64,000 bases of DNA from contig CP076546.1 of assembly GCA_018889975.1 (NCBI GenBank), positions 3,348,001-3,412,000 on the forward strand. Reading direction: 5' to 3'. The notes under the pieces are model-generated. The model saw nothing but the letters and a program-made list of their open reading frames with translations. It was not told the origin of the DNA and searched no databases. The DNA is from Bacillus sp. NP157 (GTDB taxonomy: Bacteria; Pseudomonadota; Gammaproteobacteria; Xanthomonadales; Rhodanobacteraceae). Both the position numbers and the translations under genes were made by a program. This document shows positions 1-64,000 of the stretch, one piece after another (the stretch's first letter is position 1; each line of letters starts with the position of its first letter).

Positions 1-426
1 GGTCGCACCGCCGAGGTTGGTCATGTCCAGGTGCAGCAGGCGCAGGCGGGCGATGTGCCGGCCGAGCACGGCACGGTCGGAAGACGACGCCTCCAGGCGA
101 AGGAACGCGTCCAGCAGGCGGCGCTCCATCTGTTCGAGCGTGCGGATGTAGGTAACGTCCGGGTCGCTCGAAAGCTTCACCGACGCCTCCATCATCGTAC
201 GTCGGACGCCGGCCATGGGGCCACTGGCGGTGGCGGGCTTGCCGCCCGTCGCTTCGACGGCGCCTTGCAGGTCGCCGGCAATGGAGGCGAGCGAATCGGC
301 GGATTCGTTGAGGATGGCCTTCAGGCCAGGCTCCCGGACCCCCTTGGCGGCCTGTTCATACAGGTCGCGATCCGCAATGACGCGGCGGATGAGGCCATTC
401 ACGACACGGATCGAGCTGCGTTCCAT
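1..426 (-). CDS. Four-helix-bundle protein, DUF2383/PA2169-like (partial)
   Basis: This gene runs off the left edge, so only the first 142 residues are visible, starting from an ATG on the reverse strand at 426. The visible part is mostly helical and soluble, with no signal peptide. It begins MERSSIRVVNGLIRRVIADR and contains DLYEQAAKGV and a paired helix ending RLRLLHLDMTNLGG. This layout resembles the PA2169/DUF2383 family of four-helix-bundle (ferritin-like) proteins, whose function is not established. The C-terminus and stop codon are outside the window. The family call is by pattern and is moderately secure; the reading frame itself is open throughout. Confidence 0.6.
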   Translation of the reverse strand, partial: MERSSIRVVNGLIRRVIADRDLYEQAAKGVREPGLKAILNESADSLASIAGDLQGAVEATGGKPATASGPMAGVRRTMMEASVKLSSDPDVTYIRTLEQMERRLLDAFLRLEASSSDRAVLGRHIARLRLLHLDMTNLGGAT

Positions 427-492
427 GGGGGAAACGTTAGCGCCGCCGGACTTAGCCGGCCCTAAACGGCGCGGGCGCCAGTTATCCGCGGG

Positions 493-1245
493 TCATCCAC
501 CGGCCTCGAGAAGTTGTAGGGGCCTGCCGGAAGCGTCTCGGAGCCCCGACTGCAATTCGCCCAGCTGGCGGACCTGCGGACACAGGGCCTGGACCCGGGG
601 TTTGAGCGCGGCGGTGACCTTGGCGGCCACGCGGGCCTGGGCGCCCGTGGATACCGACGACACCCGGTCACGCAGGTCGGCCGCGCCTTGCAGGTCGCCG
701 CTCATGGCCAGCTGCATGGCCTCACTGCCCACGTCCTGGGTCAACAGCGGCATGATGTCCTGGACGATTTCCTGGGCGTATTCGCGCATGGCGTCTTCCT
801 GCCAGTCTTTCGTGCTCTGGCTGGCGGCGATGCGGCGCTTGATGTCGGCGACGCGGGCATTCAGCACCCGATCCAGTTCGCCGCTGGCCGCCGCGCCCGG
901 GGCCGCCGTCGCCGCCTCCTCGCGCACGGCGCGGGCCGCGATATCCACGCCGTCGCTGGCGATGGCCTTGACCTTGGGCAGCAGGGTGCGGACGTTGCCT
1001 TCGAACAGCGCGACGCGGTCCTGCTCATCGGGGCGGAGCGAGACGGCACGCCCGTCGGTGCTGAGGCTGCCGTCGTGCATGCGGACATTGCGCGGCGCCA
1101 CGTCGGCGCGGTCGAAGGTAAGCGCATCCGGCCGGACCGTAAGGTCGTAAGAGCTGGCTAACTGGCAGGTGGTGCCCAGGTCCTGGGCGGCCGCACCGCC
1201 TGCGAAACAGGCGGTGAGCACAAGGGCAAGCAGGCGAGCGCTCAT
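493..1245 (-). CDS. Secreted DUF2884 (YggN-like) protein
   Basis: A 250-residue protein with a clear Sec signal peptide (MSARLLALVLTACFAGGAAA, cleavage after AQ or AAA), so it should be periplasmic. The N-terminal half contains a beta-rich segment with the pattern NVRMHDGSLSTDG and VSLRPDEQDRVALFEG; the C-terminal half is helical (ELDRVLNARVADIKRR and VQALCPQVRQLGEL). This arrangement matches the DUF2884 family, typified by E. coli YggN, whose role is unknown. Two cysteines in the mature part (TTCQL and ALCPQ) could form a disulfide. It lies 60 bases downstream of a small membrane-protein gene on the same strand and may be co-transcribed with it. The gene is intact. Confidence 0.75.
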   Translation of the reverse strand: MSARLLALVLTACFAGGAAAQDLGTTCQLASSYDLTVRPDALTFDRADVAPRNVRMHDGSLSTDGRAVSLRPDEQDRVALFEGNVRTLLPKVKAIASDGVDIAARAVREEAATAAPGAAASGELDRVLNARVADIKRRIAASQSTKDWQEDAMREYAQEIVQDIMPLLTQDVGSEAMQLAMSGDLQGAADLRDRVSSVSTGAQARVAAKVTAALKPRVQALCPQVRQLGELQSGLRDASGRPLQLLEAGG

Positions 1246-1305
1246 GGAGTGTCCGTGTCGAAAGACCCTCGATAGCGCCGCGTGGGCGAATGCTTGCTGA
1301 ACCGC

Positions 1306-1842
1306 TTACAAGGCGAGCGCGCCGAACTGCTCGCGGACACGCGGCCTGCCGAGGATCCAGGCCAGCCAGGCGAGCACCGGCACGGACACCGCCTTGAGCA
1401 CGACGCCAACCAGCAGGATGTTGCGGTGCTTGATGCCGGCCATCAGCAGGTCCGGCGGCAGCCCGGCCTGGCCGAGCACCACGCCGAGTTGCTGCCACTG
1501 GCCGAATGCGATCCAGGCCGTCCATGCCGCCCAGAGGGCGAGCGGCACGGCGATGACACGCATGGCCTGGCGAGCGCGATCGCGCCAGCGCAGGGTGGCG
1601 AGGGCGATCGCCATGGTGGCGAAAGCCGCCACGGCGTAGCCGATCGACCACGCCAGCGCGACGCCCGGCCGGGCGTCCGCGGCGGCCGCGTCGGTCATCG
1701 CGAACAGGGCCTGGCCGATGATGACCGAGGCATAGCCGTTGATGACGAAGCCCATGGCGGCCAGCAACATCACCAGCCAGACGACGATGCGCCACGCCGC
1801 GAAAGGCCGGGCGTGGACAGGGTTCTTGCGCGCTTCGAACAC
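1306..1842 (-). CDS. Small integral membrane protein, unknown function
   Basis: A 178-residue protein with about four predicted membrane helices: around residues 18-45 (AWRIVVWLVMLLAAMGFVIN), 62-85, 95-115 and 135-165. It starts at a GTG only 2 bases after the peroxiredoxin stop codon, so the two are almost certainly translated from one mRNA. I do not recognise a family. The close coupling to a periplasmic peroxiredoxin suggests an envelope-related role, but that is inference. An ATG start is not available near this position, and the GTG has a purine-rich stretch (AAGGATAAGG) upstream within the end of the preceding gene. Confidence 0.6.
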   Translation of the reverse strand: MFEARKNPVHARPFAAWRIVVWLVMLLAAMGFVINGYASVIIGQALFAMTDAAAADARPGVALAWSIGYAVAAFATMAIALATLRWRDRARQAMRVIAVPLALWAAWTAWIAFGQWQQLGVVLGQAGLPPDLLMAGIKHRNILLVGVVLKAVSVPVLAWLAWILGRPRVREQFGALAL

Positions 1843-1844
1843 GC

Positions 1845-2369
1845 TCAGGCGCCCTTATCCTTCAGCGTCGCCAGGTCGGACAGCACCTGGCCGGAGTTCT
1901 TTTCCGGATCGACGTCCTTGTAGATCTTGACGATCTTGCCGTTCGGATCGATCAGGAAGGTCTCGCGACGGGCGTACTTCATGCCCATCTTGTTGTTGAG
2001 CACGTCGTACTTCGTGGCGACGGCGCCGTCGGCATCGGACAGCAGCGGGAACGGCACGTGGTACTTCTCGGCGAATTCGCTATGCGACTTCACGTCGTCG
2101 AGGCTGACGCCCAGCACGAAGGCACCGGCCTTGTGCAGCTTGGCGATGTCGTCGCGGAAGGTGCAGACCTCGGTGGTGCAACCCGCGGTGAAGTCCTTCG
2201 GATAGAAGTAGACGACCAGCCACTGGCCCTTGTGGGTGTCCAGCGTGTGCCACTCGCCCTTCTGGTCCTGCAGGCGGAAATCGGGCGCCTTGTCGCCGAC
2301 GGCGGGCGCGGCGGCCCAGGCCGAGGCCGTGACCAGGCAAAGGGCGATGAGAGAGAGGAGACGACGCAT
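1845..2369 (-). CDS. Periplasmic thiol peroxidase (peroxiredoxin, BCP/PrxQ type)
   Basis: A 174-residue thioredoxin-fold peroxidase. It reduces hydroperoxides through a peroxidatic cysteine at residue 64 (DFTAGCTTEVC) with the resolving cysteine five residues later at 69, the spacing typical of BCP/PrxQ enzymes. The N-terminus is a Sec signal peptide (MRRLLSLIALCLVTASAWAA), so it acts in the periplasm rather than the cytosol as ordinary BCP does. The frame stays open far upstream, but the ATG at 2369 is preferred because it is preceded by a GAGG ribosome site and begins the signal peptide. The next gene, a membrane protein, starts 2 bases after its stop. The electron donor is not evident from the neighbourhood. 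Confidence 0.85.
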   Translation of the reverse strand: MRRLLSLIALCLVTASAWAAAPAVGDKAPDFRLQDQKGEWHTLDTHKGQWLVVYFYPKDFTAGCTTEVCTFRDDIAKLHKAGAFVLGVSLDDVKSHSEFAEKYHVPFPLLSDADGAVATKYDVLNNKMGMKYARRETFLIDPNGKIVKIYKDVDPEKNSGQVLSDLATLKDKGA

Positions 2370-2472
2370 GGGGACAACCTCTTGGGTGGGATCGCGTGAG
2401 TGTACTCGCGGCCACGCAAAGGTTGCGCGCTTTGAGAGGACGCCTGCCCGTGTTGGCATGCGTTGGCCCTGG

Positions 2473-2494
2473 TCGCGCGCAGGCGCGCTCCTAC
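2473..2494 (-). repeat. REP-like palindrome copy
   Basis: Reverse-orientation copy of the dispersed intergenic repeat whose core reads GGAGCGCGCCTGCGCGCGA on the other strand. The core is a GCGCGC/GCGCGC palindrome preceded by a conserved GTA. It lies between the peroxiredoxin start and the terminator of the next gene. At least ten copies or half-copies occur in this window, all between genes or at gene ends. Confidence 0.85.
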
Positions 2495-2507
2495 AGAAGC
2501 CGTGCGC

Positions 2508-2540
2508 AAAAAAAGGGCGCCCCTTGGGGACGCCCTTTAA
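2508..2540 (-). terminator. Rho-independent terminator of the 2560-3015 gene
   Basis: On the reverse strand a strong stem (GGGCGTCCCC paired with GGGGCGCCC, one bulged base) is followed by a run of seven T. It lies 20 bases after the stop of the small secreted protein gene. Confidence 0.85.
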
Positions 2541-2559
2541 AGCCACACCCATGCAGGCC

Positions 2560-3015
2560 TTACTTGCCGAGGCGCTCGATCTCGAAGTTGCTCAGGTCGA
2601 CGCCGAGGTTGAAGCCGCGGCCGGTGCCGGTGACGGCCAGGGACACTTCGCCCTTGGTCATCGCGGCGCTTTCGGCGCTCTTCACGACGCCAGCGTTGGC
2701 ACCACCGCTCGCGTACGAGCCGTAGATCTCGCTGATGCCCTTGACGTTGGTGAACTCACCCTTGCCGCCTTCGATGCTGAACTTGCCGGCGGTGAGGCCG
2801 CCACCGCGGACGTGGATGATGACCTCGGCGCTCTGGCCGTTGTCGCAGCGCACGTGGCCGCGGCCGTCGGCCTTCTTGTAGATCGCCGCCCAGCCCGTGG
2901 TGCTGAAGGTCATGTGGCACTTGGTTGCCGCTTCTGCCGCCTGGGCCGGCTGGGCTGCGAAAGCCCCGGCCGCGGAAAGGGCGAGGACAGCCAGACCGGT
3001 AATGCGCTTGATCAT
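2560..3015 (-). CDS. Small secreted protein, unknown function
   Basis: A 151-residue protein with a Sec signal peptide (MIKRITGLAVLALSAAGAFA, cleaved near AAQPAQAAEA). The mature part is predicted to be all-beta and glycine-rich, with the segments HVRCDNGQSAEV, GGGLTAGKFSIEGGKGEF and GEVSLAVTGTGRGFNLGVDL. Two cysteines (KCHMTF and VRCDNG) could form a disulfide. I have an impression of similar proteins in other proteobacteria, but I cannot attach a function. It is a single-gene unit: it has its own terminator and faces away from the universal stress gene, with 191 bases between the two starts holding no motif I can defend. Confidence 0.65.
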   Translation of the reverse strand: MIKRITGLAVLALSAAGAFAAQPAQAAEAATKCHMTFSTTGWAAIYKKADGRGHVRCDNGQSAEVIIHVRGGGLTAGKFSIEGGKGEFTNVKGISEIYGSYASGGANAGVVKSAESAAMTKGEVSLAVTGTGRGFNLGVDLSNFEIERLGK

Positions 3016-3206
3016 GTGGGTTCTCCGTGTGTGAGGTGGCAGGGACTGCGGTGGGAGGATTCTCTACTCACGAATGTGAAGAAACCCGGAGGCCCCTCCG
3101 GCCTGTTCAGCCATGAAACGGTTTGGTGGAATCCGCGTGAATCCACTCGCCGCAGACGCGGCGCGGGCCTACCATCATCCCAGGCACTTCAACCGGGGAA
3201 TCCACC

Positions 3207-3623
3207 ATGCCCAAGCACATCCTGGTCGGTTACGACGGGTCCGAGACCGCCCGCCGGGCCTTCCTTTTCGCCGTCGAACTGGCTTCCTGCGCCAGGGCGA
3301 AGATTTCGGTCGTCTCGGTCTACCAGCTCGAAAACGGCGCCGATACGGCGGGCCTGGTCATGGCCGACAACGGCGGCGGCGACCGGCTGGCCGGCCTCCG
3401 GCAGGAACTGGCCGGGCTCGCCCCTGCGCCTGGCGTCGACGTCGACGTGCAACTGGTCCATGGCAGCCCGGGCGACGCCCTGCTGTCCCATGTCGCCCGG
3501 CAGGGGGCGGACCACATCGTGATCGGCCATACCGAACGCGGCGCCCTGGCTCGCTGGCTGGTCGGATCCACCTCCACGGACGTCCTGGCCAAGGCGCGGG
3601 TCCCGGTCACCGTGGTCCGCTGA
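3207..3623 (+). CDS. Universal stress protein (UspA family)
   Basis: A 138-residue single-domain Usp protein. It opens with the family pattern MPKHILVGYDGSETARRAF (beta1 followed by the acidic ATP-contacting residue) and ends with the phosphate-binding loop GHTERGALARWLVGSTS and the final strand VPVTVV. In ATP-binding members the loop reads GxxG then nine residues then GS; here the second glycine is replaced by glutamate, so nucleotide binding may be weak or altered. It is cytosolic and usually acts in stress survival. The start ATG follows a GGGGA ribosome site. It stands alone, about 100 bases before the ferritin-like gene. Confidence 0.85.
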   Translation: MPKHILVGYDGSETARRAFLFAVELASCARAKISVVSVYQLENGADTAGLVMADNGGGDRLAGLRQELAGLAPAPGVDVDVQLVHGSPGDALLSHVARQGADHIVIGHTERGALARWLVGSTSTDVLAKARVPVTVVR

Positions 3624-3729
3624 ACGGGCGGCGGCAAACCACCAATAGCCACGCTGCCGTGGCTTTGTCACAATTCGGTCAGACGCCCCCAAGAGGGCGA
3701 CCCGGTTAAGCGATCGAGGAACACCAGCA

Positions 3730-4551
3730 GTGAGCTACGTTGCCACCTTGCCATGGACGCTCGAGTCATTGGACTTTTCGCAGATCGACGTCGCGAAAGT
3801 CCGGGAAAACGAAGATCTTTTCTTTCTTCTTTGCAGCTCTTCCTTCGTCGAAAGCGGTTCGGACCTGTACACGCACAACCTCGTCGACCATTTCGCGGGC
3901 GACGACGAACTGCAGGGCTGGTTGCGTGACCACTGGGAACACGAAGAGCTGCAGCACGGCCGTGCGCTGGCCGCCTACGTGCGCCATGTGTGGCCGGAGT
4001 TCGACTGGGACGCGGGCTTCAAGGCGTTCTTCGCGCACTACGGATCGGTCTGCACGTCCGAAGAACTCGAGCCCAACCGGGGCCTCGAACTCGCCGCGCG
4101 TTGCGTCGTCGAAACGGGCACCGCCAGCCTCTATCGCGCGTTGAACGACGTCACCGACGAGCCCGTGCTGCGAGACCTGACCAATCGCATCAAGGGCGAC
4201 GAAGTGCGGCACTACAAGCACTTCTACCAGGCCTTCCGCCTGTATCGGGTGCGCGACCGGATCGGCCGGATCAGCACGCTGCGCACGATGCTCAAGCGCC
4301 TGAGCGAGATCAAGAGCGAAGACAGCGACATCGCGCTGCGCCATGTCTTCAACACGCGCTACCCGGAAAAGGCACGCGACGACGCGGAATTCCGCCGCGT
4401 CACGACCAAGGCCGAGGGCATGCTCAAGCGGCACATCCCCGTGGAAATGACGGTCAAGATGCTGCTCCGGCCGCTCGACCTGCCGCCGCGCGTCAACAAC
4501 TTCCTGGAAAAGCCGCTCGCACGCATTACCGAGAAGCTATTCCTGCATTGA
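3730..4551 (+). CDS. Ferritin-like diiron protein
   Basis: A 273-residue soluble helical protein with the ligand pattern of a diiron four-helix bundle: ESGSDLYTHN, then HWEHEELQHG (ExxH), then VVETGTASLYRAL, then GDEVRHYKHF (second ExxH). The paired ExxH motifs on helices 2 and 4 are characteristic of ferritin-like oxidases and hydroxylases. The remainder (residues 180-273) is basic and helical (RTMLKRLSEI, MTVKMLLRPLDLPP). The start is a GTG at 3730, supported by GAGGA nine bases upstream. Whether it stores iron, oxidises a substrate or senses oxygen cannot be told. The nearest neighbour is a universal stress gene in the same direction. Confidence 0.7.
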   Translation: MSYVATLPWTLESLDFSQIDVAKVRENEDLFFLLCSSSFVESGSDLYTHNLVDHFAGDDELQGWLRDHWEHEELQHGRALAAYVRHVWPEFDWDAGFKAFFAHYGSVCTSEELEPNRGLELAARCVVETGTASLYRALNDVTDEPVLRDLTNRIKGDEVRHYKHFYQAFRLYRVRDRIGRISTLRTMLKRLSEIKSEDSDIALRHVFNTRYPEKARDDAEFRRVTTKAEGMLKRHIPVEMTVKMLLRPLDLPPRVNNFLEKPLARITEKLFLH

Positions 4552-4597
4552 CCAAAACGCATCGCCCCCGCACGTTCCTACGCCCCTCACCCCCCTT

Positions 4598-4620
4598 GTA
4601 GGAGCGCGCCCGCGCGCGAT
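4598..4620 (+). repeat. REP-like palindrome copy (variant)
   Basis: Forward copy of the dispersed repeat with CCCG in the centre instead of CCTG. It lies between the convergent ferritin-like and lipoprotein genes. Confidence 0.8.
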
Positions 4621-4668
4621 GCTTTTTTTCCCCGGGCCCGATACTTTCCCCCGAGCCCGGCGCTTTTG

Positions 4669-5385
4669 TTACTTTTTCTTCTTAGGCACATCCTGCCACT
4701 TGGAACCATCAAACCCACCCGTATCGAACGTCAGCGTCGTCTCCCCGCGCGACACGGTAACCACGTCGATCGTCAGGCGCTTGGTCCCGGCCAGGTCTTT
4801 CAGGAACTGCGCATCGTTGCGGAACAGCAGCGCCGGTTCGCCCGTCGGCGGACGGAACGCCTTGATCACCTTCGCCTTGCCGTCGAACGTTGCTTTCAGC
4901 GAGCAGTCGCCCTTGCAGACGAAGCCCTTGCCGGCCACCGCGTAGAGGAAAACGCTCTGGCCCCAGTCGCTGTGCCGGCGCAGGATCAGGCGCACCTGCT
5001 CCTCGCCCGTGGGATGCGAGGACTGGATGGTGGCGGTGCTCTGCGTGCCGCCCTGCATGGGCGAGACCTGGTAGAGCCATAGCGACGCGAGCCGATTCTT
5101 CTCCGTCGTCGCCTTGTAGTTCTGTTCCAGCGGGTCGAGGGTCTTCTTCACCTCGGCGGCGGCCGGCGAATCCGGGTACTTGTCGACGATCTCGTGGCCG
5201 ATCTGCACGGCCGGGCCGTCGTTATGCAGCTTCAGCAGCTGCTGGTAGATCTCCAGCTTCTTGGCCGCATCGGCATTGGCATCGTTCGCGGCGGCCTGGG
5301 GCTGCTGGTCGGGTGCCTGGCCCTGCTGCTGCGAGCAGGCCGTGGCGAGGGCGGAGAGGGCAACGAGGGCGGCGATACGGCGCAT
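4669..5385 (-). CDS. Outer-membrane or periplasmic lipoprotein, unknown function
   Basis: A 238-residue lipoprotein: the signal MRRIAALVALSALATAC ends in a lipobox with the lipidated cysteine at residue 17. A glutamine/alanine-rich linker follows (QQQGQAPDQQPQAAANDANA), then a helical segment (KKLEIYQQLLKLHNDGPAV) resembling a single TPR-like hairpin, and a C-terminal beta domain (VRLILRRHSDWGQSVFLYA, GKGFVCKGDCSLKATFDGK). The mature domain holds a CKGDC pair that may form a disulfide. The frame is open upstream, but the lipoprotein signal fixes the start at 5385. It diverges from the MFS gene, with 110 bases between. No family recognised. Confidence 0.7.
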   Translation of the reverse strand: MRRIAALVALSALATACSQQQGQAPDQQPQAAANDANADAAKKLEIYQQLLKLHNDGPAVQIGHEIVDKYPDSPAAAEVKKTLDPLEQNYKATTEKNRLASLWLYQVSPMQGGTQSTATIQSSHPTGEEQVRLILRRHSDWGQSVFLYAVAGKGFVCKGDCSLKATFDGKAKVIKAFRPPTGEPALLFRNDAQFLKDLAGTKRLTIDVVTVSRGETTLTFDTGGFDGSKWQDVPKKKK

Positions 5386-5495
5386 GATTTTGCGAATCCC
5401 GGCGATGAAGGCCGTAGCTTGGCGCGCGGACGCGGCGGCTGGCAAGGCGCGCTGCGAAACGGGCGTAAAATCGGCGTACGCCCCAAGGACACCCC

Positions 5496-6752
5496 ATGTC
5501 GCCGACGTCCCCCGAAGCATCGCTGTTTCGCTATCCCGCCTTCCTGCAGTTCTGGTTCGCGAAAAACGCGTCCAGCTTCGGCTTCCAGATGATGTCCGTG
5601 GCCGTTGGCTGGCAGATCTATTCGATCACCGGACGCGCCTTCGACCTGGGCCTCATCGGCCTGGTCCAGTTCATCCCGTCGGTCCTGCTCGCGCTGCCCG
5701 CGGGCCACGTCGCCGACCAGTTCGACCGCCGCCGCATCGTGCGCGTGTGCCAGGCCATCGAATGGGTGGCCATCGCCCTGCTCGCCGGCTTCACCTTCGC
5801 CGGCCACATCAACGAAGTCGGGATCCTGTCCCTGGTCTTCGTCATCGGCGTGGGCAAGGCGTTCGAGTTCCCGGCGATGCAGTCGATGCTTCCCGCGCTG
5901 GTGCCCCTGTCGATCCTGCCGCGGGCCACGGCAGCCAGCGCGGCGGCAGGCCAGGCGGCGATGATCGCCGGCCCCGCCCTCGGTGGCCTGCTCTACGTCG
6001 CGGGTCCGGCGACGGTGTACGGGGTGTCCGCCGTGCTCTATCTCGGCGCCTTCGTGTTCATGTCGCGCCTGCGCTACGACCATGCGCCGCCGCGGCGCGA
6101 GCCCGCCACGCTGAAATCGTTGTTCGCCGGCGTGCACTTCATCCGCGCGCGCCCGGCCGTGCTCGGCGTCATCTCGCTCGACCTGTTCGCGGTGCTGCTT
6201 GGCGGCGCCACCGCACTGCTGCCGATCTTCGCCAAGGACATCCTGCACACGGGTCCGTGGGGCCTGGGCCTGCTGCGCGCCGCGCCGGCCGTGGGCGCCC
6301 TGCTGATGTCGATCTGGCTGTCGTCGCACAGCCTGAAGCGACGGGTCGGCCCGATCATGTTCGCGTCGGTGGGCGGCTTTGGCGTCGCCACGCTGGTATT
6401 CGCGCTGTCCACGTCGTTGTGGCTGTCGATGGGGGCGCTATTCGCACTGGGTGCCTTCGACATGGTCAGCATGGTGATCCGCGGCGCGCTGGTCCAGCTG
6501 GAGACACCGGACGACATGCGTGGCCGGGTCAGCGCGGTCAACGCGATCTTCATCAACACGTCCAACCAGCTTGGTGAATTCGAGTCGGGCCTGCTCGCCG
6601 CGGCACTGGGCGCGGTGAACGCCACGCTGATCGGCGGCATTGGCACGCTGGTGGTGGTCGGGCTGTGGACGTGGTGGTTCCCCTCCCTGCGCCGGCGCCA
6701 GGCCCTGGTCGAGGAACCCGAGCCCGTGGAAGGCGCTACCGGTACGATCTGA
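5496..6752 (+). CDS. MFS transporter (EntS-like, MFS_3 type)
   Basis: A 418-residue major facilitator with about 12 membrane helices. Between helices 2 and 3 is the MFS motif A variant GHVADQFDRRRIVRVCQ. The N-terminal FRYPAFLQFWFAKNASSFGFQM and the helix ADQFDRR pattern match the enterobactin-exporter/EntS-like group, which is driven by the proton gradient. The C-terminal region keeps the mirrored signature TPDDMRGRVSAVNAIFI, typical of this subgroup. It sits in the inner membrane; the substrate cannot be inferred because no siderophore genes are nearby. The start has AAGGAC upstream. Confidence 0.85.
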   Translation: MSPTSPEASLFRYPAFLQFWFAKNASSFGFQMMSVAVGWQIYSITGRAFDLGLIGLVQFIPSVLLALPAGHVADQFDRRRIVRVCQAIEWVAIALLAGFTFAGHINEVGILSLVFVIGVGKAFEFPAMQSMLPALVPLSILPRATAASAAAGQAAMIAGPALGGLLYVAGPATVYGVSAVLYLGAFVFMSRLRYDHAPPRREPATLKSLFAGVHFIRARPAVLGVISLDLFAVLLGGATALLPIFAKDILHTGPWGLGLLRAAPAVGALLMSIWLSSHSLKRRVGPIMFASVGGFGVATLVFALSTSLWLSMGALFALGAFDMVSMVIRGALVQLETPDDMRGRVSAVNAIFINTSNQLGEFESGLLAAALGAVNATLIGGIGTLVVVGLWTWWFPSLRRRQALVEEPEPVEGATGTI

Positions 6753-6811
6753 CGCCCCGGCGAAAATCGTGCTATTAGTTGGACGTCTATACCGCCAAGG
6801 GGATCTCCACC

Positions 6812-8110
6812 ATGAAGCGCCTGCTCGCCGCCACGCTCCTCGTCGCCGCCCTGCCCGCCTGGGCCGCGCACGAAGGCCCCGCCAGCCTCGATGCCGCGCT
6901 CGCCCAGGGCAAGCGCGAGCACAAGCCGGTACTGGTCGATTTCCAGGCGGTCTGGTGTTACTCCTGCTACTTCATGGCCAGCCACGTGCTCAACGGCAAG
7001 GAGTGGGACGACCTCAGCAAGAAGGTCGTGTTCTACGAAGCCGATGCGGACAAGCCCGCCGACCAGGCGTACATGAAGAAGTGGACAGTGCACTTCCTGC
7101 CAACCTACGTGGCCATCGGCCCGGACGGCGAAGAGCTTGGCCGCATCCTCGCCGAACGTCCGCGCGAGACGTTCTATCCCGAGATCAACGGCATCCTTTC
7201 CGGCGATGCGAAGCTTTCCAAGCTGAAGGCGGATGCCGCGAAGGGGTCCATGGCGTCGGTGGCCGAGGTGCTGGACACGTATAACGCCCGCTATGCGGGC
7301 ACGGAAGGCATGGCCTGGTTCGATACGCTGCCATCCATGGTCCGCAACGTATCGGACAAGGACAAGCGCGTTGCGTTCGCGAAGCAGCGACTGCTGCTTT
7401 TGCAGGCGAAGGACAAGAAGGACAACGCAGGGATCACCGATGCGGCCACGAAGTTGCTCGCCGGCGATCTCGGTTGCGATCGCCCGTACGTACTCGACGA
7501 CCTGCTCGGCGCAACCGAAGCGCAGGCCGCGGACGCACGCGCGGCCACGCTGAAGCCGCAGAAGGCGGCGTACGACCAGTTCCTCGCAAGCCAGGTCTTC
7601 ACCGCCACGCCGACGTGCGCCGACCAGCGCAGTGCCGTGCTGGCCGGCGCCGATCTCGATGCGGGGCTGCAGGACACCGCGGGCGAACAGGCCGTGCTGC
7701 GCCAGGGCATCGAGTCCAGCCGGTCGAAGCTGCATGGGGACCTGAAGAGCGACCGTAACGCGGCCGATAACCTGCGTGTGTACCTTGTGCGTGCGAAAGC
7801 GGGGGACGAGCTCGACACGCTGGAGAAGCAGCTGATCGCTGCGTATCCCGATGACTACGTTTACAACTATCGCTACGGCCGCCGCCTGGTGGAATCGGGC
7901 AAGGCCGCCGATGGCCTGCCGTACCTAGAAGCGGCTGCGAAGAAGGCGTATGGCGCGAATACGATCTCGGTCGCGACGTATCGGGTCAAGGCATTGCGTG
8001 CGCTGAAGCGCGACGACGAAGCGAAGAAGCTGGTGTCACAGGTGGTAGCCGCGCAGGGCAAGGCCTTCCCGGAACAGGCGAAGAAGCTGCAGGACACGCT
8101 GAATTCGTGA
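6812..8110 (+). CDS. Periplasmic thioredoxin-fold protein with C-terminal helical repeats
   Basis: A 432-residue secreted protein. A signal peptide (MKRLLAATLLVAALPAWA) leads into a thioredoxin domain with the redox motif WCYSC at residues 48-52 in the context VLVDFQAVWCYSCYFM, close to the DsbD C-terminal and thiol:disulfide interchange type. From about residue 150 onward the protein is helical with TPR-like character (AGDELDTLEKQLIAAYPDDYVYNYRYGRRL). It probably handles disulfides or reduces a partner in the periplasm. I chose the ATG at 6812 because it begins the signal peptide; an in-frame codon 33 bases earlier would spoil it. It follows the MFS gene by 59 bases. Confidence 0.75.
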   Translation: MKRLLAATLLVAALPAWAAHEGPASLDAALAQGKREHKPVLVDFQAVWCYSCYFMASHVLNGKEWDDLSKKVVFYEADADKPADQAYMKKWTVHFLPTYVAIGPDGEELGRILAERPRETFYPEINGILSGDAKLSKLKADAAKGSMASVAEVLDTYNARYAGTEGMAWFDTLPSMVRNVSDKDKRVAFAKQRLLLLQAKDKKDNAGITDAATKLLAGDLGCDRPYVLDDLLGATEAQAADARAATLKPQKAAYDQFLASQVFTATPTCADQRSAVLAGADLDAGLQDTAGEQAVLRQGIESSRSKLHGDLKSDRNAADNLRVYLVRAKAGDELDTLEKQLIAAYPDDYVYNYRYGRRLVESGKAADGLPYLEAAAKKAYGANTISVATYRVKALRALKRDDEAKKLVSQVVAAQGKAFPEQAKKLQDTLNS

Positions 8111-8124
8111 AGCGTAACGCTCAT

Positions 8125-8210
8125 GTAGGAGCGCGCCTGCGCGCGATGAATGGTGATCGTATAAATTGATGGGATCGCACCATCCCAATCGCGCGCAGGC
8201 GCGCTCCTAC
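8125..8210. repeat. Inverted pair of REP-like palindromes
   Basis: Two full copies of the repeat face each other: forward at 8125-8147 and reverse at 8188-8210, with a 40-base AT-richer spacer. As a pair they can form one long hairpin, the arrangement called a REP doublet or REPIN in other bacteria. They lie between the convergent thioredoxin-fold and DUF3247 genes. Confidence 0.9.
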
Positions 8211-8221
8211 AAGATCATGGG

Positions 8222-8530
8222 CTAGGTTTGCGAGGTGCCGTAGGCCACGCTGTCGAGGTGTTCCACTCGCGCGATGGTGTCGAGCGTCACGGTGGCGGAC
8301 CACTCGGGCCGCTCGTTGTCGATCAGCTTCACCACGCCGTTGGCCCCCTCGACGCCATCCGCGTCGACGAAGGACTGCACGCCAGGCACCACGGCGACGA
8401 TTCCAACGATAGTCGACCCATCGCGCAGGTGGATGCGTACCTTCGCGTTGTCGCGCAGCTCGCCGATCAAGGCCTGCAGGCGCTGGATGGAACCCTGGTC
8501 GGTATGTACGGTGTCGGCTTCGCGGGCCAT
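8222..8530 (-). CDS. DUF3247 family protein (Sm-like fold)
   Basis: A 102-residue cytosolic protein with the beta-rich core KVRIHLRDGSTIVGIVAV followed by GVQSFVDADGVEGANGVVKL and DTIARVEHLDSV. This fits DUF3247, a family I know mainly from Xanthomonadales and recall as having an Sm/LSm-like barrel; its function is unknown. The Sm1-like strand pattern (RDGSTIVGIV) is visible, though RNA binding is unproven. It converges on the thioredoxin-fold gene across a REP pair, and its start is 107 bases from the divergent GST start. Confidence 0.75.
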   Translation of the reverse strand: MAREADTVHTDQGSIQRLQALIGELRDNAKVRIHLRDGSTIVGIVAVVPGVQSFVDADGVEGANGVVKLIDNERPEWSATVTLDTIARVEHLDSVAYGTSQT

Positions 8531-8637
8531 GGGTGTTCTCCTGTGAAGGTCTGGCCCCGACGCTACTCCCGCCGCGTCGATGGAATGTCGACGTTGTGCA
8601 CTGGTACCCTGCGCGCTCCCTCGCCGTCGAGCACGCC

Positions 8638-9315
8638 ATGATCGTTGTCCATCACCTGAACAACTCCCGCTCGCAGCGCGTGCTCTGGCTGCTCGAGGAA
8701 CTGGGCCTGCCCTACGAGATCGTCCGCTACGAGCGCGATCCGAAGACGATGCTGGCGCCGAAGGCCCTGCGTGAGGTCCACCCGCTGGGCAAATCGCCGG
8801 TGCTCGTGGACGACGGGATGACCGTGGCGGAATCCGGTGCGATCGTCGAGTACCTCGTTGGCCGCTACGGCCAGGGGCGGCTCAAGCCGCCGGCAGACAG
8901 CCCGGATAGCCTGCGCTACACCTACTTCCTGCATTACGCGGAAGGCTCGGCCATGCCGCCCCTCCTGCTCAAGCTGGTCTTCACCCGGATGGAGACCGCC
9001 CCGGTGCCGTTCTTCGCCAAGCCGGTCGCCCGCCTGCTGGCCAAGGGTGGGCAGAAGGCGTTCATCGACCCCCAGATCAAGACACACCTCGACTACCTCG
9101 AAGGCGAAATCGGCAAGACCGGCTGGTTCGCCGGCGACGACTTCACCGCCGCCGATATCCAGATGAGCTTCCCGATGGAGGCTGCCTCCGCCCGGGGCGG
9201 ACTCGACGGCACCTATCCGAAGCTGCTGGCGTGGCTTGGGAAGATCCATGCGCGCCCGGCTTACCAGGCCGCACTGGCGCGAGGCGGCGAGTACGCCTTC
9301 GCATCCGCTCGATAA
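8638..9315 (+). CDS. Glutathione S-transferase
   Basis: A 225-residue cytosolic GST. The N-terminal thioredoxin-like domain starts MIVVHHLNNSRSQRVLWLLE; S10 or S12 of the NNSRSQ loop is the probable glutathione-activating residue. The cis-proline and the glutathione gamma-glutamyl contact are visible in HPLGKSPVLVDDGMTVAESGAIVEYL. The helical C-terminal domain contains the N-capping motif FTAADIQMSFPME. The frame is open 105 bases upstream, but the ATG at 8638 begins the conserved first strand. The substrate is unknown. Confidence 0.9.
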   Translation: MIVVHHLNNSRSQRVLWLLEELGLPYEIVRYERDPKTMLAPKALREVHPLGKSPVLVDDGMTVAESGAIVEYLVGRYGQGRLKPPADSPDSLRYTYFLHYAEGSAMPPLLLKLVFTRMETAPVPFFAKPVARLLAKGGQKAFIDPQIKTHLDYLEGEIGKTGWFAGDDFTAADIQMSFPMEAASARGGLDGTYPKLLAWLGKIHARPAYQAALARGGEYAFASAR

Positions 9316-9415
9316 CGCTGAATCGTTGCTCACCGGGGGCTGGCCTGTTTACACCGCGATCACAGGCCCGCCCGCACAGTCGTTTCCCACGAGCACACGT
9401 AGAGGAAGCCATCCG

Positions 9416-9739
9416 ATGAGCAGGAACCGCGAATTCGCGCGTCAGGTCGAGAGCGCCGTCAACGGTGTATCGGGTCGCGTCCGTCACTATGGTGACGAGG
9501 CTGTTGACTCGGGCCGCGACCTACTGGAGCGCACCCGTCGCGTCACCAACAAGTTCGCCAGCAAGAGCAATGGCAAGAAGGTCCGTTACATGGCCGAAGA
9601 CCTGGCCGATGAAGCGACCTACCAGTACCGCCGCCTGCGCAAGCAGGTGCGCCGCAATCCCACGCTTACGATCGGCATCGCCGCCGCGGCTATCGGCACT
9701 TTCTTGCTGATCCGCCACGCGCTGCGCGACGACGATTAA
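9416..9739 (+). CDS. ElaB/YqjD-like (DUF883-type) membrane-anchored protein
   Basis: A 107-residue protein with an amphipathic helical body (ESAVNGVSGRVRHYGDEAVDSGRDLLERTRR), a basic segment (YRRLRKQVRRNPTLT) and one C-terminal membrane helix (IGIAAAAIGTFLLIRHAL). This order is that of the ElaB/YqjD/DUF883 group, inner-membrane tail-anchored proteins linked to ribosome binding in stationary phase in E. coli. The start at 9416 follows the ribosome site AGAGGAAG. A strong terminator follows 20 bases after the stop, so the gene forms its own unit or ends the GST unit. Confidence 0.7.
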   Translation: MSRNREFARQVESAVNGVSGRVRHYGDEAVDSGRDLLERTRRVTNKFASKSNGKKVRYMAEDLADEATYQYRRLRKQVRRNPTLTIGIAAAAIGTFLLIRHALRDDD

Positions 9740-9760
9740 GCCTGTCGCTAGGGACAGGAA

Positions 9761-9788
9761 AGGCCGGGAGCGATCCCGGCCTTTTTTT
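9761..9788 (+). terminator. Rho-independent terminator
   Basis: Perfect stem AGGCCGGGA / TCCCGGCCT with a four-base loop, then seven T. It ends the ElaB/YqjD-like gene. Confidence 0.9.
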
Positions 9789-9803
9789 ATGCCTTTTTTT
9801 TGG

Positions 9804-9825
9804 TCGCGCGCAGGCGCGCTCCTAC
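9804..9825 (-). repeat. REP-like palindrome copy
   Basis: Reverse copy of the dispersed repeat, placed directly after the terminator and 8 bases before the end of the convergent lipoprotein gene. Confidence 0.85.
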
Positions 9826-9832
9826 AGGGTTG

Positions 9833-10189
9833 TTACAGCGGTACGGACGATGGGGGGTTGTCGGCCGGATGCTGCTCGACGATCTTGTCGACGCGCCAGC
9901 GTACGCGCGAGGCATCCGCCGGCGGGTCCTTCACCTCGATTTCGGTGACCTTGACCAGGTATTCGTTGCCGGCCCTCCACTCGAAGTTATCGACCGGCGC
10001 ATAGTTCAGCTGCCACGGCTGGTTCGGCTGCTCGCGGTACTGCAGGCATTCGCCCTTCATGGCGCCCATGCTGCAGGGCACCTTCTGGGCGGCGATATAG
10101 ACCAGCTTCTCGCGGGAGCCGTGCTGGTCGCCGGTGCTCGCGCAGGAGGCGAGCGCAAAGGCGGCGAGGGGAATGAGGGCGAAGCGCAT
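9833..10189 (-). CDS. DUF4377 lipoprotein
   Basis: A 118-residue lipoprotein with the signal MRFALIPLAAFALASC ending in a lipobox (LASC). The mature part matches the DUF4377 pattern: YIAAQKVPCSMGAMKGECLQYRE, then WQLNYAPVDNFEWRAGNEYLVKVTEI, then DPPADASRVRWRVDKIVEQ. Two cysteines in the first segment are typical of the family and probably pair. DUF4377 domains occur alone or beside META/HslJ domains in envelope stress proteins; the function is unknown. The longer frame upstream (to 10270) would bury the lipoprotein signal, so the start is 10189. It lies downstream of aceE behind a terminator. Confidence 0.75.
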   Translation of the reverse strand: MRFALIPLAAFALASCASTGDQHGSREKLVYIAAQKVPCSMGAMKGECLQYREQPNQPWQLNYAPVDNFEWRAGNEYLVKVTEIEVKDPPADASRVRWRVDKIVEQHPADNPPSSVPL

Positions 10190-10268
10190 GGCGGTGTGTC
10201 CCTGGAACGATTGCCCACAGGAATACCAGCAAAGCGTTTGCGAGACCATGCACGGGATGTGACGCCGC

Positions 10269-10299
10269 AAAAAAAGGGGCGCCGAGGCGCCCCTTTTTT
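10269..10299 (-). terminator. Bidirectional Rho-independent terminator after aceE
   Basis: Stem GGGGCGCC / GGCGCCCC with a three-base loop, flanked by six or seven A on one side and six T on the other. It works for aceE on the reverse strand. Confidence 0.9.
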
Positions 10300-10318
10300 C
10301 GTCAAACCGTCATCGGTG

Positions 10319-13012
<2,694 letters not shown>

Positions 13013-13157
13013 GGAAGCTCCGGCTGCGCCCTTGGCGCGCACATGGGGACTTAAAGAGCCGCTAGGGTGCGGGAAAACCTGTTGATAATAACGCATCGAT
13101 CCGGCATACGTGGCCGTATGGCCCACCTGAATCGATCAAAATCCGCATAACTGCCTT

Positions 13158-13180
13158 GTAGGAGCGCGCCTGCGCGCGAT
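13158..13180 (+). repeat. REP-like palindrome copy
   Basis: Forward full copy of the repeat in the 236-base gap between maeB and aceE, which are on the reverse strand. The rest of this gap shows only a weak TATTAT box (13085-13090) without a convincing partner. Confidence 0.85.
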
Positions 13181-13248
13181 GGGGATGGCGATGATCCCGC
13201 CCCGCGCCCAAACGCCCCCAAACGCACTCCCACAACATTTACAAAGAC

Positions 13249-15543
13249 TTACGCCTGCCGCCCCTTCACCCCCGCGCGGATCTGCGCCTCGACGCAGGCC
13301 ACCGAGGTCATGTTCACCACCCGGCGGACCGTGGCCTGCGGGGTGAGGATGTGGGCCGGCTTGGCTACGCCCATCAGGATCGGGCCGATGACCACGCCAT
13401 CGCACAGCACGCGGACCATGTTGTAGGCCGTGTTGGCGGCGTCCAGGTTCGGGAACACGAACACGTTGGCCTTACCTTCCAGGCGCGAGTTCGGGAAGAT
13501 CCGCTCGCGCAGCTCGGGGGTGAGGGCCACGTCGGCCTGCATCTCGCCTTCGACTTCCAGCTTGGGCACCCGGTCGCGGATGAGCTTGAGTGCTTCGCGC
13601 ATCTTCCGCGAGTTGCGCGTTTCGCGGCTGCCGAAATTGGAATTGGACAGCAGGGCGATCTTTGGCTGGATGCCGAACAGCTTCAGGCGCAGCGACGCCT
13701 GCAGGGTCGCCTCGGCGATCTGCTCCGCCGTCGGGTCTTCCTGCACGTAGGTGTCGAGGAAGAAGAAGGTGCCCTTCTCCGTCGCCACGGCGGCCATGGC
13801 CGAGGCCTCGCACACGCTGTCGTCCAGGCCGATGATGTCGCGGATGTAATCCAGCTTGCTCTGGTAGGTGCCGACCAGGCCGCAGATCATGGCGTCGGCT
13901 TCGCCCCGCTCCACCATCAGCGCAGCGATCACCGTCGGGCGGGAACGCACCACGGCCTTGGCCGATGCCGGCGTGACGCCGCGGCGCTCCATGATCGAGT
14001 GGTAGAGCTTCCAGTAGTCTTCGAAGCGCGGATCGGAGTGGATGTTGCACATCTCGAAATCCACGCCCGGCTTCAGGCGCAGGCCGGCTCGCGCGATGCG
14101 CTTCTCGATCACATCCGGGCGGCCGACCAGGATCGGACGGGCCAGGCCCTCATCGACCACGGTCTGCACGGCGCGCAGCACGGTTTCTTCTTCGCCCTCG
14201 GCGTAGACCACGCGCTTGGGGTCGGCCTTCGCGCGATCGAACACCGGCTTCATCAGCAGGCCGGTACGGAACACGAAGCTGGTGAGCTTCTCGACGTAGG
14301 CCGGGAAATCCTCGATCGGACGCTCGGCGACACCGGAATCCATCGCCGCCTGGGCAATCGCCGGCGGCAGCTGGATCAGCAGGCGCGGGTCGAACGGCTG
14401 CGGGATGAGGTATTCGGGACCGAAGCTCGGCGGCTTGCCACCGTAGGCACGCGCGCTCACGTCGGAGGCCTCGCGACGCGCCAGTTCGGCGATGGCCTTC
14501 ACGCAGGCCACCTTCATCTGCTCGTTGATCACCGACGCGCCGACATCCAGCGCGCCACGGAACAGGTACGGGAAGCACAACGCGTTGTTGACCTGGTTCG
14601 GGTAATCCGAACGGCCGGTCGCCATGATGCAATCCGGGCGCACGGCCTTGGCGTCTTCCGGCAGGATTTCCGGGTTCGGGTTGGCCAGCGCGAAGATGAT
14701 CGGGCGATCGGCCATCGTGGCGACCATCTCCGGCTTCAGGATGCCGCCGGCGGACAGGCCCAGGAAGATGTCCGCGCCTTCCACGATCTCGGCCAGCGTG
14801 CGCTTGTCGGTGTCGCGCGCATAGCGCTGCTTGTCCGGGTCGAGGTCGGTGCGGCCGCTGTGCAACACGCCGTCGCGGTCGAACGCGAGGATGTTCTCCC
14901 GCTTCAGGCCCAGGGTCACCAGCATGTCGACGCACGAGATGCCGGCCGCGCCCATGCCGGTGGTCGCGAGCTTCACGTCTTCGATCTTCTTGCCGGTGAC
15001 CAGCAAGGCGTTGATGACCGCCGCACCGACGATGATCGCCGTGCCGTGCTGGTCGTCATGGAACACCGGGATCTTCATCCGCTCGCGCAGCTTGCGCTCC
15101 ACGACGAAGCATTCCGGCGCCTTGATGTCTTCGAGGTTGATGCCGCCGAAGGTGGGTTCGAGGCTGGCGATAATGTCGACCAGCTTGTCGGGATCGGTCT
15201 CGTTGATCTCGATGTCGAACACGTCGATGCCGGCGAACTTCTGGAACAGCACGCCCTTGCCTTCCATCACCGGCTTGCTGGCCAGCGCGCCGATGTTGCC
15301 GAGGCCAAGCACCGCCGTGCCGTTGGTGATCACGGCCACCAGGTTCGAGCGCGCGGTCAGCTCGGCCGCTTCACGCGGGTCGGCGACGATCGCATCGCAG
15401 GCCGCCGCGACGCCCGGCGAATACGCCAGCGACAGGTCGCGCTGGGTCAGCAGCGAAGTGGTCGGCGTGACCTTGATCTTGCCCGGGCGGGGAAGGCGGT
15501 GGTATTCGAGGGCGGCTTGCCTCAGTTCCTCGGAGATGGCCAT
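13249..15543 (-). CDS. maeB: NADP-dependent malic enzyme with phosphotransacetylase-like C-terminal domain
   Basis: A 764-residue two-domain malic enzyme. Residues 1 to about 430 form the enzyme that decarboxylates malate to pyruvate with NADP; visible are the substrate segment [16 protein letters not shown], the metal/catalytic region [20 protein letters not shown] and the nucleotide-binding [16 protein letters not shown]. Residues from about 440 to 764 resemble phosphotransacetylase ([27 protein letters not shown] and [10 protein letters not shown]), a regulatory rather than catalytic domain in MaeB. The ATG at 15543 fits family starts ([15 protein letters not shown]). Its product pyruvate feeds the neighbouring pyruvate dehydrogenase, so the placement beside aceE makes metabolic sense. 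Confidence 0.95.
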
Positions 15544-15767
15544 GGGATCCTGTGGGACGTAGCGGGTAATGAGGGAGGCGCGCCCGTCGCGGGCTGCGCG
15601 GCAAGCCCCGATGTTAACACCGCGCCGGGCCCGGCCTTGGCGGGCTGTGTGTCGCTTTGCGACAAGCTGTGATACCCGACGCTTACGCATCACCGCGGTG
15701 CATACCTGCATTGCACGACCGTGCGGCTGCGTACGCTGCCTCTTCCCTGGTCCATCGAGAGGCATGC

Positions 15768-17456
15768 ATGCGTTTTCCTGCTACGTTGACGCTGGCCGTC
15801 ACTGGTTTTATTACTGCTTCCCCCGTGCATTCGGCCGAGCTCGCCGACGCGCACGCAGCACTGGCGGCATCGACGGCGGACGGCCGTGGCGAGACCTCCG
15901 TGACCCTCCCTTTACGCGGCGGTGCAGCATCCACCTTCCGCATGGTCGATTCCGGCGTACTCCCCCGCGCCCTGGTGCGGCGCCATCCCTCGATGCGCAG
16001 TTATCGTGGCGAGGATGCGCAGGGTCGGACGGCGCGGCTGGACTACGCAGGCAACGTCGGCCGGCTCAGCGTGTCCGGCGATGACGACGACACGCGGCCG
16101 TGGGAGCACGTCGAGACACTGCCGTCGCTACCCATGGATTTGCTCCCCACGAACCCGCGGGCGTCGCAAGCGGCAGCCGGGCTGCATGGACCCGCGCCGG
16201 ATGGACGTGGCGGCGGCTCTCCCACGTCGATCGCCCAAACGCCTTTCGGAGGCGACCTGGGCAAGGCGGGCGCCAGCCATGGCAACGTGCGCTACGACTT
16301 CCGCCTGGCCCTCGCGGCCGACAGCCGTTTCGTCGCCGCCAACGGCGGTACGGTGGCCTCAGCGCTGGGCGCCGCGGCACACATGGTCAATCGTGCCAAC
16401 GAGCGGATGGAAAACGACCTGGGCGTCCATCTCGTGCTCGCGGCGCAGAGCGACCGACTCATGATGGCCAGCGCCGCAAGCGATCCGCTGCGCCACGGCG
16501 AGCCACGTACGGCCGCCGCCATGCTTATCCAGCGTCGCCTTGCCGCCAGCTCGTACGACATCGGCCATGCCTTGCTCGGCTTGAATGGCGGCGAAACCGC
16601 GACCGGCACGTCATGCAGCGATGCGCGCGACGCGGACTACCTCGCCACCCACAAGGCCGCTGCGTGGAGCGGCGGCGAGGATGACGACGCCGCGCTCGAA
16701 GCCTTCATCCTCGTGCTCGGCAACCAGCTCGGCGCACCGTTTCGCAAGCCGCGTTGTCCATCGTGCCATGCGTTCGATGGCGCGAGCATCGAGCGCGTGC
16801 GCGTGTCACTCGGCTCGCGTGGTGGCCGCTGTGCGCGCAAGCACGTCAGCGACGCGACGGCGGCATGGATCGACCCGGAATCGTTGGCGGAGCCGATCGT
16901 CATCCCGGCCCACACGCCGTTCTGGCTGGATGCGACGATCGAGCCGACCATGCCTGGCCGCCGGCTGAGCTTCGCGTGGGATGAGCTCGGGGAATCGCCA
17001 CGGTCCGAGCGCGTTGCTCCGTCGAGGCGATCGCGCCGCGAGTTCGTCGACGACCTGCCCGACGCAGCTGGCAGCAGGTATTTTCGCCTTACCGTGCGTG
17101 ACCAAGGCGGCCTGACCGCTACTGTGGCGAGCGAAGACACGCGTGTGCAGGTGGTGGACACCGGCGGCGCTTTCGCCCTGCACCCCACGGCGGATGCACG
17201 GCGCGGCGAGGCGCTGGATGTCCGCTGGGATGTCGCAGGCACGACCACCAGGCCGATCTCCTGCCATTTCCTCGACCTGGGCTTGTCGATCGATGATGGC
17301 GCAAGCTGGACGACGCTCGCCCGCGACGTACCGAACAGCGGCAGCGCGGCGATCAACCTGCCGCCGGACGCTGCCACCGACAAGGCACGCCTGCGCATCG
17401 CCTGTGACTGGCGGCCGTTCTTCGCGGTATCGCCGAAGCCCTTCCGGATCCTTTGA
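15768..17456 (+). CDS. Secreted reprolysin-like metallopeptidase homologue, catalytic motif lost
   Basis: A 562-residue secreted protein (signal MRFPATLTLAVTGFITASPVHS). Residues 170-350 follow the fold order of secreted bacterial reprolysin-like (M12-type) metallopeptidases: YDFRLALAADSRFVAANGGT, VNRANERMENDLGVHLVL, SSYDIGHALLG and GTSCSDARDADYLATH. Where active members carry HExxHxxGxxH this protein has LVLGNQLGAPF at 315-325: the glycine and following G-A remain, but all three zinc histidines and the catalytic glutamate are gone. The C-terminal part has Ig/fibronectin-like beta domains (FRLTVRDQGGLTATV and LDLGLSIDDGASWTTLARDV), as in the active relatives. It is probably a pseudoprotease used for binding. 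The start follows a CGAGAGG site. It diverges from maeB and converges with the QEGLA gene, 12 bases apart. Confidence 0.65.
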   Translation: MRFPATLTLAVTGFITASPVHSAELADAHAALAASTADGRGETSVTLPLRGGAASTFRMVDSGVLPRALVRRHPSMRSYRGEDAQGRTARLDYAGNVGRLSVSGDDDDTRPWEHVETLPSLPMDLLPTNPRASQAAAGLHGPAPDGRGGGSPTSIAQTPFGGDLGKAGASHGNVRYDFRLALAADSRFVAANGGTVASALGAAAHMVNRANERMENDLGVHLVLAAQSDRLMMASAASDPLRHGEPRTAAAMLIQRRLAASSYDIGHALLGLNGGETATGTSCSDARDADYLATHKAAAWSGGEDDDAALEAFILVLGNQLGAPFRKPRCPSCHAFDGASIERVRVSLGSRGGRCARKHVSDATAAWIDPESLAEPIVIPAHTPFWLDATIEPTMPGRRLSFAWDELGESPRSERVAPSRRSRREFVDDLPDAAGSRYFRLTVRDQGGLTATVASEDTRVQVVDTGGAFALHPTADARRGEALDVRWDVAGTTTRPISCHFLDLGLSIDDGASWTTLARDVPNSGSAAINLPPDAATDKARLRIACDWRPFFAVSPKPFRIL

Positions 17457-17468
17457 TCCGGTTGCCGG

Positions 17469-18767
17469 CTACAGGCCGAGCGAGATCTCTTCGGCCTGCA
17501 CGCCCGCCATGTGGATGTGGTTGACGAACAGCGAAAAAGCCAGTTTTCCGGCCAGTCCGTGCACGTGCTGCATCCACGGCGGGAGATAGCGCGGCGAGGC
17601 GATGTCACCGCTCGCGAAATGCGCCTCCAGCGTCATCACGTCGTGCAGCGCCAGCTTGCCGGCGAACAGGTTGCGCAGCAGGTCGAGGCGGCGCTGGCGC
17701 AGCGCCCAGCGGAAGAACGTATGCACGGCCAGCAGGCCGGTGAGGTACACGTTGTCTTTCGCGAACGCCGAGCCACCCGTCAGGGGCACGCCGCGGAACA
17801 CCCGTTGGGCGGAATGGAAACTGTCGGGGACGGACTGGCCGCAGACCCGGAAATAGCGAAACACCTCGACGAAATCTGCCCCGTTCATGGCCATGTCGAT
17901 GGCCAGGATGCGCAGGCTGATCCGCTTCAGGCGGGGAATATCGATCGCGCCGGACATCAGCTCGGCGAATACCGCGAGGCCTTCCTGGGTCGCCGTCACG
18001 CGAGGCGAAGTGCGCGCCAGCGACGCGAGCACGGGCTGCTCGCGTCCGTTCAACGCGGTCAGCGAGTGCACGAAGGCTTCGTGTGCGAGCAGCTGGTGGC
18101 GATCGTATTCGGTGAAACGCGCGCCGCCGCGCAGGCGGATCCGGGTCGCGCCGGCCGCGGCCTTGGCCGTCAGTTCCGGATCGACCTCGACGGCGATGGT
18201 CCCGGGCGCGAAGAAGGCATCCAGCTTCGCCGTCATGTCCTGGCGCAGCTGCTCGGCCGTGATGTTGCCGGCGGCATCTTCGGTCTCGAGGTCCGCGCCG
18301 AGCTCGTCGGCGAGGTTGACGAAATAGGCCGCCGCGTCGAGGTTGCTGCGATTGCTGCCGGGGATCGCGTCGCCGGGCCGGCCGTAGAGCAGCACGGACG
18401 CCTCCGTGACCCCATCGGTGCCCGCGGCGTCGAGCATCTGCGTGGCGATGCGCCAGGACTCGGCCGTCCGCCGCAGGTAATCGGCGATCGGGGTGTCCTC
18501 GCAGGCCTCGGCTTCGATCGCCTCCAGCTCGCGGCGCGTCTCACCGAGTTCTGGACGCTGGTAGCGGATCTCCGGGATCGACAGCCGGCCCGCACTGAAT
18601 TCCTCGATCAGCCGCTCTTCGACGGAGGCCGGCCAGGACACCGTGGGCAGGATCCGGACGTTGCGCACCGCCAGCAGGAGACGCTGGTCCAGCTCAGCGT
18701 AGCGGCGCATCTCGGGGGAAAGCGGGGCGGTATCAGCCTTGGCGTGCATGGGCCGGAGTATAGGCAT
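17469..18767 (-). CDS. Flavohemoglobin expression-modulating QEGLA motif protein (DUF1704)
   Basis: A 432-residue protein of the DUF1704 family, with the naming motif TQEGLAVF and the upstream metallopeptidase-like HEAFVH in LLAHEAFVHSLTAL. The HExxxH plus distal glutamate layout places it with the family that includes eukaryotic tyrosine carboxypeptidases (MATCAP), so it may be a zinc peptidase; in bacteria the family name comes from an effect on flavohemoglobin expression. No signal peptide is seen. The ATG at 18767 shares its A with the stop of the ferredoxin-NADP reductase gene (TGATG), so translation is coupled. Another ATG lies six codons in, without a good ribosome site. Confidence 0.85.
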   Translation of the reverse strand: MPILRPMHAKADTAPLSPEMRRYAELDQRLLLAVRNVRILPTVSWPASVEERLIEEFSAGRLSIPEIRYQRPELGETRRELEAIEAEACEDTPIADYLRRTAESWRIATQMLDAAGTDGVTEASVLLYGRPGDAIPGSNRSNLDAAAYFVNLADELGADLETEDAAGNITAEQLRQDMTAKLDAFFAPGTIAVEVDPELTAKAAAGATRIRLRGGARFTEYDRHQLLAHEAFVHSLTALNGREQPVLASLARTSPRVTATQEGLAVFAELMSGAIDIPRLKRISLRILAIDMAMNGADFVEVFRYFRVCGQSVPDSFHSAQRVFRGVPLTGGSAFAKDNVYLTGLLAVHTFFRWALRQRRLDLLRNLFAGKLALHDVMTLEAHFASGDIASPRYLPPWMQHVHGLAGKLAFSLFVNHIHMAGVQAEEISLGL

Positions 18768-19513
18768 CAACGCGACGAGATGTACTTCTCGCGGCGAATG
18801 TGTTGCACGGCCAGGCCGTGTTCCTTGAGCGCCGAAAACGCCGCATCGACCATGTTCGGGTTACCGCACAGATAGGCGATGTCCTGGTCGGCGGTCGGCT
18901 CCAGCTCGGCGAGCATCTCCTGCACATAGCCCAGCCGGTCGTGCGGACGCGGGTTCGGACGGGCGCCGCGGCTAAAGCAGGCGTGGAAATCGAACCCCTC
19001 GTGCTTGCGGGCGAAGGCTTCGAATTCCTCGCCATAAAGGAGCTCGGTCTCGTTGCGGGCGCCGTAGAGCAGAACGAAACGGCAGCCGCGCGAGGCGATC
19101 AGGGCTTCGATCTGGGGCAGCATGGCCCGGTACGGGGTCACCCCGGTGCCGGTGGCGATCAGGATGTAGCGGGTGTTCTGGTCGCCATCCATCAGGCAGA
19201 AACGGCCGTACGGGCCGCTGGCATGGATCACGCCACCGGCCTCCAGGCCGCTCAGCAGCTGGGTCGCGGCCCCGCCTTCGACGTAGGAAACGGCGATCTC
19301 GACCTGCTGGACCGGGCCGGAGCCATCGCCCACGGTACCGACCGAGTAGCTGCGCTTGGTCGCCTTGCCGTCGTCGTAGTGGAAGTGGACCTGGAGGAAC
19401 TGGCCCGGGACGAACGCCAGGGGCTGGCCGTCCACCCGCTCGAATGCCAGGTGCCGCACCGCGGGGGCGAGCATGAAGCTGTCGGCGAGGCGGAGCTGGA
19501 ATTGTTCGGCCAT
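18767..19513 (-). CDS. fpr: Ferredoxin--NADP reductase
   Basis: A 248-residue flavoenzyme that moves electrons between NADPH and ferredoxin or flavodoxin. The FAD-binding motif KRSYSV lies near residue 75, the nicotinamide-binding motif ILIATGTGVTPYRAML in the middle, and YLCGNPNMV near the end; it closes with the tail REKYISSR. Sequence and length fit bacterial Fpr. Among several upstream possibilities the ATG at 19513 starts the first conserved strand. It is the first gene of a two-gene unit with the QEGLA protein, its stop overlapping that gene's start. It diverges from the ABC exporter operon across 82 bases. Confidence 0.92.
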   Translation of the reverse strand: MAEQFQLRLADSFMLAPAVRHLAFERVDGQPLAFVPGQFLQVHFHYDDGKATKRSYSVGTVGDGSGPVQQVEIAVSYVEGGAATQLLSGLEAGGVIHASGPYGRFCLMDGDQNTRYILIATGTGVTPYRAMLPQIEALIASRGCRFVLLYGARNETELLYGEEFEAFARKHEGFDFHACFSRGARPNPRPHDRLGYVQEMLAELEPTADQDIAYLCGNPNMVDAAFSALKEHGLAVQHIRREKYISSR

Positions 19514-19562
19514 GGAAAGTCTCTGTTGACGCCAGGGAACATGGTCGCCCGGCAAAGCCCGG

Positions 19563-19568
19563 TATAAT
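19563..19568 (+). promoter_or_regulatory. -10 box (TATAAT) for the yadGH-rluF unit
   Basis: Perfect consensus TATAAT 27 bases before the ABC ATPase start. The -35 position (about 19540-19545) reads ACATGG, a poor match, so activity may depend on an activator or be modest. A TTGACG at 19526 is too far away (31-base spacer) to be its partner. Confidence 0.55.
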
Positions 19569-19595
19569 AGGCGGCTTGTCATCCCGGCGCAGCCC

Positions 19596-20528
19596 ATGAC
19601 CACTCCTGCCTTACACGTCAAAGATTTACGCAAGACCTACGGCAACGGCGTCGAGGCCCTGAAAGGGGTTTCGCTGACCGTCCAGCCGGGGGACTTCTTC
19701 GCCCTGCTCGGCCCGAACGGTGCCGGCAAGTCCACCCTGATCGGCATCCTGTCCTCGCTGGTCAACGCCAGCTCGGGCGATGCCGAGGTGTTCGGCGTAT
19801 CGATCCACAAGCGGCGCAGCGATGCGATGCGCCTGATCGGCCTGGTCCCCCAGGAGATCAACTTCAACCAGTTCGAGAAGCCGTTCGACATCTGCGTGAA
19901 CCAGGCCGGCTTCTACGGCATCGGTCGCGCCGAAGCGGCGGTGCGCGCCGAGAAATACCTGCGCGAGCTGCGCCTGTGGGAGAAAGCCCACGAGCAGGCC
20001 CGCACCCTGTCGGGCGGCATGAAGCGGCGCCTGATGATCGCCCGCGCCATGATGAACGAGCCGAAGCTGCTGATCCTCGACGAGCCCACCGCGGGCGTCG
20101 ACATCGAGATCCGCCGTTCGATGTGGCAGTTCGTCAGCGGCATCAACGCCGCGGGCACCACCGTGATCCTCACCACGCATTACCTCGAGGAAGCGGAGCA
20201 GCTCTGCCGCAACATCGCCATCATCGACCAGGGCCGCATCGTCAAGAACACCACGATGAAGAGCCTGCTGTCGACGCTGGACGTGGAAACCTTCGTGCTC
20301 GACGTGAACCGCAGCGGCGGCGACCTGCCTTCCCTGCCCGGCGTCACCCTGCGCGTGGTCGACGACCACACGCTGGAAGCCGAGATGTCGCGCGCGCACG
20401 ACCTGAACTCGTTGTTCGCCGCGCTTTCCGCGCACGGCATCACCGTCACGTCGATGCGCAACAAAGCCAACCGCCTTGAGGAACTGTTCGTCCGCCTGGT
20501 CGAGCACGGCCGGGAGAACGCCGCATGA
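19596..20528 (+). CDS. yadG: ABC transporter ATP-binding protein (YadG-like)
   Basis: A 310-residue ABC ATPase. Walker A GPNGAGKST at 39-47, signature LSGGMKRRL, Walker B LLILDEPTAGVD and the switch histidine in LTTHYLEEAEQL are all present. The C-terminal extension of about 80 residues after the ATPase core matches YadG-type exporters (DrrA-like group). It energises the membrane partner YadH, encoded next with a 4-base ATGA overlap, to form an export complex of unknown substrate. The start ATG follows the TATAAT box at a normal distance. Confidence 0.9.
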   Translation: MTTPALHVKDLRKTYGNGVEALKGVSLTVQPGDFFALLGPNGAGKSTLIGILSSLVNASSGDAEVFGVSIHKRRSDAMRLIGLVPQEINFNQFEKPFDICVNQAGFYGIGRAEAAVRAEKYLRELRLWEKAHEQARTLSGGMKRRLMIARAMMNEPKLLILDEPTAGVDIEIRRSMWQFVSGINAAGTTVILTTHYLEEAEQLCRNIAIIDQGRIVKNTTMKSLLSTLDVETFVLDVNRSGGDLPSLPGVTLRVVDDHTLEAEMSRAHDLNSLFAALSAHGITVTSMRNKANRLEELFVRLVEHGRENAA

Positions 20529-21292
20529 GCAACCATCTCATCGCCCTGGGCACGATCGTCCGTCGCGAGATCGTGCGCATCATGCGCATCTGGACGCAGA
20601 CGCTGATCCCGCCGGCCATCACGATGACGCTCTACTTCGTCATCTTCGGCAAGCTGATCGGCAGCCGCATCGGCACCATGCATGGCTTCACCTACATGCA
20701 GTACATCGTGCCGGGCCTGGTCATGATGTCGATCATCACCAACAGCTACGGCAACATCTCCTCGTCCTTCTTCGGTGCCAAGTTCGGCCGTTTCGTCGAA
20801 GAGATGCTGGTGTCGCCGATGCCGAACTGGGTGATCCTGCTCGGCTACGTCACCGGCGCGGTGACCCGCGGCCTGGTCGTCGGCATCCTGGTGCTGATCA
20901 TCGCGCTGTTCTTCACCGACCTGCACGTGGCGCATCCGCTGACGACGTTCTTCTCGGTCCTGCTCGGCGCGACCGTGTTCTCGCTGGCCGGCTTCGTCAA
21001 CGCGGTGTACGCCAAGAAGTTCGACGACATCGCCCTGGTGCCGACCTTCGTGCTCACCCCGCTGACCTACCTCGGCGGCGTGTTCTATTCGGTCGACCTG
21101 CTCAGCGAGCCGTGGCACAGCATTTCGCTGGTCAACCCGATCCTGTACATGGTCAACGCGTTCCGCTTCGGCGTGCTCGGCGTCAGCGACGTGCCGATCG
21201 TCACCGCGTTTGCCGTGATGCTGGTCTTCGTCGTCGGCCTTGCGGCCGTGGCCCTTCGCCTGCTCTCGCGCGGCGTCGGCCTTCGCTCCTAA
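20525..21292 (+). CDS. yadH: ABC-2 type transporter permease (YadH-like)
   Basis: A 255-residue membrane protein with six predicted helices and the ABC-2 signature in its C-terminal half (FVLTPLTYLGGVFYSVDLLSEPWHSISLVNPILYMVNAFR). The N-terminal helix region RIWTQTLIPPAITMTLYFVIFGKLIGSRIG matches the YadH/DrrB type. It forms the membrane channel for the overlapping ATPase gene. The overlap of 4 bases indicates translational coupling and fixed stoichiometry. Confidence 0.9.
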   Translation: MSNHLIALGTIVRREIVRIMRIWTQTLIPPAITMTLYFVIFGKLIGSRIGTMHGFTYMQYIVPGLVMMSIITNSYGNISSSFFGAKFGRFVEEMLVSPMPNWVILLGYVTGAVTRGLVVGILVLIIALFFTDLHVAHPLTTFFSVLLGATVFSLAGFVNAVYAKKFDDIALVPTFVLTPLTYLGGVFYSVDLLSEPWHSISLVNPILYMVNAFRFGVLGVSDVPIVTAFAVMLVFVVGLAAVALRLLSRGVGLRS

Positions 21293-21296
21293 GCCG

Positions 21297-22016
21297 ATGC
21301 GCGTCAACAAGTACATTGCCGAGTCCGGCCTGTGCTCGCGCCGCGAAGCGGACGAGTTGCTGCAGGCCGGCCGGGTCATGATCAACGATGAAGTCGTCGG
21401 CATGGGCGCCAAGGCGCTCGACGGCGACGTGGTGAAGGTCGATGGCGATGTCGTCGTCGCCCGCACCGTCGCGCCCGAGTCGACCAAGAACCGCGGCGTG
21501 TATATCGCGCTGAACAAGCCGGTCGGGATCACCTGCACGACGGACACCACGGTCGAAGGCAACATCGTCGACTTCGTCGACCACCAGCAACGGATCTTCC
21601 CGATCGGGCGGCTGGACAAGGATTCGGAAGGCCTGATCCTGCTGACCAGCAACGGCGACATCGTCAACGAGATCCTCCGTTCGGAGAACAACCACGAGAA
21701 GGAATACCTCGTGGGCGTGAACAAGGCGGTCACCGATGAGTTTCTCGCCGGGATGGCCAGGGGCGTGCGCATCCATGGCCAGATGACCCGGCCGTGCAAG
21801 GTGCGCCGGATCGCGAAGTTCGGCTTCGCCATCATCCTCACCCAGGGGCTGAATCGCCAGATCCGCCTGATGGCTGCCGAGTTCGGCTATCGCGTCACCC
21901 AGCTGCGCCGCGTACGCATCATCAACGTGAAGCTGGGCCACCTCAAGGTGGGCCAGTGGCGCAACCTGACGGAAGCCGAGTTGAAGGGCTTGTTGCCCGG
22001 GCGGACACGCTGGTAA
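21297..22016 (+). CDS. rluF: 23S rRNA pseudouridine synthase (RluF-like)
   Basis: A 239-residue RsuA/RluB/E/F-family enzyme. An N-terminal S4 RNA-binding domain (MRVNKYIAESGLCSRREADELLQAGRVMIN) precedes the catalytic domain with the conserved GRLDKDSEGLILLT; D107 is the catalytic aspartate. The closing ILTQGLNRQIRLMAAEFGY motif is also intact. It converts a uridine in 23S rRNA to pseudouridine; assignment to RluF (position 2604 in E. coli) rather than RluB/E is by overall resemblance. It starts 4 bases after the permease stop, so it belongs to the same transcript. Confidence 0.85.
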   Translation: MRVNKYIAESGLCSRREADELLQAGRVMINDEVVGMGAKALDGDVVKVDGDVVVARTVAPESTKNRGVYIALNKPVGITCTTDTTVEGNIVDFVDHQQRIFPIGRLDKDSEGLILLTSNGDIVNEILRSENNHEKEYLVGVNKAVTDEFLAGMARGVRIHGQMTRPCKVRRIAKFGFAIILTQGLNRQIRLMAAEFGYRVTQLRRVRIINVKLGHLKVGQWRNLTEAELKGLLPGRTRW

Positions 22017-22077
22017 CGCCGTGCCGGTGGCGCTGCGATCCCTGCAATCCTTGCGATCGCGGCATCTGACGACAACT

Positions 22078-22097
22078 ACGTAGGCAGTCGCCTACGT
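22078..22097. other. Short perfect inverted repeat upstream of the A1-B1-A2-B2 array
   Basis: ACGTAGGC, four bases, GCCTACGT. It lies in the 200-base gap between rluF and the A1 gene. No T-run follows, so it is not a classical terminator; it may be an operator or a weak hairpin. A similar shorter palindrome (GTAGGCGGTCGCCTAG) occurs at 39958-39973. The remainder of the gap has no convincing promoter. Confidence 0.45.
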
Positions 22098-22216
22098 CAC
22101 GCATCGGCTGAACGCCGGTCGCTGTGGGGCATCGCCTGATCCTTCGCCGCGACGCGTTCGGGGAAACTCAGTGACACCTGGTTGCCAGGTTCACCTCCAA
22201 AGGAGTTTCCCCCGAC

Positions 22217-23362
22217 ATGATGTCACTGCGTACCTGCGCGATGCTCGCGTGCCTCGCTCCGCTACCCGTCACAGCGGCCATCGCGCCGTCCATCCAAACG
22301 GATGTCTATCGCGAACTGTTGAAGTATCGCGTCGACGGCCCGCACGACGACCGGGTTACCTTTTCCGACGCCGCCCTCGGCACGCCGGCATTGCTACGCA
22401 TGCTCCTGGTCGATGCCCGTTCGCCCTACAGCGAGCTGGTGGCGATGCCCGACATGCTCAACGAGCTCTGGTGGGAAGATTTCAGTTCTCGCATAGCCCC
22501 CGGCCAGCCACCGGGTTCCGTGCTCGAGGCCCTTCAGTGGCAGCTTGGGCTTACCAAGGCTCGGCCGGGACGCGAGGTCGATGTCTCCCGCGTGGATGCC
22601 GCCGCCTTTCGGGGCGTTGAAGCAGCCGCCGGTGCGATCAAGGCAGGCATCCCCTACGACGTCTTCATGAAAGCGTGGGATATGAATCCGTCGGGCGTGA
22701 CGCTCGCGGCCCATGATGCCGTCGCCCTTCAGTTGCTCCGCGAACAGATGGCCCGCACCCCGCGATCCATGTGGCCCGCGCTGGGAATCGAGTCGTCGGT
22801 ACTGGACCGCTACATGGCGGCTCGTAGTGGCGACGACATATCGCATGACGATGCCGAGTATCTCGTCGGCATCGTCACGATGGCCCTGCGCAGCAGGGAC
22901 CCTGGCACCGGCACGGACGGAAAGCCCCGGCTCCCGGCCGCCTACCGGATCGCGCGCACGGCAGCGGCATACAAGGATATCAGGGGATATTTTCGCGGCA
23001 GCCCGCTCTGCGTAAACCACGACCCCAATGACGACCTTCCAAGGGACGCCAGTGCCTACGACGACAACAGCCCGCTGTGTTTCGTCGGAGCGACCGATCG
23101 CGCGGTGCTCGCCTGGTACCGCTCGGAATGGCGGCTGGAGCGACAGAGGATACCAATCCATGAAAATGCCCATCCAACATGGCACCGCGCCATGCTGATC
23201 TTCGGCCTCGCCATGCCGCTCATGGACATCGCCGCACTCGTTGAATTCTCGGAGGCATCGGTCGCCGGCGACATGGCCGAGACGTCCGGGCTCGAAGACG
23301 CCGAAGCCGAGGCAGCCGACGCGCGGGCCAGCTCGCTCAGCTGCGGAGTGCGAAGCGCATGA
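22217..23362 (+). CDS. Module protein A1: secreted, Cys-pair and C-terminal hydrophobic segment
   Basis: A 381-residue protein of unknown family with a signal peptide (MMSLRTCAMLACLAPLPVTA). It is a clear paralogue of the A2 gene (24412-25482): shared features are PYSELV then NELWW (92-96), LQLLREQMARTP, YRIARTAAAYKDIRGYF, two cysteines exactly 22 residues apart (C265, C288) with CFVGATDRAVLAWY, and a hydrophobic segment GLAMPLMDIAALVEF near 330. The body looks helical. The last segment is long enough to anchor or insert in a membrane. The start ATG follows AAGGAG. Its stop overlaps the start of the deaminase-like B1 gene (ATGA), so A and B are translated together, as expected of partners. 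Confidence 0.7.
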   Translation: MMSLRTCAMLACLAPLPVTAAIAPSIQTDVYRELLKYRVDGPHDDRVTFSDAALGTPALLRMLLVDARSPYSELVAMPDMLNELWWEDFSSRIAPGQPPGSVLEALQWQLGLTKARPGREVDVSRVDAAAFRGVEAAAGAIKAGIPYDVFMKAWDMNPSGVTLAAHDAVALQLLREQMARTPRSMWPALGIESSVLDRYMAARSGDDISHDDAEYLVGIVTMALRSRDPGTGTDGKPRLPAAYRIARTAAAYKDIRGYFRGSPLCVNHDPNDDLPRDASAYDDNSPLCFVGATDRAVLAWYRSEWRLERQRIPIHENAHPTWHRAMLIFGLAMPLMDIAALVEFSEASVAGDMAETSGLEDAEAEAADARASSLSCGVRSA

Positions 23363-24378
23363 ACGCATTGAACCTGGCCACGACCACCGCGCTCGCCCTC
23401 GCCTGCCTGTCCCCGTCGACCCGTGCTGCTCCCGGCGACGACCAGGTTGTGCCCTACGAAATCAAGCTCATGAAAGGCGCTGGCAACGTCGCTGTCTTCC
23501 TCGCCCACGATGCGGAGGTCCATGTAGAAGCACTGAGGAAGGGCGTTGCCGTGACGCAGGCGACGACGTCGTACGCGAACACCCCCGTACCCGTCAGGGG
23601 TAACCATAACTTCCGGAAGCAGCTGGCTGCCAAGGCCAGGGGTGCAACCCTCGCGCGGCTCGACTACCGCTCGGCCGCGACCGGCGAAACGATCAGGGTC
23701 CATGCACGCAGTGGCGCGTCGATTGAGCGAACGATCCAGCAAGTGGCAGGAAGGAGAAGCCAGGGTGCGACCAGTGGCTCCGAATCCGAGGCCGGCGCCC
23801 AGATCAGTCCCGCCGAGGCGCTCGCCGACGCCAGGGATGTGCAGTTTTATCCGCCGTCGGACATTCGAGCGACCAACATGCGACAGCGTGACAACTGGGT
23901 CGTCGAGCCTTCGGCTGAAACCGAGGGTCCTCGAAAGGGTGAGATCATCCATGGCACCGATGCGGAACTCAAGGCACTCCGGCAGCTTGAGTTTGAGTTT
24001 GAGAAAAACCCCGGGCTCAGCGTGGCGGGAGGCGAGGTCACGGGCTATGTCAGCAAGACGGTCTGCCATTCCTGTGACGCCGCCTTCAAGGCATTCGCCA
24101 GGAAATACAAGGTCAGCGGGACAATCTACTATCTCGATGAGACGAGCGTGAAGGACTCCGCTACGTTGGCCGACACCGTTGGCGACGACATCACCGCGGC
24201 GAGCCGGGCGTCGTCCGCTGTGCTCAGCCGGATACGTAAAGACCTTGGCTGGCAGCGTCTGGTCGAAAGCGAGGTGGATCCCGACGCGGCTTCGTGGTCC
24301 GGCCCCTACGACGTGGAGCGCCTTGCCGCCGCGGAAGCGGGCGAGCTCACGGCCAGCGAGCGCTGCCTTTCCGATTGA
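23359..24378 (+). CDS. Module protein B1: secreted, deaminase-fold-like domain
   Basis: A 339-residue protein with a signal peptide (MNALNLATTTALALACLSPSTRA). The N-terminal 150 residues are variable between paralogues apart from an ARLDYR-like strand. Residues 195-260 carry the pattern HGTDAELKALRQLE (H198, D201, E203) followed by GEVTGYVSKTVCHSCDAAFKAFARKYKV (C236, C239). A (H/C/D)xE motif on one helix and a CxxC at the start of the next, separated by a strand, is the zinc and catalytic arrangement of the cytidine deaminase fold, and the KAL and CxSC contexts resemble polymorphic-toxin deaminases. Activity and target are unknown. It overlaps A1 by 4 bases and is followed by A2 after 33 bases. 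Confidence 0.6.
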   Translation: MNALNLATTTALALACLSPSTRAAPGDDQVVPYEIKLMKGAGNVAVFLAHDAEVHVEALRKGVAVTQATTSYANTPVPVRGNHNFRKQLAAKARGATLARLDYRSAATGETIRVHARSGASIERTIQQVAGRRSQGATSGSESEAGAQISPAEALADARDVQFYPPSDIRATNMRQRDNWVVEPSAETEGPRKGEIIHGTDAELKALRQLEFEFEKNPGLSVAGGEVTGYVSKTVCHSCDAAFKAFARKYKVSGTIYYLDETSVKDSATLADTVGDDITAASRASSAVLSRIRKDLGWQRLVESEVDPDAASWSGPYDVERLAAAEAGELTASERCLSD

Positions 24379-24411
24379 CGGCTTCGTACGATCACCCGAC
24401 AGGAACCCCCG

Positions 24412-25482
24412 ATGCGAAAGCCATCACCCCGAGCGATGCTATTGCTTTGCCTCACTGCCTCGCCCGGGGCAATGGCTTCGTCGATCCTTGGGCAAATGCA
24501 GGCTGAGCGGATCGCTCAGCTCGGCATCGAGCAAGCCACGGACCATGACGACGCGTGGTTCGCGCAACAGCTTCTCGTGCAACCCGCCTCTCCCTACAGC
24601 GATGTGGTGCGTACACCGTCGCTCATGAACGAACTCTGGTGGCGCGAAGTCGTCGACGCCAGCGCAGCCGACGACGACCAGGTGCTCGATGCACTTCGCC
24701 GCGAACTGGGCATGACACGCGCGAGGCCAGGCGTCGATGTCATGCCGGCGGGCGGATTTCGCGATCCGTTCGTCGCAGCCAATGCAACGAAGGCGGGGCT
24801 GGAGCCGGATGTTTTCTGGCATGTGCTGGACCTGTTCGGCTACGAGCACGCGCCTCGCTTCGCAAGCCACGCTGTCGGACTACAGATCCTGCGCGAACAG
24901 ATCGGTTCGACGCCGCCAGCTCGCCGCGCCGCCGTAGGGGTGTTCGACGACGTCGCGTCCCGGGTCATGCGGGCGAGGCACCCGGACGAGTTGTCGACGC
25001 ATGATCTGCGCTACCTCGACACGATCGTCCAGCACCGGCTGCTGCATCCGTCGGCCAACGCCGGTCTGCCGATCGCCTGGCGGATCGCACGCGCGGCTGC
25101 CGCCTTTCGCGATGCGCAGGGCTATGTCACGTCACCGCCATGTCGACCGGATGGCACGGCGCATCCCCAGAACGCCGGGGGCGGAGCACCCGGCGATGCA
25201 CGCATACCCTGCTTCGTCGCAGCGCATGACCGTGCCGTGCACCGTTGGTACGTCGATGACATGCGTCGCACGCCGCTTCGGCCCGAGCCGCGGCACGATG
25301 GGCTCGCACGGTTGGGCCTGCTGGTCGGCGCGCTCATGCCCCTGCTCGACATGCTGGCCATGGCGGAAATCGTCGAGGCGGCCGTTGCCGACGACATGGT
25401 GTCTGCCGATGCGCTGTCCAGCTCCGACGCCGAGGCCTTGTCCGAACGCGCCAGCCGCCTGGCCTGCCCCGCAATGGAATAA
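24412..25482 (+). CDS. Module protein A2: paralogue of A1
   Basis: A 356-residue secreted protein (signal MRKPSPRAMLLLCLTASPGAMA) that repeats the A1 layout: PYSDVV, NELWW (73-77), LGMTRARPG, LQILREQIGSTP, WRIARAAAAFRDAQGYV, cysteines C244 and C267 with the same 22-residue spacing and CFVAAHDRAVHRWY, then the hydrophobic stretch GLLVGALMPLLDMLAMAEI. No family is recognised. An AGGA ribosome site precedes the ATG. The B2 gene starts 2 bases after its stop. Divergence from A1 is large (perhaps a third identical by eye), so the duplication is old or under diversifying selection. Confidence 0.7.
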   Translation: MRKPSPRAMLLLCLTASPGAMASSILGQMQAERIAQLGIEQATDHDDAWFAQQLLVQPASPYSDVVRTPSLMNELWWREVVDASAADDDQVLDALRRELGMTRARPGVDVMPAGGFRDPFVAANATKAGLEPDVFWHVLDLFGYEHAPRFASHAVGLQILREQIGSTPPARRAAVGVFDDVASRVMRARHPDELSTHDLRYLDTIVQHRLLHPSANAGLPIAWRIARAAAAFRDAQGYVTSPPCRPDGTAHPQNAGGGAPGDARIPCFVAAHDRAVHRWYVDDMRRTPLRPEPRHDGLARLGLLVGALMPLLDMLAMAEIVEAAVADDMVSADALSSSDAEALSERASRLACPAME

Positions 25483-25484
25483 CC

Positions 25485-26579
25485 ATGATCATGAGCGTAC
25501 GTTCAATCCCACCCGTCGTAGCCATCGCCGTCGCGTACGCCTTGCCTGGCTACGCCGCCGCCGGCAGCGTCACCACAACCCGTGCGGATCTCGACGAAGG
25601 CAACCTCGTCGCGCTGCTCGAAGCCAGCAGCCAGCGCCATGTCGATGCCATGCGCAGTATCATCGTCGCGAGGTATCCCGGGGACTATCGGGCGCGGCGT
25701 TGGGAGCTCGTCGAGAGCCATATGCGCAGCACGCCCATCGCACGGCTGGAGTACACCTACACGTCGAATGGGATCTCCCACGTGCGCACGTACCACGCGA
25801 TGGCCGGCGAGCCCCTGGGCCGTGTCGCCGTGCGCGCGTTCGCCGGACCGACGCCACCAGGAACGCCGAGCACGCCATCGTCGCCGGAGCTGGCAACGTC
25901 GGCGTCCGAGGCGGAAGAAGACGCCGCCGGTAGCCAGGCGGCGGTAAGCGACGAGGCACTCGCCGCGGCGGAAACCGCAGACGAACCCTTCTACGTCGCG
26001 TCGGACGCGACCGACGTCCGTGCGCCTTTTCGCATGGGCGGTCGCTCGATCATGAAGCCCTACTGGCACGATGGCCGTTATCATGCCCTGGATGCCGAAC
26101 AGAAGGCGTTGCGCGCGTTGGAGGACGACATCCTCGGCGGCGTCGTGCCACGCAGCGGCACGGTACGCGGGATGCTCAGCGGCGTTGTCTGCCACACCTG
26201 CCGCTGGTCCATCGGGACCTTCGCCGACGCCTACGACCTCGACATCCAGCTTACCGAAATGTCTCCCACCATCCCGTCGGCGCTCAAGAAGGAGCTGATC
26301 GCCTCTGGCCGGGCACGCCTCAGGGGACTCAAGCTCATCGACGCGGGCACGGAACGGCCGATGGTGGCCTTCGATGCATTGGCCGGTGCACGCGCCGCAC
26401 AAGTCCGTGACAATATCAGCCCCGCCGCCATGGAACGTACGGCAAGCGGCAAGCCATGGCCACAGCGTTCGTTTCGACTGGGTCAACCGCGGCCACGGCG
26501 GATCACCGAAGCATCGGCAAGCCCGTCGGAAGGCTCCGACCGTACGTCGTCACCCGAGCGCGAACCGCCGGATTGCTGA
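25485..26579 (+). CDS. Module protein B2: paralogue of B1 with deaminase-fold-like domain
   Basis: A 364-residue secreted protein (signal MIMSVRSIPPVVAIAVAYALPGYA). Its core, HALDAEQKALRALEDDI (H200, D203, E205) then SGTVRGMLSGVVCHTCRWSIGTFADAYDL (C236, C239), matches B1 at the same residue positions, while the regions on either side have diverged. A proline/serine/alanine-rich linker occupies about 121-165. The C-terminal 70 residues are basic and disordered-looking and unrelated to B1's tail. ATGs at 25485 and 25491 are both possible; the first keeps the longer signal. It ends 12 bases from the convergent hrpB gene, which closes the array. Confidence 0.6.
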   Translation: MIMSVRSIPPVVAIAVAYALPGYAAAGSVTTTRADLDEGNLVALLEASSQRHVDAMRSIIVARYPGDYRARRWELVESHMRSTPIARLEYTYTSNGISHVRTYHAMAGEPLGRVAVRAFAGPTPPGTPSTPSSPELATSASEAEEDAAGSQAAVSDEALAAAETADEPFYVASDATDVRAPFRMGGRSIMKPYWHDGRYHALDAEQKALRALEDDILGGVVPRSGTVRGMLSGVVCHTCRWSIGTFADAYDLDIQLTEMSPTIPSALKKELIASGRARLRGLKLIDAGTERPMVAFDALAGARAAQVRDNISPAAMERTASGKPWPQRSFRLGQPRPRRITEASASPSEGSDRTSSPEREPPDC

Positions 26580-26591
26580 GCGTGGAATCGC

Positions 26592-29102
26592 TCAGGTGCC
26601 GCGCGGCTTTGCCCGGTGGGTCGCCGTCGCCGTCCACGGATCGTCCGGCCAGGGATGCCGTGGATAGCGACCCTTCAATTCCTTCTTCACTTCGGGATAC
26701 GTGCGATCCCAGAACCCGGCGAGGTCCTGGGTCACCTGGATCGGTCGGCCCGCAGGCGACAGCAGGTGCAACATCACCGGGACGCGCCCATCGCCTACCC
26801 GCGGGGTGTCGGCCAGGCCAAACAGCTCCTGCAGCTTCACCGCCAACACCGGCGGCGCGCCGGGCTCGTCGTCGCGTGCGCCGTACTCCAGCCGCCGCGT
26901 CATGCCGCTCGGCACGACCAGCTCCTCGGGCGCGTGCGCATCGAGCGCACGCCGCTGCTCATAGTCGAACATCGAGGCCAGGGCTTCGGACAATTCGGCA
27001 GGCTGCAGCGCATCGAGCCGCCGCTTGCCGGAGAGGAACGGCGACAGCCACGTGTCGAGCGTGCGCGCGAGCGCGTCATCGCTGACATCGGGCAAGCCGA
27101 GCTCGGGACGCCACGCGCGCAAGGCACCCATGCGGGCGCGCAGTCGCCGGGCGTTGTCCGTCCAGGGAAGTGCAGGGATGCCGCGGGAACGAATCGCCGC
27201 CAGCAACGCCGGCAACGCATCGTCGCCGCTGACCGGTACGGACTTGCGCGAGACCACCAGGGCATCGAAGCGACGCTCCTCGAAGGCCTCTGCGATCTGC
27301 CGCGCATCGTCCCAACGCAGTACGCGCGTCGTGGTGAAGCGCTCGGCGTGCTCGCGCTCGAGGGTGTCCGGATCGAGTGGCGCGGCCGCGAACACGAGGC
27401 TATCGCGCGCATCCAGGCGAAGGTCGACGATCAATAACCACGGTTCGCCATGCAGTGCGCTCTGCTCGTGCAGGCGCGCGCCGCGGCCATTGGCCAGTTG
27501 GTAGCGCAGCGGCTGCGTATCGTCACGGCGCGCCACGCGATCGGGGAACGCATGCGCAAGCAGGTCGCCGACGGCATGCGAGTCGGGGACGCCGCTTGCC
27601 GCCGTCCTGGCGTCCATCCGTCGACGCCAGCCCGCGGCAGCCTTGTCGATCGCCGCAAGTGCACCCGCGTCCGCGGAACCGATCCGGGCGCCACGGCCGC
27701 GGCCGTCACGCCAGAGGTGCAAGGCATGCAACCGCTGGCGGAAGTCGTCGTTACGCGCCGCTTCGCCGCGCAGTGGGGAGCGTGCTTCAGCAAGTGCCAG
27801 CAGGTCGGCCACCAGCGCGCGTTGCTCGGGGCGTGCTCGCATCGCGGCCGCCGCCAGCCGCGCCGCGGCCCCCAGCGCAAGCATCTTCCGGCCGAGGCCG
27901 GTGATCGCCGACGCGCTATCCAGTGCACCGAGCCGGCGCAGAAGGTCGCGGGCCTGGCTCATCGCCCCGGCCGGCGGCGGATCCAGCCAGGGCAGGGATT
28001 CGCTGCCCCAGCCGGCGAGTTCCAGCGCAAGGCCGGACAGTTCGGCCTGCTCGATCTCCGCGCTGCGCGACGGCTCGAGGCGACGGCTCTGCGGCCACAG
28101 GCGATAGGCGCGCCCCTCGGCGACGCGCCCAGCGCGGCCCGCGCGCTGGTCGGCCGACGCCTGCGAGATGAGCACGGTCTCCAGCCGGGTGAAGCCCGAG
28201 GGCGGATCGAACCGCGGCTCGCGCGCCTGGCCGCTGTCGACCACCGCGCGAATGCCCGGCAGGGTCACGCTCGATTCGGCGACGTTGGTGGCAAGGACGA
28301 CGCGCCGCGTGCCCGCGTCCGCCGGCGCGAGCGCCAGCTGCTGCTCCGCGAGCGACAGCTCGCCGTGCAGCGCAACGACTTCGACATCGCCCTCAAGGCG
28401 CTCCAGCATCGTCCGCACGCGTTCGATCTCGCGACGCCCGGGCAGGAACGCGAGCACGTCGCCGTCGTTCTCGCGCAGGGCCTGCTGCACGGTCCGCGCC
28501 ATGTGCTGCTCGACCGTTTCCTGCGTCCGCGCCGGCGGGTGCACGATGTCGACCGGGAAGCTGCGTCCCGGACTGCTCAGGCGCGGGGCGTCCAGCCAGC
28601 GAGCGATGCGTTCGCCGTCCAGCGTCGCGGACATCACCACGAGGCGCAGGTCGGGTCGCAGGCTCGCCTGTACGTCGAGCGCAAGCGCCGCGCCGAGGTC
28701 GCCGGCCAGGTGCCGCTCATGGAATTCGTCGAACAGGATCGCGCCGACGCCATCCAGTGAGGGATCGTCCTGGATCAGCCGACTGAGGATGCCTTCGGTG
28801 ACCACTTCGATCCGCGTCCGCGGCCCGATCCGCGACTCGAAGCGGATGCGATAGCCGACCGTGCCGCCGACCTCTTCGGCCAGCTGCGCCGCCATGAACG
28901 TTGCGGCGGCCCGTGCCGCGACGCGGCGCGGTTCCAGCATCAGGATGCGCTGGCCGGCGAGCCAGGGCGCATCGAGCAGGGCGAGGGGGACCTGGGTCGT
29001 CTTGCCCGCGCCGGGCGGCGCTTCCAGCACGAGGCGCGGCCGCTCCGCGAGCGAGGCGAGGATGTCGGGCAGCAGCGGGGTGATAGGGAAGACGGGAGTC
29101 AT
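26592..29102 (-). CDS. hrpB: ATP-dependent helicase HrpB
   Basis: An 836-residue DEAH/DExH helicase of the HrpB family (full-length members are about 800-850). Walker A APPGAGKTTQVPL at 30-40, the box II variant LFDEFHER, SAT in VVMSATLDGERI, and QRAGRAGRVAEGRAYRLW (motif VI) are present; the C-terminal HrpB domain ends GRYPRHPWPDDPW, which is diagnostic. It probably unwinds RNA or RNA-DNA hybrids in the cytosol; its precise role in bacteria is unclear. It is on the opposite strand to the A/B array and 51 bases downstream of gspD. Confidence 0.95.
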   Translation of the reverse strand: MTPVFPITPLLPDILASLAERPRLVLEAPPGAGKTTQVPLALLDAPWLAGQRILMLEPRRVAARAAATFMAAQLAEEVGGTVGYRIRFESRIGPRTRIEVVTEGILSRLIQDDPSLDGVGAILFDEFHERHLAGDLGAALALDVQASLRPDLRLVVMSATLDGERIARWLDAPRLSSPGRSFPVDIVHPPARTQETVEQHMARTVQQALRENDGDVLAFLPGRREIERVRTMLERLEGDVEVVALHGELSLAEQQLALAPADAGTRRVVLATNVAESSVTLPGIRAVVDSGQAREPRFDPPSGFTRLETVLISQASADQRAGRAGRVAEGRAYRLWPQSRRLEPSRSAEIEQAELSGLALELAGWGSESLPWLDPPPAGAMSQARDLLRRLGALDSASAITGLGRKMLALGAAARLAAAAMRARPEQRALVADLLALAEARSPLRGEAARNDDFRQRLHALHLWRDGRGRGARIGSADAGALAAIDKAAAGWRRRMDARTAASGVPDSHAVGDLLAHAFPDRVARRDDTQPLRYQLANGRGARLHEQSALHGEPWLLIVDLRLDARDSLVFAAAPLDPDTLEREHAERFTTTRVLRWDDARQIAEAFEERRFDALVVSRKSVPVSGDDALPALLAAIRSRGIPALPWTDNARRLRARMGALRAWRPELGLPDVSDDALARTLDTWLSPFLSGKRRLDALQPAELSEALASMFDYEQRRALDAHAPEELVVPSGMTRRLEYGARDDEPGAPPVLAVKLQELFGLADTPRVGDGRVPVMLHLLSPAGRPIQVTQDLAGFWDRTYPEVKKELKGRYPRHPWPDDPWTATATHRAKPRGT

Positions 29103-29153
29103 GCGCTGCGTATGGTACGCAGGATCGCGCTCGCCCGCCTCCCGACGCGCGGA

Positions 29154-31352
29154 TCACTCGACGGCCGGCTTCGGCGTGAACGGCTCCAGCGAGCGGAAAC
29201 GTCGACGGTAGTCGTCAGCGACGCGACGTGCGTCGCCCGCGCTGCCGATCACCCTCGGCGTGATCAGCACGAGGGTTTCGGTGCGCTGGTTGTTATCCCA
29301 GCGATTGCCGAACAGCTTGCCGAAGACGGGGATGCGCGACAGGCCAGGCACGCCACTGCGGCCGTGCGCGCCGATCTCACGAATCAGGCCGCCGAGCAGC
29401 ACCGTCTGACCACTCTGCACGGCCACTTCGGTTTTCAGCTTGCGCTTCTCGATCGGTGCGTTACCCGACGCATTGGCCGCTTCGCCCACCTTGCTCACTT
29501 CCTGCTCCACGTCCAGGTAGACCAGGCCACCGGGGTTCACCCGAGGACGCACCTTCAGCATGACGCCCGTTTTCTTGTAGGCGACCTGGCCTACCTCGCT
29601 GCTCGCACCGACCTGCGTGTTCACGTAGGTCTGCGTGACCGGCACTTCATCGCCGACGACGATCTCCGCGCGACGGTTGTTCACCACGACCAGCGAAGGC
29701 GCCGACAACGTGCGTGCATGGGTGTCTTCCTCCAGCGCACGCACGATCGCCTGCAGGTCCTTGTTGACGAAGGAGTAGAAGAACGTGTCGGCACCGCCAC
29801 GGGTGATCGGCAGCCGGCCCAGGCCCCATCCCTGGCGGTTGCCGGGCTGCGCCGGCTTGCCGCTTCCGCCGCTGCCTGCGAGTCCCTCGAGGTACCACTG
29901 CACGCCGAACCGGAAGTTATCCTGCAAGGCGACCTCGAGGATTCGCGTTTCGATCTGCACCTGCAGTGGCACGGCATCGAGCCGTTCGATGGCCGCGCGG
30001 ATCGCCACCCACTGCGACGGACGCGCGTGGACCAGCACCTGGTTGTTCGCATCCACCGCGGTGACCCGCAGGGCATGCTCGCCGCCGCTGCTGACGCTGC
30101 CGCTGCCGGCTGGCGACGTGGCCGGCTGGTAGAACGCGGGATCGCGCTCGCCGTCGAACACCTCGGTCTCGTCGCCAGCGGACGGGCCGGCTCCCGACTC
30201 GTACGTTGCGCTGGCCAGGCCCGGGACGACCTCACCCGCGTGATCGGCGCCGCCCACGAAACCGCCGTATATCTGGCCGATGTGCCGGGCGACGTCCGCC
30301 GCGGGAAGATTGCGTACGTCGTACACGTACAGGCGCGGCTCGTTGCCGCCGCCACGATCGATCCGGTCGATCCATTCGCCAACGCGATCCACGATCTCGC
30401 CGCGCGTTGCAATTGCGACGATCGCGTTGCTTCGCTCGATCGGCAGGAAGCGAACCATCCCCGCGCCCGGTGACCGCGCTTTTTCGCCGAACACCGACTC
30501 GAGGCCTTGCAACAATTCCTTCGTGCTCGCGTGTTTGAGCGGGAAGACGCCGACCGACATGCCACCGACCCAGTCGACATCGAAGGTGTCGATGCTTGCC
30601 GCGTAGTTGTCCAGTTCCTCCGGCGTGCCAGCCAACACCAGCAGGTTGCGGACAGGGTCGACCAGTAGCAGGCCATCGGGAGTGACGAACGGCGTGAGCA
30701 GCTTCTCCATCTCGTTGGCGGCGACGAAGCGCAGCGGGAACAATCGCGCCGCGTGGCCCGAGCGGGGTGCCGATGCGGCGAGCCGCGGCACCAGCGCGCC
30801 GGCGACCGCCTGCCGTCGCGGCACGACGTCGTAGCGACCGTGTCGATGGACCAGCGCGTTACCCGTCCACGACAGCAATGTCTCGAGGATCGGCAATGCC
30901 TCGTCGCGGGATACGGGGCGCGCCGTCGAGAACGACACCGTGCCGCCGACGCCGGGCATGATCGCGTAATTCACATCCAGCACGTCGGCAAGGATGGCGC
31001 GCACCACGGCTTCCACCGGCTGGTCTTCGAAGTTGAACGTCAATGCACCCTCACCCGCCGCCCCAGGTCGTGGTGTTGCCAGCGCGCGCGGCGTGACGGC
31101 CGGGCGCGTCGTCGACGGTGGCCGCGACTTCAATGGATCGCCAGCGCCGTGCGTGATCGACGCTGCTACGCGATCCGCCGGGCCGGCGCTCGCATCCGCA
31201 GGCAGTGGCAGTGGCAGCGGTAGCGGCACGGGCCGGGCCAGGTCGGCCAGCGCTTCCCGCTCGAGATTACCCGCGAGGCGGGACGACTGCGTGGCGCAGC
31301 CCGTGGCAAGGCTGGCCATCAGGATGGCCATGCCTGTCTTGTATCGTTGCAT
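29154..31352 (-). CDS. gspD: Type II secretion outer-membrane secretin GspD (XpsD-like lipoprotein)
   Basis: A 732-residue secretin that forms the outer-membrane pore of the T2SS. It has a lipoprotein signal (MAILMASLATGC), as in Xanthomonas XpsD, which explains how it may reach the outer membrane without a pilotin. After a proline-rich linker (PVPLPLPLPLP) come the N0 domain (FNFEDQPVEAVVRAILADVL), N1-N3 domains and the secretin core ending PVFGKLFGNRWDNNQRTETLVLITPRVI. It is the last gene of the T2SS operon. The ATG at 31352 is preceded by AGAGGA. The 59 bases before it contain no gene. Confidence 0.93.
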   Translation of the reverse strand: MQRYKTGMAILMASLATGCATQSSRLAGNLEREALADLARPVPLPLPLPLPADASAGPADRVAASITHGAGDPLKSRPPSTTRPAVTPRALATPRPGAAGEGALTFNFEDQPVEAVVRAILADVLDVNYAIMPGVGGTVSFSTARPVSRDEALPILETLLSWTGNALVHRHGRYDVVPRRQAVAGALVPRLAASAPRSGHAARLFPLRFVAANEMEKLLTPFVTPDGLLLVDPVRNLLVLAGTPEELDNYAASIDTFDVDWVGGMSVGVFPLKHASTKELLQGLESVFGEKARSPGAGMVRFLPIERSNAIVAIATRGEIVDRVGEWIDRIDRGGGNEPRLYVYDVRNLPAADVARHIGQIYGGFVGGADHAGEVVPGLASATYESGAGPSAGDETEVFDGERDPAFYQPATSPAGSGSVSSGGEHALRVTAVDANNQVLVHARPSQWVAIRAAIERLDAVPLQVQIETRILEVALQDNFRFGVQWYLEGLAGSGGSGKPAQPGNRQGWGLGRLPITRGGADTFFYSFVNKDLQAIVRALEEDTHARTLSAPSLVVVNNRRAEIVVGDEVPVTQTYVNTQVGASSEVGQVAYKKTGVMLKVRPRVNPGGLVYLDVEQEVSKVGEAANASGNAPIEKRKLKTEVAVQSGQTVLLGGLIREIGAHGRSGVPGLSRIPVFGKLFGNRWDNNQRTETLVLITPRVIGSAGDARRVADDYRRRFRSLEPFTPKPAVE

Positions 31353-31411
31353 CGATGTGTCCTCTGTCCTTGAGGGGCGCGTGCGCGCCGGTGACTCGTA
31401 TCCTGCTGTCG

Positions 31412-32182
31412 TTACTGCACGTCCTGCTGTCGCTGCTGTTGCTGCTGTTCGAGGCGACGCTTCTGCACCGCGGCCTTCAAGGCTTCGATCCGCGCACGCT
31501 GCAGGTCGGCATCGTCCTGTCGCGGCGGCGCGTTACGCGCGCCATCCGCCTGCGGTCGTGGCAGGTTGGGGCCGGTCATGCCGCCACCCGGCTGCTGGAT
31601 GACGCGGACGCCATCGTCGGCACTGGCCTGCGGCGGTCGTGGCGGCTGCCCACCCTGCGGCGGCTGGCCCGGGGTGCCAGGCTTCTGGTTCGCCAGCGGA
31701 TCGGGCGCCGCCACTTTCAGCGTGAGCTCGCGCCGCTGTCCGCCGTTCTCGAACATGGCGCTGCGCGGCGTCAGCGAGGCGAGCGTCCAGTGGCCTTCCT
31801 GCATGGAAGCGCCCTCCTTCACCCGCACCGTCGTGTTCTTGCCGGTGTCGCGCAGCAAGGCCATGTGCAGGCCCGGCGTCATGATGATGCCGGTAAGCTC
31901 GAGGTCGCCGATGTTGCTCGACGAATCATCGCCGTCACTTGTCGCGACCGGCTTTCGGTCGGCCATGAACAGCGGGCGCTGCCAGACTTCCGTGAAATCT
32001 CCGAGCGGCTTCGATGCCGGCATCGCGGCCGCGCGTATCGGTGGCAACGGCTCCGGCGCGACCGGTTCATCCCAGTGCACGCCGCGGCCGACGCCAAGCG
32101 CGAAGGCGCCGGTCGCGAACGCCAGGGCGAGGGCGACGCCGGCAAGGATGGGGGTGAGGCGACGCTGGCCCGCGGCGTTCAT
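31412..32182 (-). CDS. gspN: Type II secretion protein N (XpsN-like, GspC-related)
   Basis: A 256-residue inner-membrane protein with one N-terminal membrane helix (ILAGVALALAFATGAFALG) and a periplasmic HR-like domain (FTEVWQRPLFMADRKP and LELTGIIMTPGLHMALLRD), followed by a proline-rich stretch and a glutamine-rich, coiled tail (EALKAAVQKRRLEQQQQQRQQ). In Xanthomonas the corresponding protein links the inner-membrane platform to the secretin in the role of GspC, which is otherwise absent here. Its start overlaps the gspM stop by 4 bases (ATGA). Confidence 0.85.
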   Translation of the reverse strand: MNAAGQRRLTPILAGVALALAFATGAFALGVGRGVHWDEPVAPEPLPPIRAAAMPASKPLGDFTEVWQRPLFMADRKPVATSDGDDSSSNIGDLELTGIIMTPGLHMALLRDTGKNTTVRVKEGASMQEGHWTLASLTPRSAMFENGGQRRELTLKVAAPDPLANQKPGTPGQPPQGGQPPRPPQASADDGVRVIQQPGGGMTGPNLPRPQADGARNAPPRQDDADLQRARIEALKAAVQKRRLEQQQQQRQQDVQ

Positions 32183-32793
32183 GTCGCCGCCTTGGCCGCA
32201 CGCGCGGCGTGGATGTATCCCGAAACGGTGAACTGGATCTCCAGCGGCGCATTGCCGCCGTTACGCGCGGCGACCGGATTGCGGTAGATGCTGAAGTCCT
32301 CGATGAAGAGATACGGCGCTTCTTCCTCGATGTCGTGCAACACGGCGGCCATGGGCTGCACCTGGCAACGCAGGCTGATGTTCACCGTCACCTTGCGGTA
32401 CGGGTCGCCGGTCTTTTCCTGGCTTGGGACGGGCATCTTCTGCACCACGTCGCAGGAACCGTCTTCCTTGTGCGCGGCGGCCACGTCGACGATGCGCTGC
32501 ATGAGGCCGGCGGCAGCGGCATTGGTGTCGTCGCCGGCGAGGAAGGCGTCGCTGCGGGTCTGGCCCTGCTCGAGTTGGGCGAGCCGCTTTTCCAGCTGCG
32601 GGCGCTCGGCGATGGCCGCGGCGTAGCGGCGCTGCGTATCGCGCAGGTCGTCCATTTCATCCGCCATCGCCAGCTGCGGCGCGACGAACCACCAGTGGAT
32701 GAGTACGAAGTAGGCGATGACCACCGCGACGACAAGCAGCAGGATCGCGGCGATGCGCGACTCGGCGGGTTTCATCTTGCTGAAGGCGATCAC
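32179..32793 (-). CDS. gspM: Type II secretion protein M
   Basis: A 204-residue bitopic inner-membrane protein: a membrane helix near 16-36 (IAAILLLVVAVVIAYFVLIHWW), a coiled segment (MDDLRDTQRRYAAAIAERPQLEKRL) and a ferredoxin-like periplasmic domain ending in the GspM-II type pattern VLHDIEEEAPYLFIEDFSIYR. It is a platform protein that partners GspL. I place the start at the GTG at 32793, which overlaps the gspL stop as GTGA and has GGGAG upstream; an internal ATG six codons later lacks a ribosome site. Confidence 0.85.
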   Translation of the reverse strand: MIAFSKMKPAESRIAAILLLVVAVVIAYFVLIHWWFVAPQLAMADEMDDLRDTQRRYAAAIAERPQLEKRLAQLEQGQTRSDAFLAGDDTNAAAAGLMQRIVDVAAAHKEDGSCDVVQKMPVPSQEKTGDPYRKVTVNISLRCQVQPMAAVLHDIEEEAPYLFIEDFSIYRNPVAARNGGNAPLEIQFTVSGYIHAARAAKAAT

Positions 32794-33980
32794 GGCGCGT
32801 CTCCCGCACTGGATGCACCGCTGGCCGGCTTGACCGGCGTGGCCGGCTTCGCGGGCGCCGATGCCTTGGGTACAACGACCTTGGCCTGCATGTAGAAGCG
32901 CTCCTTGCCCGACGTCGGATCCGCCTGGATCGTGCCCTGGAAGCTGGGCTCGGTCAGTGTCTTCGCACCCTTGAGTGCGTCGATCAGCCGGGCGGCCTGT
33001 GGGCTCTGGCCCTGGAAGCCGATCTGCCCCGAGGCGTTCAGCGTGAAACGTTCCAGCCATGTGTCGTCGGCGAGCCGCGCACTGAGTTCCTGTAGCACGG
33101 GGAGGATGGCCGGTGATTCGATCTTGCGGCGAGCCAGGAAGCCGGACGCCCCGGCGCTTTCGGTCAGGCGCTGGCGCAACGCGCCGACGCGATGGGCATC
33201 GTCCTGCATGGCGTCCACTTCCGCGCGCATGGCCTCCAGCGCCGTCGAGCGGTTGTGCAGCCACGCGCCCATCGCGGCCAGGGCGAGCGCCACGATGGCC
33301 ACGGTCAGCGCGAGGTTCAGCCGGCGCCTCCGGTCGACGCGACGCGGCACGCGCTGCGGCGGCAGGAGGTTGACCCCGGCCAGGGCGGCGCCTTCCGCGA
33401 CGTCGACACGATCGGGCGTGAGGCCGAGGCTGGCGAGCTCATCGAGCAGCGGGTCGAGCATGGCGCGCGGCGTCGCGGCGAGTTCGGCGACGAACCGCCC
33501 TTCACCGGCGGGCTCGCCAAGGTCGCGCACGCCAAAGTGCACGTCGTCGGCGCGGAACGGGGTCTGCCGGTCGAGATCGAAACCGACCACCTGGCGCAGG
33601 TTGTCGCGCGCGGCCACGGGCATGACCAGGCGTCGGCGTAGCACCTGGGCAACGGGCAGGACCAGCGCGACGCGACGATCCGCCGGGTCCGCTTCGGCGA
33701 GCGCGCGGGTGAACGCACCGGTGCGATGGTCCAGTGCATCGACGTCGCTCGCGCTGGCCAGCGGAAGCGTTTCGCCCGACCGGCGAAGCACCCACGCATC
33801 GGGCCGGCGTTCGACGATGAACCAGCGCTGCCCACCGGCAAACGCGTAGCGCAGGCGCGGTGGCACGAGGGCGGCGAGTTCGCCGCCCCACCAGCGCAGG
33901 AAACCCGGCAGCGCGCTGCCGCGCCAGGCGCGGCGCAAGCGGTCGAGCTGAAGCTGGGAGGCGTCCTGCACGGCGGTCAT
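32790..33980 (-). CDS. gspL: Type II secretion protein L
   Basis: A 396-residue inner-membrane platform protein that links the ATPase GspE to the complex. The cytoplasmic part contains the actin-like/PilM-like fold (VALVLPVAQVLRRRLVMPVAARDNLRQVVGFDLDRQTPF), then one membrane helix (LNLALTVAIVALALAAMGAWL) and a periplasmic coiled and ferredoxin-like PilN-type domain. A proline/alanine-rich tail ends the protein (KPATPVKPASG). Both neighbours overlap it by 4 bases (gspK upstream, gspM downstream). Confidence 0.87.
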   Translation of the reverse strand: MTAVQDASQLQLDRLRRAWRGSALPGFLRWWGGELAALVPPRLRYAFAGGQRWFIVERRPDAWVLRRSGETLPLASASDVDALDHRTGAFTRALAEADPADRRVALVLPVAQVLRRRLVMPVAARDNLRQVVGFDLDRQTPFRADDVHFGVRDLGEPAGEGRFVAELAATPRAMLDPLLDELASLGLTPDRVDVAEGAALAGVNLLPPQRVPRRVDRRRRLNLALTVAIVALALAAMGAWLHNRSTALEAMRAEVDAMQDDAHRVGALRQRLTESAGASGFLARRKIESPAILPVLQELSARLADDTWLERFTLNASGQIGFQGQSPQAARLIDALKGAKTLTEPSFQGTIQADPTSGKERFYMQAKVVVPKASAPAKPATPVKPASGASSAGDAP

Positions 33981-34834
33981 TCAGTGTCTCCTTCGCGCCA
34001 ACGCAAGATTGCGTAGGGCTGGCTGCCAGATCTTATCCCACGAAGTCGGATCGTCGATGTAAGGGAACTCCTCGTTCCATCGTCAAGGATCGCCTCGGCG
34101 TGGATCGTATGGGTGACCCCGTTGCCACCGCCCAACGCGGTGCCACCACCCTGGGCGCGCGCCGCCAGGATCGCTGCCGCGCCCGCGCTGTCCAGCCCGG
34201 GGATGGCGGCGAGCGCCAGCGGCTGCGCGTGTTCGGTATTCGGCCGTTCGCGGCCCGACCAGATGGTGATCGCGGGGGCAATCGTGGTCCACAGCCGGGT
34301 GTCCATGCCGAGCACCATGCGCGCTTCCTCGACCGTCGCGAACGGACCGTTGCGCGGGCCGTAGTCCAGGCCGGCCGCTTCGTATTGCGGCCGCTTGGCA
34401 CCGTTCACCAGCGCGGCATCGCCGGGGCGACGCCAGTCCTGCACGGCGGCCGACAGCTTCGCCGCCAGATCGTCTTCCGCGCCGGCCGCCTTGAACAGGC
34501 CGGTCAGGACGTCGGCCGACGCGGCATTGAGGTCCACCTTGCCGTCCTCGTCGACGATGGTGATGTTGACCTTCGCCTTGTCGAATTCGAAGGTGTACAG
34601 ACGCCCGTCGGCGACCCAGCGCGCCTGTGGATCGGCGGTCTGCAAGCCCTCGATGGCACGCATCACGCCGGCCTCGGCCGCATAGTGCGCCTGGGTCTGC
34701 GCGAACTGGTAACGCGCCTGCAGGCCCTCGGTCCGCGCCAGCGCGGCGAATCCACCCAGCATGATCGCCAGCAGGGTGCAGCCCCACAACACGATCAACA
34801 GCGCGATGCCGCGCTGGCTGCGCCGGCGGATCAC
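33977..34834 (-). CDS. gspK: Type II secretion minor pseudopilin GspK
   Basis: A 285-residue minor pseudopilin that caps the pseudopilus tip. A short basic leader ends in the prepilin-peptidase site RSQRG|IALLIVLW, followed by the hydrophobic helix LLIVLWGCTLLAIMLGGFAALA. The large insertion typical of GspK (helical SAM-like segments: KVDLNAASADVLTGLFKAAG and GLDSAGAAAILAARA) is present. The start is the GTG at 34834, which overlaps the gspJ stop (GTGA); the upstream open frame is not used, since it would hide the leader. Confidence 0.9.
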   Translation of the reverse strand: MIRRRSQRGIALLIVLWGCTLLAIMLGGFAALARTEGLQARYQFAQTQAHYAAEAGVMRAIEGLQTADPQARWVADGRLYTFEFDKAKVNITIVDEDGKVDLNAASADVLTGLFKAAGAEDDLAAKLSAAVQDWRRPGDAALVNGAKRPQYEAAGLDYGPRNGPFATVEEARMVLGMDTRLWTTIAPAITIWSGRERPNTEHAQPLALAAIPGLDSAGAAAILAARAQGGGTALGGGNGVTHTIHAEAILDDGTRSSLTSTIRLRGIRSGSQPYAILRWREGDTE

Positions 34835-35496
34835 TGCAACACCTGCCCGCGCATGCCACGCATCGGCGAGAACCCGTTGCGCGACGCCGACGGATCGATC
34901 CGCAGCGGCGCCACCAGGGTCGGGAACACCGTATTGCCGTCGACCTCCACGGCAAGCCGCACCAGCGAGGGCGTCCGCCGTGCGTCGGGCCACGCGTCCT
35001 GCCAGTCCGTCGCCTTGTTCTGGTCATCCATGCCGCGATAACTGAAGCTGGCCTTGCGGATGCCGCGCAGCAGCACCTGCGGTTCGCCGAGTGGCTTCGG
35101 CTCGCTGCCGTCGGGCGGCAGCATGAACAGGCTCGCTTCCAGCCGGTAACCTTCGCGCCCGTCACGTACGATGGCCACGGTCTGCAACTGGGGACCCATG
35201 TGCGACAGGTAGCCGGGCATCGGCGCCACGAAGCTGACTTTTTCCGCGCTGCCCTGGAACACGATCGGGTCGCCGTCGTCGGTTTCGCCGAAGGGGATGA
35301 CCAGGGCCTGGGCCAGCTCGCTGCGCAGGTAGCCCTGTGCGGAACGTACCTCGTCCATCCGCTCGATGGCCCGGTCGCCACTGCGCACGATGCGACCCGC
35401 CGTGCTGATGCCGGAATACACGCCGAGCAATACGATGGTGAGCAGCGCGAGCGCCGCCAACACTTCCATCAGGCTGAAGCCGCGTGCGTGCCTCAT
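34831..35496 (-). CDS. gspJ: Type II secretion minor pseudopilin GspJ
   Basis: A 221-residue minor pseudopilin with the leader MRHARG|FSLMEVLAALALLTIVLLG, including the conserved phenylalanine and the +5 glutamate (E11 of the precursor) required for pilin assembly. The C-terminal globular domain is beta-rich. The ATG at 35496 overlaps the gspI stop (ATGA), so translation is coupled. It forms the tip complex with GspI and GspK. Confidence 0.88.
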   Translation of the reverse strand: MRHARGFSLMEVLAALALLTIVLLGVYSGISTAGRIVRSGDRAIERMDEVRSAQGYLRSELAQALVIPFGETDDGDPIVFQGSAEKVSFVAPMPGYLSHMGPQLQTVAIVRDGREGYRLEASLFMLPPDGSEPKPLGEPQVLLRGIRKASFSYRGMDDQNKATDWQDAWPDARRTPSLVRLAVEVDGNTVFPTLVAPLRIDPSASRNGFSPMRGMRGQVLQ

Positions 35497-35915
35497 GGCG
35501 GCGCGCCCTGGCCGCCGGCCAGCCGCAGCGTGGCGAAACGGGCGTGCCGTTCGTGGTCGGCGTCGCCCCACAGCACGTCGAGGTCGAGCCGGTACATCCG
35601 GCTACCACCATTCGGATCCGGCGCGGCACCATCCAGGTAGGGCGACACGTTCAGGCGCCATCGATAGGTGTCGTCGAATCGCCCTTCCGAACTGCCTTCC
35701 TGCACGGGGTCCACGATGAACGCGCTATCGAGCAGGCTGCGCGCACGCAGGGCTGCCTGGGTCCGCTCGTTCGCACGCGCGGTCAGGCTCATCGCGCTGC
35801 CCGCCACCTGCATCAACGCCGCGAACGCGATGGCAAGCACGGCGATGGCCGCGATGACTTCGAGCAGGCTGAAGCCGCCCGCATGGCCACGGCGTGGCAG
35901 GCGCGCATGCTTCAT
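35493..35915 (-). CDS. gspI: Type II secretion minor pseudopilin GspI
   Basis: A 140-residue minor pseudopilin. The leader MKHARLPRRGHAGG|FSLLEVIAAIAVLAIAFAAL carries the prepilin-peptidase site with +5 glutamate. The following globular part is short and beta-rich (DTYRWRLNVSPY). It overlaps gspH by 4 bases upstream and gspJ downstream. The longer frame to 35969 is rejected because the leader begins at 35915. Confidence 0.88.
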   Translation of the reverse strand: MKHARLPRRGHAGGFSLLEVIAAIAVLAIAFAALMQVAGSAMSLTARANERTQAALRARSLLDSAFIVDPVQEGSSEGRFDDTYRWRLNVSPYLDGAAPDPNGGSRMYRLDLDVLWGDADHERHARFATLRLAGGQGAPP

Positions 35916-36352
35916 TTCGGCACCACGATGCTCACGCCGCCGGTCAGCCAGCCGACGTTGACGTGCCACTCGCGCTGGTCACGCTTCAACGTGATCCGAC
36001 CACCGGTGGAGCTACCGTCGGGAAAGAAGCGGATGCGCCCCGTCGTGGCGTTGGCCTGGTCCTCGCGCGCACTGGTGATCGACACCCGCATGTCGCGCGG
36101 CAGGCGCACGTCGGGCTTGCCCGGCACGCGGTAGGTGGCGGTGGCGATGTTCACTTCCAGCGCTTCGCTTTCGCCTTTGACGATCGCTTGCGTACGCGTA
36201 TAGCGCAGCGCCGCGGCGAGCTCGCCGCTCGCCGCATTGACCCGCGCGCTCGCAAGCCCCTGGGTGACGGGAATCGACACGGCCACTGCGGCCAGGCCGA
36301 TCAGCACGATCACGGCAAGCATCTCGAATAGCGTGAAGCCGCGCGCGCGCAT
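35912..36352 (-). CDS. gspH: Type II secretion pseudopilin GspH
   Basis: A 146-residue minor pseudopilin with the leader MRARG|FTLFEMLAVIVLIGLAAVAV, +5 glutamate present. The globular domain follows the GspH pattern (ALRYTRTQAIVKGESEALEV, VRLPRDMRVSI, IRFFPDGSSTGGRITL). It lies 24 bases after gspG and overlaps gspI by 4 bases. Confidence 0.9.
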   Translation of the reverse strand: MRARGFTLFEMLAVIVLIGLAAVAVSIPVTQGLASARVNAASGELAAALRYTRTQAIVKGESEALEVNIATATYRVPGKPDVRLPRDMRVSITSAREDQANATTGRIRFFPDGSSTGGRITLKRDQREWHVNVGWLTGGVSIVVPK

Positions 36353-36376
36353 GGCGTCGATTCCGTCCTGCCTGGG

Positions 36377-36802
36377 TTACTGCCAGTTGCCGTAATCGGC
36401 CGAGTAGCCGTCGCCACCGGCCTTGCCGTCCTGGCCGTAGAACACCAAATCGTACTGGCCGTGCTCGCCCGGGAAGCGGTAGCCGAACGGGTGGCCCCAG
36501 GGATCCTTCAGGTCCGACGGCTTCGCGTACGGTCCCTGCCAGTTCTGCGCGTCGGCCGGCTTGGTCACCAGCGCATCCAGCGATGCCGGCGGCGAACCGT
36601 TGTCGAGCGAATAGTTGTCGATCTTCTGGGTCAGCGTGGTGACCTGGGCCTTGCCCGCGCCGTATTTGCCCTTGTCGACGTTCTTGCCGACCTGGGTGAC
36701 GACGATGGCACCGATGATGCCGATCAGCACGATCACCGCGAGCATTTCCAGCAGCGTGAAGCCGCGGACGTGGCTGTGTCGGAGGGTACGGGTCGAGCGC
36801 AT
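36377..36802 (-). CDS. gspG: Type II secretion major pseudopilin GspG
   Basis: A 141-residue major pseudopilin that builds the pseudopilus. After the leader MRSTRTLRHSHVRG|FTLLEMLAVIVLIGIIGAIVV comes the calcium-binding C-terminal region typical of GspG (LVTKPADAQNWQGPYAKPSDLKDPWGHPFGYRFPGEHGQYDLVFYGQDGKAGGDG), which is intact. The ATG at 36802 follows AGGAG; the long upstream frame is only a shadow. 26 bases separate it from gspF. Confidence 0.94.
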   Translation of the reverse strand: MRSTRTLRHSHVRGFTLLEMLAVIVLIGIIGAIVVTQVGKNVDKGKYGAGKAQVTTLTQKIDNYSLDNGSPPASLDALVTKPADAQNWQGPYAKPSDLKDPWGHPFGYRFPGEHGQYDLVFYGQDGKAGGDGYSADYGNWQ

Positions 36803-36828
36803 GGCAAAGCTCCTGTAAAGCGGGTCGG

Positions 36829-38046
36829 TCAGTTGATGTTGCTGGTGAGGCTGAGCAGTGGCAGGAGGATCGCGGCCATGATGAAGGCCACGAGCACGGT
36901 CATGACGATGGTGAGGGTCGGCACCAGCGCGGCCAGCAGGCGATCGATGGCGCGTTTTGCTTCGATATCGAACGTATCGGCGACCTTGAGCAACATGGTG
37001 TCGAGCGCGCCGGCCTCCTCGCCCACCTGGATCATCTGCAGCGCCAGGCGGGGAAAGCGTTCGGTCTGGGCCAGTGCGCTGCCCAGGCCGCTGCCGCCCT
37101 TCACCCGTTCGGCCGCCTGTTCCAGCGCGAGGTCCAGGGCGCGATTGCCGGTGACCTGGCGTGCGATCGACAGCGCCGCCAGCAGCGGTACGCCGTTTTT
37201 CAACAACGTGCCCAGGGTGCGCGCGATGCGTGCGGTTTCCACCTTGAGCAGCAAGGGGCCGGCCACGCGCATCACCAGCAGGCGCGCATGGAAACGTAGC
37301 CTGGCCTCGGGATCGCCAAGGCGGATGCGTAGCAGCACGACGCCGACCACCAGGGCCAGGCCGATCGCCCACCACCAGTCGCCGATCACCGTGCCGAGGG
37401 CGAGCACCACCTTGGTGATCAGCGGGATCGGCACCTGCATGTCGGCGAAGATCGGCACGAACTGCGGCACGACGTAGGCCAGCAGCAGGACCAGCGACCC
37501 CAGCACGCCGACCATCAGGAAGGCGGGATAGATCAGCGCATTGATGATGCTGCCGCGAAGTGCTTGCGCGCGTTCGAGGTAATCGGCCAGGCGGCGCAGC
37601 GTTTCATCGAGTGAACCACCGGCTTCGCCGGCACGGACCAGGCTCACGTAAAGGCGCGGGAACACGCCGTTTTCTTCGTCGAGCGCGGATGACAGGGTGG
37701 TGCCGCCGCGCACGCGATCGCGGATGCGTTCGACCATGCGCTTCGCGCGTTCGCCTTCGGGAAGGTCGAGCAGGATCCCCAGCGCGCGGTCGAGCGGCTG
37801 GCCCGCACCGAGCAGCGTCGCCAGCTGGTGGGTGAACTGCGCCAGCTGGTCGCCGGTGAGGGGTCCCTTGCGGAACAGCCCGGACAGGCCACTGCCGGGT
37901 GCATCACCCTCCGCAGCGGCCGCTTCCAGTGGCGTATGGCCCTGGTCCTGCAGGCGAGCGACGACGTCTTCGACGGAGCTGGCTTCCATGCGGCCGGCGA
38001 GGACTTCGCCTGCGGCGCTGATGGCTCGGTAACGAAACTGGCTCAT
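36829..38046 (-). CDS. gspF: Type II secretion inner-membrane protein GspF
   Basis: A 405-residue polytopic platform protein with two repeated GspF domains (about 70-200 and 270-400), each with FTHQLATLLGAGQPLDRAL and ARTLGTLLKNGVPLLAAL, and three to four membrane helices. The N-terminus MSQFRYRAISAAGEVLAGRMEA is standard. It ends with the LLPLLSLTSNIN helix. It lies 10 bases after gspE and before gspG. Confidence 0.94.
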   Translation of the reverse strand: MSQFRYRAISAAGEVLAGRMEASSVEDVVARLQDQGHTPLEAAAAEGDAPGSGLSGLFRKGPLTGDQLAQFTHQLATLLGAGQPLDRALGILLDLPEGERAKRMVERIRDRVRGGTTLSSALDEENGVFPRLYVSLVRAGEAGGSLDETLRRLADYLERAQALRGSIINALIYPAFLMVGVLGSLVLLLAYVVPQFVPIFADMQVPIPLITKVVLALGTVIGDWWWAIGLALVVGVVLLRIRLGDPEARLRFHARLLVMRVAGPLLLKVETARIARTLGTLLKNGVPLLAALSIARQVTGNRALDLALEQAAERVKGGSGLGSALAQTERFPRLALQMIQVGEEAGALDTMLLKVADTFDIEAKRAIDRLLAALVPTLTIVMTVLVAFIMAAILLPLLSLTSNIN

Positions 38047-38056
38047 GGGCGCGTAA

Positions 38057-39781
38057 TCACGATTCCTGCGTCACGCGCAGGACTTCCTCGATGGTGGTGA
38101 TGCCCGCCACGGCCTTGGCCAGGCCATCTTCGTACATGGTGCGCATGCCTTCGGCGCGAGCCTGGCGTTCGATTTCACCGGCATCGGCACGTTGCATCAC
38201 CAGCCGACGGATGGGATCGCTCATCACCAGGAATTCCATGATGGCCCGGCGACCGCGATAGCCCGTGGGGTTGACGGCGCTGGTGCCTGGCTTCCACAGC
38301 CGGATCGGCCGTTCGTCGGTGTATTTGTGCAGCTGGAACTGTTCGATGACTTCGGGCATCGCCTCGTACGACGTCGCCGTGGCCGGATCGAGCCGGCGCA
38401 CCAGGCGCTGCGCGAGGATGCCGTTGACGGTCGAGCCCAGCAGGTAGTCCTCCACGCCCATGTCGAGCATGCGGGTCACGCCGCCCGCCGCGCTGTTGGT
38501 ATGCAGCGTGGACAACACCAGGTGGCCGGTAAGCGCGGACTGGATCGCGATGCGGCAGGTTTCCAGGTCGCGCATTTCGCCGATCATGATGACGTCCGGA
38601 TCCTGGCGGACGATGGAACGCAGGGCGCCGGCGAAGTCGAGGCCGATCTGCGGTTTCACCTGGATCTGGTTGATGCCTTCGATCTGGTATTCGACCGGGT
38701 CTTCGACGGTGATGATCTTCACGTCCGGCGTGTTGACCTGCGACAGCGCCGTGTACAGCGTGGTGGTCTTGCCGGAACCGGTCGGGCCGGTCACCAGCAG
38801 GATGCCGTGCGGACGATCGAGCACCTCGACGAAACGGTCGCGGAAATGATCGGTGAAGCCCAGCGACGCGAAATCGAACACGACCGACTCGCGGTCGAGG
38901 ATACGCATCACCACCGACTCGCCGAAGCTGGTCGGCACGGTGGACACACGCAGGTCCAGCTCCTTGCCCTGCACGCGCAACTGGATGCGGCCATCCTGCG
39001 GCAGGCGGCGCTCGGCGATGTTCAGGCGGGCCATGATCTTCACGCGCGAGATCACGGCGGCGGTGGAACTGGACGGCGGGGCTTCCACTTCGTGGAGCAC
39101 GCCGTCGATGCGGTAGCGCACCTTCAGTCGGTTTTCGAACGGCTCGATATGCACGTCGGAGGCGCGCTGCTCGACCGCGCGCTGCAGGATCAGGTTGACC
39201 AGGCGGATGACCGGCGCCTCGGACGCCAGGTCGCGCAGGTGCTCGACGTCGTCTTCCGCGGCGGCGCTGCCATCGAGGCTCTCGACGATGCTACCCATCG
39301 CCGAACGGCCCTGGCCGTAATAACGTTCGATCAGGTCGTCGATTTCCGAGCGCAGGCCGACGCGCAGCTGCACCTCGCGGCCGGTGGCCAGGCGCACCGC
39401 CTGCAGGGGATAGGGATCGGCGGGATCGGCGACCAGCAGGGCGACGCCATCGTCGCCCTCGCGCACGGGTACCACGTGATATTGCTTGAGAAAGCGCGCA
39501 GACAACTCGACGTCGACCGGCGGCATCTCGGGCGCGTCCTTGGCGGCCAGCAGTGGCAGGCCCAGCAGGGCGGCCCATGCGTCGGCGAGGTCGCGTTCGG
39601 AAACCAGGCCGAGACGGGCCATCAGGGCCGTCAGGGTGCCCTCGGGCGTCTCATCGTGCAGGCGACGCGCCCGGACGAGGTCGGCATCCTTCAGGCGGCC
39701 GTGCGCGACAAGGTGCGCGCAGACCTGGGTCTCACCCGGTTCGCCGGTCAGCATGTCCTTATGCTCGGTCATCGCAGACAT
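38057..39781 (-). CDS. gspE: Type II secretion ATPase GspE
   Basis: A 574-residue assembly ATPase that powers the T2SS. It has the N1E-type N-terminal domain, the Asp box ITVEDPVEYQIEGINQ, Walker A TGPTGSGKTTTLYTAL at 331-345, Walker B (VIMIGEMRDLET) and His box (TGHLVLSTLHTN). The C-terminal zinc-binding CM region, which usually has two CxxC pairs, has none: residues 463-505 contain no cysteine. It is the first gene of the operon. Start candidates are MSAM and MTEH three codons on; the first is kept. Upstream is a terminator-like stem, so the promoter should lie in 39782-39910. Confidence 0.95.
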   Translation of the reverse strand: MSAMTEHKDMLTGEPGETQVCAHLVAHGRLKDADLVRARRLHDETPEGTLTALMARLGLVSERDLADAWAALLGLPLLAAKDAPEMPPVDVELSARFLKQYHVVPVREGDDGVALLVADPADPYPLQAVRLATGREVQLRVGLRSEIDDLIERYYGQGRSAMGSIVESLDGSAAAEDDVEHLRDLASEAPVIRLVNLILQRAVEQRASDVHIEPFENRLKVRYRIDGVLHEVEAPPSSSTAAVISRVKIMARLNIAERRLPQDGRIQLRVQGKELDLRVSTVPTSFGESVVMRILDRESVVFDFASLGFTDHFRDRFVEVLDRPHGILLVTGPTGSGKTTTLYTALSQVNTPDVKIITVEDPVEYQIEGINQIQVKPQIGLDFAGALRSIVRQDPDVIMIGEMRDLETCRIAIQSALTGHLVLSTLHTNSAAGGVTRMLDMGVEDYLLGSTVNGILAQRLVRRLDPATATSYEAMPEVIEQFQLHKYTDERPIRLWKPGTSAVNPTGYRGRRAIMEFLVMSDPIRRLVMQRADAGEIERQARAEGMRTMYEDGLAKAVAGITTIEEVLRVTQES

Positions 39782-39911
39782 GCTTTCTCATGCTCCGTTC
39801 GTTGACGTTTCGATGCCCCCGTTCCTGGGGCCATGGGCCGCTATTGGTAGCACAGACCACGCGTCCGCGGCGACCACGCCACGCGCATCCTGCGACGCGC
39901 TGCAACAAAGC

Positions 39912-39935
39912 AAAGGCCGGCGTCGCCGCCGGCCT
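39912..39935 (-). terminator. Probable Rho-independent terminator after the adhesin gene
   Basis: Stem AAGGCCGGC / GCCGGCCTT with a six-base loop, followed on the reverse strand by TGCTTTGTTGC, a weak T-rich tail. It separates the adhesin gene from the T2SS operon on the same strand. Confidence 0.65.
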
Positions 39936-39977
39936 TGCCTCGATCGGACGACCCCGTGTAGGCGGTCGCCTAGCTGA

Positions 39978-42900
39978 TTACCAGCCGATACCTACGCCAA
40001 CACCGCCGGAAGTCTCACCTCCGCTGACGGCGGCACCGAAGGTCAGGGCAGCCCGCGGGGAAATCGACCGCGAGTAACCGACCGACAGTGCGCCCTGCCC
40101 CTTGTAGCCACCCGCACCGACGCCGAGCTTGTTGTCGCCGCTGACGGACTGGGCGCTGAACGCCATCTGCGACATCGCCGCACCCATGGCGCCGACCTTG
40201 TTCAGGCGGTCGTTGAGGTTTTCGAAGCGATGGTCGACCTGGCGCTTGTAGTCATCGAAGGCACCGCCGCTGACCACGTCGCCAAACTTCTGGTCCGTGT
40301 AAGCCTTGGCGCTGTTCAGGGTGGTTGCATCGCCCTGGTCGGCATAAGACTTCGCGGTGGTCAGGGCCTGGTCGACCTGGCTCACGTTCGCGGCATCGGT
40401 CGGCGAGGTGCCGGCCGCCACGTTGGTGATCCGGCGCTCGTTGCCGGCCGAGCCGATCGACACCGTGCCGGCCTGGTCGGCGACCGAGTTCGCACCCAGG
40501 GCGACACTGCCCTGCGCCGCGGCGGTCACCGTTGCACCGGTACCGACCGCTGTGCTGTCGGCGGCGTCGATGTGAGCGCCGGTGCCGATCGCCAGGTCGG
40601 TCGGGTCCTTCGCGTGGCTGCTGGCGCCGATCGCCGTGCCGTTGCCGGTGCCGCGCGGGACGCCCGTCGAGGTATCCACGGTGGTCTGCAACGAGTCGAC
40701 CCGGGTGTTCAGCGCCGAGATCGCCCCGTCGAGGGCGCCGACGGCGCCACCGACGTTGTTATAGGACGAGCCCTGCACGCTGTACGACGGCCCGACGAAG
40801 CCGTTGACGCCCATCGTCGCGCCGCCGCCGAGCGCCATCGCCAGGCTGTTGCCCATGGCATTACTGCCGGCCGAGAGCGAATTGGTCACCATGCTGTTCA
40901 ACTGGCTCAGGTTCACCGCGTCGTTGGCCTGGGTGCCGTCGGCCACGTTGGTGACCTGGCGCATGTTGCCCGCCGAGCCCACCGAGACCGTGTTGGCGCG
41001 GGTCGCGGTCGAGCCGCTGCCCAGTGCCACCGAGTTCACCGCGGTGGCACGCGCGCTGTCGCCGATGGCCGTGGCGCTGGCGGCGGCCGCATTCGCGGAT
41101 GCACCCAGGGCCGTGCCGGATTCCTTGCTCGCGGTCGAGAAGGCACCGATCGCCGTGGACAGGTCGCCGCTGGCGGTGGCGTTCGAACCGACGGCCGTGC
41201 CGTTTGCCTTGTTGGCGAGCGAATGGGCACCGACGGCGATCGTGTTGTCGCCATGCGTCTCGGCGTAGTCACCCACCGCCACGCTGCTGGCGCCGGCGGC
41301 CCACGTATTGATGCCGAGGGCTGTCGCATTCTCGGCAGGGGCATACGCGAAGTAGCCCACGGCCGTGCTGCCGACACCGGCCGCGGCGGTCATGCCGCCG
41401 AGCGCGGTGGCGAAGTCCTCGGTTGCCTGGGCACCGGCACCGAGTGCGGCGGCGCTGTCGCCGGTCGCACCGGTGTAGACCAGGCCGAAGTCACCGAGGT
41501 TGGCCGGGCCACCGACGGCCACGGCGCCGCTGCGCGTGGCCGCGGCACCCATGCCGATGGCCGTCGCGTTCTCGCCCGAGGCGCTTGCCACCGCGCCGAG
41601 GGCGGTGGCCTGGGCGCCGGATGCACTGGCACCCACGCCATACGCCGACGAGGCGAAGCCTTCGGCGCTGGCGCTGGCGCCAACGGCCGTGGCCGCCGTG
41701 CCGGCGCTGGTGGCACCGAGGTCGACCGGGTTGCCCTGCGCATCGCCGATCAGCGGCGTACCGTCTTCGTCCACGGCCACGCCACCGACGGCGACGCTGG
41801 CCGCGCCGTTCGCACTGGCGCTGGCACCGAAGGCCGAGCTGTTCTGGCCGCTGGCGAACGCACCATTACCGACGGCCGTGGCATTGACGCCATAGGCCGA
41901 TGCAACCGTACCCAGGGCCGTCGCCCCATCGGCCAGCGCGGCCGCGCCGGAACCCGCGGCGGTGGCGAAGTTGCCGGCCGCCGTGGCGTCGTCGCTGCCG
42001 TCACCTGCACCGTTGGCCTTGAAGTAATGGCCGGCATCGCTGGTGGAGGACGCGATGGCATCGAGCTGGGCCTTGTTCACCGCATCGGTGGCCTGCGTAC
42101 CGGCCGCGACGTTGGTGACCTGGCGCTCCGCGCCCGTGGCCCCGACGGAGACAGTGTTGGCGCGCGAAGCGACGGAGCCCGAGCCGAGTGCGACTGCATT
42201 GGCTGCACTGGAGGTTGCGCCGGCACCCAGGGCCGTCGAGTTGGCAGCGCTCGCCACCGAGCTCACGCCCAGGGCGGTCGCGTTGTTGCCGGCGGCCGCC
42301 GCGTTGTAGCCCACGGCGGTCGACAGGGTGCCACCCGCGAGGCTGTACGAACCCAATGCCGTCGAACCCGGGCCAACCGCGTCGGAGAGGAAACCGGCCG
42401 CCAGCGACTGCTCGCCTTCGGCGAAGGCCGCCGTGCCGAGTGCGGTCGACAGGTCGCCCGTGGCCTGCGCGCTGGCGCCCACCGCGGTGGCAGCGAGGCC
42501 GGACGCCGTGGTCACGCCAACGCTATCGCCGCTGGCGTTGGTCACCAGCGGGTTGCCGTCTTCGTCGACAGCCTCCCCGCCGATCGCCGTGGCGCTGTTT
42601 GCCGTGGCCTGCGAACCGCTGCCGTAGGCCGCGCTGTTCACGCCCGAAGCGAACGACGACGAACCCGTCGCCGTGGCGTTGGCGCCGGTGGCGAACGATC
42701 CCGAACCGAACGCGCTGGCGCCCTCGGCACCGGCGAATGCACCCGAGCCGGATGCCGTGGCGAAGTTACCCACCGCCGTCGCGTCGTCGCTGCCGTCGCC
42801 GGCACCGTTAGCCTTGAAGTAATGGCCGGCGTCGCTGGTGGCGGACGCGATGGCATCGAGCTGGCCCTTGTTCACCGCATCGGTAGCCTGCGTGCCCGCC

Positions 42901-45900
42901 GCCACGTTGGTGACCTGGCGTTCCGCGCCGGCACTGCCCACCGAGACGGTGTTGGTGCGCGTGCTGACCGAGTTGGCTCCGAGCGCGACCGAATTCGCCG
43001 CGTTGGCCGTGGCACCGACACCGAGCGCCACCGAGTTGCTGGCGTTCGCGGTGGCCGAGTAACCGGCGGCGAGCGACAGCGTGCCCGGCGCGTAGCTGTA
43101 GGAACCAAGTGCCGTGGAACCGGCACCCGATGCTTCGGAAAGGAAGCCAACTGCAAGGGCCTGCTCGCCTTCGGCGAACGCCGCCGTGCCCACCGCCGTG
43201 GACAGGTCGCCCGTGGCCTGCGCGCTGGAACCGAGCGCCGTGGCCGCCAGGCCGGAAGCCGTGGCCGGACCGACGCCGTCACCGCTGGCAAGGGTCACCA
43301 GCGGCGCGCCATCTTCGTCCACCGCCTGGCCACCGATCGCCGTGGCGCTGGCGCCGGATGCCTGCGAACCGCTGCCGTAGGCGGCGCTGTTGATGCCCGA
43401 AGCGAACGACGACGAACCTGTCGCCGTCGAATTCACGCCTGTGGCAAACGAACCCGAACCGAAGGCGCTGGCGCCATCGGCACCGGCGAACGCACCCGAA
43501 CCCGACGCCGTGGCGAAGTTACCCACCGCCGTCGCGTCGTCGCTGCCGTCGCTCGCGCCCGTGGCCTTGAAGTAATGCGCGGCATCGCTGGTGCTCGCCG
43601 ACACGGCGTCGAGCTGGTTCTTGTTCACCGCATCGGTACCTTCGGTTCCGGCGGCGACGTTGGTGACCTGGCGTTCGGACCCGACATCGCCGACGGAGAC
43701 GACGTTATCGCGTTCCGCGTTCGAGCCCTGGCCAAGCGCGACGGAGTTGCTGCCGAACACCGTGGTGTTCGCGCCGATCGCCGTGCTGTTGTCGCCGACG
43801 GCCCATGCGTTTGCACCGATCGCCACGGCATTGGGCACTTCCAGGCCGAACAAGGCGAAGCCCGTCTCGGCGTAATTACCGATCGCGATGCTGCCTTCGC
43901 CTGCGGCGCTCGCGCCGCCACCGAGTGCGACCGCGCCATTGCTGTAGGCCGTCGCACCGCCGCCCGCGGCGAGCGAGAGATCACCCGCGGCATACGACTG
44001 GGCACCGAGCGCCACCGCGTACTGGCCGTCGGCCTCGGAAAGGAAACCGCTCGACAGCGACTGCTCGCCCTGCGCGAACGCGGCCGTGCCGACCGCCGTG
44101 GCGAACTGCCCCGAGGCCTGTGCGCTCGAACCCAGCGCGGTGGCGGCGAGGCCCGAGGCCGTCGCCGGTCCGACCGCTTCGCCGGTTGCGTTGTAGGTGA
44201 TCAGCGGGTCGCCGTTCTCGTCCACGGCCTGTCCACCGATCGCCGTCGCGCTGTTGGCCGTGGCCTGTGCGCCACCGCCGTACGCGGCGCTGTTCTTGCC
44301 CTGGGCCGTCGAGCCGTAGCCACTGGCCGTGGCGCTATCGCCCTGGGCGAAGGCACCCGCGCCCAGCGACGATGCACCGACACCGTTGGCGCTGGCGCCG
44401 TTGCCGATCGCCGTCGCGTAGTCGCTGTCGGCGACGCTGCTGGCACCGAAGCTCGATGCGCCCGCGCCGTCCGCGATGCTGCTGTAGCCATTGGCCGTGG
44501 CGTCGTCACCGAATGCCGCGCTGGCTGCACCGGTCGCCGTCGACCGCGCGCCGGAAGCCTCGCTGTTGGCGCCCACGGCCGTGCTGTCCGCCGTGGCGGC
44601 ATTGGCCAGTGCGCCGACCGCCGTGGCGTTGCTGTCGCCGGCGTAGCTGTTGCCACCCACCGCCGTGGCGTTGTCGCCGTTGGTGGTGGAGACCGCACCT
44701 ACGGCCGTGGAAAATTCGCCTACGGCAATCGCCTCGGCACCGAGTGCGCTCGCACCGAGCGACTGCGCGGCCGCGGCTTCACCGAGTGCCGTCGCCGAAT
44801 CGGCCGCGGCATAGCTGTTCCAGCCCACCGCCGTCGCGTAATCGGCGACCGCCCAGGCGCCCGCACCCAGTGCCGTCGAGGCATAGCCGGTGGCCTGCGC
44901 CGTGAAGATGCCGAACGCACTGCCGCCAACGGCGACGCTTTCGTCACCCTCGGCCGTCGCGCTCTCGCCGACCGCGACGCTGCTCACGCCACTGGCCGTG
45001 CTCTGTGTACCCACGGCCGTGGAGTAATCGCCGAGCGCATTGGCGACCGCACCGAGCGCGGTCGACTGCGAGCCGCTGGCATAGGCGCCCACGCCGAACG
45101 ACGACGCGGCGAAACCGCCCGCCTGCGCGCTCGCGCCCACCGCGGTGCCACCGACATCGGCGCTCGTCGCACCGACCTCGACGGAGACGCCGCCGTTGGT
45201 GATCAGCGGATTGCCATCCGCATCCACCGCCACGCCGCCGACGGCGACGCTACCCGGACCGTTGGCCTGGGCCTGTGCGCCATAGGCGGCACTGTTCTGA
45301 CCGGTGGCGACCGCGCCGTAGCCCGTCGCGGTGGAGTTGCCGCCCGAGGCGAATGCGCCGCTACCGAAGGCGCTGTCGCCCGTGCTACCGGCAAACGCGC
45401 CGGAACCGGCGGCCGTGGCGTAGTTACCGATGGCCATGGCGTCGTCGCTGCCGTCTTTCAGGCCATTGGCCTTGAAGTAATGCTGTGCGTCGGCCGTCGC
45501 ATCGGACAGCGCATCGAGCTGGCGCTTGTTCACGGCGTCCGTCGCCTGCGTGCCATCGGCGACGTTGACGACCTGGCGCTCGGCACCGTTGCGACCCACC
45601 GAGACGGTGTCCGCGCGGTTGGCGATCGAATTCGCACCGAGCGCGACGCTGTTGTTGGCCACGGCGCGTGCGCCCGTGCCGATCGCCGAGCTGGACACGT
45701 TCGCTGCGTTGGCGCCCTGGCCGAACGCGACGCTATCGTCGCCCGCGGCACGCGAGCCCTGGCCGAACGCCGAAGAGAAGTCACCCGCGGAGCGCGCGTC
45801 CTGGCCGACCGCCGTGCTGTAAAGCCCGCGCGAGCGGGCGCCATCGCCGAGGGCGACGCTGAAATCACCCATCGCGCGTGCATCCGGCCCGCAGGCAAAC

Positions 45901-46133
45901 GCCTGGGTACCATTCGCCACCGGCGCGAGGCCGCTGGCCATGCTGCAAACCGAGCCTGCCTCGGCCGAAGGGCTGGCAAGCGCAAGCGCTGCGCCCGCCA
46001 CCAGCGGCAGGGCGGCCATCGCGGCACGGAGGCGTCGGGAGGCGCCACCCTTGCCGTTCGCGCTTGCATGCTCCGAGGCAACCACCAGGATGCCGAGCGA
46101 CTTGTTCCAGACCTTGCTGTAAATCGTGTTCAC
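39978..46133 (-). CDS. Trimeric autotransporter adhesin (YadA-like)
   Basis: A 2051-residue surface adhesin of the type V(c) secretion class. It starts at a GTG with an extended signal peptide (ESPR: MNTIYSKVWNKSLGILVVAS, then a hydrophobic h-region near residues 35-55). The passenger is built of YadA-head-like short repeats (SxAxGxxAxAxG, dozens of them) punctuated by six neck-like motifs of the form VSVGxxGAERQVTNVA followed by DAVNKxQLDA. The last 90 residues form the YadA anchor (YKRQVDHRFENLNDRLNKVGAMGAAMSQMAF, then beta strands ending in W). It should bind host or abiotic surfaces. A GGGGAG ribosome site precedes the start. Confidence 0.93.
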   Translation of the reverse strand: MNTIYSKVWNKSLGILVVASEHASANGKGGASRRLRAAMAALPLVAGAALALASPSAEAGSVCSMASGLAPVANGTQAFACGPDARAMGDFSVALGDGARSRGLYSTAVGQDARSAGDFSSAFGQGSRAAGDDSVAFGQGANAANVSSSAIGTGARAVANNSVALGANSIANRADTVSVGRNGAERQVVNVADGTQATDAVNKRQLDALSDATADAQHYFKANGLKDGSDDAMAIGNYATAAGSGAFAGSTGDSAFGSGAFASGGNSTATGYGAVATGQNSAAYGAQAQANGPGSVAVGGVAVDADGNPLITNGGVSVEVGATSADVGGTAVGASAQAGGFAASSFGVGAYASGSQSTALGAVANALGDYSTAVGTQSTASGVSSVAVGESATAEGDESVAVGGSAFGIFTAQATGYASTALGAGAWAVADYATAVGWNSYAAADSATALGEAAAAQSLGASALGAEAIAVGEFSTAVGAVSTTNGDNATAVGGNSYAGDSNATAVGALANAATADSTAVGANSEASGARSTATGAASAAFGDDATANGYSSIADGAGASSFGASSVADSDYATAIGNGASANGVGASSLGAGAFAQGDSATASGYGSTAQGKNSAAYGGGAQATANSATAIGGQAVDENGDPLITYNATGEAVGPATASGLAATALGSSAQASGQFATAVGTAAFAQGEQSLSSGFLSEADGQYAVALGAQSYAAGDLSLAAGGGATAYSNGAVALGGGASAAGEGSIAIGNYAETGFALFGLEVPNAVAIGANAWAVGDNSTAIGANTTVFGSNSVALGQGSNAERDNVVSVGDVGSERQVTNVAAGTEGTDAVNKNQLDAVSASTSDAAHYFKATGASDGSDDATAVGNFATASGSGAFAGADGASAFGSGSFATGVNSTATGSSSFASGINSAAYGSGSQASGASATAIGGQAVDEDGAPLVTLASGDGVGPATASGLAATALGSSAQATGDLSTAVGTAAFAEGEQALAVGFLSEASGAGSTALGSYSYAPGTLSLAAGYSATANASNSVALGVGATANAANSVALGANSVSTRTNTVSVGSAGAERQVTNVAAGTQATDAVNKGQLDAIASATSDAGHYFKANGAGDGSDDATAVGNFATASGSGAFAGAEGASAFGSGSFATGANATATGSSSFASGVNSAAYGSGSQATANSATAIGGEAVDEDGNPLVTNASGDSVGVTTASGLAATAVGASAQATGDLSTALGTAAFAEGEQSLAAGFLSDAVGPGSTALGSYSLAGGTLSTAVGYNAAAAGNNATALGVSSVASAANSTALGAGATSSAANAVALGSGSVASRANTVSVGATGAERQVTNVAAGTQATDAVNKAQLDAIASSTSDAGHYFKANGAGDGSDDATAAGNFATAAGSGAAALADGATALGTVASAYGVNATAVGNGAFASGQNSSAFGASASANGAASVAVGGVAVDEDGTPLIGDAQGNPVDLGATSAGTAATAVGASASAEGFASSAYGVGASASGAQATALGAVASASGENATAIGMGAAATRSGAVAVGGPANLGDFGLVYTGATGDSAAALGAGAQATEDFATALGGMTAAAGVGSTAVGYFAYAPAENATALGINTWAAGASSVAVGDYAETHGDNTIAVGAHSLANKANGTAVGSNATASGDLSTAIGAFSTASKESGTALGASANAAAASATAIGDSARATAVNSVALGSGSTATRANTVSVGSAGNMRQVTNVADGTQANDAVNLSQLNSMVTNSLSAGSNAMGNSLAMALGGGATMGVNGFVGPSYSVQGSSYNNVGGAVGALDGAISALNTRVDSLQTTVDTSTGVPRGTGNGTAIGASSHAKDPTDLAIGTGAHIDAADSTAVGTGATVTAAAQGSVALGANSVADQAGTVSIGSAGNERRITNVAAGTSPTDAANVSQVDQALTTAKSYADQGDATTLNSAKAYTDQKFGDVVSGGAFDDYKRQVDHRFENLNDRLNKVGAMGAAMSQMAFSAQSVSGDNKLGVGAGGYKGQGALSVGYSRSISPRAALTFGAAVSGGETSGGVGVGIGW
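42080..43640 (-). repeat. Two near-identical long repeat units inside the adhesin gene
   Basis: Units of about 770-790 bases, 42080-42870 and 42870-43640, run from one neck motif to the next. Each encodes a neck, then DAGHYFKANGAGDGSDDATA, then a head stretch containing FATASGSGAFAGA and SAYGSGSQA. They are alike enough that recombination could change their number. Boundaries are approximate and by eye. Confidence 0.7.
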
Positions 46134-46227
46134 GTAAACGTCTCCCCGTAGGTACCGCGAATGCGGACATGGAACGGGCGCGCGATGCGCTGCCTCGATG
46201 CCTGCCCGATGAATCCCCCAAAGCGAA

Positions 46228-46252
46228 CCCGGGCCGCGCGAGGCGGCCCGGG
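46228..46252 (-). terminator. Terminator-like hairpin after the metalloprotease gene
   Basis: Ten-base perfect stem CCCGGGCCGC / GCGGCCCGGG with a five-base loop, followed on the reverse strand by TTCGCTTT. It lies 10 bases after the metalloprotease stop and before the adhesin start region. Confidence 0.7.
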
Positions 46253-46262
46253 CTGTTTCCCC

Positions 46263-48242
46263 TTACTGCGTGTAAACCGCCTGCACCGTGACGCCCGAAT
46301 AGGCCTTCACGCCGGTGACCTGGAGGTACCAGGTGCCGGTAGCCGGGGTGGCCTTGGTGTAGACCTCGGCGTTGCCCGTGCGGTTGGCGACGGCGGTGAA
46401 CGCGGTCGCGCCCGGTGCCTGCACCGCGATCGACACGTCACCCGAACCACCCGCGGTGCGGAACGTGAGCGTCTTGGCGCCGGCCGGAACCGACAACGCA
46501 TACACCCGCGTGCTGCCTGCGGCGCCGGCCTGGTTGGCGAGGCCAACGTTGTTGCCCAGGGCGATGGCGTCCGGGATGGCTGCGTGCCACGCCGTGTACT
46601 GCGCCTGCGTCTGCGCGTCGTTGAAGCACGCGTTGAGGCTGGTCAGCTGGGTCGGGGTGATCAGGCCGGAGTTACCGAGCGTGGTCGCGTAGGCACGGAT
46701 CGCCGTGCGGTAGGCAGCCAGCGTGGCGGCGTCGCCCGCGATGATCTTCGCGTTGGAGACCACGTTGGCACCGACGATCACGCCACCCGGAACGACGGTG
46801 GCGATGCCGGTGTCGCAGGTGAGCAGCTTCTGCGTGCCCGAAGCGAGCAGCCAGCCTTCATCCTTGAACAGCGCCGGGGTCAGGTCCACGTCGATCTGGC
46901 CCATCAGGTCCTGGTTGATCGCGTATTCCATGATCGCGTTCGGGGTGAGGCGGGTGTCGTAATGCGAGAACGACGAGCCCTGCGCCAGCACGGTCGGTGC
47001 ATAGAGCTGCACGTTGCCCTGTGCATCGGCACCGGCCAGGCCCGTGCCCTTGCCCACGGCACCGGTCAGGCCGGCGAGGTTGGCCTTGAGCTTGTTGCCA
47101 TCGACCTGGCTCACGGCGATCGTCGGGATGTTGATCGTCGTGGTCGGCGTACCACCCGGGGTGATCGCGCCTGCCTGGTTGTTGGCAACGAGCACCGCCT
47201 TGGCGCCCGCGGTCTGTGCAGCGGCCACCTTGTCGGTGAAGTTGCAGGTACCACGGTCGATCAGGGCGATCTTGCCGGCGATGGCCGAGGCATTGGTGAT
47301 CGCGGAGCAGGCATCGGCCGGAGCCGCCTGGACCACGGCACCGCTGAAGTTCGATGCCGTGGCGAGCGGACCGAAGGCACCCTGCGAGTAGGTGTAGTCG
47401 CCGACGGCGGCGGCCGGGGCCGACACGTGGAAGACATCCGGCTGGCCGAGGGCGAGCGGCGCTTCCGCCTTCACGGTGGGGCCGGTGAAGACGAGGTTGC
47501 CGTCATCCAGCGCGGCCGTGACGCGCTCGGCGTTGGTCAGGTCGTACCACTTCTTCTGCTTCGTGTCGTTGTAGACGAAGCTCGAATAGATGTCGGGACG
47601 CGCCACGCCATCGCTGCCCACGTACGGCGAGCCGGTGGTCAGGCTGTTGAAGCCCGAGAAGCCCAGGCCGTGGGCCATTTCGTGCAGCACCACGTTGAGG
47701 AAGTTGATCGAACCGGCCGGCGTATTGCCGTCCAGGCCGTAGTACCACTTCGACCCCTCGAGGCAGCCGGTGGAACCCAGCGCACCGTTGAACTGGCTCT
47801 GGATGTCGGCTTCGCCCGGTGCGCCGTCTTCACCGCTGAGGGCGTCGAACAGGGCCGAGTGATACCAGGTGTTGCGGACGGCGCGTGCCGGCAGCGTGCT
47901 GGTGTTGTCGAAGTAGAAGATGTACGTCGTGCCCGACGAGCCGAGCACGCCCGAGGTGGCGTCGCAGGACAGCTTTTCGAACGTGGCGTTATTGGTGATG
48001 GTGACGTCGCTCTGCAGCACGGCACCCCAGACATCGGCGGCGAACTGGAACACGTTCAACGCCTGCTTGCCGACCGTGGTGCCGGGGTTGCCGCCCACCG
48101 GCGTCGCCGGCGTGGGGTCGTCGAGGCCCTTGCCGGTGCCCACGTCCTGGTTGACGATCTTGATCTCGGCCGCGCTGGCGCCCATCGCGCAGAACAGGCC
48201 AGCCGCGGCGAGCGCGGTGAACAGCATGTTGCGGCGGATCAT
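46263..48242 (-). CDS. Secreted PA-domain metalloprotease with C-terminal PPC-like domain
   Basis: A 659-residue secreted protein (signal MIRRNMLFTALAAAGLFCAMGASA). The zinc motif HEMAHGLGF lies at 187-195 (H187, E188, H191); the third ligand is not obvious. A PA (protease-associated) domain follows (GKIALIDRGTCNFTDKVAAAQTAGAKAVLVANN, about 320-355). The C-terminal ~90 residues form a PPC-like domain (SVPAGAKTLTFRTAGGSGDVSIAV, then GTWYLQVTG), a type often found on T2SS-exported proteases. It is a likely T2SS substrate, though this is inferred. Its start overlaps the small upstream gene by 4 bases. Confidence 0.85.
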   Translation of the reverse strand: MIRRNMLFTALAAAGLFCAMGASAAEIKIVNQDVGTGKGLDDPTPATPVGGNPGTTVGKQALNVFQFAADVWGAVLQSDVTITNNATFEKLSCDATSGVLGSSGTTYIFYFDNTSTLPARAVRNTWYHSALFDALSGEDGAPGEADIQSQFNGALGSTGCLEGSKWYYGLDGNTPAGSINFLNVVLHEMAHGLGFSGFNSLTTGSPYVGSDGVARPDIYSSFVYNDTKQKKWYDLTNAERVTAALDDGNLVFTGPTVKAEAPLALGQPDVFHVSAPAAAVGDYTYSQGAFGPLATASNFSGAVVQAAPADACSAITNASAIAGKIALIDRGTCNFTDKVAAAQTAGAKAVLVANNQAGAITPGGTPTTTINIPTIAVSQVDGNKLKANLAGLTGAVGKGTGLAGADAQGNVQLYAPTVLAQGSSFSHYDTRLTPNAIMEYAINQDLMGQIDVDLTPALFKDEGWLLASGTQKLLTCDTGIATVVPGGVIVGANVVSNAKIIAGDAATLAAYRTAIRAYATTLGNSGLITPTQLTSLNACFNDAQTQAQYTAWHAAIPDAIALGNNVGLANQAGAAGSTRVYALSVPAGAKTLTFRTAGGSGDVSIAVQAPGATAFTAVANRTGNAEVYTKATPATGTWYLQVTGVKAYSGVTVQAVYTQ

Positions 48243-48682
48243 TTCACCACCTCCGGCGCCTTCGGCGCAGCCTGTACGCCGTGGTCGTCGTGATGCACGT
48301 TGAGGCTGCCATCCGGCATGCGTTCGGCGACGACGCTGCTCATCAGTTCCTGCGGCACGCGGACGGCCTGGGCACGCACGCCATTACCCAGCGAGACGGT
48401 GCGGAAGGTGCTGCGCGCGTCGGCTGCCGTGCGCGGCTGTGCGCCCATCAGCGAAGCCTTGCTGCCATCGACCGCAAACGCCCGGGCCAGCGCCGAACGC
48501 TCTTCGGCGGTCGGCTCGCGCAGGCGGCCGGTGGACGGGTCGATCGCAACCTGCACGCCCTGGACCATGACGGTCTGCGGCGGGGCGGCCGTCGGTGCAT
48601 CGGCGGCGTGTACGGCCCCCGCGAGGGCGAAGACGCCCGTTAGCACCAGGCCCGCGGCCTGTGCCAGTGTTCGTGAATACAT
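48239..48682 (-). CDS. Small secreted protein coupled to the metalloprotease
   Basis: A 147-residue secreted protein (signal MYSRTLAQAAGLVLTGVFALAGAVHA). The mature part is soluble, with VMVQGVQVAIDPSTGRLREPTAEERSALARAFA followed by RTVSLGNGVRAQAVRVPQELMSSV and a His/Asp-rich stretch NVHHDDHGVQ near the C-terminus. The VAIDPxTGRLRxPTxxE segment resembles what databases call post-PEP-CTERM-type or protease-associated small proteins, but I would not assign a function. Its stop overlaps the metalloprotease start (ATGA), so it may be a chaperone, inhibitor or co-secreted partner. Confidence 0.6.
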   Translation of the reverse strand: MYSRTLAQAAGLVLTGVFALAGAVHAADAPTAAPPQTVMVQGVQVAIDPSTGRLREPTAEERSALARAFAVDGSKASLMGAQPRTAADARSTFRTVSLGNGVRAQAVRVPQELMSSVVAERMPDGSLNVHHDDHGVQAAPKAPEVVK

Positions 48683-48803
48683 TGCCCTTACCTCCCTAAA
48701 ACGGCGGCGGGGACCCCTCCCCGTACGCCACGCCAGCGAAGACCCCCTCGCTGGCGGCTAACGAAAAGCCATCGGTGCGCCCCCTGGCGCTGGCTTTCCA
48801 GAA

Positions 48804-48826
48804 CCTGCCGGCACGTGGCCGGCAGG
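48804..48826 (-). terminator. Hairpin terminator after the subtilisin-like protease gene
   Basis: Nine-base stem CCTGCCGGC / GCCGGCAGG with a five-base loop; the reverse-strand tail (TTCTGGAAAG) is only weakly T-rich, so termination may be partial and leave downstream genes expressed. Confidence 0.55.
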
Positions 48827-48836
48827 CAGTCATGCG

Positions 48837-50795
48837 TTATGGCGAAACGAAACGGGCGAGCACGCTGACGTTGGCGTAGCTCGCCGGGCTGGTCACCGTG
48901 AGGTACCAGGTGCCGGCGGCCGGACGTGCAACGGTGACCGTCTCGTTGTTGGTGCCTTTCTTCGCCGACACCGTCTCGGTGCCGGCCGTGCCGTTCTTCA
49001 CCGCAATGGATACGTCGCCGGTGCCGCCGGACGTGGTGAAGACCAGCGTGCGTGCACCGGCCGGGACGTCGATCGCGTAGACCTTCGCCGAGCCGTCGCC
49101 GGACTGGCCGGTCGCCGCCACGCCGTTGGCGAGCGTCGTCGTGCCATCGCCCGGCGTGCCACCGTCGTCGTTGCCCAGTGCCTTGTTCACCGCGGCGTAG
49201 GCGTCGACGATGCCGGCACCGATCACCTTGTCCGGCGAGGACGGGAACGGATGCGCCGTCGAGGTAAGCAGTGTCTTGATGGCGGCAGGCGTCGGCGTCG
49301 GCAGGTTGGCTGCCTTCACCGCGGAAAGGATCAGCGCCACCGTGCCGGTGACGTGCGGCGTGGCCTGCGAGGTGCCGGCCATGCCGCCGTACGACGGCGT
49401 GGTCGGCTCGTGCGTGCCGGCATTGATCGCCGACCACGAGAAGCCTGCGTCGACGGTCGTCGTCGCGCTGCCTGCGTCGTTGGGATAGATGCCGCCGCCC
49501 GGCGCCGAAAGGGCCACCTTCGTGCCGTAGTTCGAGTAGTAGGCGCGCTTGCCGGTGATGCCGTTGGAGGCCACGGTGATGACCCCCGGGCAGCTCGACG
49601 GCGTGTAGTTCGCCGCATCGCCATTCGAGTTGCCGGCGGCAACCACGACGGTCGTGCCACGCGCGATCGCCGCGGTGATGGCGTCGGCGGTCACGGCGTC
49701 GTCGGCGCAGGAACCCGAGCCACCGAGGCTCATGTTGATGACCTGCGCCGGATGCGTGTTGTCGGGGACGCCGTCGACGTGGCCGCCGGATGCCCAGGTG
49801 ATGCCATCGGCGATGTCGGACGTGTAGCCACCGCAATGGCCGAGCACGCGCACCGGGAGCAGCTTCGCGTTGTAGGCGATGCCTGCCATGCCGGTCGTGT
49901 TGTTGGTCAGCTCGGCGATGTTTCCCGACACGTGCGTGCCATGCCAGCTGGAATCTTCCTGGCGATCGCCCTGCGACGGATCGATGCAGCCGCCGTTGGC
50001 GACGAGGTACTTGGCCTCGGTGGTCCAGTCGCCGGTATCCCAGCCGCCGGCTGCGCGGTCATCGGTCGCGCGACCGGAGACGAAACCATCCGAGATGAAA
50101 TCGTAACCAGCGTCAGCGAGCGAGAGGTCGATGTCCGGATGGCTGGTGATGCCCGTGTCGAGCACGGCCACGGTGATGCCGGTGCCGTCGGCCAGGTTCC
50201 ACGCGTTGGCGACGTTGCTGCCGCCCTTGTTCGCGTAGCTGCTGGTGTCGCTGCCGATCTTCTCCGCGGTGCCATCCGGTGCGCGGAAGTGCCACTGGTA
50301 GCGCGCGTAGTACGCGTCGTTGACGACCACCGGCGAGACCGCGGCCGCGGGCGTCGCGGGAATGTCACGAACCGCCTGCATCATCACGTCCGCTTCGACG
50401 TGCGCGACCGCGGGGTTGGCTGCGATCTGGCGGATCAGTGCATCGGCTTCCGTGCGCGACAGCTTGCGCGTGGTGCGCACGAGGTCGGCGCCGGTGCCCA
50501 GCTTGCGGCCGTAGATCGCGACCGGCGCGGCGGCCTTGCCGGCGCGCAGGGAACTGGTGGTGTTGGCGGCGCCTGCCAGCGCGGCACTGACGGCCTGCGT
50601 GGCGGCGGCATGGTTGCTGCGTTCCGTGCTGCCGTCACGATATTTGACGATGAAGCGGTCGTAGGTGCCGGAAGCACGCAAGGTGCCTACAGTGAACGTC
50701 GCCTTGGGTGCCATGGCGCCCGCTGCGAAAATGCCCGGCGTAAAGCCGAGGACCAGCGAGGCGACGAACGCACTCGCAGTGATGCGATTTCCCAT
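48837..50795 (-). CDS. Secreted subtilisin-like serine protease (S8 family) with PPC-like domain
   Basis: A 652-residue secreted protease. After the signal (MGNRITASAFVASLVLGFTPGIFA) there is a propeptide (about 30-150, ending AVAHVEADVMMQ, an I9-like pattern). The S8 catalytic domain has D213 (VAVLDTGI), H285 (HGTHVSGN) and S476 (GTSQATPH) intact. A threonine/glycine linker leads to a C-terminal PPC-like domain (DVPAGARTLVFTTSGGTGDVSIAV). All features point to an extracellular enzyme exported by the T2SS, but that route is inferred. The ATG at 50795 starts the signal; the open frame extends much further upstream. Confidence 0.93.
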   Translation of the reverse strand: MGNRITASAFVASLVLGFTPGIFAAGAMAPKATFTVGTLRASGTYDRFIVKYRDGSTERSNHAAATQAVSAALAGAANTTSSLRAGKAAAPVAIYGRKLGTGADLVRTTRKLSRTEADALIRQIAANPAVAHVEADVMMQAVRDIPATPAAAVSPVVVNDAYYARYQWHFRAPDGTAEKIGSDTSSYANKGGSNVANAWNLADGTGITVAVLDTGITSHPDIDLSLADAGYDFISDGFVSGRATDDRAAGGWDTGDWTTEAKYLVANGGCIDPSQGDRQEDSSWHGTHVSGNIAELTNNTTGMAGIAYNAKLLPVRVLGHCGGYTSDIADGITWASGGHVDGVPDNTHPAQVINMSLGGSGSCADDAVTADAITAAIARGTTVVVAAGNSNGDAANYTPSSCPGVITVASNGITGKRAYYSNYGTKVALSAPGGGIYPNDAGSATTTVDAGFSWSAINAGTHEPTTPSYGGMAGTSQATPHVTGTVALILSAVKAANLPTPTPAAIKTLLTSTAHPFPSSPDKVIGAGIVDAYAAVNKALGNDDGGTPGDGTTTLANGVAATGQSGDGSAKVYAIDVPAGARTLVFTTSGGTGDVSIAVKNGTAGTETVSAKKGTNNETVTVARPAAGTWYLTVTSPASYANVSVLARFVSP

Positions 50796-50956
50796 CTGCA
50801 CTACCCCTTGCCCGTGGTACTGCTGAGGCGGCCGGTTGCCGGCTGCCATCCCTTTCTGACACCTGTGACAGGCGTCCCCTGCGCGAAAAGCGTGAGATCC
50901 TTCTGAACTGCCTCCGTGGCGGCGTGGAATCGACGATTCGTGATGCCCGTCACACG

Positions 50957-50986
50957 AACCTAGCAGCATGAAAATACGAACGTCAA
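50957..50986 (-). promoter_or_regulatory. Possible sigma-70-like promoter of the S8 protease
   Basis: On the reverse strand a TTGACG (50986-50981) is followed 18 bases later by TAGGTT (50962-50957), about 160 bases before the start codon. The 346-base gap between this gene and tatD is AT-rich and otherwise featureless. Confidence 0.4.
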
Positions 50987-51142
50987 TAATTCGACGCATG
51001 AAACTGTGTCAGCCAAACGGACTAGCCCAATTTCTTGCGGCAAACTGCGTTCGGACGGCCATACATGTTTTAATTCATGGCTTTGCGTGGCGATAACGCA
51101 TCACCCATCGCCGCTTCCAATTATTTCAATGCGAAAGAAATC

Positions 51143-51937
51143 ATGGACTTGATCGACATCGGTGCGAACCTCACGCACGAATCTTTTCGAACTGACTTCG
51201 ATGACGTGATGGCCCGTGCGCAGGCGCATGGCGTGGGTCGAATGATCGTCACCGGGGCCTCGCGCGAAGGCAGCGAGCACGCACTGGCGCTTGCCCAGGC
51301 AAGCAACGGGCGGCTTTTTGCCACGGCTGGCGTGCATCCCCACCATGCCGTCGACTACGACGATGCCACCGACGCGCTATTGCGTCGCCTCGCGGCCGAG
51401 CCCGAGGTGCGTGCCGTGGGCGAGACTGGGCTCGACTACAACAGAAATTACTCACCCCGCGACGTCCAGCGCGTCGTCTTCGAGCGCCAGCTGGCGATTG
51501 CCGCCGAGTTCGGCATGCCGCTGTTTTTGCACCAACGCGATGCACACCACGACTTCGTTGCGCTATTACGGCGCTATCGCGACCGCGTACCGGCCGCCGT
51601 CGTCCACTGCTTCACCGACACGAGCGAGGCCCTGCGCGACTACCTCGACCTGGATTGCCATATCGGCATCACCGGATGGATCTGCGACGAACGCCGCGGT
51701 GCGCACCTGCGTGAACTGGTGAAACTGATCCCGGCGAACCGCTTGATGCTCGAGACCGATGCCCCGTACCTGCTCCCGCGCACGCTGCGGCCGATGCCGA
51801 AAGATCGCCGCAACGAGCCGATGTACCTGGCGCACATCCGCGACGAAGTGGCGAAAGACCGTGGCGAAACGCGCGACGCGGTCACCGAGGCATCGACGCG
51901 CACCGCCGAAGCCTTCTTCGGCCTAACCCCCGTGTAG
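51143..51937 (+). CDS. tatD: TatD family metal-dependent nuclease
   Basis: A 264-residue TIM-barrel hydrolase of the TatD family (metal-dependent DNase/phosphoesterase). The metal ligands are recognisable: an atypical N-terminal motif IDIGANLTHESF (many members have DSHCHL), the conserved GVHPHHA, GETGLDYNR, LHQRDAHHDF, VHCFTD and the late ETDAPYLLPR. The longer TatD type (with GANLTH) is the classical E. coli TatD. The ATG at 51143 begins the conserved domain; 22 codons upstream in frame are not used. The stop codon TAG lies inside a REP-like repeat. Confidence 0.88.
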   Translation: MDLIDIGANLTHESFRTDFDDVMARAQAHGVGRMIVTGASREGSEHALALAQASNGRLFATAGVHPHHAVDYDDATDALLRRLAAEPEVRAVGETGLDYNRNYSPRDVQRVVFERQLAIAAEFGMPLFLHQRDAHHDFVALLRRYRDRVPAAVVHCFTDTSEALRDYLDLDCHIGITGWICDERRGAHLRELVKLIPANRLMLETDAPYLLPRTLRPMPKDRRNEPMYLAHIRDEVAKDRGETRDAVTEASTRTAEAFFGLTPV

Positions 51938-52028
51938 GAGCGCACCTGTGCGCGACAGCTTTTTTGCAGAGTCATAGCCTGGGAGCGATGGTTTTTCGCG
52001 AAACCATCGCGCGCAGGCGCGCTCCTAC
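51933..52028. repeat. Inverted pair of REP-like palindromes overlapping the tatD stop
   Basis: The forward copy (51933-51956, variant core GGAGCGCACCTGTGCGCGA) contains the tatD stop codon in its conserved GTGTAG start. The reverse full copy lies at 52006-52028, 16 bases from the end of the convergent antiporter gene. Inside the spacer is a second hairpin GATGGTTTTTCGCGAAACCATC. Confidence 0.85.
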
Positions 52029-52043
52029 AAAAGCGGCATCGTG

Positions 52044-53702
52044 TCAGCCCGAGTGCAGCCCGGTCAACGCAGCCTCGGCCAGGTCGAGCTCGCGCACCAG
52101 CGTGCGCAGGGTCTCGTCGTTGATGCTGTGGTCGCGGCGCATGTCGTACAGCTGCCTGCGCTCGGCGCGTAACGCGGCAAGCCGCATCACCCTCTCCGTG
52201 CCCGCTTCCGCGCGCGCCTTCTCGGGGATGTCGCCTTCCTCGCCCGCGGCCTCCATGCGCTGCTGGTAATCGGACATCACCCGAGCGGCCACGCGCGAGG
52301 CGAGCGCGATGGCGTCGGCATCGCCGCCGTCCTCCACCTTCTGCTGCTCGGCGGCGATGCCACGCAATGCAGCTTCCGCCGCCAGCGCACGCGCCATGCG
52401 CTCTTCGCGCACGCGTGGATCCTCACCGGGCAGCTTCAGCCCCTTGACCGACAGCGGCAGGCCCACCGAGCCAAGCAACAACGTGCAGAGGATCACGCCG
52501 GTGGCCAGGAAAATCATCAGGTCACGGACCGGAAACGGTACGTCGGCGGATTTCATCAGCGGCAGCGAGAGCACACCCGCCATGGTGATGGCACCGCGCA
52601 CGCCGGCCAGCGCCGTCGTCCACATCAGGCGCGTGCCGACCTTCGGTCGTTGCTTGCCATGGGCCAGCGCCCGCATCAGCACGAAGCGCAGCGACACCCA
52701 CACCCAGATGAAGCGCAGGATGACCAGCGCCAGCGTGATGGCGACGATGTAGCCGGCGAGATACCACATCTCGCCGCCACCCGCCTGCGCAAGATCCAGC
52801 TTCGCGCCATCCACGATGCCGGGCAGCTGCATGCCGAGCAGCAGGAAGATCAGGCCGTTGAACACGAACTCGATCATCGACCACACCGCGCTGTTCTGCA
52901 TGCGCGTGGCGACATAGCCACCCTTGAGCACGTCGGTGTAGTTCATCATCATGCCGGCGACGACGGCGGCAAGGATGCCCGACACCTCGAAGTGCTCGGC
53001 GAGCAGGTAGGCGGCGAACGGCAGCAACAGCAGCAACGCGACCTGGCTGGCCGGATCGACTTCGCCACTCCAGCGCACGAGGCGACGGCGGAACATCCCG
53101 AAGACATACGCCACCAGCGCGCCGGCCGCGACGCCACCCAGCGCCATGACGGCAAACTGCCCGGAGGCCCGCGCAAGCGAGAACGTCCCGGTCAATTCCG
53201 CCGCCACGGCGAACTGCAGCGCGACGAGGCCGGACGCATCGTTCAACAAGGCTTCGCCCGAAAGGATATGCATCAGGCGAGGCGGCATCCGCGTCCCACC
53301 CGTCACCGCGGAGGTCGCCACCGCATCGGTCGGCGACAACACGGCCGCGAGGGCGAAGGCGACCGCCAGCGGCACGGTCGGGATCATCCAGTGCACGAAG
53401 TAACCGACGCCGACGATGGTGAAGAACACCAGGCCCACGGCCAGCGCGAGGATCGGTCCGCGCATCAGGAACAGTTCGCGCTTGGGAATGCGCCAGCCGT
53501 CGGCAAACAGTAAGGGCGGAATGAACAACAGGAAGAACAGGTCGGGGTCGAATTCGACATGCACGCCGAACGGACGTGCGAGCAAGGCGCCCAGCACGAT
53601 CTGTACGACAGGCAGTGGAAGGCGCACGGGAAGGAGGCGGACGACGGCGCCGGAAAGCGACACGACGAGCAGGAGGACGAGGATAGTGATGACGATGGAC
53701 AT
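52044..53702 (-). CDS. Na+/H+ antiporter (CPA1, NhaP/YjcE-like)
   Basis: A 552-residue inner-membrane antiporter with 11-12 predicted helices. The CPA1 signature is visible: FALAAVLSPTDAVATSAV (ion-binding aspartate), LSGEALLNDASGLV (the ND pair), and ALAGVRGAITMAGVLSLP in the C-terminal half. After the last helix a cytoplasmic tail of about 140 residues is helical and charged (EERMARALAAEAALRGIAAEQQKVEDGG), a regulatory domain as in YjcE/NhaP. It exports sodium or potassium in exchange for protons. It converges with tatD across a REP pair. Confidence 0.92.
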   Translation of the reverse strand: MSIVITILVLLLVVSLSGAVVRLLPVRLPLPVVQIVLGALLARPFGVHVEFDPDLFFLLFIPPLLFADGWRIPKRELFLMRGPILALAVGLVFFTIVGVGYFVHWMIPTVPLAVAFALAAVLSPTDAVATSAVTGGTRMPPRLMHILSGEALLNDASGLVALQFAVAAELTGTFSLARASGQFAVMALGGVAAGALVAYVFGMFRRRLVRWSGEVDPASQVALLLLLPFAAYLLAEHFEVSGILAAVVAGMMMNYTDVLKGGYVATRMQNSAVWSMIEFVFNGLIFLLLGMQLPGIVDGAKLDLAQAGGGEMWYLAGYIVAITLALVILRFIWVWVSLRFVLMRALAHGKQRPKVGTRLMWTTALAGVRGAITMAGVLSLPLMKSADVPFPVRDLMIFLATGVILCTLLLGSVGLPLSVKGLKLPGEDPRVREERMARALAAEAALRGIAAEQQKVEDGGDADAIALASRVAARVMSDYQQRMEAAGEEGDIPEKARAEAGTERVMRLAALRAERRQLYDMRRDHSINDETLRTLVRELDLAEAALTGLHSG

Positions 53703-53780
53703 AGGGTCGAACGCTACCGAGCGAGGGGGTCGAAGGGCAAGCCGAAAGCCCGGTGAAAGCGTGTTTTCTTGCGTCTTTTT

Positions 53781-53822
53781 CGTAAGTTCCTGCGTAGGAT
53801 TTATTCCTATTGTTCCCTTACG
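53781..53822. promoter_or_regulatory. Nested dyad-symmetric element between the antiporter and TonB receptor genes
   Basis: An inner dyad TAGGA-TTTAT-TCCTA (53795-53809) is framed by outer arms CGTAAG (53781-53786) and CTTACG (53817-53822) sharing nearly the same centre. It sits 93 bases upstream of the antiporter start and about 375 bases upstream of the receptor start. The pattern suggests a two-fold-symmetric regulator site or a cruciform. In the rest of the 467-base gap I see no open reading frame worth calling. Confidence 0.4.
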
Positions 53823-54170
53823 GGACGGGGGTTTACGTTGTTTTTACGCGCCGGTTTCCGGTGCTGTCGACAGCGCGCCCCAGGGGATCCAAAAAAGGGC
53901 CGCCGCGGCTTTAACGGCAAAACCATCTGTCGTCTCTTTGGGGAATCCAACATGCCAGCCAAGCTCAGGTTTGTACTCCCTTCCAAAGGCGTGCGTGTCA
54001 GCCCGCCTTGACCGCGTGATGCCGTCAGCCCGCCAGAAGGCAGGCGGCACCGCGTAATCGTGTCCTTTCGATCAGCCCGCCGCACTCGCGGCGAACATCC
54101 ACGTGCCGCGTGGATGCGGGCCCGTTCGTTCCGCCATTTGTCACAAGCGTCCTTTAGGAGGGTAGGTCAA

Positions 54171-57100
54171 ATGCAGTCCGTCTCACGCAACGCGGCCCCG
54201 CCGCGCCGCAAGCTCACCCTGGCCGTGGCGTTCGCCGTCGCGGCTGCCGCCAGCGGTAGCGCGTTCGCCCAGAGCAACGCCACCGGCTCCATCTTCGGTT
54301 CCGCCAATCCCGGCGACGTCATCCACATCGAGAACACCGACACCGGCCTGCGCCGTGACATCACGGTGGACAGCAACGGCCGTTACCGCGCCAACTCGCT
54401 GCCCATTGGTACGTACAACGTGACGCTGATGCACGACGGCACGGCGGTCGATACGCACAAGGCCGTCCAGACCCAGATCAGCCAGGGTACCGACGTGTCG
54501 TTCGCCGCCACGGCGACCGCCGCGAACGCCACCGATCTCGGCAGCGTCCAGGTCACCGCCAACAGCCTGCCTAGCATCGACGTCAGCTCGGTCGACTCAC
54601 GCACCGTGCTCAGCTCCGACCAGCTGTCCAAGCTGCCGATCGCCCGCACCTCGATCAGCTCCATCGCACTGCTGGCCCCGGGTACCACCTCGGCCGTCCG
54701 CGGCTACGGCAACGCGCTGTCCTTCGGCGGCTCCTCCGCGTCGGAAAACGCTTACTACATCAACGGCTTCCAGGTCACCAACCCGCTCACGGGCGTCAGC
54801 TCGCGCCAGCTCCCGTACGACGCGATCGACCAGGAACAGGTGCTGATCGGCGGCTACGGCGCGGAATATGGCCGCTCCACGGGTGGCGTCATCAACGTGG
54901 TGACCAAGCGCGGTTCGAACGAATGGAAGGGTGACGTCCAGGTCCTGTGGTCGCCGGATGCGCTCGCCCAGGCGCCGCGCAATATCTACCTGCGCAACGG
55001 AACCCTGTTCGAGCGCGGCAATCCTTATGCCCAGCGTGACCCCGAGAACCTGCAGTACTCGGCTTCGATCGGCGGTGCGCTGATCAAGGACAAGCTGTTC
55101 ATCTTCGGCGCCGCCGACTGGATTCGTCAGACCGGTAATTACACCGGCCCGAACACGGTCAGCGATGACGAGCACGACACCGCCAAGACCAAGCGCTGGT
55201 TGACCAAGATCGACTGGAACATCACCGACAACAATATCCTCGAGCTGACCGGCATCGGCGATAGCGAAACCACCGATGCATCGATCTTCGGCTACAACTA
55301 CCAGACCGGCCGTGGCGCGTATCTCGGCCACCAGTACACGAAGAACTACAACGGCACCCAGACCAACGCCACCCCCGGCGGCGATACCTATATCGCCCAC
55401 TACACCGGTTACATCACCGACGACCTGACGGTCAATGCGATGTACGGTCGTGCCCATTCGGACCACGAGCAGGATGTGAACGGCGCCTCCGGCGTCTCCT
55501 GCCCGTCGATCACCGATAACCGCGTGGAGTTCTCCAACAACCGCCAGACCGGTTGTACCGTCGGCGCCACCACCACCCTGCTCCCGGGCGCGAAAGACAG
55601 CACGAAGGGCTGGAGCGCGAACATCGAATACCGCCTGGGTGACCACGACCTTCGCGCCGGTGTCGATAACTACGTGCTGCGCGCTACCTCGGGCGCCATC
55701 CCGGTGGGCGGCACCACGTATACGTACGAAGACGTGGGCAACGGCGATGTCATCCGCCAGCGCCTGATCAACCTCGGCCTCGACCCGGGCCTGTACAACC
55801 CGGCGAATTTCCCGAACGGTTACTACGTCAACTCGTCGGCCCTGACCACCGGTACGTCGGCACGCACGAACCAGCGTTCGCAGTTCGCGGAAGACAACTG
55901 GCAGATCAGCGATCGCTGGCATTCGTACATCGGCCTGCGTAACGAGCAGTTCTCGAACTACAACGGCGTCGGCGAAGCCTATGCCCGCTCGCGCCACCAG
56001 CTCGATCCGCGCCTGGGCGTGTCGTGGGACGTGTACGGCGACAGCTCGCTGAAGGTGTACGCCAACGCGGGCCGCTACCACCTCGGCCTGCCCACCTCGG
56101 TGGCTATCCGCGGTGCGGGCCCGTCGAGCTATCCGTCGCAGTTCCTCGGCTTCACCGGCATCGATCCCGCCACCGGTGTTCCCACCGGCCTGATCGAAGG
56201 TACGGCGTCCGGCACGTACTACCTCAACGGTGCGAACGGCGTGCCGCCGGATGCGAAGACCGTGTCGGCGAAGCAGCTGCACTCGTACTACCAGGACGAG
56301 TACATCCTCGGCTTCGACAAGCAGTTGCAGGACAACTGGGTGGTCGGCGCGAAGGCCATGTACCGCAAGCTGCGCAGCCTGATCGACGATACCTGCGATC
56401 CGGCGCCGATCCAGGCCTGGGGCGATGCGAACGGCCTGAGCGACGAAGTGAAGGCCGGCATCGGCCGAAGCACGGGCTGCTGGTTGTTCAACCCGGGCCG
56501 CGCTAACACCATCGTGCTGTCGCCGGCCGATGGCCAGTACCTCGACGTGCCGCTCAGCGCCAAGGACATGGGCTTCCCGAAGCCGAAGCGTGCGTACTAT
56601 ATGCTCGACCTGTACGCCGAACACCAGTTCAGCGACAAGTGGTACGGCAAGATCGACTACACGTATTCGCGTAGCTTCGGTAACTCGGAAGGCCAGCTCG
56701 ATTCGAACATCGTCCAGGCCGACGTGTCGACCACTGAAAGCTGGGATTTCCCGGCGATCATGGAAAACACCAATGGCGACCTGCCGAACGACCACAAGCA
56801 CCAGCTTCGCGTCTACGGTACGTATGCACCGACGGACGAGTGGCAGTTCTCCACCGTCACCCGCATCACCTCGGGCGCACCGGTCAGCTGCCTTGGCACG
56901 CGTCCGCTGTCGGCGGGTGGCGATCCGTACGGCTACGGCAACAACTACTTCTGGTGCAACGGCGAGCCTGCCCAGCGTGGCAGCTTCGGCCGCACGCCCT
57001 GGACGTACACGCTGGACATGAGCGCCGCCTGGAAGCCGCTGTTCGCCGACCACAAACTGTCGTTCACGGTCGACGTGTTCAACCTGCTGGGCAAGCAGGA

Positions 57101-57227
57101 AGTCACCCAGTACTACGAAACCGGCGAGCTCGCATCCGGCCTGGCCAACCCGCAGTACAAGCGTGCCCGCTCGTTCCAGGACCCGCGTTACGTTCGCCTT
57201 GGCGCGCGTTACGACTTCACCCTCTGA
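54171..57227 (+). CDS. TonB-dependent receptor, Oar-like (first of pair)
   Basis: A 1018-residue outer-membrane receptor. The signal peptide (LTLAVAFAVAAAASGSAFA) leads to a carboxypeptidase-regulatory-like domain (about 40-110: GSIFGSANPGDVIHIENTDTGLRRDITVD and YRANSLPIGTYNVTL), then the plug domain (VQVTANSLPSIDVSSVDSRTVLSSDQLSKLPI and GYGAEYGRSTGGVINVVTKRGSNEWKG) and a beta-barrel ending RYVRLGARYDFTL. This is the Oar/OmpA-related TBDR type; such receptors import large or plant-derived substrates using TonB energy. A strong AGGAGG precedes the ATG. The ligand is unknown. Confidence 0.9.
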   Translation: MQSVSRNAAPPRRKLTLAVAFAVAAAASGSAFAQSNATGSIFGSANPGDVIHIENTDTGLRRDITVDSNGRYRANSLPIGTYNVTLMHDGTAVDTHKAVQTQISQGTDVSFAATATAANATDLGSVQVTANSLPSIDVSSVDSRTVLSSDQLSKLPIARTSISSIALLAPGTTSAVRGYGNALSFGGSSASENAYYINGFQVTNPLTGVSSRQLPYDAIDQEQVLIGGYGAEYGRSTGGVINVVTKRGSNEWKGDVQVLWSPDALAQAPRNIYLRNGTLFERGNPYAQRDPENLQYSASIGGALIKDKLFIFGAADWIRQTGNYTGPNTVSDDEHDTAKTKRWLTKIDWNITDNNILELTGIGDSETTDASIFGYNYQTGRGAYLGHQYTKNYNGTQTNATPGGDTYIAHYTGYITDDLTVNAMYGRAHSDHEQDVNGASGVSCPSITDNRVEFSNNRQTGCTVGATTTLLPGAKDSTKGWSANIEYRLGDHDLRAGVDNYVLRATSGAIPVGGTTYTYEDVGNGDVIRQRLINLGLDPGLYNPANFPNGYYVNSSALTTGTSARTNQRSQFAEDNWQISDRWHSYIGLRNEQFSNYNGVGEAYARSRHQLDPRLGVSWDVYGDSSLKVYANAGRYHLGLPTSVAIRGAGPSSYPSQFLGFTGIDPATGVPTGLIEGTASGTYYLNGANGVPPDAKTVSAKQLHSYYQDEYILGFDKQLQDNWVVGAKAMYRKLRSLIDDTCDPAPIQAWGDANGLSDEVKAGIGRSTGCWLFNPGRANTIVLSPADGQYLDVPLSAKDMGFPKPKRAYYMLDLYAEHQFSDKWYGKIDYTYSRSFGNSEGQLDSNIVQADVSTTESWDFPAIMENTNGDLPNDHKHQLRVYGTYAPTDEWQFSTVTRITSGAPVSCLGTRPLSAGGDPYGYGNNYFWCNGEPAQRGSFGRTPWTYTLDMSAAWKPLFADHKLSFTVDVFNLLGKQEVTQYYETGELASGLANPQYKRARSFQDPRYVRLGARYDFTL

Positions 57228-57271
57228 TGTTGCTTAGCGCATAACAAAAACAGCTGCATTTCCCCGGATCT

Positions 57272-57306
57272 TGGCCGCTCTCTTGGAAGGGAGCGGCCAT
57301 TTTTTT
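57272..57306 (+). terminator. Rho-independent terminator of the first receptor gene
   Basis: Stem TGGCCGCTC / GAGCGGCCA with a ten-base loop and seven T, 45 bases after the stop. Confidence 0.9.
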
Positions 57307-57734
57307 GCCCGTCTTTCGGCGCGCTTTCGTTCATAAAGCCTGTTTTTGTACGTAAAATTGCTGTGTAGCAGCCTGCGAATGATGAAACTTGTTTTATGTT
57401 CGCCCGCACCATTCACGCAAGTTTTTACTTCCGTTTTTGCACCTTTCTCCCAACGGCGCGCGCTCGCGCCGACAGGGCATCGCGTTGAACCTTGCGAATG
57501 CGCGATGCGCAAGCCATCCAAATCCCTACGTTCATGAATCAGGCATTGAGTGCGCCCTGCGCACGGCATAGGTTTCGCCTGCTTGTTGCAGTTTCGTTAA
57601 TGCGACGGCGGCGAATCGATTTGGAGGAGTCGACGCCATAAGGGGCCCGGATAGCCACCCACCACTCCGGCCGCTCGCCTTGCCATGGCGTGCGGCGCGG
57701 TTTGCACCATTTGGCCATTGGCCGGGGAGATTTG
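57307..57734. other. Low-GC intergenic region upstream of the second receptor
   Basis: About 430 bases, clearly lower in GC than the coding regions up to about 57450. It should hold the promoter of the second receptor, since a strong terminator precedes it. I see no gene, and no -35/-10 pair that I would defend; runs such as TTTTTGTACGTAAAATTG are candidate elements only. Confidence 0.4.
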
Positions 57735-60700
57735 ATGGAAACGCGTCACACCTACAGGCAAGCCACTCGTCGCGCGCTCGCGCTCGCCGTGGCGATCGGA
57801 CTCGGCGTCGCCAGCACGGCCACGCTCGCACAGAGCACCGCAGGCAGCATCTTCGGTACCGCCCAGCCGGGCAGCACGATCACCGCAACCAACAGCGGCA
57901 GCGGCGTCAGCCGTTCGGCAACGGTCGGCAACGACGGTCGCTTCAACATCGTCTCGCTGCCGCCGGGTAGCTATAAGGTCACCACCAGCGGTGGCGCGGC
58001 ATCGACCACGCGCGACGTGCAGGTCGTGGCCGGCCAGGGCTTCAACGTGAACCTGACCGCGCCGGCCGGCAGTGCGACGGCGGCGAACGCCGAAGACCTC
58101 GGCGCCGTGTCGGTCAGCGCGAATGCGCTGCCGCCGATCGACGTCGCTTCGGCACAGACCAGCACCGTGATGACTGCGGAGCAGATCAAGCAGCTGCCGC
58201 TGGCACGCAACCAGACCGCCGTGGCCCTGCTCGCACCGGGTGCGACGAAGGGTGACAGCGCGTTCGGCAACCTTGCCTCGTTCGGTGGCGCGTCGGTGGC
58301 TGAAAACAGCTACTACGTGAACGGCTTCAACGTCACCAACTTCTTCCAGAGCCTGACCTACTCGCAGGTTCCGTTCGAAGCGATCGACTCGGAAGACATC
58401 CAGGACGGTGGCTACGGCGCCGAGTACGGCAACTCGACCGGCGGCGTGATCTCGGTCAATACCAAGCGCGGCACGAACACCTGGCAGGGTGGCATCGACT
58501 TCACCTGGAACCCGTACCAGCTGCAGGCCAACCAGCCGAACATTTACCTGAAGAACGGTTCGCTGCTGCAGAACAACCGTCACAACAGCAACTACGTGGT
58601 CGGTAACAACGGCTCCGGTAACGCGACCGACTTCGGCCAGCGCTGGAACGCCTGGCTGGGCGGCCCGCTGATCAAGGACAAGCTGTTCATGTTCGCCCTG
58701 GTCGGCGGCACGCGCACGGCTGACGAGCATTACGGCGACACCACGGGTGGCGGCAACTACAACAAGACCACCATCAAGGATCCGCGTTACCTGGTGAAGC
58801 TGGACTGGAACATCAACGAGAGCAACATCCTCGAGTACACCGGCTTCAGCGATACCACCACGCAGCAGCAGAGCGTCTACGGCTACGAGTACGACGATAA
58901 CGGCCAGCCGCATCGCGACGACTACCTGGGCCAGGTCTACAACAAGGGTGGTGGCATGACCAACATCCTGAAGTACACCAACTACATCACCGACGACCTG
59001 ACCCTGACCGGCCAGTTCGGCAAGAGCACCAACAAGCGCGTCAGCACGGCCACGGCCGCCAACGGCATCGTCGAGACGTACGACGGCAACATCTTCGACG
59101 CCGCCAACTCGCCGGGTTGCCCGTCGATCACCGACTCGCGCACCCCGGTCAACAACGGTGCCGCCGGTTACCCGCACTGCTCGTTCGCCGGTTCGCTGAA
59201 CACGCCGAACGGTGAAGACAAGCGCGAAGCAGGCCGCATCGACCTCGAGTACCACATCGGCGACCACGAAATTAAGGGTGGCTGGGCACGCGACCACTTC
59301 CAGACCGATACCGGCACTGCCTATGAAGGCGGTGCGCTGTACACCTACAGCTCGATCCCGGCGTCGATCCTGGGCCATGATCCGGGCCTCGATCCGGCCG
59401 ACAGCGTCGTCCGCCAGACGATCTTCGCCACCGGCGCCAAGGTCGGCATCACGCAGAAGTCCTACTACCTGCAGGACAACTGGCACATCACCGACAACTT
59501 CATGGCGCGCCTGGGCGTTCGCAACGATGCGTTCGAGAACACGAACAGCCTCGGCCAGACGTACGTGAAGCAGGTGCACAGCTGGCAGCCGCGCCTCGGC
59601 TTCTCGTGGGATGTCCACGGTGATTCCACGCTGAAGATCTACGGCAGCGCCGGCGACTACTCGCTGCCGCTGGATGGCAACGTGGCCCTGCGTGGTGCAT
59701 CGGCTTCGCTGTACCAGCTCAAGTACTTCAGCTACACGGGCGTGGATCCGCTTACCGGCGCCCCGCTGGGCCTGGGGCCGCTCACCGACGCCTACGCCAA
59801 CGCCTTCCCGGCACGCACGGGCACGACCTATGCGAACGGCGAAGCGGGCGTGGTGCCGAACCCGACCGCCGTGGCGACCCAGGACCTCAAGCCGTTCAAG
59901 CAGCGTGAGTTCATCCTCGGTGCGCAGCAGCAGGTCGAGGACTGGACCCTCGGCGTGAAGGCGGTCTACCGTCGCATCCTCACCGGCATCGATGACTCGT
60001 GCGACTTCCGTCCGATCGCCAAGGCCGCGAATGCGCAGTACGGCCTGAACCTCGATACCACCAGCCTGACCCCGGAAGCGTCGAACGTGCCGGGCTGCTA
60101 CATCTTCAACCCGGGTAGCGCGGTGACCCTGCGTACGCCGGTGGATGCCACGAACACGCTGTACAACATCCACCTCACCGGTGACGACGTCGGCGAGCCG
60201 AAGTACAAGCGCGCGTATGAAGCCCTGCAGCTGACGGCCGAGCGTAACTTCGACAACACCTGGTACCTGAAGACGTCGTACGTGTGGTCGCACCTGCGCG
60301 GCAACTCGGAAGGCGGCGTGGATTCGAGCAACGGCCAGGCCGATACCGGCACGACCGAACTGTTCGACTATCCGGAAATCATGGCTGGTTCGAATGGCTA
60401 CCTGCCGAACGATCGCAAGCACACGTTCAAGGTCTACGGTGCGTGGCAGATCACCGACCAGTGGCTGGTGGGCGCGAATGGCGTGTTCCAGACCGGTCGT
60501 CCGGAGAACTGCTATGGCCTGAACCCGATCGATGCCGTGGTTAACGGTGGTTACGGCTCGGGTGCGTACCTGTACTGCGATGGCATGATCGTGAAGCGTG
60601 GTTCGGTGGGTCGTACGCCGTCGTACTGGAACATCGACCTGAATGCGTCGTACAAGCCGGTCTGGGCGCGTGGCGTGACGCTTTCGGCTAGCGTGTTCAA

Positions 60701-60851
60701 CGTGTTCAACAAGCAGCACACGACGACGATCAACGAAGTGGGCGAAGACCCGAACGGCGCGCCGCTGACCGATAGCACGTACAAGGTTCCGACGAGCTTC
60801 CAGTCTCCGCGTTACGTGCAGGTTTCTGCCGAGTATGACTTCTCGCTCTGA
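57735..60851 (+). CDS. TonB-dependent receptor, Oar-like (second of pair)
   Basis: A 1038-residue paralogue of the preceding receptor with the same layout: signal peptide (ALALAVAIGLGVASTATLAQ), carboxypeptidase-like domain (GSIFGTAQPGSTITATNSGSGVSRSATVGNDGRFNIVSL), plug (VSVSANALPPIDVASAQTSTVMTAEQIKQLPL and GYGAEYGNSTGGVISVNTKRGTNTWQG) and a barrel ending in RYVQVSAEYDFSL. Barrel loops differ from the first receptor, so the two likely take different ligands. The ATG at 57735 is preceded by GGGGAGA. Its own promoter region is expected in the gap before it. Confidence 0.9.
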   Translation: METRHTYRQATRRALALAVAIGLGVASTATLAQSTAGSIFGTAQPGSTITATNSGSGVSRSATVGNDGRFNIVSLPPGSYKVTTSGGAASTTRDVQVVAGQGFNVNLTAPAGSATAANAEDLGAVSVSANALPPIDVASAQTSTVMTAEQIKQLPLARNQTAVALLAPGATKGDSAFGNLASFGGASVAENSYYVNGFNVTNFFQSLTYSQVPFEAIDSEDIQDGGYGAEYGNSTGGVISVNTKRGTNTWQGGIDFTWNPYQLQANQPNIYLKNGSLLQNNRHNSNYVVGNNGSGNATDFGQRWNAWLGGPLIKDKLFMFALVGGTRTADEHYGDTTGGGNYNKTTIKDPRYLVKLDWNINESNILEYTGFSDTTTQQQSVYGYEYDDNGQPHRDDYLGQVYNKGGGMTNILKYTNYITDDLTLTGQFGKSTNKRVSTATAANGIVETYDGNIFDAANSPGCPSITDSRTPVNNGAAGYPHCSFAGSLNTPNGEDKREAGRIDLEYHIGDHEIKGGWARDHFQTDTGTAYEGGALYTYSSIPASILGHDPGLDPADSVVRQTIFATGAKVGITQKSYYLQDNWHITDNFMARLGVRNDAFENTNSLGQTYVKQVHSWQPRLGFSWDVHGDSTLKIYGSAGDYSLPLDGNVALRGASASLYQLKYFSYTGVDPLTGAPLGLGPLTDAYANAFPARTGTTYANGEAGVVPNPTAVATQDLKPFKQREFILGAQQQVEDWTLGVKAVYRRILTGIDDSCDFRPIAKAANAQYGLNLDTTSLTPEASNVPGCYIFNPGSAVTLRTPVDATNTLYNIHLTGDDVGEPKYKRAYEALQLTAERNFDNTWYLKTSYVWSHLRGNSEGGVDSSNGQADTGTTELFDYPEIMAGSNGYLPNDRKHTFKVYGAWQITDQWLVGANGVFQTGRPENCYGLNPIDAVVNGGYGSGAYLYCDGMIVKRGSVGRTPSYWNIDLNASYKPVWARGVTLSASVFNVFNKQHTTTINEVGEDPNGAPLTDSTYKVPTSFQSPRYVQVSAEYDFSL

Positions 60852-60922
60852 TTGATCCATCACAAGAAGACAAGGCGCGCGGGACTCCCTCCCGCGCCGC
60901 TTTGCAAATCTCCCCCAGATCG

Positions 60923-60951
60923 CCGCTCGCTCCCACGGGCGGCTTTTTTTA
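60923..60951 (+). terminator. Rho-independent terminator of the second receptor gene
   Basis: Stem GCCGCTCG / CGGGCGGC (one G-T pair) and seven T. A first GC-rich hairpin (GCGCGGGA / TCCCGCGC, 60876-60898) lies 25 bases after the stop, so there are two stems in series. Confidence 0.85.
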
Positions 60952-61005
60952 TGCGGTTGCCGCGTCGCGACCATGCCTGACGGCCTCCGGCCGAACCTCG
61001 GCCCT

Positions 61006-61028
61006 GTAGGAGCGCGCCTGCGCGCGAT
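61006..61028 (+). repeat. REP-like palindrome copy left of the IS110 region
   Basis: Full forward copy of the repeat. It lies 250 bases before the end of the transposase gene; another copy of the same orientation flanks the other side (62507-62529). Confidence 0.85.
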
Positions 61029-61064
61029 GGCCTCCCGCGCGGCGCTCATGCGTGGTCGCAGGAC

Positions 61065-61203
61065 AGCCCTCGGTGCCTACCCTCGCTGCTCAGACAGGTC
61101 CTCCGCGCTCGACAGGGTTGGCCGCAGCCGCGGCCCATGTATTTGATTAGCCTTCGGCTGCTCGCTTGTGCGGAACTCGCCTCGAGGGTAGGCACCGAGG
61201 GCT
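61065..61203. repeat. 139-bp element with perfect 21-bp inverted ends
   Basis: The segment begins AGCCCTCGGTGCC (61065) and ends in its exact reverse complement (61183-61203), 21 of 21 bases matching. The 97-base interior holds two smaller hairpins, GGCCGC-AGCC-GCGGCC (about 61124-61139) and AGCC-TTC-GGCT (about 61149-61159). No protein is encoded. It may be a miniature transposable element or a structured RNA; no similar element is seen elsewhere in the window. Confidence 0.8.
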
Positions 61204-61277
61204 CTCTTCAGCATTGCCGCGAGCTGGGTGGGACAGCCGGGTACGCGGCGGCGCTTTTGTAGATACTCTCTTCCCGG

Positions 61278-62267
61278 TCAACCCTGCCTAAGGTGCTCTG
61301 GGCTAAAAAGCTTGGTGACGTCGAAGTTTTCGTTGTCGCGCAGGCAAGCCCAGAGCCCGGTGAGGTATTTGCGCATGACTGCCGCGAGGGCCTGGCGCTT
61401 GGCCTTTCCGCGACGAAGCAGCTGTTCGTAGAAGGCTTTGACCAAGGGGTCGTAGCGCACGGCAACCAGCGCAGGCATGTACATGCCTGCGCGCAGGTAG
61501 GTGTTTCCGCCCTTGCTTAGCCGCGGCCGTCCGTGGACGCTCGTGCCCGATTGGGTGTGACAAACGTCCAGGCCCGCATGGCGGCTGACCTGCGGCGCTT
61601 TCATAGTGCTGGGAAGCATGGCCAGTTCAGCGAGTACCGCCATCGCCGAGACCTCGGCGATGCCCGGGGCTGCGGTCATGTGGCGAAGCTGGGCTTGGCG
61701 CACCGGATCGGTGTCGATCTGCTGGCGCATCGCACCGCGCAGGCGTTCGATGCGCCGATCGAGGGTGGCGACGGCCTCGGTTTCGTCCTCGAGCAGCAGC
61801 ACATGCGTGCCCTTCTTGGCAGTCAGGGCGTGCAGGCGGTTCTTCGCGCGGACCCGCTCCCCCAACAGCCGGTTCACCTGCCGTCCCAGGTCCCGCAGGG
61901 CCAGGTCCGCCTGCTCCGGTGCGATCCAGCGTGCCGGCTTGAGCGCCTCGCCATACTCGGCAAGCAACCCCGCATCGATCGTGTCGGTCTTGGTGCCCTT
62001 GAGCTTGAGCTGGGCGAACCGCTTGGCACTGCGCGGGTTGATGACCGAGACCGGCAATCCAGCCCGATCCAGCGCGATGGCCAGGTCCAGGTGATAGATC
62101 CCGGTCGCTTCCATCACCACCCAGGAAGGCCGTAAATCCAGAAGCTTCCTGGCCAGCCGTGCATGTCCTGCCGGGGTTTGCTCGAACTTCCCCAGCGCAA
62201 CACCCTTGCCGTTGTCATACGAGGCCACGGCGCAGTCGCGCGCGCTGACGTCCAATCCGATCGACAT
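61278..62267 (-). mobile_element. IS110-family transposase gene
   Basis: A 329-residue IS110-type transposase. The N-terminal RuvC-like DEDD domain shows GLDVSARD (D6), VVMEATGIYH, and KTDTIDAGLLAEYG (two aspartates); the C-terminal Transposase_20 domain carries HMTAAPGIAEVSA and the serine-containing GTSVHGRPRLSKGGNTYLRAG. These elements lack terminal inverted repeats and use a bridge RNA encoded in their non-coding end. The start is placed at the third possible codon (62267), where AAGGG is 8 bases upstream. The gene appears intact. The exact IS ends are not visible; they should lie between the flanking REP copies. Confidence 0.9.
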
Positions 62268-62273
62268 GACCAT

Positions 62274-62506
62274 CCCTTACATCCTCCGCGAGTTAGCGTG
62301 AGAATGGATCCGGCTCCCCGACCCCGCATTTTTTGCCCCTGCAACCTTGTATGCGAAGTCCCTCGCGGGCTTCTGGATACTCTCCGCAGTTGGCAATGGG
62401 GCGGGGGGCCACTCTACAGGCGAAGTCAGGAACATCCTGCTTCAAGGAGCGCGCGGCCTCCCCGGAATCCTTCGCACACCCCCCGGATGGGAGGCACCGC
62501 CAAGAT
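62274..62506. other. Non-coding end of the IS110 element, bridge-RNA candidate region
   Basis: About 230 bases upstream of the transposase start hold no gene. In IS110 elements of the classical group the bridge RNA is encoded in this upstream end. A GGATACTCTC string (62374) has a match, GATACTCTC, on the other side of the transposase (61261), which could mark element ends. I cannot fold this region by eye, so this is a candidate location only. Confidence 0.35.
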
Positions 62507-62529
62507 ACAAGGAGCGCGCCTGCGCGCGA
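62507..62529 (+). repeat. REP-like palindrome copy right of the IS110 region
   Basis: Forward copy with the palindrome core intact but the leading GTAG replaced by ACAAG. A partial copy (CAAGGAGCGCGCGG) lies at about 62443. Between here and the end of the EamA gene (62636) no other feature is visible. Confidence 0.75.
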
Positions 62530-62635
62530 ACCAGAAACATGGCGGCGCAGCCGCAACATGCGTGCACCCTCACCACGAGACCTCAAACGTTTCGCGCGCA
62601 AACGGCGCTTTGTTCCAACGCAGGACCGATAGACC

Positions 62636-63517
62636 TCACGCAGCCCTACGCCTCGCCGCGATCCCCGGCCCCACGACGAACACGCCGATTCCCATCAGGA
62701 TCAGTGCCGCGCCGATCCACACGACCGATGGAAACGTTTCGCCAAAAACCAGCCGTGCGGTTGCCATGCCTGATACGGGGACCAGTAGCGACAGCGGTGC
62801 GACGGAGGCTGCGGGGTAGGTTTTCATCAGGTAGTTCCAGACCGCATAGCCGTAGACGGTCGTGATGTATGCCTGGAACAGGACGGATCCCATGGCGGGC
62901 CAGGTGATCGTCGTTGGCAGTGCTTCGAAGCCGGAGGGCCCTCGGGCGACGAGGGTGAGCACGACAAGTGCCGGCGTGGCGAAGGCGCTGGTCCACACGA
63001 TGAAGGCGAGCATGTCGGCGGGGCGGTAGCGTTTGACGATGAGGTTGCACAGGCTCCAGTTGAGCGCGGCGAGCAGGACCAGTGCTGTGCCGGTGGTGGG
63101 TGCGTTGCCGGGTGCCGCGTGGATCACGATGACGAGGCCGGCGATGCCGAGCAGCATGCCGATCAGTTGGGGTGCCCGGATGGCTTCGCGGAAGACGAGC
63201 GCACTGAACACGACGGTGAGGAAGGCGGTGAACTGGAGCACCAGCGAGGACAGGCCGGGCGACATGCCGAGGGACATGGCGATGTTGACGGTGCCCCACA
63301 GTCCGGCGCCGAACAGCACGCCGTAGAGCGCCAGCGCGAGGATGGGTACTTCGCGGGGGCGGCGGAGGAAGCAGGCCAGGGGCAAGGCGGTGAAGGCGAA
63401 GCGCAGCGTCGTCAGCACGAAGGGATCGAGTGCGCGCAGGCCGAGTTCGATCACCGAGAAGTTACTGCCCCAGATGAGCGTCACGAGGACGCCCAGCATC
63501 AGGTGAACAGGCCGCAT
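62636..63517 (-). CDS. EamA/DMT superfamily exporter
   Basis: A 293-residue membrane protein with ten predicted helices in two EamA repeats: WGSNFSVIELGLRALDPFVLTTLRFAF in the first and NWSLCNLIVKRYRPADMLAFIVWTSAF in the second. The layout and the terminal FGETFPSVVWIGAALILMGIGVFV match the O-acetylserine/cysteine exporter type (EamA), but the substrate is uncertain. The ATG at 63517 begins the first helix; the open frame extends 171 bases upstream and is not used. Confidence 0.88.
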   Translation of the reverse strand: MRPVHLMLGVLVTLIWGSNFSVIELGLRALDPFVLTTLRFAFTALPLACFLRRPREVPILALALYGVLFGAGLWGTVNIAMSLGMSPGLSSLVLQFTAFLTVVFSALVFREAIRAPQLIGMLLGIAGLVIVIHAAPGNAPTTGTALVLLAALNWSLCNLIVKRYRPADMLAFIVWTSAFATPALVVLTLVARGPSGFEALPTTITWPAMGSVLFQAYITTVYGYAVWNYLMKTYPAASVAPLSLLVPVSGMATARLVFGETFPSVVWIGAALILMGIGVFVVGPGIAARRRAA

Positions 63518-63605
63518 GCAAACTCCCTGCGCGTGGAAAGGCACCAGCGTAAGCGTTGCAGGGTGTGCGGCCAATCGGAACTTTCTGAAAAACCGGCTGG
63601 CCGGC

Positions 63606-63929
63606 TCAGGCGAACCGGCGCGATACCCCGACGTACAGGAGGTGGCCCAGGCCCGTGGTGGCGACCAGCACGGCCACCGCGGCGGCATTCATTTCCTGCC
63701 AGCCCGCGATCTGCACGATGGCGAAGCCGATCGCCACGAGCACCAGCACGCTGCCCCAGCGGAGCGAGGACTGCCGGCGCTGGTTGATCTCGGTGTCGAA
63801 CCACTGGCGTTGCAGGTCACCGGTGAGGCCTGCCTGGATCATCTTGTGGCGGAAGCGGGCGTCGATGATCCATTTGATCGGCAGGACGATCGCGGCGAAG
63901 AAGGCGATGGCGGTAAAGTCGATATCCAT
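63606..63929 (-). CDS. Small membrane protein, unknown function
   Basis: A 107-residue protein with helices at about 5-22 (FTAIAFFAAIVLPIKWII), 58-75 (WGSVLVLVAIGFAIVQIAG) and 80-100 (AVAVLVATTGLGHLLYVG). Between the first two is a charged loop (RFRHKMIQAGLTGDLQRQWFDTEINQRRQSSL). I recognise no family; small three-helix proteins of this kind occur beside transport genes. It lies 88 bases upstream of the EamA gene on the same strand. The last 70 bases of the window show no further gene. Confidence 0.6.
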   Translation of the reverse strand: MDIDFTAIAFFAAIVLPIKWIIDARFRHKMIQAGLTGDLQRQWFDTEINQRRQSSLRWGSVLVLVAIGFAIVQIAGWQEMNAAAVAVLVATTGLGHLLYVGVSRRFA

Positions 63930-64000
63930 GGGGCGGGCTCCGGGAGATGGGCTGGTCTTGGATTCATGGATACGGTGGGTGGCGATCCGGTTGCAGTGCA

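What the first reader, a model, noticed from the sequence alone, without database searches (positions are those of the whole stretch)
22217..26579. Tandemly duplicated A-B gene module with a secreted deaminase-fold-like protein
Two A-B pairs lie in line (A1-B1-A2-B2, gaps of -4, 33 and 2 bases). B1 and B2 share the core HxxDAExKAL at residues 198-207 and 200-209, and CHSC/CHTC at identical positions 236-239. The (H/C/D)xE...CxxC layout and the KAL and CxSC contexts are those of deaminase-fold domains known from polymorphic toxins. Outside this core the B proteins have diverged strongly, with unrelated C-terminal tails. A Sec signal on all four proteins is unusual for a nucleic acid or nucleotide deaminase. 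I know of no description of such a module, which makes it the best candidate for a new system in this window.
Basis: partly seen in the sequence, partly recalled or inferred. Interest (0 to 1): 0.85.

Follow-up and report, generated by a model that had tools for sequence, protein, structure and literature searches.

The report
Paired exported deaminase toxin-like gene arrays
Luteibacter bacteria carry fast-evolving arrays of gene pairs that appear to export a base-editing enzyme together with a dedicated partner protein, possibly bonded to each other as a two-chain weapon, although no function has been tested.

Summary
A1-B1-A2-B2 lie at the stated places with gaps of -4, 33 and 2 bases. All four have Sec-like N-termini, and B1 and B2 carry DAExK...CxxC.

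B is a deaminase-fold protein of the BURPS668_1122 (PF14424) kind. Of 63 B relatives, 47 match that model (E<1, best 9.6e-9), and the AlphaFold model of B1 has the core strand and helix order.

The module occurs in 23 of 23 genomes of one genus (Luteibacter), mostly beside hrpB and the type II secretion operon. A is an orphan family with no credible match elsewhere in the genomes searched. The pairs are ancient paralogues under purifying selection; A and B distances correlate at r=0.80.

New here: 55 of 60 A and 59 of 63 B have a Cys in their last 15 residues; the classical PF14424 tails examined have none. Where A lacks it, B's spare-Cys count usually turns even (4 of 6, against 1 of 55).

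Best reading: an exported A-B heterodimer, probably disulfide-linked, carrying a deaminase toxin. Disulfide, target, export route and A's role are inferred.

The parts
22217..23362 (+). A1: 381 aa, Sec-like N-terminus, orphan partner protein (all helix in a low-confidence model)
   Evidence: no Pfam or NCBIfam family for A1
23359..24378 (+). B1: 339 aa, Sec-like N-terminus, PF14424-like deaminase-fold protein
24412..25482 (+). A2: 356 aa, paralogue of A1 (36% identity)
25485..26579 (+). B2: 364 aa, paralogue of B1 (22% identity)
23359..23362 (+). ATGA overlap of A1 stop and B1 start (probable translational coupling); the same 4-base overlap in 38 of 60 pairs
23950..23979 (+). B1 HGTDAELKAL: putative zinc ligand D201 and proton shuttle E203
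24064..24075 (+). B1 CHSC (C236, C239): putative zinc ligands
24364..24366 (+). B1 C-terminal C336, candidate for an intermolecular disulfide
26082..26111 (+). B2 HALDAEQKAL
26190..26201 (+). B2 CHTC (C236, C239)
26574..26576 (+). B2 last residue C364, candidate for an intermolecular disulfide
23009..23080 (+). A1 invariant C265 and C288 (candidate internal disulfide)
23342..23344 (+). A1 C-terminal C376, candidate disulfide partner of B1 C336
25141..25212 (+). A2 C244 and C267, at the two invariant Cys positions
25465..25467 (+). A2 C-terminal C352
29154..39781 (-). Type II secretion operon (matches to GspE, F, H, K, M, N_methyl pseudopilins and the secretin GspD); neighbour and candidate export route, not shown to export A or B

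Best explanation
Each A-B pair encodes two Sec-exported proteins, probably made from one coupled message. B is a deaminase of the BURPS668_1122 toxin clade with its catalytic motif kept, without the large trafficking region that usually carries such domains. A is its obligate partner. After export, A closes an internal disulfide between its two central Cys, and its C-terminal Cys bonds to the C-terminal Cys of B, giving a covalent A-B heterodimer. The heterodimer leaves the cell, most plausibly through the neighbouring type II secretion system. A brings B to or into a target cell, where the reducing cytosol frees B to deaminate bases of nucleic acid or nucleotides. Several diverged pairs per strain give a repertoire. 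Shown: the pairing, order, co-divergence, conserved active-site motif, prevailing Cys layout, purifying selection and conserved site. Inferred: catalysis, the disulfide, type II export, the target (fungi, bacteria or other soil and plant neighbours), and the carrier role of A.
For: B as deaminase: PF14424 matches in 47 of 63, 2 of 10 picked members over cut-off; the B profile finds 4 of 5 classical toxin frames (E 7.6e-7 to 1.4e-8 in a small set); core order in the model; E and CxxC in 64 of 64, D in 63 of 64. Pairing: A and B alternate in window plus 20 loci, bar three extra B; 4-base overlap in 38 of 60; distance correlation 0.80 over 59 pairs against at most 0.45 when B is shuffled within species, 0 of 2000. 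Cys within the last 15 residues: A 55 of 60, B 59 of 63, against 5.7 and 7.2 expected from composition; in loci fetched later, same genus, 6 of 6 A and 7 of 7 B; none in 5 classical tails or the broken L065 frame. Parity: of 6 A without the C-terminal Cys, 4 have a B with 0 or 2 spare Cys, against 1 of 55 others (Fisher p=1.4e-4 with one fused case added by hand; p=0.0012 on the 59 scripted pairs). No gene fits between those of the window module. Type II operon nearby. Constraint: dN/dS 0.14-0.33 in 12 comparisons, synonymous sites near saturation in six.
Against: Two A proteins without the C-terminal Cys (L023, L038) are paired with a B that keeps a single spare Cys. In 8 of 60 pairs A has four mature Cys, and in 7 of these the total is odd; one more pair (L031:13490) has three and two. 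Three extra B genes without their own A keep the Cys. The parity test ignores relatedness, and mature parts were cut by fixed lengths. The A model is too poor (pLDDT 50) to show a binding or translocation domain. No secretion, toxicity or deamination data exist. A co-exported all-helical partner could equally be an inhibitor. B1 and B2 themselves match no Pfam deaminase, and PF14424 finds nothing in the own genome (its control genomes rang in none either).
Confidence: 0.42

Rival explanations
1. A is an exported immunity protein or inhibitor: B is a toxin, and A holds it inactive in the periplasm of the producer or captures B coming from siblings, perhaps covalently.
For: One A per B with strong co-divergence. 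The predicted all-helical make-up (low confidence) resembles the all-alpha Imm2 and Imm3 listed for BURPS668_1122 toxins (PMC3482391, passages) and the helical SsdAI (PMC7901873, passages).
Against: A carries a Sec-like signal in 59 of 61 copies by a rule that favours signals, whereas a nucleic-acid deaminase acts in the cytosol. A precedes B and is more conserved than B (33% against 24% mean column identity), the reverse of usual immunity genes (recalled). The resemblance to Imm2 or Imm3 is of helix content only; no Imm family is among the 15 families matched by A.
Confidence: 0.25
2. A and B are an exported enzyme and its chaperone or cofactor, used to deaminate extracellular bases or nucleosides for nutrition, or to act on a secreted host molecule, not a weapon.
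For: Present in 23 of 23 genus genomes, at one site in the 21 loci examined, under purifying selection, which fits a housekeeping exoenzyme.
Against: Divergence far above its neighbours (median identity to the window 30-45% against 83% for HrpB and 62% for GspD), array expansion to 5 pairs, and relationship to toxin deaminases.
Confidence: 0.15
3. The C-terminal Cys of A and B do not bond to each other but serve separate ends (homodimers, or attachment to another envelope protein), and A and B are merely co-expressed.
For: Three B genes without an A of their own keep the Cys. Two pairs whose A lacks the Cys keep a lone B Cys.
Against: Parity association (p=1.4e-4; p=0.0012 without the hand-added case), and the L026 case, where the only B of 64 without any spare Cys follows an A without its C-terminal Cys.
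Confidence: 0.3
4. B is a degenerate deaminase-fold protein without catalysis (a binding module).
For: Weak matches of most members to deaminase models, none for B1 and B2.
Against: D, E and CxxC kept in at least 63 of 64 while the rest diverges to 24% mean column identity.
Confidence: 0.07

Closest known systems
BURPS668_1122 toxin deaminases (Pfam PF14424, Toxin-deaminase)
   Same: DxExK...CxSC core and preceding two-strand region; the B profile finds 4 of 5 classical frames examined, E 7.6e-7 to 1.4e-8 in a small set; PF14424 matches 47 of 63 B at E<1
   Different: B is a stand-alone Sec-exported protein of 258-369 aa; the five classical frames lie at the ends of long frames (643 aa or more as held, 3 of 5) or in frames of 162-198 aa (2 of 5), with 21-37 residues after CxxC and no Cys there, and the family is listed with Imm2, Imm3 or SUKH immunity (PMC3482391 passages)
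DddA, SsdA and BaDTF3 interbacterial DNA deaminase toxins (PMC7901873)
   Same: deaminase fold used, in the paper, to mutate target DNA; SsdA has a helical immunity partner
   Different: other deaminase clades; DddA is delivered by T6SS with immunity DddAI; no Sec export, array or covalent partner in the passages seen
MafB/MafI polymorphic toxins of Neisseria
   Same: toxin and immunity genes in genomic islands (abstract start); MafB19 is a deaminase family (Pfam name); signal peptides and tandem islands recalled
   Different: recalled: MafB has its own N-terminal domain and a following immunity gene; here the partner precedes B and is itself exported
Disulfide-linked two-chain (AB) protein toxins
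   Same: catalytic chain and partner chain apparently joined by a disulfide that would open in the cytosol (inferred)
   Different: no AB toxin with a deaminase catalytic chain is known to me (recalled); A has no convincing match to any Pfam family or solved chain

Membership tests
PF14424 BURPS668_1122 deaminases | [HCD]xE and CxxC zinc-deaminase motifs | tested here: met
   D in 63 of 64, E 64 of 64, CxxC 64 of 64
PF14424 BURPS668_1122 deaminases | profile score over the curated cut-off | tested here: inconclusive
   over cut-off in 2 of 10 picked members; 47 of 63 at E<1; B1 and B2 no match; none in own genome (control silent)
PF14424 BURPS668_1122 deaminases | deaminase-core order of strands and helices | tested here: met
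   E98-104, E111-117, H202-216, E226-231, H237-250, E253-258 in the B1 model; no fold search could be run
PF14424 BURPS668_1122 deaminases | toxin tip on a large trafficking protein (usual for polymorphic toxins) | tested here: not met
   stand-alone 258-369 aa with Sec-like signal, apart from one B-A fusion of 650 aa
PF14424 BURPS668_1122 deaminases | deaminase activity | not testable with these tools
   no assay
Polymorphic toxin-immunity pair | cytoplasmic immunity gene next to the toxin gene | tested here: not met
   only A is coupled to B, and A has a Sec-like signal in 59 of 61; window gaps are -4, 33 and 2 bases; gaps in other loci were measured only from A to B
Disulfide-linked AB toxin | interchain disulfide | tested here: inconclusive
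   Cys layout and parity support it; not measured; exceptions exist
Disulfide-linked AB toxin | cell-binding or translocation chain | tested here: inconclusive
   A has a hydrophobic stretch, at the median 56 residues from its end (19-residue mean over 1.6 in 35 of 60, 0 of 63 B); model too poor

The most novel reading that the evidence does not exclude
A genus-wide repertoire of covalent two-chain toxins whose catalytic chain is a base deaminase: exported by Sec and type II secretion, held together by a C-terminal disulfide, freed by reduction in the target cell, with A as a new family of delivery chain.
Probability: 0.3. Interest if true: 0.87.

Novelty: new variant of a known kind. Interest (0 to 1): 0.72.

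Why it matters
Toxin deaminases are known as tips of contact-dependent or injected polymorphic toxins, and some have become genome-editing tools (papers, listing). A Sec-exported, partner-bound, array-forming branch would mean a new delivery logic for base-editing toxins, a set of dozens of diverged enzymes to test for sequence preference, and a new orphan protein family (A). Luteibacter includes endohyphal strains; the genomes with the lengths of strains 9143 and 9135 carry the module, so a fungal target is directly testable.

Tried and rejected
Recent tandem duplication: rejected, since pairs have closer relatives in other species. The His of HxxDAE as a conserved ligand: rejected, 30 of 64. 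A as a relative of a known family: no Pfam match for A1 or A2; in NCBIfam none for A1 and one chance-level match for A2 (0.092); over 59 members only scattered weak Pfam matches, DUF6197 in 2 at best 1.2e-4; no solved relative (best E 0.37). Spread of A outside the genus: none in 378 other order genomes (few candidates per genome were scored). One weak class hit, G627 at 2.1e-4, looks like an MlaC-type protein (my reading of the letters) with no B beside it. B outside the genus: a giant toxin frame in G081, and a weak G868 hit at 4.1e-4 whose locus gave no match to the A or B profiles. Plasmids: no match to A1. The gene next to arrays in 12 loci (cluster c19) reads as a DEAD-box helicase, probably DbpA (letters, recalled naming), so not a third component. 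Strict parity of all Cys: not met in several pairs. Two weak PF14424 hits (L067, L068) read as LysR-type regulators (letters, recalled naming), so they are false. Promoter scan: nothing above shuffles.

Not obtained: Foldseek search of the models and a trustworthy A model. The start codons and signal calls come from a rule that picks the best-scoring start, so they are biased towards finding signals. Its wrong start for B1 was replaced by the frame start. The A part of the fused L026 frame was lost by key overlap, so hold 60 A of 61; its pair was added by hand. Two genus genomes, G008 and G020, were not in the 20 loci; their pairs come.
Full report
The observation. They sit between a pseudouridine synthase gene (PseudoU_synth_2 and S4 domains; rluF-like, my naming) and hrpB. 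Beyond hrpB lies a type II secretion operon, with the secretin frame 29154-31352 and matches to GspM, K, pseudopilins, H, F and E up to 39781, on the minus strand.

Who has it. L049, the only relative found by name, is Luteibacter anthropi CCUG 25036. The window's genome is in the same genus as these, so the window is from Luteibacter. A and B relatives are in 23 of 23 genomes of the genus. The B profile finds 24 of 233 family genomes, the 23 plus G081, where the match lies in a 3531-residue frame. The A profile finds 20 of 398 order genomes, all of the own genus, out of 98 genera. In the class, 2 of 369 match, one of them the own genome and the other a weak look-alike.

Array anatomy. In the window and 20 fetched loci (one per genome, 21 of 23 genomes), iterative profiles found 61 A and 64 B. 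They alternate A-B, in 1 to 5 pairs per locus, on one or both strands. HrpB (cluster c7) is in 21 of 21 loci and GspD (c12) in 19; the pairs lie between the rluF-like gene and hrpB or between hrpB and gspD. Three genomes (G008, G013, G017) have further pairs elsewhere. Three loci have an extra B after a pair, one has B fused in frame to the next A, and one dispersed pair is in B-A order (L055). A ends in the ATGA start of B in 38 of 60 pairs.

Age and selection. Pairs of one genome are old paralogues: median identity within genomes is 29% for A and 23% for B, and the closest relative lies in the same genome in 2 of 59 (A) and 0 of 59 (B). The best matches to the window proteins in the 20 loci have median identities of 37.5 (A1), 30 (B1), 44.5 (A2) and 40% (B2), against 83% for HrpB (20 loci) and 62% for GspD (18 loci). 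Twelve comparisons of related pairs give dN/dS 0.14-0.33, six of them with synonymous sites near saturation: fast but constrained evolution. A and B distances correlate at 0.80 over 59 pairs. Shuffling B among the pairs of each genome never exceeds 0.45 in 2000 trials, so each A has evolved with its own B.

What B is. Window B1 and B2 match no deaminase model on their own. Their relatives do: 47 of 63 match PF14424 at E<1, the best at 9.6e-9; ten that I picked, scanned singly, all match it at E<0.01, two over the curated cut-off. Conversely the B profile finds four of five classical toxin frames from other genomes, at 7.6e-7 to 1.4e-8 in a small set of frames. The invariant residues are those of zinc deaminases: D 63 of 64, E 64 of 64, CxxC 64 of 64, and K two after E in 62 of 64. 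The AlphaFold2 model of B1, from five sequences, has mean pLDDT 60 and pTM 0.64. Ten-residue blocks of the core reach about 72-87. Its elements run strand 98-104, strand 111-117, helix 202-216 (just after D201), strand 226-231, helix 237-250 (just after C236), strand 253-258. That is the deaminase order (recalled). A Foldseek confirmation could not be run. So B is a deaminase-fold protein with its motif intact; activity and substrate are not known.

What A is. A1 and A2 belong to no Pfam family, and over 59 members only weak scattered matches appear. Invariant residues include two Arg, two Cys about 22 apart, an Asp and a Trp. The model is poor (pLDDT 50) and nearly all helix. A hydrophobic stretch, at the median 56 residues from the end, exceeds 1.6 on a 19-residue scale in 35 of 60 A and in 0 of 63 B. 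It contains acidic residues in many copies and is as compatible with a buried or membrane-inserting helix as with nothing special.

The cysteine pattern. Of 60 scripted pairs, 48 A have exactly three mature Cys (8 have four, 4 have two) and 55 have one near the C-end. 55 B have exactly one Cys beyond the zinc pair, and 59 have one near the C-end, often as the last residue (mature parts cut by fixed length). Within the last 15 residues, A has a Cys in 55 of 60 (5.7 expected) and B in 59 of 63 (7.2 expected). Five loci fetched after the pattern was seen, from the same genus, keep it in 6 of 6 A and 7 of 7 B, one of the B being a fragment. Five distinct classical tails have none, nor has the broken frame L065. 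Six A of 61 lack the C-terminal Cys. In four of these the partner B has two spare Cys (L031, L036, L040) or none at all (L026, the only B of 64 with none); among the 55 others one B has an even number (Fisher p=1.4e-4, with the fused L026 case added by hand; p=0.0012 on the 59 scripted pairs). Against it: two pairs (L023, L038) break the rule, seven pairs have an A with a fourth Cys that leaves the sum odd, one has three and two, three B without their own A keep the Cys, and the test takes no account of relatedness. I read the pattern as an A-B disulfide made after export; it is not measured.

How it may work. Nearly all A and B have N-termini like Sec signals by a simple rule (59 of 61 A, 64 of 64 B; the rule picks favourable starts). 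Exported unfolded, a deaminase would not harm the producer, which may be why no cytoplasmic immunity gene lies between the genes of the window module. Type II secretion is the likeliest way out, because both proteins would fold in the periplasm and the operon is a regular neighbour, but proximity is weak evidence. In a target cytosol a disulfide would open and free B. Strain 9143 has type I, II, IV and VI but no type III secretion (PMC9040847 passages), and the word deaminase does not occur in the main text of that co-culture study. Fungal hyphae are an obvious candidate target, but bacteria are not excluded.

Alternatives. A may instead be an exported inhibitor, since BURPS668_1122 toxins are listed with all-alpha Imm2 and Imm3 (PMC3482391 passages). 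The Cys might serve other partners, or B may be a nutritional exoenzyme. These are weighed in the rivals.

Print search. Searches covered an open-access library. No listed title or abstract start describes such a module; 'Luteibacter' with 'deaminase domain' gave 0 papers. Most subscription papers are not held, nor was the 2011 deaminase-fold paper, so priority is not established.

Verdict. The finding is real, and the deaminase reading is supported. The larger discovery is the genus-wide, co-diverging, exported pair with a C-terminal Cys on both chains.

Noticed in passing
window 15657-17456 +: Reprolysin-like metallopeptidase (PF13583 over cut-off), perhaps secreted; related frames in 11 of 21 loci near the arrays (cluster c18).
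   Followed up: no
window 39978-46133 -: 2051-residue trimeric autotransporter adhesin with ESPR signal, YadA head, stalk and anchor, next to the type II operon.
   Followed up: no
L026:11131-13080 -: B and the next A are one open frame of 650 residues: a natural B-A fusion. The A part lacks the C-terminal Cys, as does the following B.
   Followed up: partly
L053:5688-6074 +: In the genome with the length of endohyphal strain 9143, a B remnant of 129 residues ending in ...APGC lies near two intact pairs: array decay.
   Followed up: no
L058:2-6577 +: Another genus of the family has a giant toxin-like frame ending in a classical PF14424-like deaminase tip without C-terminal Cys.
   Followed up: partly
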